Positions 1-16,572 of a stretch of DNA of 16,572 nucleotides are shown here, one piece after another. The translations under genes were made by a program, and so were the position numbers. The stretch's first letter is position 1. Each line of letters starts with the position of its first letter. The notes below the pieces were generated by a model. It ran no database searches. It was given only the letters and a program-made list of their open reading frames with translations, and was not told the DNA's origin. This DNA comes from Candidatus Omnitrophota bacterium (lineage in GTDB: Bacteria; Omnitrophota; JACPQZ01). The stretch lies in the NCBI GenBank assembly GCA_016190205.1, contig JACPQZ010000049.1:1-16572 (forward strand), given 5' to 3'.

Positions 1-26
1 AGCGCTGCACACCCTAACTTATAAGG

Positions 27-112
27 GCCGAGGTGTCGGAACTGGTATACGCGCCGGTCACAAAAACCGGTGGGGTGTAAACCCCGTGTGGGTTCGAGTC
101 CCACTCTCGGCA
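27..112 (+). tRNA. tRNA-Leu-like, apparent anticodon CAA, atypical
   Basis: A type II (long variable arm) tRNA can be folded by eye. The acceptor stem is 27-33 with 105-111, closed by one G-U pair, with discriminator A112 and no encoded CCA. The anticodon stem is 54-58 with 66-70. The variable arm has GGGG (72-75) with CCCC (82-85). The T arm is 88-92 with 100-104 around a TTCGAGT loop. The class and A73 point to leucine. The 7-base anticodon loop 59-65 reads CACAAAA, which puts CAA at 61-63 but A instead of the near-universal U at position 33. In the D stem, T36 faces C52, a mismatch. It may be functional but divergent, or decaying. It is the only gene on the plus strand. Confidence 0.8.
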
Positions 113-117
113 TCTTT

Positions 118-138
118 GAACCGCTCGCGAGCGGGTTC
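118..138. repeat. Short GC-rich hairpin just after the tRNA
   Basis: GAACC-GCTCG faces CGAGC-GGGTTC with a single extra G and almost no loop. It begins six bases after the tRNA end. No T-run follows on the plus strand, so a tRNA trailer or processing structure is more likely than a classical intrinsic terminator. Confidence 0.4.
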
Positions 139-150
139 GGGGATCGTGGA

Positions 151-287
151 TCGTTTATCGGTCATCGGTAATCGCAAGCGCCGTTGGCTATCAGACTTCA
201 GCCAAAGGTGGAGCATACAACCGGCGGCTGCAAGTTGAGGGCGCATGATATTTCTCTTTCTTGCGATAACCGATCACCGATAAACGA
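151..287. repeat. Inverted repeat of degenerate ATCGGT phrases
   Basis: The 28-base arm at 151-178 is the reverse complement of 260-287 at 26 of 28 positions. The right arm continues as further degenerate copies of the same phrase to about 320 (CGATGACCGATCATCG, then CACCGATAAC). The stretch 113-439 has no convincing gene; this repeat is its main content. It resembles the other phrase-built inverted repeats in this window in design but not in sequence. Confidence 0.7.
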
Positions 288-439
288 ATTAGCGATGACC
301 GATCATCGAACACCGATAACCCAGGCGGTCCCTCGACTCATCACCCTGCCAGCCGATCCACGTGCTCGGCGATTAGGGTAACGCGCTTTGGAAGTCGTGT
401 CTGCCATGATAACTTTTCTAGTGGCGCCCGAAGCCAGTA

Positions 440-781
440 TTACGCCGCCGTCTTTGTCCTCCTACCAAACACTCTTCGGATACCGCTCATTACGGCCGGG
501 CTCAAACGCACTGCGCGCATTTTTACCGTATATCCCGTTAACAGCAATACTTTTTCCAACGTGGCTATATTTGAAAACTCGCCGTTTTCAATCTTGGAAA
601 TGTGCTGCTGGGTCACTCCCGCTTTTTTCGCCAACTGCCGCTGATTAAGCTTGTACTTTATCCGGTACCCTACGATTTGTTTGACAATTTGAAGCTTCTG
701 GTCCTCTAATTCGTGCAACTCTCTAAAATAGGGATCCTTGAGCTTCTCCTGAAGATGTTCGTCAACCTTTTCTGACCTCAT
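440..781 (-). CDS. XRE-family antitoxin of a HigBA/Gp49-type toxin-antitoxin pair
   Basis: This is a small helix-turn-helix protein. From Met1 at 781 it has 113 residues. The HTH core is near residues 34-86 and includes LNQRQLAKKAGVTQQHISKIENGE, which matches the Cro/C1 (HTH_3) pattern, here split by its recognition helix VTQQHISKIE. The first ATG in frame is at 799 and overlaps the toxin stop as ATGA. The ATG at 781 has a much better ribosome site (GGGGAG about 8 bases upstream) and gives the N-terminus usual for partners of Gp49-like toxins, so 781 is preferred. It should bind and neutralise the upstream toxin and repress their shared promoter. The basic tail (RRVFGRRTK) is poorly conserved in such families. 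Type II assignment is strong; the exact subfamily is inferred. Confidence 0.85.
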   Translation of the reverse strand: MRSEKVDEHLQEKLKDPYFRELHELEDQKLQIVKQIVGYRIKYKLNQRQLAKKAGVTQQHISKIENGEFSNIATLEKVLLLTGYTVKMRAVRLSPAVMSGIRRVFGRRTKTAA

Positions 782-795
782 GCTCCACGCTCCCC

Positions 796-1146
796 TCATG
801 CATATTTCGAGTAATATGCTTTCCTTCTTTCGATCGCCGTAGATTTCTCTCTCATGGGCGTTCTGTTGGATTTCTTTAAAAACCCGTTCGTGAATACAGC
901 CCTATCTTGATGAAAGAAGAAATATAAGACGCGTACGGCACCCTCCCGGCCCACAAATCTCAATTCAAATATGTCGTCTCCAATATACTTCGCATGTGGC
1001 TGGGGTAGTTTATGCCCAAACTCTTCTAATAATGCCTTTGCAAAGAAGAACTTCCTCTGGGTTTTGGGGTCCAGAGAATCAATAAACTCCCTTACGGGAG
1101 ACCGGCTTGATTCGGTGATATAGTAATAACAAGTAACGGCCTTCAA
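796..1146 (-). CDS. RelE/HigB-like toxin (phage Gp49-like family)
   Basis: The product has 116 residues. It carries the family pattern of an N-terminal strand (TCYYYITESSRSPVREFI), a helical hairpin around residues 25-45, and a central beta-sheet with ELRFVGREGAVRVLYFFF. The C-terminal helix has FLKKSNRTP followed by a conserved-looking basic region. This matches RelE-fold toxins of the Gp49-like/HigB group, typically ribosome-dependent mRNA interferases. The start is a TTG at 1144-1146; an in-frame stop lies at 1165-1167 with no ATG, GTG or CTG between. The toxin gene precedes the antitoxin gene, which is the HigBA order. The pair is more A+T-rich than the flanking housekeeping genes, which fits horizontal acquisition. 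Confidence 0.85.
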   Translation of the reverse strand: MKAVTCYYYITESSRSPVREFIDSLDPKTQRKFFFAKALLEEFGHKLPQPHAKYIGDDIFELRFVGREGAVRVLYFFFHQDRAVFTNGFLKKSNRTPMREKSTAIERRKAYYSKYA

Positions 1147-1172
1147 ATCGATACCTATGGATACCTAGAACA

Positions 1173-1201
1173 AGTATACAACTAAACAGTTGTTAAGTCA
1201 A
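1173..1201 (-). promoter_or_regulatory. Promoter of the toxin-antitoxin pair
   Basis: On the minus strand TTGACT (1196-1201) and TATACT (1173-1178) are separated by 17 bases, close to the sigma70 consensus. The expected transcript start is about 20-25 bases upstream of the toxin TTG codon. Confidence 0.7.
1178..1193. promoter_or_regulatory. Operator-like palindrome inside the toxin-antitoxin promoter
   Basis: ACAACT-AAAC-AGTTGT has perfect 6-base arms and lies almost exactly between the -10 and -35 boxes. This is where an HTH antitoxin would bind to autoregulate. The assignment is positional inference. Confidence 0.55.
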
Positions 1202-1263
1202 GGCTTCAGACGAAAAAACCCCCCCGGACCTTACTCGGCACGTAGCACGATTCACGAACCTTG

Positions 1264-1599
1264 CTATCTAAATATAAAATACAGGAGGGCTGCGATCAGG
1301 AAGGAACACCACACGTAGAAACTGTTGAAATACCAGAACTCTCCCACCTTTTCAGTCAACGAATCTTTTTTCTGGACCGCCACGGCTGTATGAGAGATGT
1401 GATCATGCCCTGCGGCCGCTGCGCGCTCCCGCAGGTAAGCTTCCCTAAATAAGAGGATCTCCTCCCGCCGGAAGCGGAGATAGGAACCGCCAATCCGGTA
1501 GGCATTGAGCTTTCCCTCTTTGACCAGGCGGGACACTTCTTCAGCGCTTGTGGATAAATATTCAGATACCTGCCGGGGGCTTAAAAGATCGCTTTCCAA
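1264..1599 (-). CDS. Tail-anchored helix-turn-helix protein
   Basis: A 111-residue protein with two parts. Residues about 5-55 form an excisionase/MerR-like winged HTH (LSPRQVSEYLSTSAEEVSR, then GKLNAYRIGGSYLRFRREEI), the HTH_17 type. Residues about 88-110 are a hydrophobic segment rich in aromatic residues that ends at the C-terminus, so the protein should be anchored by its tail with the HTH in the cytoplasm. The start is a TTG at 1597-1599 with GAGGTGG just upstream. It lies 31 bases after the bactofilin-HTH gene and is probably the last gene of that operon. The two neighbouring HTH domains are the same type. No specific function is recognised. Confidence 0.75.
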   Translation of the reverse strand: MESDLLSPRQVSEYLSTSAEEVSRLVKEGKLNAYRIGGSYLRFRREEILLFREAYLRERAAAAGHDHISHTAVAVQKKDSLTEKVGEFWYFNSFYVWCSFLIAALLYFIFR

Positions 1600-1630
1600 T
1601 TACCACCTCTGACAGACCTGGGCCTGGGCC

Positions 1631-2215
1631 TTATATGTTTACTTTCTCATCCGCAATCCAGCGGTCGATGCGGGCCTGATCGAACACCCACTCCTCGCCG
1701 CGCCGACGCGCGGGGATCTTGCCCTGCCGCGCCCAGTCCTCGACCACCCGGGCCTCTACCTCCAAATAGGTCGCCACTTCCTGGAGCGAGAGCTCCCCTC
1801 TCCCTCCATTAGCTACCGCCGGCTGACCCTGGGGCTGACCGGTCGCGTGCATATGGACGCGTCCGTCTAGAATGGCTCCGGCGGTAATCGCGAGACTTGG
1901 CGCATCTATGTTGCCCGATACCACCGCGGGGGGGATGAGCTCCAGACTATTCCTCGCGATAATGTCCCCGGTGACCCGGCCCGCAATAATAATGGTCTCG
2001 CCCGTGATATTGGCATTGATGACCGCGTTTTGCCCGATAGTCAAGGTTCCCTTGGTGTCCAACACCCCCTCAAATTGGCCGTCAATGCGCAGATTCACAG
2101 GATCTTTGAAAGTCAGCGTGCCCGTCATGCTCGCATTTACATCGAGAATCTTCTTTTCCTGGTTGGTGGCTTCCAACTGCTCGGATCCCCGCTCGTCCTT
2201 TTTCCTTTTCAGCAT
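1631..2215 (-). CDS. Bactofilin fused to a C-terminal helix-turn-helix domain
   Basis: The 194-residue product starts with a charged tail (residues 1-20). A bactofilin (polymer-forming cytoskeletal) domain follows at about 23-124, seen as short beta repeats with regular glycines: TGTLTFKDPVNLRIDGQFEG, TGDIIARNSLELIPPAVVSG and SGNIDAPSLAITAGAILDG. A Gly/Gln/Pro linker (about 125-140) leads to an HTH_17-type domain (141-188: LSLQEVATYLEVEARVVEDW, then GKIPARRRGEEWVFDQARID). Bactofilins polymerise without nucleotide and organise envelope or chromosome-associated scaffolds; the added HTH predicts DNA binding. Its ribosome site AAGGAGG (2224-2230) lies within the last codons of accA, whose stop is only three bases upstream, so the genes are tightly coupled. 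Confidence 0.9.
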   Translation of the reverse strand: MLKRKKDERGSEQLEATNQEKKILDVNASMTGTLTFKDPVNLRIDGQFEGVLDTKGTLTIGQNAVINANITGETIIIAGRVTGDIIARNSLELIPPAVVSGNIDAPSLAITAGAILDGRVHMHATGQPQGQPAVANGGRGELSLQEVATYLEVEARVVEDWARQGKIPARRRGEEWVFDQARIDRWIADEKVNI

Positions 2216-2218
2216 GTG

Positions 2219-3184
2219 CTATTCCTCCTTGAAGATTCCCATTCTACGAAACTTTAAATAGCGCTTGTGCACCAGTTCCTTGCCGGATAACTCCTGTAGC
2301 CCCTTGAGATGCTTGAGGCACGCGGCCTTGACCCGCTTGCCTGTTTCTTCGGGATCCCGGTGCGCCCCTCCCAAAGGTTCCTCGATCACATCGTCGATCA
2401 CACCCAGCTCGCTTAAGTCCTTGGCGGTCAGCTTGAGCATAGAGGCCGCTTCCGGCGCCTTGGCCCGGTCCTTCCAGAGAATGGCGGCACAGCCCTCCGG
2501 AGAGATCACCGAGTAGTATGCATTTTCCAATATGAGGACCACGTCTCCCACGCCGATCCCCAAGGCCCCGCCGCTGCCCCCCTCCCCGATCACGATGATC
2601 AGGATGGGCACCTCGAGCTGGGCCATCTCCTGGAGATTAAAAGCGATCGCCTCGGCCTGACCGCGCTCCTCCGCGCCGATGCCTGGGTAGGCGCCGGGCG
2701 TGTCCACGAAACTTAAAATAGGAAGGCTGAACCTTTCGGCCAGCTTCATGAGGCGCAAGGCCTTGCGGTAGCCTTCGGGATGAGCGCTCCCGAAATTGCG
2801 TGCCAGCTTTTCACTTGTTTCCCTGCCCTTCTGGTGACCCAGGGCCATGACCCTGCTGCCATCCAGAGACGCCAATCCTCCCACGATGGCTTGATCATCG
2901 CCATAGAGCCGGTCTCCATGTATCTCTAAAAAATCGTCCATGATCATGCGCATGTAATCCAGAAAATAGGGCCGGCTGGGGTGACGCGCCACCTGGACTC
3001 GCTGCCACGGGGTCAGCTGGTCAAAGGTCTCGCGCTGGAGCTTCTTAAGCTTTTTTTCGAGCTCCTTGAGCTCGCTTGAGAGGTCGAGCGCCCGGTTGAC
3101 GGAAAGTTTCTTGAGCTCGTCGATGCGCCGCTCGACTTCCAGGATCGGCTTCTCAAAATCCAGATAATTGTTGTTCGGGGTCAC
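2219..3184 (-). CDS. accA: Acetyl-CoA carboxylase carboxyltransferase, alpha subunit
   Basis: With AccD this subunit transfers the carboxyl group from biotin on AccB to acetyl-CoA, giving malonyl-CoA for fatty-acid synthesis. At 321 residues it is the usual AccA length. The N-terminal coiled region (LDFEKPILEVERRIDELKKL) is typical. The crotonase-fold core carries DTPGAYPGIGAEERGQAEAI, then GEGGSGGALGIGVGD and YSVISPEGCAAILWKD, all hallmark AccA blocks. The start is a GTG at 3182-3184, 21 bases after the L,D-transpeptidase stop. AccD is not in this window. Placement between envelope genes fits membrane and wall building. Confidence 0.97.
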   Translation of the reverse strand: MTPNNNYLDFEKPILEVERRIDELKKLSVNRALDLSSELKELEKKLKKLQRETFDQLTPWQRVQVARHPSRPYFLDYMRMIMDDFLEIHGDRLYGDDQAIVGGLASLDGSRVMALGHQKGRETSEKLARNFGSAHPEGYRKALRLMKLAERFSLPILSFVDTPGAYPGIGAEERGQAEAIAFNLQEMAQLEVPILIIVIGEGGSGGALGIGVGDVVLILENAYYSVISPEGCAAILWKDRAKAPEAASMLKLTAKDLSELGVIDDVIEEPLGGAHRDPEETGKRVKAACLKHLKGLQELSGKELVHKRYLKFRRMGIFKEE

Positions 3185-3205
3185 GCCTCAAACAGCCCCT
3201 TTCCA

Positions 3206-4045
3206 CTAATCGACAATGGACACTTCAGATCCGGCAGGGACTATGACGTAGAGTTCCTCGACGCTCGCATTCGACATGCGCACGCAGCCATTGGTCACAG
3301 CCTCCCCCAGCGCCTCCGGTTCGGTTGTGCCGTGAATGCCGTACCCGGGGACGCTGATCCCCATCCAGCGCGTTCCGAGGATGTTATCCGGACTGTCGGG
3401 GGGCACCACCGCGCCCGCCTTGTACCACACAGGATTGATGAGTTTGTCCGTGATCACAAATTTGCCTATGGGCGTAATGCCGTTTGCCCCTGTGGACACC
3501 GTATAGGTCTTGACGATGTCCTCATTTTTCCGGAGCCAGAGCCGGTTGTCAGATTTATCCACCAGGACATTGAAGACGGCCTTGTTCACTTTAAGGATCT
3601 GTCCCACGCGGATGCGATCGTCTTGAAGGCCATTGGCCTTCATCAAAAGTTCCACGGTCGTGTGATACCTGCGGGCAATCGCACTTAAGGTATCGCCCGC
3701 GTTCACCTCGTACTGCTCACTGTCCTCCGTGGGAACAGAGCTGAAAAGGAGCCGGACGTGTAAATCCTCCATGATGGCGCGCGCATTTTCCACTTCGGGG
3801 CTTTCCGGGAAATCTGTCACGAGCTTCGTAAAGACCCCCTCTGCCTGGACCAGCATGTCGGGCAGGTCTCCGTCCTGCCGGGAGAGCTCCGCAAGCTGGG
3901 CCAGAAGGGCCTCCTCCGGTCTCTTCGGCACCCGCGCCACACTCTCGGAGGACGGCGTCCTCATTTGCCACCATAGAATTCCGCCCACGAGTGCCGCCAG
4001 AACAACCACCACCAAACCCCACTGCAGAATCTTTTTCGTATCCAT
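3206..4045 (-). CDS. Membrane-anchored LysM and L,D-transpeptidase (YkuD) protein
   Basis: From the ATG at 4045 the product has 279 residues. Residues about 7-27 form a hydrophobic signal anchor. Residues 40-103 are helical and may form a short TPR-like stretch. A LysM peptidoglycan-binding domain lies at about 111-153 (QYEVNAGDTLSAIARRYHTT). A YkuD domain fills the C-terminus with the catalytic pattern H238-G-T-T and T-N-G-C254-V-R-M. Such enzymes make 3-3 cross-links or attach proteins to peptidoglycan. An in-frame ATG at 4069 overlaps the upstream stop, but AGAGGAGA sits six bases before the ATG at 4045, so 4045 is preferred. It is cotranscribed with the DUF212 gene and accA. Confidence 0.92.
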   Translation of the reverse strand: MDTKKILQWGLVVVVLAALVGGILWWQMRTPSSESVARVPKRPEEALLAQLAELSRQDGDLPDMLVQAEGVFTKLVTDFPESPEVENARAIMEDLHVRLLFSSVPTEDSEQYEVNAGDTLSAIARRYHTTVELLMKANGLQDDRIRVGQILKVNKAVFNVLVDKSDNRLWLRKNEDIVKTYTVSTGANGITPIGKFVITDKLINPVWYKAGAVVPPDSPDNILGTRWMGISVPGYGIHGTTEPEALGEAVTNGCVRMSNASVEELYVIVPAGSEVSIVD

Positions 4046-4061
4046 CGTTCTCCTCTCCATC

Positions 4062-4511
4062 TTAGGCATGAAAGATAAGACCCATGCCGATTCCTACAAT
4101 ACCCCCAGCGATCACCTCCACCGGGGTATGACCCAACAGCTCTCTTAAACGCTCTTCGGGCACTCCCCGGCCGAGGTAAATATCGTCCATGATACGGTTT
4201 AGGGTACTGGCCTGTCTGCCGGCCGCGCGCCTAAACCCTGCCGCATCAAAGAGTACGATAACAGTAAAGAAAAAGGTGATGGCGAAGAGGGGTGATTCAA
4301 AACCCTGCGTGAGGCCCACGGCCGTAGAAAGGGCGGTAACGGTAGCGGTATGCGCGCTGGGCATGCCCCCTGCATCCAGAAACCATCTGAAATCGAACCG
4401 CCTTTCACGCCAGACCCCCTTTACCACCTTGATCCCTTGGGCAAGGAGCCACGCAAAAAACGTGGTCAGAAAGACTTGATTGTGTGCCAGACCCGCCAGC
4501 AGATTACGCAT
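4062..4511 (-). CDS. DUF212 divergent PAP2-family membrane protein (YuiD-like)
   Basis: A 149-residue membrane protein with several hydrophobic segments (about 10-30, 68-92 and 131-148). It carries the DUF212 signature FDFRWFLDAGGMPSAHTATV, which keeps the Ser-His pair of the acid phosphatase/haloperoxidase fold, and later ELLGHTPVEVIAGGIVGIG. The family is annotated as acid phosphatase/vanadium-dependent haloperoxidase-related. Its substrate is uncertain; a lipid pyrophosphate is plausible for a gene next to wall enzymes. It is the first gene after the promoter at 4529-4557, with only about 11 bases of expected leader and no obvious ribosome site, so translation may be nearly leaderless. Confidence 0.88.
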   Translation of the reverse strand: MRNLLAGLAHNQVFLTTFFAWLLAQGIKVVKGVWRERRFDFRWFLDAGGMPSAHTATVTALSTAVGLTQGFESPLFAITFFFTVIVLFDAAGFRRAAGRQASTLNRIMDDIYLGRGVPEERLRELLGHTPVEVIAGGIVGIGMGLIFHA

Positions 4512-4528
4512 AGGGTACGAACACGACC

Positions 4529-4557
4529 ATTATAGAGAATCGCCTCCCAAATTACAA
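4529..4557 (-). promoter_or_regulatory. Promoter of the DUF212-transpeptidase-accA-bactofilin operon
   Basis: On the minus strand TTGTAA (4552-4557) and TATAAT (4529-4534) are 17 bases apart. The -35 box overlaps the rnhB stop codon. This splits the envelope genes from the upstream translation genes, though read-through is also possible. Confidence 0.65.
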
Positions 4558-5220
4558 CCCGCGCGAGGCCGAGGGCAGCGCCTCCCTGCCGTTTACCCGT
4601 AACTCCTTCACCGGTCCAAAGCTCATTCGATGAATTTCACAGGGGCCGTGCCTCGCAAGAGCCTGCCTGTGCCGCCGCGTCGGATACCCCTTGTGCCTCG
4701 CGAATCCGTACTTGGGAAAGGAGCGATCGAGCTCCCTCATGATGCGGTCCCGGGTGACCTTGGCGATGATGGAGGCCGCTGCGATCGAGCGGGAGATCCG
4801 GTCGCCCTTCACCACCGGCACCTGACGCCCTTTGAGCGACAGCCGGATGGGACCATCGATCAGGAGACAATCTACCGCCCCGGGAAGGGCCCGGACCGCC
4901 TGCTCCATGGCCTCGATCGTGGCCTGGAGGATATTGATCCGGTCGATCTGGGCCTCGCCGACGACTCCCACGCCCACCTCGCAGTCGGCCATGAGCTTGT
5001 GAAAAAGAAGCTCCCGCTTTTTCGGCGAGAGCTGTTTGGAATCTTGTATGAGCCCTAACCTGCGCGAGCGGCCGGCAAGGATGACAGCCGCCGCCACCAC
5101 AGGTCCCGCGAGAGGTCCCCGGCCCGCTTCATCCACCCCGCAGATGCGCTTGCAACCGCTGCGGGCTAAGCGCTGTTCCAAGTAAAGAGAGGCCCCCGTT
5201 GATTTACCGGGAGTGGTCAA
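4552..5220 (-). CDS. rnhB: Ribonuclease HII
   Basis: It removes RNA from RNA-DNA hybrids and misincorporated ribonucleotides. The 222-residue protein has the RNase HII blocks in order: [20 protein letters not shown] with catalytic Asp30 and Glu31, [40 protein letters not shown], and the C-terminal [19 protein letters not shown]. The start is a TTG at 5218-5220 with GAGG seven bases upstream. The gene overlaps the end of rplS by 17 bases, as expected for the conserved trmD-rplS-rnhB cluster. Confidence 0.97.
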
Positions 5221-5527
5221 CCTCTTTCCTCGTATAGTAGAGCTTTGCCTTGCTGGCAGGTTCTGAGCGCATGACTTGGATCTTAACCACTTGGGGCGAA
5301 TGCAGGGGGAAATGGCGCTCCACGCCTTCTCCGAATGTCACCCGGCGGACGATGAAGCTTTCCCGCAAGCCAGAACCCTTCCGGCCAATCACCCGGCCCT
5401 CAAAAACCTGGATGCGGGATTTCCCCTCCTCCAGCACCTTCTGGTGGACACGCACGATATCGCCTACTCTAAACGAGGCACGATCCTTCTGCAGATACTT
5501 TTCTTCAACCGCTTTTAGATAATCCAT
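5204..5527 (-). CDS. rplS: 50S ribosomal protein L19
   Basis: A large-subunit protein at the 30S-50S interface. The 107-residue product is slightly short for the family but has the core intact: FRVGDIVRVHQKVLEEGKSR, then IQVFEGRVIGRKGSG, SFIVRRVTFGEGVERHFPLH and SPQVVKIQVMRSEPASKAKL. The start ATG at 5527 follows a G-rich ribosome site (GGGGG, about 8 bases upstream). The 71-base gap from trmD holds one arm of a degenerate repeat. Confidence 0.97.
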   Translation of the reverse strand: MDYLKAVEEKYLQKDRASFRVGDIVRVHQKVLEEGKSRIQVFEGRVIGRKGSGLRESFIVRRVTFGEGVERHFPLHSPQVVKIQVMRSEPASKAKLYYTRKEVDHSR

Positions 5528-5547
5528 GACCTACACCCCCAAAACTC

Positions 5548-5680
5548 GAAAATCGAAATCCGAAGCACGAAAGAAATTCGAACGACCAAAATTCGAAATC
5601 ATAAACTGTTTGTCTTGACTTTCTTGTTTCGAATTTCGGATTTGTTTCGCATTTTGGTATTCGAAATTCGGATTTTTCTA
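5548..5680. repeat. Degenerate TTCGAAAT-phrase inverted repeat overlapping the end of trmD
   Basis: The left part (about 5548-5602) repeats CGAAATCCGAA, GAAATTCGAA and AAATTCGAAATC. The right part (about 5625-5680) carries reverse-complement phrases such as TTTCGAATTTCGGATT and ATTCGAAATTCGGA. A unique spacer of about 22 bases separates them. The right arm and spacer are translated as the end of TrmD; the left arm lies in the trmD-rplS gap. Confidence 0.75.
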
Positions 5681-6369
5681 TCACCACTTGTCGTTCTTGG
5701 CAAAAGATCAGGCCGCCGCTCCCGCGTGCGTTTGAGGGCCTGGCGGCGGCGCCAATCGTTGATCCGCCTGTGATCCCCGCTCAAAAGCACGGCCGGAACG
5801 CGCATCCCATCGTACACGGCCGGACGCGTATATTGAGGCCCCTCCAGAAGGCTGTTTTCAAATGATTCGTGACAGACCGAATGGCGGTCGCCCAAAACAC
5901 CGGGCAAAAGCCGCACCACTGCATCTACCACTACCATGGCCGGGATCTCACCTCCGGTCGTCACCACGTCGCCGACTGAAAGCTCTTCGTCCATGAGGGC
6001 CCGGCGGGCCCTCTCATCCATGCCCTCATAATGACCGCACACGAGGATGAGCTTTTTAAGACGCGCAAGCCGCTTGGCGACCTTCGTAGTAAAAGGCCGC
6101 CCCTGGGGTGTGAGATAAACCACATGTGCCCGAGAACGCCCTTTCAGCGAACGAACCGCCGAAAAAACCGGCTGGGGGCTCAAGAGCATTCCGGGACCGC
6201 CTCCGTACGGCCGGTCATCCACTTTTCCGTGACGATCCAGCGTAAAGTCCCGGAGATCCACGATCTGAATCCGGACCTTTCCCTTTTCGCGCGCCCGCCT
6301 GATGATGGACTCATCAAAGGGTCCCCGGAACATGCCTGGGAACAGCGTGAGCACCACAAGGTCCAGCAC
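5599..6369 (-). CDS. trmD: tRNA (guanine-N1-)-methyltransferase
   Basis: It methylates G37 of tRNAs reading CNN codons and prevents +1 frameshifting. The SPOUT trefoil-knot blocks are present: LTLFPGMFRGPFDESIIRRA, RPYGGGPGMLL, LILVCGHYEGMDERARRALM, ELSVGDVVTTGGEIPAMVVV, and the C-terminal VPAVLLSGDHRRINDWRRRQ. An in-frame ORF runs upstream to 6423 inside rpsP, but homology begins at the GTG at 6367-6369, seven bases after the rpsP stop, giving 256 residues. The last 26 or so residues (GDRKIRISNTKMRNKSEIRN and on) are not family sequence; they are a translation of the TTCGAAAT repeat. The upstream neighbour is rpsP with no rimM between. Confidence 0.96.
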   Translation of the reverse strand: MLDLVVLTLFPGMFRGPFDESIIRRAREKGKVRIQIVDLRDFTLDRHGKVDDRPYGGGPGMLLSPQPVFSAVRSLKGRSRAHVVYLTPQGRPFTTKVAKRLARLKKLILVCGHYEGMDERARRALMDEELSVGDVVTTGGEIPAMVVVDAVVRLLPGVLGDRHSVCHESFENSLLEGPQYTRPAVYDGMRVPAVLLSGDHRRINDWRRRQALKRTRERRPDLLPRTTSGDRKIRISNTKMRNKSEIRNKKVKTNSL

Positions 6370-6376
6370 GGAGGGT

Positions 6377-6631
6377 TCAACCCTTCGTGTGATCGATGCC
6401 CAGCTTTTCGAACAGGCTCGCAACGGTCAGGGAAGGCCTGGCCCCCCTCCGGAGCCAGAAAAGGGCCCGATCGCGGCTCACCTTGACCACGGCGGGATCC
6501 TGGTTCGGGTCGTAATACCCGATTGCCTCGATAAAGCGGCCGTCGCGAGGGCTTCGCTTATCGGTCACCACCACCCGGTGATGATGTTTGTTCGTCGTGC
6601 CCACCCGCCGTAAACGAATGACTACAGCCAT
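6377..6631 (-). CDS. rpsP: 30S ribosomal protein S16
   Basis: An assembly protein of the small subunit. From the ATG at 6631 it has 84 residues and begins MAVVIRLRRVGTTNKHHHRV, the usual S16 start. ALGYYDP-type (here AIGYYDPNQDP), RALFWLRRGARPSLTV and ASLFEKLGI complete the family pattern. A GTG two codons upstream (6637) is possible but less typical. It heads the rpsP-trmD-rplS-rnhB group. No clear sigma70 promoter is visible in the 6638-6758 gap. Confidence 0.97.
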   Translation of the reverse strand: MAVVIRLRRVGTTNKHHHRVVVTDKRSPRDGRFIEAIGYYDPNQDPAVVKVSRDRALFWLRRGARPSLTVASLFEKLGIDHTKG

Positions 6632-6669
6632 TTGCACAATCCCCCTAATTCAATGCTATCACAATGCCT

Positions 6670-6753
6670 GTGGTGAGTGATGTGTGAAGTGTGATGAGAC
6701 GTGCGTTGCTGACGAGCTCACCACTCATCACGCAGCACTCACGACTCACGACA
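6670..6753. repeat. Degenerate GTGAGTGATG-phrase inverted repeat
   Basis: The left part (about 6670-6703) repeats GTGGTGAGTGATGTGTG and GTGTGATGAG. The right part (about 6718-6753) carries reverse-complement phrases CTCACCACTCATCACG and CACTCACGACTCACGAC. It fills most of the 121-base murA-rpsP gap. It has the same design as the repeats at 151-287 and 5548-5680 with a different phrase. Confidence 0.7.
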
Positions 6754-6758
6754 GCCGT

Positions 6759-8021
6759 CTATTTCTTAATTCTCCGTACCTGGGCCCCCAGCTGGACGAG
6801 CTTTTGTTCCAGCGTCTCGTATCCGCGGTCCAAGTGGTACACGCGCGAGACGAGGGTCTTTCCTTCCGCTACAAGACCAGCCAGCACCAGGGCCGCGCTG
6901 GCCCTCAAATCTGACGCCATCACCTGGGCCCCGGAGAGCGACTTCACCCCATTGACGATGGCGCTCGAGCCTTCCAGGAAGATGTGCGATCCCATCCGGT
7001 TGAGCTCGCTCACGTGCATAAAGCGGTCCGGGTACACCTTCTCGGTGATCACGCTGATCCCGGGCGTCACACTCATCAAGGCCATCATCTGGGCCTGCAT
7101 GTCCGTAGGAAAACCCGGATAAGGGAGCGTCGTAACGTCAACGGGTTTCAACCTTCTGGGCGCGCGCACCCGGAGGGCCCCGTCCGAGCGCACAAAATCC
7201 ACACCCGCCTGCTGTAATTTGTCAACGGCCGCATTGAGGTGTCCGAGGCGGCAGTTCTTGATCGTCACGTCGCCCCCGGTAACCGCTGCGCCGACTATAA
7301 ACGTGCCGGCCTCGATGCGGTCCGGTATGACGGTGTGGTCGGCGCCATGCAGTCGGTCCACGCCGTCCACCTGTATCACATGCGTGCCTGCCCCCTGTAC
7401 GCGGGCGCCCATCTTATTTAAAAACTCGGCCAGGTCTACCACCTCGGGCTCGGTCGCGGCGTCTTCAATGAGCGTCCGCCCTTTTGCGAAAACGGACGCC
7501 ATTATCACATTCCCCGTAGCCAGAACCGAGGAACCAAAATGCCCGCCCAAGTAGATATCGCTGCCCTTGAGCACTTTGGCTTCCGCCACGACGTAGCCAT
7601 GCTCAATCCGGATCTGGGCGCCCAAGGCCTTCAAGCCCTTGAGATGAAGATCGATGGGGCGCGGCCCGATGACACACCCTCCAGGCAGAGATACCTGCGC
7701 CTTGTGCTGACGGGCGAGCAGCGGACCCAACACACAAATGGAGGCGCGCATGGTGCTGACCAGCCCGTAGGGAGCTACAAACTTCCGGGACTTGCCCGGT
7801 GTCACCTCGATGCGCTGGTAGGATACGCGCACGCTCACCCCCAGGGCGCGCAGGATCCGTATCATGGTATCGACATCGCGCAGATGGGGATACCCGCGGA
7901 TCACCGAAGTCTTACTGGTTAAGAGGCACGCAGCCAGAATGGGAAGGGTGGCGTTCTTGGAGCCGGAAACCTGCACCGTCCCCCGGAGCGGCTGCCCTCC
8001 CTTAATTTCTACATAATCCAT
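6759..8021 (-). CDS. murA: UDP-N-acetylglucosamine 1-carboxyvinyltransferase
   Basis: It catalyses the first committed peptidoglycan step, transfer of enolpyruvate from PEP to UDP-GlcNAc. The 420-residue length is typical. Substrate-binding Lys22-Asn23 are in SGSKNATLPILAA. The catalytic-loop cysteine is Cys116 in GGCVIGPRPIDLH, so the fosfomycin-sensitive form is predicted. Further blocks are PDRIEAGTFIVGAAVTGGDV, PYPGFPTDMQAQMMAL and DLRASAALVLAGLVAEG. The ATG at 8021 is only three bases after the prmC stop and has no strong ribosome site, so translational coupling is likely. Confidence 0.98.
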   Translation of the reverse strand: MDYVEIKGGQPLRGTVQVSGSKNATLPILAACLLTSKTSVIRGYPHLRDVDTMIRILRALGVSVRVSYQRIEVTPGKSRKFVAPYGLVSTMRASICVLGPLLARQHKAQVSLPGGCVIGPRPIDLHLKGLKALGAQIRIEHGYVVAEAKVLKGSDIYLGGHFGSSVLATGNVIMASVFAKGRTLIEDAATEPEVVDLAEFLNKMGARVQGAGTHVIQVDGVDRLHGADHTVIPDRIEAGTFIVGAAVTGGDVTIKNCRLGHLNAAVDKLQQAGVDFVRSDGALRVRAPRRLKPVDVTTLPYPGFPTDMQAQMMALMSVTPGISVITEKVYPDRFMHVSELNRMGSHIFLEGSSAIVNGVKSLSGAQVMASDLRASAALVLAGLVAEGKTLVSRVYHLDRGYETLEQKLVQLGAQVRRIKK

Positions 8022-8024
8022 GTA

Positions 8025-8906
8025 TCAGATCTTATGCGCGATCACCACGCGCTCAATACCGTTATAGTCCTTGATGACCTCGATGCGGTAAAACCCCTTG
8101 GTCAATGCGAGGAGCTTCACCACAGCGCGGGCCTGCCCCCAGCCGATCTCGCCCGCAAGGCAGCCCCCCGTATTCAGCGACGGGAGGGTGCGTTCTATGA
8201 TAACGCGGTAAAAGTCCAGTCCATCATCTCCTCCATCCAGGGCCATGCGCGGCTCCCGTCTCACCTCCGGCATCAGGCGGGGAATTTCATTGCGGCGGAT
8301 ATAGGGCGGATTGCTCACCACATAATCGAAGGGCCCCTCGTTGAGAGGGACCCCCCTGCGTACATCCTGTTCCACGAAATGCGTCCTTTGGCTTACTCCG
8401 AGGCGCACGGCGTTTCGCTTGGCGACCTCGATGGCGCCCCGTGACACGTCCATCATAGTGACCGTGACCTGGGGCACAAGGCGCGCGACGCTCAAGCCGA
8501 TATTCCCGCACCCGCTGCCGATGTCGAGCACATGAATTGCAGTCGACACGTCGTCCCTCGCCTTGAGCCGAACCCGCCCAATCAGGCTCTCCACCAATAT
8601 CTCCGTCTCGGGACGGGGTATAAATACGTCGGGAGTCACTTCAAACTCGAAACCCATAAAATTAACGGTCCCGATGAGATATTGGAGGGGTTCGCCCTGC
8701 TTGCGCCGCTCCAGGAGCTCATGCAGCCTGTCCGTGGGGGGATCGGAAACCGGCCGATGCAGTCCGAGAAGGAAATTCACCCCGTCCAGCCCCAAGAGTT
8801 TCGACAAAAGCAGACGGCATTCCCAGCGGGCATCCTCGAGACCCCAGTCCTCCAAAAACGCGGCGCCCTCGCTCCACAGCTCGTTCAGGGTCTTCGCCTG
8901 GTTCAC
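8025..8906 (-). CDS. prmC: Release factor glutamine methyltransferase
   Basis: PrmC (HemK) methylates the GGQ glutamine of release factors 1 and 2. An N-terminal helical domain is followed by a Rossmann methyltransferase domain with VLDIGSGCGNIGLSVARL (SAM motif I) and the catalytic N199-P-P-Y202 in VVSNPPYI; AGEIGWGQA lies near the end. An ORF extends upstream to 8939 inside prfA. The GTG at 8904-8906 overlaps the prfA TGA as GTGA and has GAGG eight bases before it, so it is the likely start, giving 293 residues. Lying next to its substrate gene prfA is the usual arrangement. Confidence 0.96.
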   Translation of the reverse strand: MNQAKTLNELWSEGAAFLEDWGLEDARWECRLLLSKLLGLDGVNFLLGLHRPVSDPPTDRLHELLERRKQGEPLQYLIGTVNFMGFEFEVTPDVFIPRPETEILVESLIGRVRLKARDDVSTAIHVLDIGSGCGNIGLSVARLVPQVTVTMMDVSRGAIEVAKRNAVRLGVSQRTHFVEQDVRRGVPLNEGPFDYVVSNPPYIRRNEIPRLMPEVRREPRMALDGGDDGLDFYRVIIERTLPSLNTGGCLAGEIGWGQARAVVKLLALTKGFYRIEVIKDYNGIERVVIAHKI

Positions 8907-9979
8907 GACGCCAGCCTCAATTCTCTTTCCCGCGCCCACAGCGCCTGGACGATCTCATCCAGCTCCCCGTTTAAAATCTCATCCAGCCGGTGGACCGTAA
9001 GACCGATCCTGTGATCGGTCACGCGCCGGTCCGGAAAATTATAGGTCCTGATCTTTTCACTGCGGTCCCCGCTCCCCACCTGCTTCCGCCTGTCCTCGGA
9101 AATCTTCTGATGGCGCTCTTCCTCCATCCGGTCCATGAGCCGCGCCCGCAAGATCCTCATGCCCTTCTGTTTATTCTTAAGCTGTGAACGCTCGTCCTGG
9201 CAGGTGACCACGAGGCCTGTCGGGATATGGGTGATCCTCACGGCCGAGTCGGTCGTATTAACCCCCTGACCGCCAGGTCCCGATGAGCGGTACACATCCA
9301 CCCTAAGGTCTTTAGGCTCAAGTTTAAGTTCGACTTCGTCTACCTCTGGGAGAACTGCAACGGTTACTGCGGAGGTGTGAATCCGGCCCCCCGCCTCGGT
9401 CACCGGCACGCGCTGTACCCGGTGCGTGCCCCGCTCAAATTTAAAATGGGGCCATGCCCCTTCGCCGGACACGGAAAAGCTCACTTCCTTGATGCCGCCC
9501 AGGCCCGTGATGCTGGTGGAGAGGGTCTCGACGCGGAATCCTTTTGCCTGGGCGAACTTGGTGTACATGCGGAAAAGATCTCCGGCAAAAAGAGACGCTT
9601 CCTCCCCGCCCGTTCCGGCCCGAATCTCCACAATCAGGGTCCGGTCCGGCTCCTCGTCTTCAGAAAGCAGCCGGTCTTCAATCTCACGCATGAGGGCCGC
9701 GAGCTCGCCGGAAAGACGCTGTTCTTCTTCCCGTGCGAGGGAGATGAGCTCCGCCTCCTGTCCCGGCTTGGCCATCAGGTCGCGTGTGTGCGCGAGCTCC
9801 TGCTCAACGCCCCGAAACCGTTCGTAAGGCTCCGTCACCCGCTTCAGGCGGGCCAGCTCTTTACCGACGCGCTCGAATTCCGTCCCGCCCAGGCGTTCGG
9901 GCTGTGCGAAACCCGCCTCCAATTCCCGTTGCCGCTTGAGGAGCGCCTCCAGTTTTTCAAGAAGCGCGCGTTTCATCAT
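8903..9979 (-). CDS. prfA: Peptide chain release factor 1
   Basis: It reads UAA and UAG and triggers peptide release. The 358-residue protein has a coiled N-terminal PCRF domain, the stop-codon tripeptide P192-V193-T194 in RVQRVPVTEAGGRIHTSA (a PxT motif of RF1, not the SPF of RF2), and the catalytic G236-G237-Q238 in YRSSGPGGQGVNTTDSAVRI. The C-terminus has NFPDRRVTDHRIGLTVHRL. The start could be either of two adjacent ATG codons (9979 or 9976). The rpmE stop is 14 bases upstream. Confidence 0.98.
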   Translation of the reverse strand: MMKRALLEKLEALLKRQRELEAGFAQPERLGGTEFERVGKELARLKRVTEPYERFRGVEQELAHTRDLMAKPGQEAELISLAREEEQRLSGELAALMREIEDRLLSEDEEPDRTLIVEIRAGTGGEEASLFAGDLFRMYTKFAQAKGFRVETLSTSITGLGGIKEVSFSVSGEGAWPHFKFERGTHRVQRVPVTEAGGRIHTSAVTVAVLPEVDEVELKLEPKDLRVDVYRSSGPGGQGVNTTDSAVRITHIPTGLVVTCQDERSQLKNKQKGMRILRARLMDRMEEERHQKISEDRRKQVGSGDRSEKIRTYNFPDRRVTDHRIGLTVHRLDEILNGELDEIVQALWARERELRLAS

Positions 9980-9993
9980 TCCCGGGGTGCCGC

Positions 9994-10200
9994 TTACTTG
10001 CCCTTTTTCTTATATTTTCGCATGAACCGTTCAACACGGCCTGCCGTGTCAATGAATTTCTGCTGACCGGTGAAGAAAGGATGGCATTTGGAGCAGATTT
10101 CCACGTGGATGTTTTGGCGGGTGGAACGGGTATGAATGACGTTGCCGCACGCACAAGTCACAGTCGTTTCCTTGTACTCAGGATGAATCCCTGTTTTCAT
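9994..10200 (-). CDS. rpmE: 50S ribosomal protein L31, zinc-binding form
   Basis: The 68-residue protein begins [20 protein letters not shown] and has [20 protein letters not shown]. Cysteines 16, 18, 36 and 39 are all present, so this is the C+ zinc-binding paralogue. The ATG at 10198-10200 follows a leader of about 70 bases with a terminator-like hairpin, and a strong promoter further upstream. It heads the rpmE-prfA-prmC-murA group. Confidence 0.97.
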
Positions 10201-10225
10201 AATTTATGCTCCAGCAATGAGATAG

Positions 10226-10262
10226 AAAAAAATGCTAATAGCCGATTTGCAAGGCTACTAGC
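10226..10262 (-). terminator. Attenuator-like hairpin and U-run in the rpmE leader
   Basis: On the minus strand GCUAGUAGCC (10262-10253) pairs with GGCUAUUAGC (10243-10234), ten pairs including one G-U, around a 9-base loop. One A and then seven U (10232-10226) follow. This is a classical intrinsic terminator form. It lies downstream of the promoter at 10278-10305 and upstream of the rpmE ATG, so it should act as an attenuator rather than end a gene. Confidence 0.7.
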
Positions 10263-10277
10263 TTAAATCTATACCCT

Positions 10278-10305
10278 ATTATATCTATATGCCACATAAT
10301 GTCAA
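10278..10305 (-). promoter_or_regulatory. Promoter of rpmE-prfA-prmC-murA
   Basis: On the minus strand a perfect TTGACA (10300-10305) and a perfect TATAAT (10278-10283) are separated by 16 bases. Transcription should begin near 10271, giving a leader of about 70 bases. Confidence 0.85.
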
Positions 10306-10340
10306 TTCACTGCGCAGTACAAACGAACCATATGCCAATC

Positions 10341-10470
10341 TGTCATTGCGGGGAGGCGCGGAGCGCCGACGAAGAATAGCCAGTCCAGACACCCATGTGT
10401 GTCTGTCAGACACACATGGGTGTCTGGACGCCTGGGCTGTGCGCGAAGGTCGATGGTCGAAGTTCGAAGT
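10341..10470. repeat. Composite intergenic repeat with a 47-bp palindrome
   Basis: A GC hairpin (GGCGC-GGA-GCGCC, 10355-10367) sits in a segment that resembles the TGTCATTGCG...GACGAAG intergenic repeats seen in many bacterial genomes. A palindrome follows at 10383-10429: 23-base arms around a single central T (10406), all positions paired. Each half (10386-10405 and 10407-10426) is itself almost palindromic, starting CAGACAC and ending GTGTCTG. After it come direct GTTCGAA phrases (10441-10470). No T-run follows the palindrome on either strand. The 10201-10477 gap holds no gene. Confidence 0.85.
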
Positions 10471-10477
10471 TCGGCTG

Positions 10478-10759
10478 TTATACATGCGGCTCAATAATCG
10501 CGGCCAGGACAGCCACCACGAGGAGAAACAAAGCTAAGTAGAAACAAGTCCCGGCAACCGTGACCACTCGAATGCATTCTTTCTTAAAATAAAGCTCCGG
10601 ATTTCTCAACCACCAGATAAAACGCCGGCGGCGCCTCAAGAGCAGTTTAAATTCATCATCGCCCACGTCCTCCCGCTTGAAGATCAAGACGAATATGTTG
10701 AACAGCGAGCCTGAAACGGCGCTCAAGAGAAAGGCGCACACAATCAGCACTTTAAACAT
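10478..10759 (-). CDS. Small two-helix membrane protein of unknown function
   Basis: A 93-residue ORF. Residues 3-27 and about 66-90 are strongly hydrophobic. Between them is a basic loop with RRRRR and aromatic residues (FIWWLRNPELYF). The positive-inside rule places the loop in the cytoplasm and both termini outside. No family is recognised. It starts 17 bases after the end of the basic secreted protein gene, so the two are probably cotranscribed. The regular membrane topology supports it being real. Confidence 0.6.
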   Translation of the reverse strand: MFKVLIVCAFLLSAVSGSLFNIFVLIFKREDVGDDEFKLLLRRRRRFIWWLRNPELYFKKECIRVVTVAGTCFYLALFLLVVAVLAAIIEPHV

Positions 10760-10776
10760 GCGGGGTACGGCAATCC

Positions 10777-11172
10777 TTAAGGAAGAGTGACCTGCCTCTG
10801 CTTGATTCGGGAGGAAATTTTGCTGCTATGGCTTTTCTTGGAAGGGCGTCCTGCCTTCTTGCCCTTTTGACTGGAGGAACGTGTGAGCTTTTTCTTATCC
10901 GCATCTGGCCCGCCCGATTGGGAATATTTGGGATCTGTCACGCGCTTGACCGCATTCTCGCTGAAACGAGATACACGGCTCATATCGACCTTGGACGATC
11001 GCTCTTTTACATCATCGATCGCACCCCTAACCCTATTCGCGATCCCCTGAGCCATCCTCCTGGCAGGGGCAGTCGCCCCCCCGCCCCCTTGGCGAGCCGT
11101 TCCTGCGCTCAGGGGCAGGGTGACTCCCCAGACCGCCAGCCAGACAACCAGGCACCCAATAATCTTGCGCAC
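10777..11172 (-). CDS. Small secreted, very basic Ser/Lys-rich protein
   Basis: A 131-residue ORF from a GTG at 11170-11172, with AAAGGGG seven bases upstream as a good ribosome site. Residues 1 to about 25 form a signal peptide with a likely cleavage near LSAGTA. The rest is hydrophilic and predicted disordered: a Gly/Ala patch (RQGGGGATAPARR), a helical stretch (ANRVRGAIDDVKERSSKVDM), and a tail dense in Lys, Arg and Ser (KKKLTRSSSQKGKKAGRPSK). No family is recognised. A basic exported tail could bind surface polymers or nucleic acid; that is inference. Confidence 0.6.
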   Translation of the reverse strand: MRKIIGCLVVWLAVWGVTLPLSAGTARQGGGGATAPARRMAQGIANRVRGAIDDVKERSSKVDMSRVSRFSENAVKRVTDPKYSQSGGPDADKKKLTRSSSQKGKKAGRPSKKSHSSKISSRIKQRQVTLP

Positions 11173-11190
11173 GAAATACCCCTTTCACAA

Positions 11191-11222
11191 ATGGCAAACT
11201 GCTAACCATTACAGTATGCCAT
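11191..11222. promoter_or_regulatory. Inverted repeat upstream of the basic secreted protein gene
   Basis: ATGGCA-A-ACTG (11191-11201) faces CAGT-A-TGCCAT (11212-11222), ten of eleven positions paired around a 10-base centre. It ends about 20 bases upstream of the GTG start and lies in the rho-distal gap. No T-run follows on the minus strand, so an operator or leader hairpin is more likely than a terminator. Confidence 0.45.
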
Positions 11223-11297
11223 ATAAACTGGGGGATCAGGGGCTTGTGCTGCAGTATTTTGGCCGTAACCATACAAATCATAAAAACCCAAATTTAC

Positions 11298-12743
11298 CTA
11301 TTTATTCATCGACCCCAGGAAGTCGGTGTTGGACTTGGTCTTGCCGAGTTTGTCGATCAAGAGCTCCATGGCCTCGGTGGTGGAGAGGTCGTTTAAGGCC
11401 TTGCGCAGGAGCCAGATCTTGTTGAGCTCGTCCTCCTTGACGAGGAGCTCCTCCTTGCGCGTGTTGGACTTCTTGATGTCGATGGCAGGGTAGATGCGCC
11501 GTTGGAAGAGGGTGCGGTCGAGCTGGAGCTCCATGTTGCCGGTGCCTTTGAACTCCTCGAAGATCACTTCATCCATGCGGCTTCCGGTGTCGATCAGGGC
11601 CGTGGCGAGGATGGTGAGGCTGCCCCCTTCTTCCACATTCCGGGCGGCGCCGAAGAAACGCTTTGGGCGGTGGAGGGCGCTCGAATCCACGCCTCCGGAG
11701 AGGATCTTTCCGGAATGCGGGGCGGTCGTATTGTAGGCGCGGGCGAGCCGCGTGATGCTGTCCAAGAGAATCACGACATCCCGCTTGTGCTCCACCAGGC
11801 GCTTGGCCTTCTCGATGACCATCTCCGCCACCTGCACGTGCCGCTCGGCGGGCTCATCGAACGTGGAACTCACGACCTCGCCCTTGACCGAGCGCTGCAT
11901 GTCGGTCACTTCCTCCGGCCGCTCATCGATCAAAAGCACGATCAGGATGACATCCGGGTGGTTTGCCGTAATTGCGTTGGCTATCTTCTGGAGGAGGATC
12001 GTCTTGCCGCTATAAGGCGGCGCCACGATGAGGCCGCGCTGGCCTTTTCCGATGGGGGTGATGAGGTTGACGATGCGCGTCGAGACTTCCTCGGTTTTCC
12101 ATTCGAGGCTGAACCGGGTTTGGGGATAGAGCGGAGTGAGATTGTCGAAGTGGATCTTGTCCCTAAACTCCCCGGGGGCCTCGAAATTGACCGCCTCGAC
12201 CTTGAGGAGCGCAAAATAGCGCTCGTTCTCCTTGGGCGGCCGGATCTGCCCGCTCACGGTATCCCCCGTCTTTAAGTCAAAACGGCGGATCTGCGAGGGG
12301 GAGATGTAGATGTCATCCGGACAGGGCAGGTAGTTATAGTTGGGCGAGCGCAAAAATCCGAACCCGTCCTGGAGTATCTCCAAGACCCCTTCTCCGAACA
12401 TCACCCCGTTTTTCTCCGCCTGGGCCTGCAGAATTTTCATGATGAGGTCCTGCTTGCGCAGGCCCGACACGCCCTCGAGCTTGAACTGTCTCGCGATCTT
12501 GTTGAGATCGGGGATGGTCATTTCCTTGAGCTTGACGAGGTCTATCCCCTGCTCACGGGATACTACAGGTCCCTCGGCGGGGGGACTGCTATTGGCGCCC
12601 GTCTCTGCGCCCGGCGCAGCCTGAGAAGGGCGCGCGTTCGCCGGCGCTTGTGGCGGGCGTGAGTCCGCCGCGCCCTGTGGCGGACGGCTATTTGTTACCG
12701 GTTTTGCGTTTGTGTTGGGTTTCTCCATCTCTTCCTTTTTCAT
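11298..12743 (-). CDS. rho: Transcription termination factor Rho
   Basis: A hexameric RNA helicase that ends transcription. The 481-residue protein has a disordered N-terminal extension (about residues 1-60) with repeated SRPPQ and ARPSQ units. Then come the Rho-N helical region ([20 protein letters not shown]), the cold-shock RNA-binding domain ([20 protein letters not shown]), and the ATPase core with [31 protein letters not shown] and the Q-loop region [20 protein letters not shown]. The Walker A motif reads APPYSGKT (Tyr244, Ser245) where KAGKT or RTGKT-type sequences are usual; the essential G-K-T is kept. The ATG at 12741-12743 overlaps the coaE stop (ATGA) and has AGGAGG nine bases upstream. 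Confidence 0.98.
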
Positions 12744-13339
12744 TTCGAATGGCCTCCTAGAATGTTTAAGACCTTGAAAATTTGACGAACCTGCTGATAC
12801 GTCCTCAAGCGTGAACCATTGTTATCGATGATGAAGTCTGCGAACTCTTTTTTCCGGGCAAGGGGCATCTGGCTGCGGATCCTGTTCGAGATCTCCCGAG
12901 CCGGGATTCCTTTCCTCTCAAGCCGCGCATTTTGAGTCTTGCGGTCCGTGACCACGACGATGGTGTAATCCAGGGACCGGTGCATCCCCGCCTCAATGAG
13001 GAGCGGGGCATTCACCATGACGATTCGGGGAGAACGCAAGCTCGCCATTTCCTCATGGGCCCCCTGGATGACGACGGGATGAACGATATGCTCGAGCAAT
13101 TTCCTTTTGCGCGGGTTGTCAAACACAATCCGGGCGAGCCGTGCCCGGCTGATCCTTCCTTGAAGCAGAATGCCCCGTCCAAAAGCCTTGAGCACGCGCC
13201 GCCCGGACGGCGTTTTAAGCGATAGGGCCCGGTGCGCCATTTCGTCCGCGTCCAGCACCCTGGCCCCCAATCGGCTAAACATCCCCGCCACGGTGCTCTT
13301 TCCCGTACCATATCCGCCTGTGAGGCCCACCCGTACCAC
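12740..13339 (-). CDS. coaE: Dephospho-CoA kinase
   Basis: It phosphorylates dephospho-CoA in the last step of CoA synthesis. The 199-residue protein starts [20 protein letters not shown] with the P-loop at residues 8-16. [52 protein letters not shown] and IDNNGS near the C-terminus match the family. The start is a GTG at 13337-13339 with GGAG six bases upstream, three bases after the polA stop. The polA-coaE-rho order is common. Confidence 0.97.
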
Positions 13340-13342
13340 GCC

Positions 13343-16081
13343 CTACTCCACCTCGAGCCAGTTCTGACCCGTCTTGATCTGGGCAACGAGAGGCACGTCA
13401 AGACGTATGGCGTTCTCCATCTTGTCCTTTACCAGCCGGGTGAGCGCCGGGACTAGGGCTTTGGGCGTTTCAAATACCAGCTCATCGTGTACCTGCAGTA
13501 TCATGCGTGCTTTAAGCCCCTCTTCCTGGAGGGCCTCGTGTATCCTAAGCATGGCGACCTTGATGAGATCGGCAGCGCTGCCTTGGACAGGCGTATTGAT
13601 CGCGGTGCGCTCTGCAAAATTGCGTATGTTGACCTGCGCGCTCGTGATCTCCGGAATGTAGCGCCGGCGGTGGAAGAGCGTGGTCACGCACCCATACTTA
13701 CGCGCCGAGTCGATTTGGCGGTCCATGTAATCCCTGACGCCCGGATAACGCTTAAAGTAGGCCTCGATAAAAGTCTGGGCTTCTTCCTGATCAATCCCGA
13801 GGGTACGGGCGAGGCCAAAGGCGCTCAACCCGTAGATGATGCCGAAATTTACGGTCTTGGCGGAGGAGCGCATCCCCGCGGTGACCTCCTTTTCAGGTAT
13901 ACCATAAACGAGGGAAGCCGTGTGGGCGTGGACATCCAGCCCCTTCACAAAAGCCTTCGTAAGTGCTTCGTCACCAGAAAGGTGCGCCAGCACGCGCAGT
14001 TCTATTTGAGAGTAATCGGCCTTCACCAAAACCTCGCCCGCCCCCCCGGCCACAAACGCCCTTCTGATCTCCCGCCCCAGGGCGGTCCGAATAGGGATAT
14101 TCTGAAGATTGGGATCGGAGCTCGAAAGCCGGCCCGTCGCCGTGACAGTTTGATTGAACGAGGTGTGCACCCTTTCGGTTTCCGGGTTGAGCATGAGGGG
14201 CAGGGCGTCCACATAGGTGGACTTCAGTTTTGAATTTTCGCGATAGGTCACCAGGAGCTTGGGGAGAGGGTGTTTGTCTGCCAGACGCTCCAGAACCTCT
14301 ACATCGGTCGAAGGTCCGGTCTTGGTACGTTTAATGACCGGGAGCTTCAGATCCTCGAAAAGGACCTTACGCAGCTGCAAGGGAGAATTGATGTTAAACT
14401 CCGTGCCGGCCGTCTCGTAAATCTGGCCGGTCAGCTCCGTCAAGGAGGACTCCATTTTCTTTGAGAGAATCTTAAGTTGTTTCGTATCGATGGCCACACC
14501 GGCCATCTCCATGGAGCCCAAGACCCGCACGAGGGGCATTTCCACGTCGTGAAAGAGCTTCAGGAGCTCCTTATCTTCAAGCGCCTCCTCGAGCCTTGAC
14601 TTAAGACGAAAGACGATGTCCGCATCTGCACAGGCGTAATCGGACACCCGCTCTATCTCCACCGCATCCATCGTCCCCTGCGTTTTTCCCTTTCCGATTA
14701 AGTCCGAGGTCGGCGTCATGGTGACCCCGAGCACATCCAAGGCGATCTGGCCCAGATTATGATTCAGTTTGGAAGGGTTGAGAAGATAGGAAGCCACCAT
14801 CGTGTCGAAGGCAAGCGGCGTCATGTCCACGCCATAGCGCTTTAAAACCACCCAATCGTATTTGATATTTTGCCCTATCTTTTCGACGCGGGGGTCTTCC
14901 AGAACAGGCTTGAGCCGTCTTAAAACTTCGTTCACATCGTGCGACCGTTCTTTATTCCGGCTCGTTATGAAATCCTGCTCTCTCTCCTCCCTCCTCTTTC
15001 CTCCCTCCTCCCTCCTATCCTTCGCGGCTACTGGGATATAATATGCTTCTTTCTCTTTCCATGAAAACGAAAGGCCGACGAGCTCCGCGCGCATGGGGTC
15101 TTCGGATGTGGTCTCGGTGTCCACACTGATCAAGCGCTGCTTCTTCAACCGCTCGATAAATCCGTCCAGGGCCTCCGCGCCTTCCACGAGCTGGTAGAGG
15201 GACCCCTTCTGCGATTCTTCGGGAGCGGGCAGGAGTTCCTTGAGCAGACTGCTGAACTCAAATTCGCGGAAGAGTAACTTAAGCCTCTCTGTGTCGGGTG
15301 TGATGCGGGTATCCATCTCCTTGACGTCCACCTCAATCGGCACCTCTGTGTCCAGCGCGGCGAGCTCCTTGCTCATACGGGCCTGCTCGCCGAATTCCGT
15401 GATGAGGCGCCTCTGCTTCTCGCTCTTTAAGGCCTCGCCGGAGGTAAGGACCTTCTCGAGCGACCCGAAGCGGCTGATCAGTTCGACCGCGGTCTTTTCT
15501 CCAAAACCTGGAATACCGGGGATGTTGTCGATGGAGTCTCCCATAAGCCCCATGATATCGGTCATCTTTTCAGGTCCCACCCCGTAGCGCTCCCTCACCT
15601 TCGCCGCGTCGTAGATCACCCCGTCCTTGCTCGTGTTGTAGACCTTGATTCTGGAGTTGACGAGCTGCAGGGCATCCTTGTCACCGGTCACGATAAAGAC
15701 CTCGACGCCCTCACCGGCCAGCCTCTTGGCGAGGGTAGCCAGGACGTCATCCGCCTCATAACCATCTTTCTCAAATATGGGGATGCGGTAACCTTGTATC
15801 ACTTCCTTGATCCTGGATAGCTGCACGAACATGTCATCGGGCATGGGGGTGCGCTGGATTTTATACTCTTCATAGGCCTTGTGTCTGAAGGTGGGGGCTC
15901 CGGTATCAAAAGCCACTGCCAGATAATCAGGATTTTCCTTTTCCTTGAGCTTGCGCAGCATGGTCACGAAGCCGTAGATAGCATTCGTCGGAAAGCCTTT
16001 GGAATTGGTGAGCGAGCGAATAGCGAAATAAGCGCGGTAACAGAAGGAGTTTCCGTCTATTAAGAATGCTTTTTTAGGCAT
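13343..16081 (-). CDS. polA: DNA polymerase I with 5'-3' and 3'-5' exonuclease domains
   Basis: A 912-residue enzyme for gap filling and Okazaki-fragment processing. The N-terminal flap nuclease has FLIDGNSFCYRAYFAIR, DGYEADDVLATLAKRL and IMGLMGDSIDNIPGIPGFGE. The 3'-5' exonuclease looks active: Asp321 and Glu323 in SVDTETTS, then IGQNIKYDWVVL and YACADADIVFRL. Polymerase motifs are KADYSQIELRVLAHLSGD (Asp689, Glu694), RSSAKTVNFGIIYGLSAFGL, and VHDE (His865-Asp866-Glu867). Residues 356-368 are an Arg/Glu/Gly stretch encoded by a pure purine tract, an unusual insertion inside the exonuclease domain. No ribosome site precedes the ATG at 16081. Confidence 0.98.
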   Translation of the reverse strand: MPKKAFLIDGNSFCYRAYFAIRSLTNSKGFPTNAIYGFVTMLRKLKEKENPDYLAVAFDTGAPTFRHKAYEEYKIQRTPMPDDMFVQLSRIKEVIQGYRIPIFEKDGYEADDVLATLAKRLAGEGVEVFIVTGDKDALQLVNSRIKVYNTSKDGVIYDAAKVRERYGVGPEKMTDIMGLMGDSIDNIPGIPGFGEKTAVELISRFGSLEKVLTSGEALKSEKQRRLITEFGEQARMSKELAALDTEVPIEVDVKEMDTRITPDTERLKLLFREFEFSSLLKELLPAPEESQKGSLYQLVEGAEALDGFIERLKKQRLISVDTETTSEDPMRAELVGLSFSWKEKEAYYIPVAAKDRREEGGKRREEREQDFITSRNKERSHDVNEVLRRLKPVLEDPRVEKIGQNIKYDWVVLKRYGVDMTPLAFDTMVASYLLNPSKLNHNLGQIALDVLGVTMTPTSDLIGKGKTQGTMDAVEIERVSDYACADADIVFRLKSRLEEALEDKELLKLFHDVEMPLVRVLGSMEMAGVAIDTKQLKILSKKMESSLTELTGQIYETAGTEFNINSPLQLRKVLFEDLKLPVIKRTKTGPSTDVEVLERLADKHPLPKLLVTYRENSKLKSTYVDALPLMLNPETERVHTSFNQTVTATGRLSSSDPNLQNIPIRTALGREIRRAFVAGGAGEVLVKADYSQIELRVLAHLSGDEALTKAFVKGLDVHAHTASLVYGIPEKEVTAGMRSSAKTVNFGIIYGLSAFGLARTLGIDQEEAQTFIEAYFKRYPGVRDYMDRQIDSARKYGCVTTLFHRRRYIPEITSAQVNIRNFAERTAINTPVQGSAADLIKVAMLRIHEALQEEGLKARMILQVHDELVFETPKALVPALTRLVKDKMENAIRLDVPLVAQIKTGQNWLEVE
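14978..15016. repeat. 39-bp homopyrimidine/homopurine tract inside polA
   Basis: The plus strand is pyrimidine only across these 39 bases, with repeated TCCTCCCTCCT units. It encodes PolA residues 356-368 (REEGGKRREERE and the next E) in frame. It lies between the exonuclease strand ending YYIPVA and the block LRRLKPVLEDPRVEKIG, where most PolA proteins have a shorter link. Confidence 0.8.
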
Positions 16082-16162
16082 TAAGATACAGCATTATGTA
16101 TAGTGTTATGATTGAGTTAACTAGATATTTGGGAAGGACTTATCTAATTCTCTGGTCGGTTA

Positions 16163-16193
16163 AGCTCTTACGAGAAGCTCCCACTCGTGTGGG
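16163..16193 (-). promoter_or_regulatory. Two hairpins at the start of the polA leader
   Basis: CCCAC and GTGGG (16180-16193, loop of four) sit at the expected transcript start. AGCTCT and AGAAGCT (16163-16179, loop of four, one bulge) follow directly. They are within a leader of about 107 bases that is otherwise A+T-rich. They could protect the 5' end of the transcript or regulate it. Confidence 0.4.
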
Positions 16194-16194
16194 T

Positions 16195-16224
16195 ATTATA
16201 AGGCCGTATCTCGACATTTGTCAA
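16195..16224 (-). promoter_or_regulatory. Promoter of polA-coaE-rho
   Basis: On the minus strand a perfect TTGACA (16219-16224) and a perfect TATAAT (16195-16200) are 18 bases apart. The expected start of transcription is near 16188. The structured element lies directly upstream. Confidence 0.8.
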
Positions 16225-16283
16225 GCAGTTGCTGACTGGAACCGGACACCCTTCTCCGCAGATCGGCCCGGCTCGGTCCCTTC

Positions 16284-16571
16284 GGCCGCCGTCTGTTTTC
16301 CCCTGCTTCGCTCCATGACACGAAAAGCCTTCGGTGCAGCTTCGCAGGGTCGGTGTTCTCCTGGCCGGCTCGGGGAACGGCTGAACTCGGCCCGATTAAG
16401 CCCTCGCGCTTCCAAAATCAGCCCACTGGCTGATTTTCCCCCTCCGAAGCTCTCTTGCACATTAAACTTCGCAGAGCGAAGGAGGGGGCCGCGCTCGAAT
16501 CGGGCCTCAGACAGCAGCCGTTCTCTTTCCCTCGCCGCCTGCGGAGAACACCTAAAACAGCCGAAGCGGCC
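16284..16571. ncRNA. Candidate large structured RNA or folded repeat element upstream of polA
   Basis: No convincing gene covers 16225-16572. Seven compatible helices can be drawn. P1: 16284-16289/16566-16571 and 16293-16299/16554-16560. P2: 16301-16306/16344-16349, extended by 16310-16312/16338-16340. P3: 16352-16361/16543-16552. P4: 16375-16383/16515-16523. P5: 16389-16397/16498-16506. P6: hairpin 16414-16423/16428-16437. P7: 16438-16445/16481-16488, extended by 16449-16453/16473-16477. Listed pairs are perfect. P1, P2 and P3 meet in a tight three-way junction, as do P5, P6 and P7. P4 can be extended by two G-U pairs only if read on the plus strand, a weak hint of orientation. It could instead be a non-coding mobile repeat. 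No known RNA family was recognised, and the element may continue past the window end. Confidence 0.6.
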
Positions 16572-16572
16572 T

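Follow-up and report, generated by a model that had tools for sequence, protein, structure and literature searches.

The window (the whole stretch analysed, 16,572 nt, contig C39 of its genome) ends within a dispersed repeat. With a probability of roughly 75%, the feature at its end belongs to a MITE-like or REPIN-like non-autonomous repeat that we infer to be mobile, one copy of which is truncated here where the contig stops. The repeat is non-coding, occupies approximately 17 intergenic places, has inverted ends, and is composed of modules A and B, each structured and separate from the other, with compensatory changes preserving the fold. Across the phylum, the core of module B occurs as a multi-copy element. 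The segment at 16284-16571, which the earlier note had tentatively read either as a structured RNA of a new class or as a palindromic mobile element of the non-autonomous kind, is module A of this composite repeat and not a single RNA gene. The dispersed copies and their inverted ends speak for the mobile element; the RNA class was retained as an alternative in view of the partner module B, whose fold is conserved throughout the phylum and lacks a counterpart in Rfam.

The end of the window is strongly self-complementary. The predicted RNA fold of 16246-16572 had an energy of -149.4 kcal/mol, compared with -117.2 +/- 5.4 in dinucleotide shuffles (+ strand, z = -6.0; - strand, z = -4.4). Four helices placed here from the sequence alone (GGTGTTCTCC/GGAGAACACC to AAAATCAGCC/GGCTGATTTT, Table 1) were recovered where the earlier note had put them, as was the outer stem GGCCGC/GCGGCC that encloses them. 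The limits it had given hold for the outer stem of module A but not for the repeat, which starts at approximately 16266 and runs beyond the contig end. The partner of the left inverted end of the window also lies beyond the contig end, and all exact matches to GCCCGGCTCGGTCCC found by pattern search in the same genome fall within copies of A or B. Judging by sequence comparison, part of an inverted module B probably precedes A in the window. The same arrangement was found in the copy on G000:C36, and inverted B, whole or in part, lies upstream of A in L025 (B3 at 5971-6034) and L095. The adjoining gene is polA (- strand), followed by those for dephospho-CoA kinase, Rho, release factor 1, and MurA.

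Table 1. Parts of the dispersed repeat at the end of the window, with the evidence for each.
Feature	Position	Strand	Evidence
Inverted module B preceding A: probable remnant of its 3' end	16243..16260	-	Sequence comparison: CGGACACCCTTCTCCGCA with the reverse complement of B3, CGGCACCCTTCTCCGCG
Left terminal inverted repeat of the composite repeat, GCCCGGCTCGGTCCC	16266..16280	+	Pattern search
Module A	16284..16571	+	Stems GGCCGCC/GCGGCC, TGTTTT/AAAACA, GGTGTTCTCC/GGAGAACACC, GAACGGCTG/CAGCCGTTC, GGCCCGATT/AATCGGGCC; folds, repeats, ten-copy alignment
Hypervariable hairpin 1 of module A (CCCCTGCTTCGC...GCTTCGCAGGG)	16299..16350	+	Copy alignment: stem constant, tip varies in sequence and length
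Conserved hairpin 2 of module A, AAAATCAGCC/GGCTGATTTT	16414..16437	+	Inverted repeats, copy alignment
Hypervariable hairpin 3 of module A	16438..16488	+	Inverted repeats, copy alignment
Contig end within the repeat (assembly break)	16572..16572	.	Comparison with complete copies

The genome is a 1.65-Mb draft of 76 contigs, broken by repeats. The BLASTN search that the earlier note had suggested gave 19 matches to the element at approximately 17 places in this genome (78-98% identity). A further 57 genomes of the phylum yielded no match. Module B had 26 matches in the genome of the window. Besides C39, contigs C5, C8, C9, C16, C24, C26, C30, C37, C43, C59, C60, C63, and C65 end in or near the repeat, which accounts for assembly breaks in this genome. 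Complete copies are bounded by the inverted ends GCCCGKCTCG...CGAGMCGGGC, and in these A continues approximately 20-30 nt past the point where the window stops, to its own inverted end CCAAGCCGGGC. In most complete copies (approximately 10), A is followed by 15-60 nt of unique spacer and then by module B, which is absent from the window and terminates in the same inverted end as A (CGAGACGGGC). The order A5-Amid-A3-spacer-B1-B2-B3 was constant; the other forms were A alone, B'-A-B, and truncated copies. As in MITEs, the copies are multiple, dispersed, non-coding, and inverted at their ends. The outermost 5 bp of these ends covary within a copy, with 41 of 45 pairing compared with 31.9 between copies (p = 0.0007).

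Some B copies of this genome hold an optional insert of approximately 65 nt between B2 and B3, which contains the perfect palindrome CCGGTATACGTAGTATACCGG (L033 13731-14123, L092 5120-5260, L094 4337-4519, and L097 1-137); the others are precisely without it. A large imperfect palindrome (GGAAGCTATCCCGAAACC...GGTTTCGGGATAGCTTC) lies at approximately 5003-5170 of L030, immediately upstream of the C70 copy.

Compensatory changes, the absence of which would by the earlier note have spoken against its helices, were present in module A: 16 of 95 pairs had changed on both sides among ten copies. Several unambiguous double changes in the long stems come from the most diverged copy, C59a, and hairpins 1 and 3 had been replaced wholesale between copies and were still hairpins. 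Coding is unlikely and was rejected on two grounds: hairpin indels, of mixed length modulo 3, make the copies unequal in length, and stops leave no frame open throughout every copy checked; the conserved reading frame that the earlier note had offered as a counter-indication was likewise not seen in these copies. A covariance model of module A (R2) found it in its own genome and in none of the sampled relatives, although a model built from one genome could miss diverged relatives, as the corresponding model of B (R1) did.

The same pattern, on a smaller scale, was observed in 14 B copies of this genome, the stems of which were maintained with compensatory change. R1, built from the own-genome B copies, found 13 further genomes (14 in all), and the alignment of B cores from these 14 genomes gave a third model (R3). 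The B core is a three-way junction of approximately 130 nt, with changes on both sides in 30 of 33 pairs. Of the cells, 91.1% were paired, compared with 65.1 +/- 1.5% in shuffles. Covariation scored 0.61, compared with 0.19, and the signal was lost when partner columns were slid by 1-3. The conserved unpaired loops are GGGCAYGGT, GAGCGAAG, CCNCGCTGGGGC, and GAGCG. Compensatory conservation of secondary structure, as in a structured RNA class, was found in A and B. No relevant match to Rfam was obtained at gathering or permissive thresholds, B matching none of its families.

With R3, the B core was found in 1-20 copies in each of the 14 genomes. Of 384 genomes sampled from the phylum, 173 had it, probably a lower bound because the stricter search filters lose weak matches. 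It was present in 113 of 249 high-quality genomes and in 126 of 283 genera. R3 found it in none of 23 genomes of other groups (approximately 116 Mb), a control set picked by an unrelated chance pattern match and holding no positive control. Divergent pairs of B (doublets) occur in G299 and G342; they are rare and recall the B'-A-B form described above.

Two side observations concern B copies in other genomes. In two species of one genus (G222 and G329), a B copy occupies what appears to be the same site (L168 6354-6492 and L171 6354-6490), and the two copies are near-identical except for a wholly different P4 hairpin. A second dispersed repeat (..GTGCCAAAAATCTTCTAATTGTGCC..) of G242, G144, and G290 tends to adjoin B-core copies directly upstream (L228-L232, L256-L257, and L263-L267), and these genomes are therefore mosaics of several repeat families.

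Nearly all copies examined were intergenic; 13 of 98 B-core matches overlapped a crude open reading frame call. Among B copies with two clear flanking genes, 26 were antisense to both and 18 were sense to both, 8 lay between divergent genes, and 4 lay between convergent genes. This mixed orientation does not agree with an element tied to untranslated regions. Copies from unrelated places in one genome have the element in common and mostly not the flanks, and orthologous intergenic sites of related species hold a different repeat block. The flanks are inverted, not direct, repeats. A single candidate for a clean empty site was rejected, as it contained a related repeat arm. Neither a transposase nor a partner ORF was found between or beside the copies examined, as judged by reading frames and mostly without a family-library search; between nearby B copies there were only ordinary-looking ORFs. 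A pattern search for the inverted ends in the own genome, whose repeat-broken assembly could collapse or miss such a locus, gave no autonomous partner gene. Because the copies examined are nearly all intergenic, of mixed orientation, mostly without shared flanks, and without an adjoining transposase or partner, we regard the repeat as non-autonomous and probably mobile.

BLASTN against phages and plasmids gave no match. Scanning of genome contigs with an 18-mer gave 23 places, judged to be chance because alignment was limited to short stretches around the 18-mer. Twelve matches to the P5 motif in viral contigs were without the element fold and also look like chance.

The repeat would be mobilised in trans. 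One strand would adopt the multi-hairpin fold in single-stranded DNA, such as that of the lagging strand, or possibly in RNA after transcription. An enzyme whose gene lies elsewhere in the genome may then recognise the fold and its four conserved loops, and would copy or insert the element between genes. More tentatively, and at somewhat less than even odds, the B core of approximately 130 nt would be a previously undescribed class of mobile structured nucleic acid, whose folded strand (RNA or single-stranded DNA) and invariant loops are the substrate of the mobilising enzyme and which takes lineage-specific passengers such as module A.

The strand that folds appears to be the one read as +, because stem cells flanked by Watson-Crick pairs were G-T in 44 cases and A-C in 8, an excess partly biased by alignment to the covariance model. 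This excess fits RNA and single-stranded DNA equally. G-U made up 2.6% of standard pairs, compared with 4.6% in 15 tRNAs counted alike, which is a weak hint of DNA. Orientation and copy number favour DNA, and the conserved loops are neutral. The same evidence bears on the alternative of a new structured RNA class, in which B (and, in this lineage, A) is transcribed and acts in trans or in untranslated regions, the copies being paralogous RNA genes. We regard this as unlikely. A three-way junction conserved throughout the phylum with its unpaired loops, on a strand that tolerates G-T over A-C, is what such a class would show, but there are as many as 20 copies per genome, their orientation to flanking genes is inconsistent, and no conserved promoter or gene partner was noticed around the copies examined. 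The difference in G-U share from the tRNAs also counts against this alternative, weakly.

A narrower version of the preferred reading names the enzyme: the repeats would be of REPIN/BIME type, mobilised by TnpA_REP (RAYT). Like REPINs, they are intergenic and structured, sometimes form inverted pairs, and show compensatory hairpin changes (PMC3116915), and the genome has four Y1_Tnp (TnpA_REP-type) genes. However, the units measure 130-590 nt, compared with approximately 20-40 nt for REPs, and neither A or B modules nor a covariance-model match nor 12-mer enrichment was found near the four genes in this genome. The partnership is not supported by these own-genome tests, is weakened by them, and seems to us quite improbable. 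A Y1_Tnp (TnpA_REP-like) domain opens a protein of 415 aa (L026 1044-2291, - strand) with an apparent membrane segment and a C-terminal extension, which is possibly a domesticated transposase. One Y1_Tnp gene of this genome is flanked by small perfect palindromes (L104 1347-1370 and 2066-2107; ACACACATGTGTGT and GGGGTGTCTGGCAGACACCCC) that resemble those of IS200-type elements, are own to that gene, and are unrelated to A and B.

It is very doubtful that the copies serve to terminate transcription in both directions, or as hairpins to protect mRNA 3' ends, and were amplified by recombination. They often lie approximately 10-100 nt from gene ends and have ends of the form AAA-GC-rich stem-TTT, but the T-tracts are of 3-4 nt only, an internal three-way junction with conserved loops is needless for termination, and copies also occur between divergent genes. 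Hardly credible is a remnant of a HEARO-like (IscB omega-RNA) or other RNA-guided transposon, a guess of the earlier note that structure, many ORF-less copies, and RTGA-like left flanks in several loci, presumably resembling HEARO target sites, would favour: no Rfam HEARO match was found (E up to 1 at five own-genome loci and up to 5 at 17 loci of relatives), no RRXRR (IscB, PF14239) match was found in 14 genomes (a search without positive control in which the control genomes were silent too), no partner ORF accompanies the copies examined, and the variable P4 loop, rejected as a guide, matched its own flanks (7.16 nt) no better than other flanks (7.21 nt), which counts against a guide role.

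Interspersed palindromic repeats are usually short, near-identical within a genome, and restricted to narrow groups. Here a complex fold has been retained across a phylum in 1-20 copies per genome while its sequence was almost fully replaced, which points to a conserved recogniser. Such a recogniser makes the search for the enzyme concrete, as a gene whose presence tracks the element. The case also shows that covariation by itself is no proof of an RNA gene.

Several known systems resemble the mobile repeat proposed here. In IS200/IS605 ends and integron attC sites, one strand folds and serves as the substrate. In the loci examined, the repeat does not bound a transposase gene as IS200/IS605 ends do, and its copies are single dispersed elements, unlike the cassette arrays of attC sites. 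HEARO/IscB omega-RNAs are structured, multi-copy, and sometimes without an ORF, and are alike in these three respects, but no Rfam match or IscB-type protein was found here. NEMIS is a small intergenic non-autonomous repeat with inverted ends. The ERIC/IRU elements (RU-1, RU-2, and RU-3) are likewise small, intergenic, non-autonomous, and inverted at their ends, and measure 100-200 bp (PMC2759123, PMC2229807). The repeat described here is intergenic, non-autonomous, and inverted at its ends, like ERIC/IRU, NEMIS, and other MITE-like repeats. To our knowledge, repeats of the ERIC/IRU and NEMIS type are found in narrow groups with high sequence identity, whereas the B core is phylum-wide and has retained its structure through replacement of most of its sequence. 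REPINs and BIMEs are dispersed extragenic palindromes that occur many times per genome, with compensatory hairpin changes, inverted doublets, and no ORF (PMC3116915). The repeat shares these REPIN traits, and REPINs are its nearest analogue in behaviour. No copy of the repeat flanks the RAYT genes tested in this genome, and, compared with REPINs and BIMEs, the repeat is far larger and has a conserved three-way-junction core with conserved loops.
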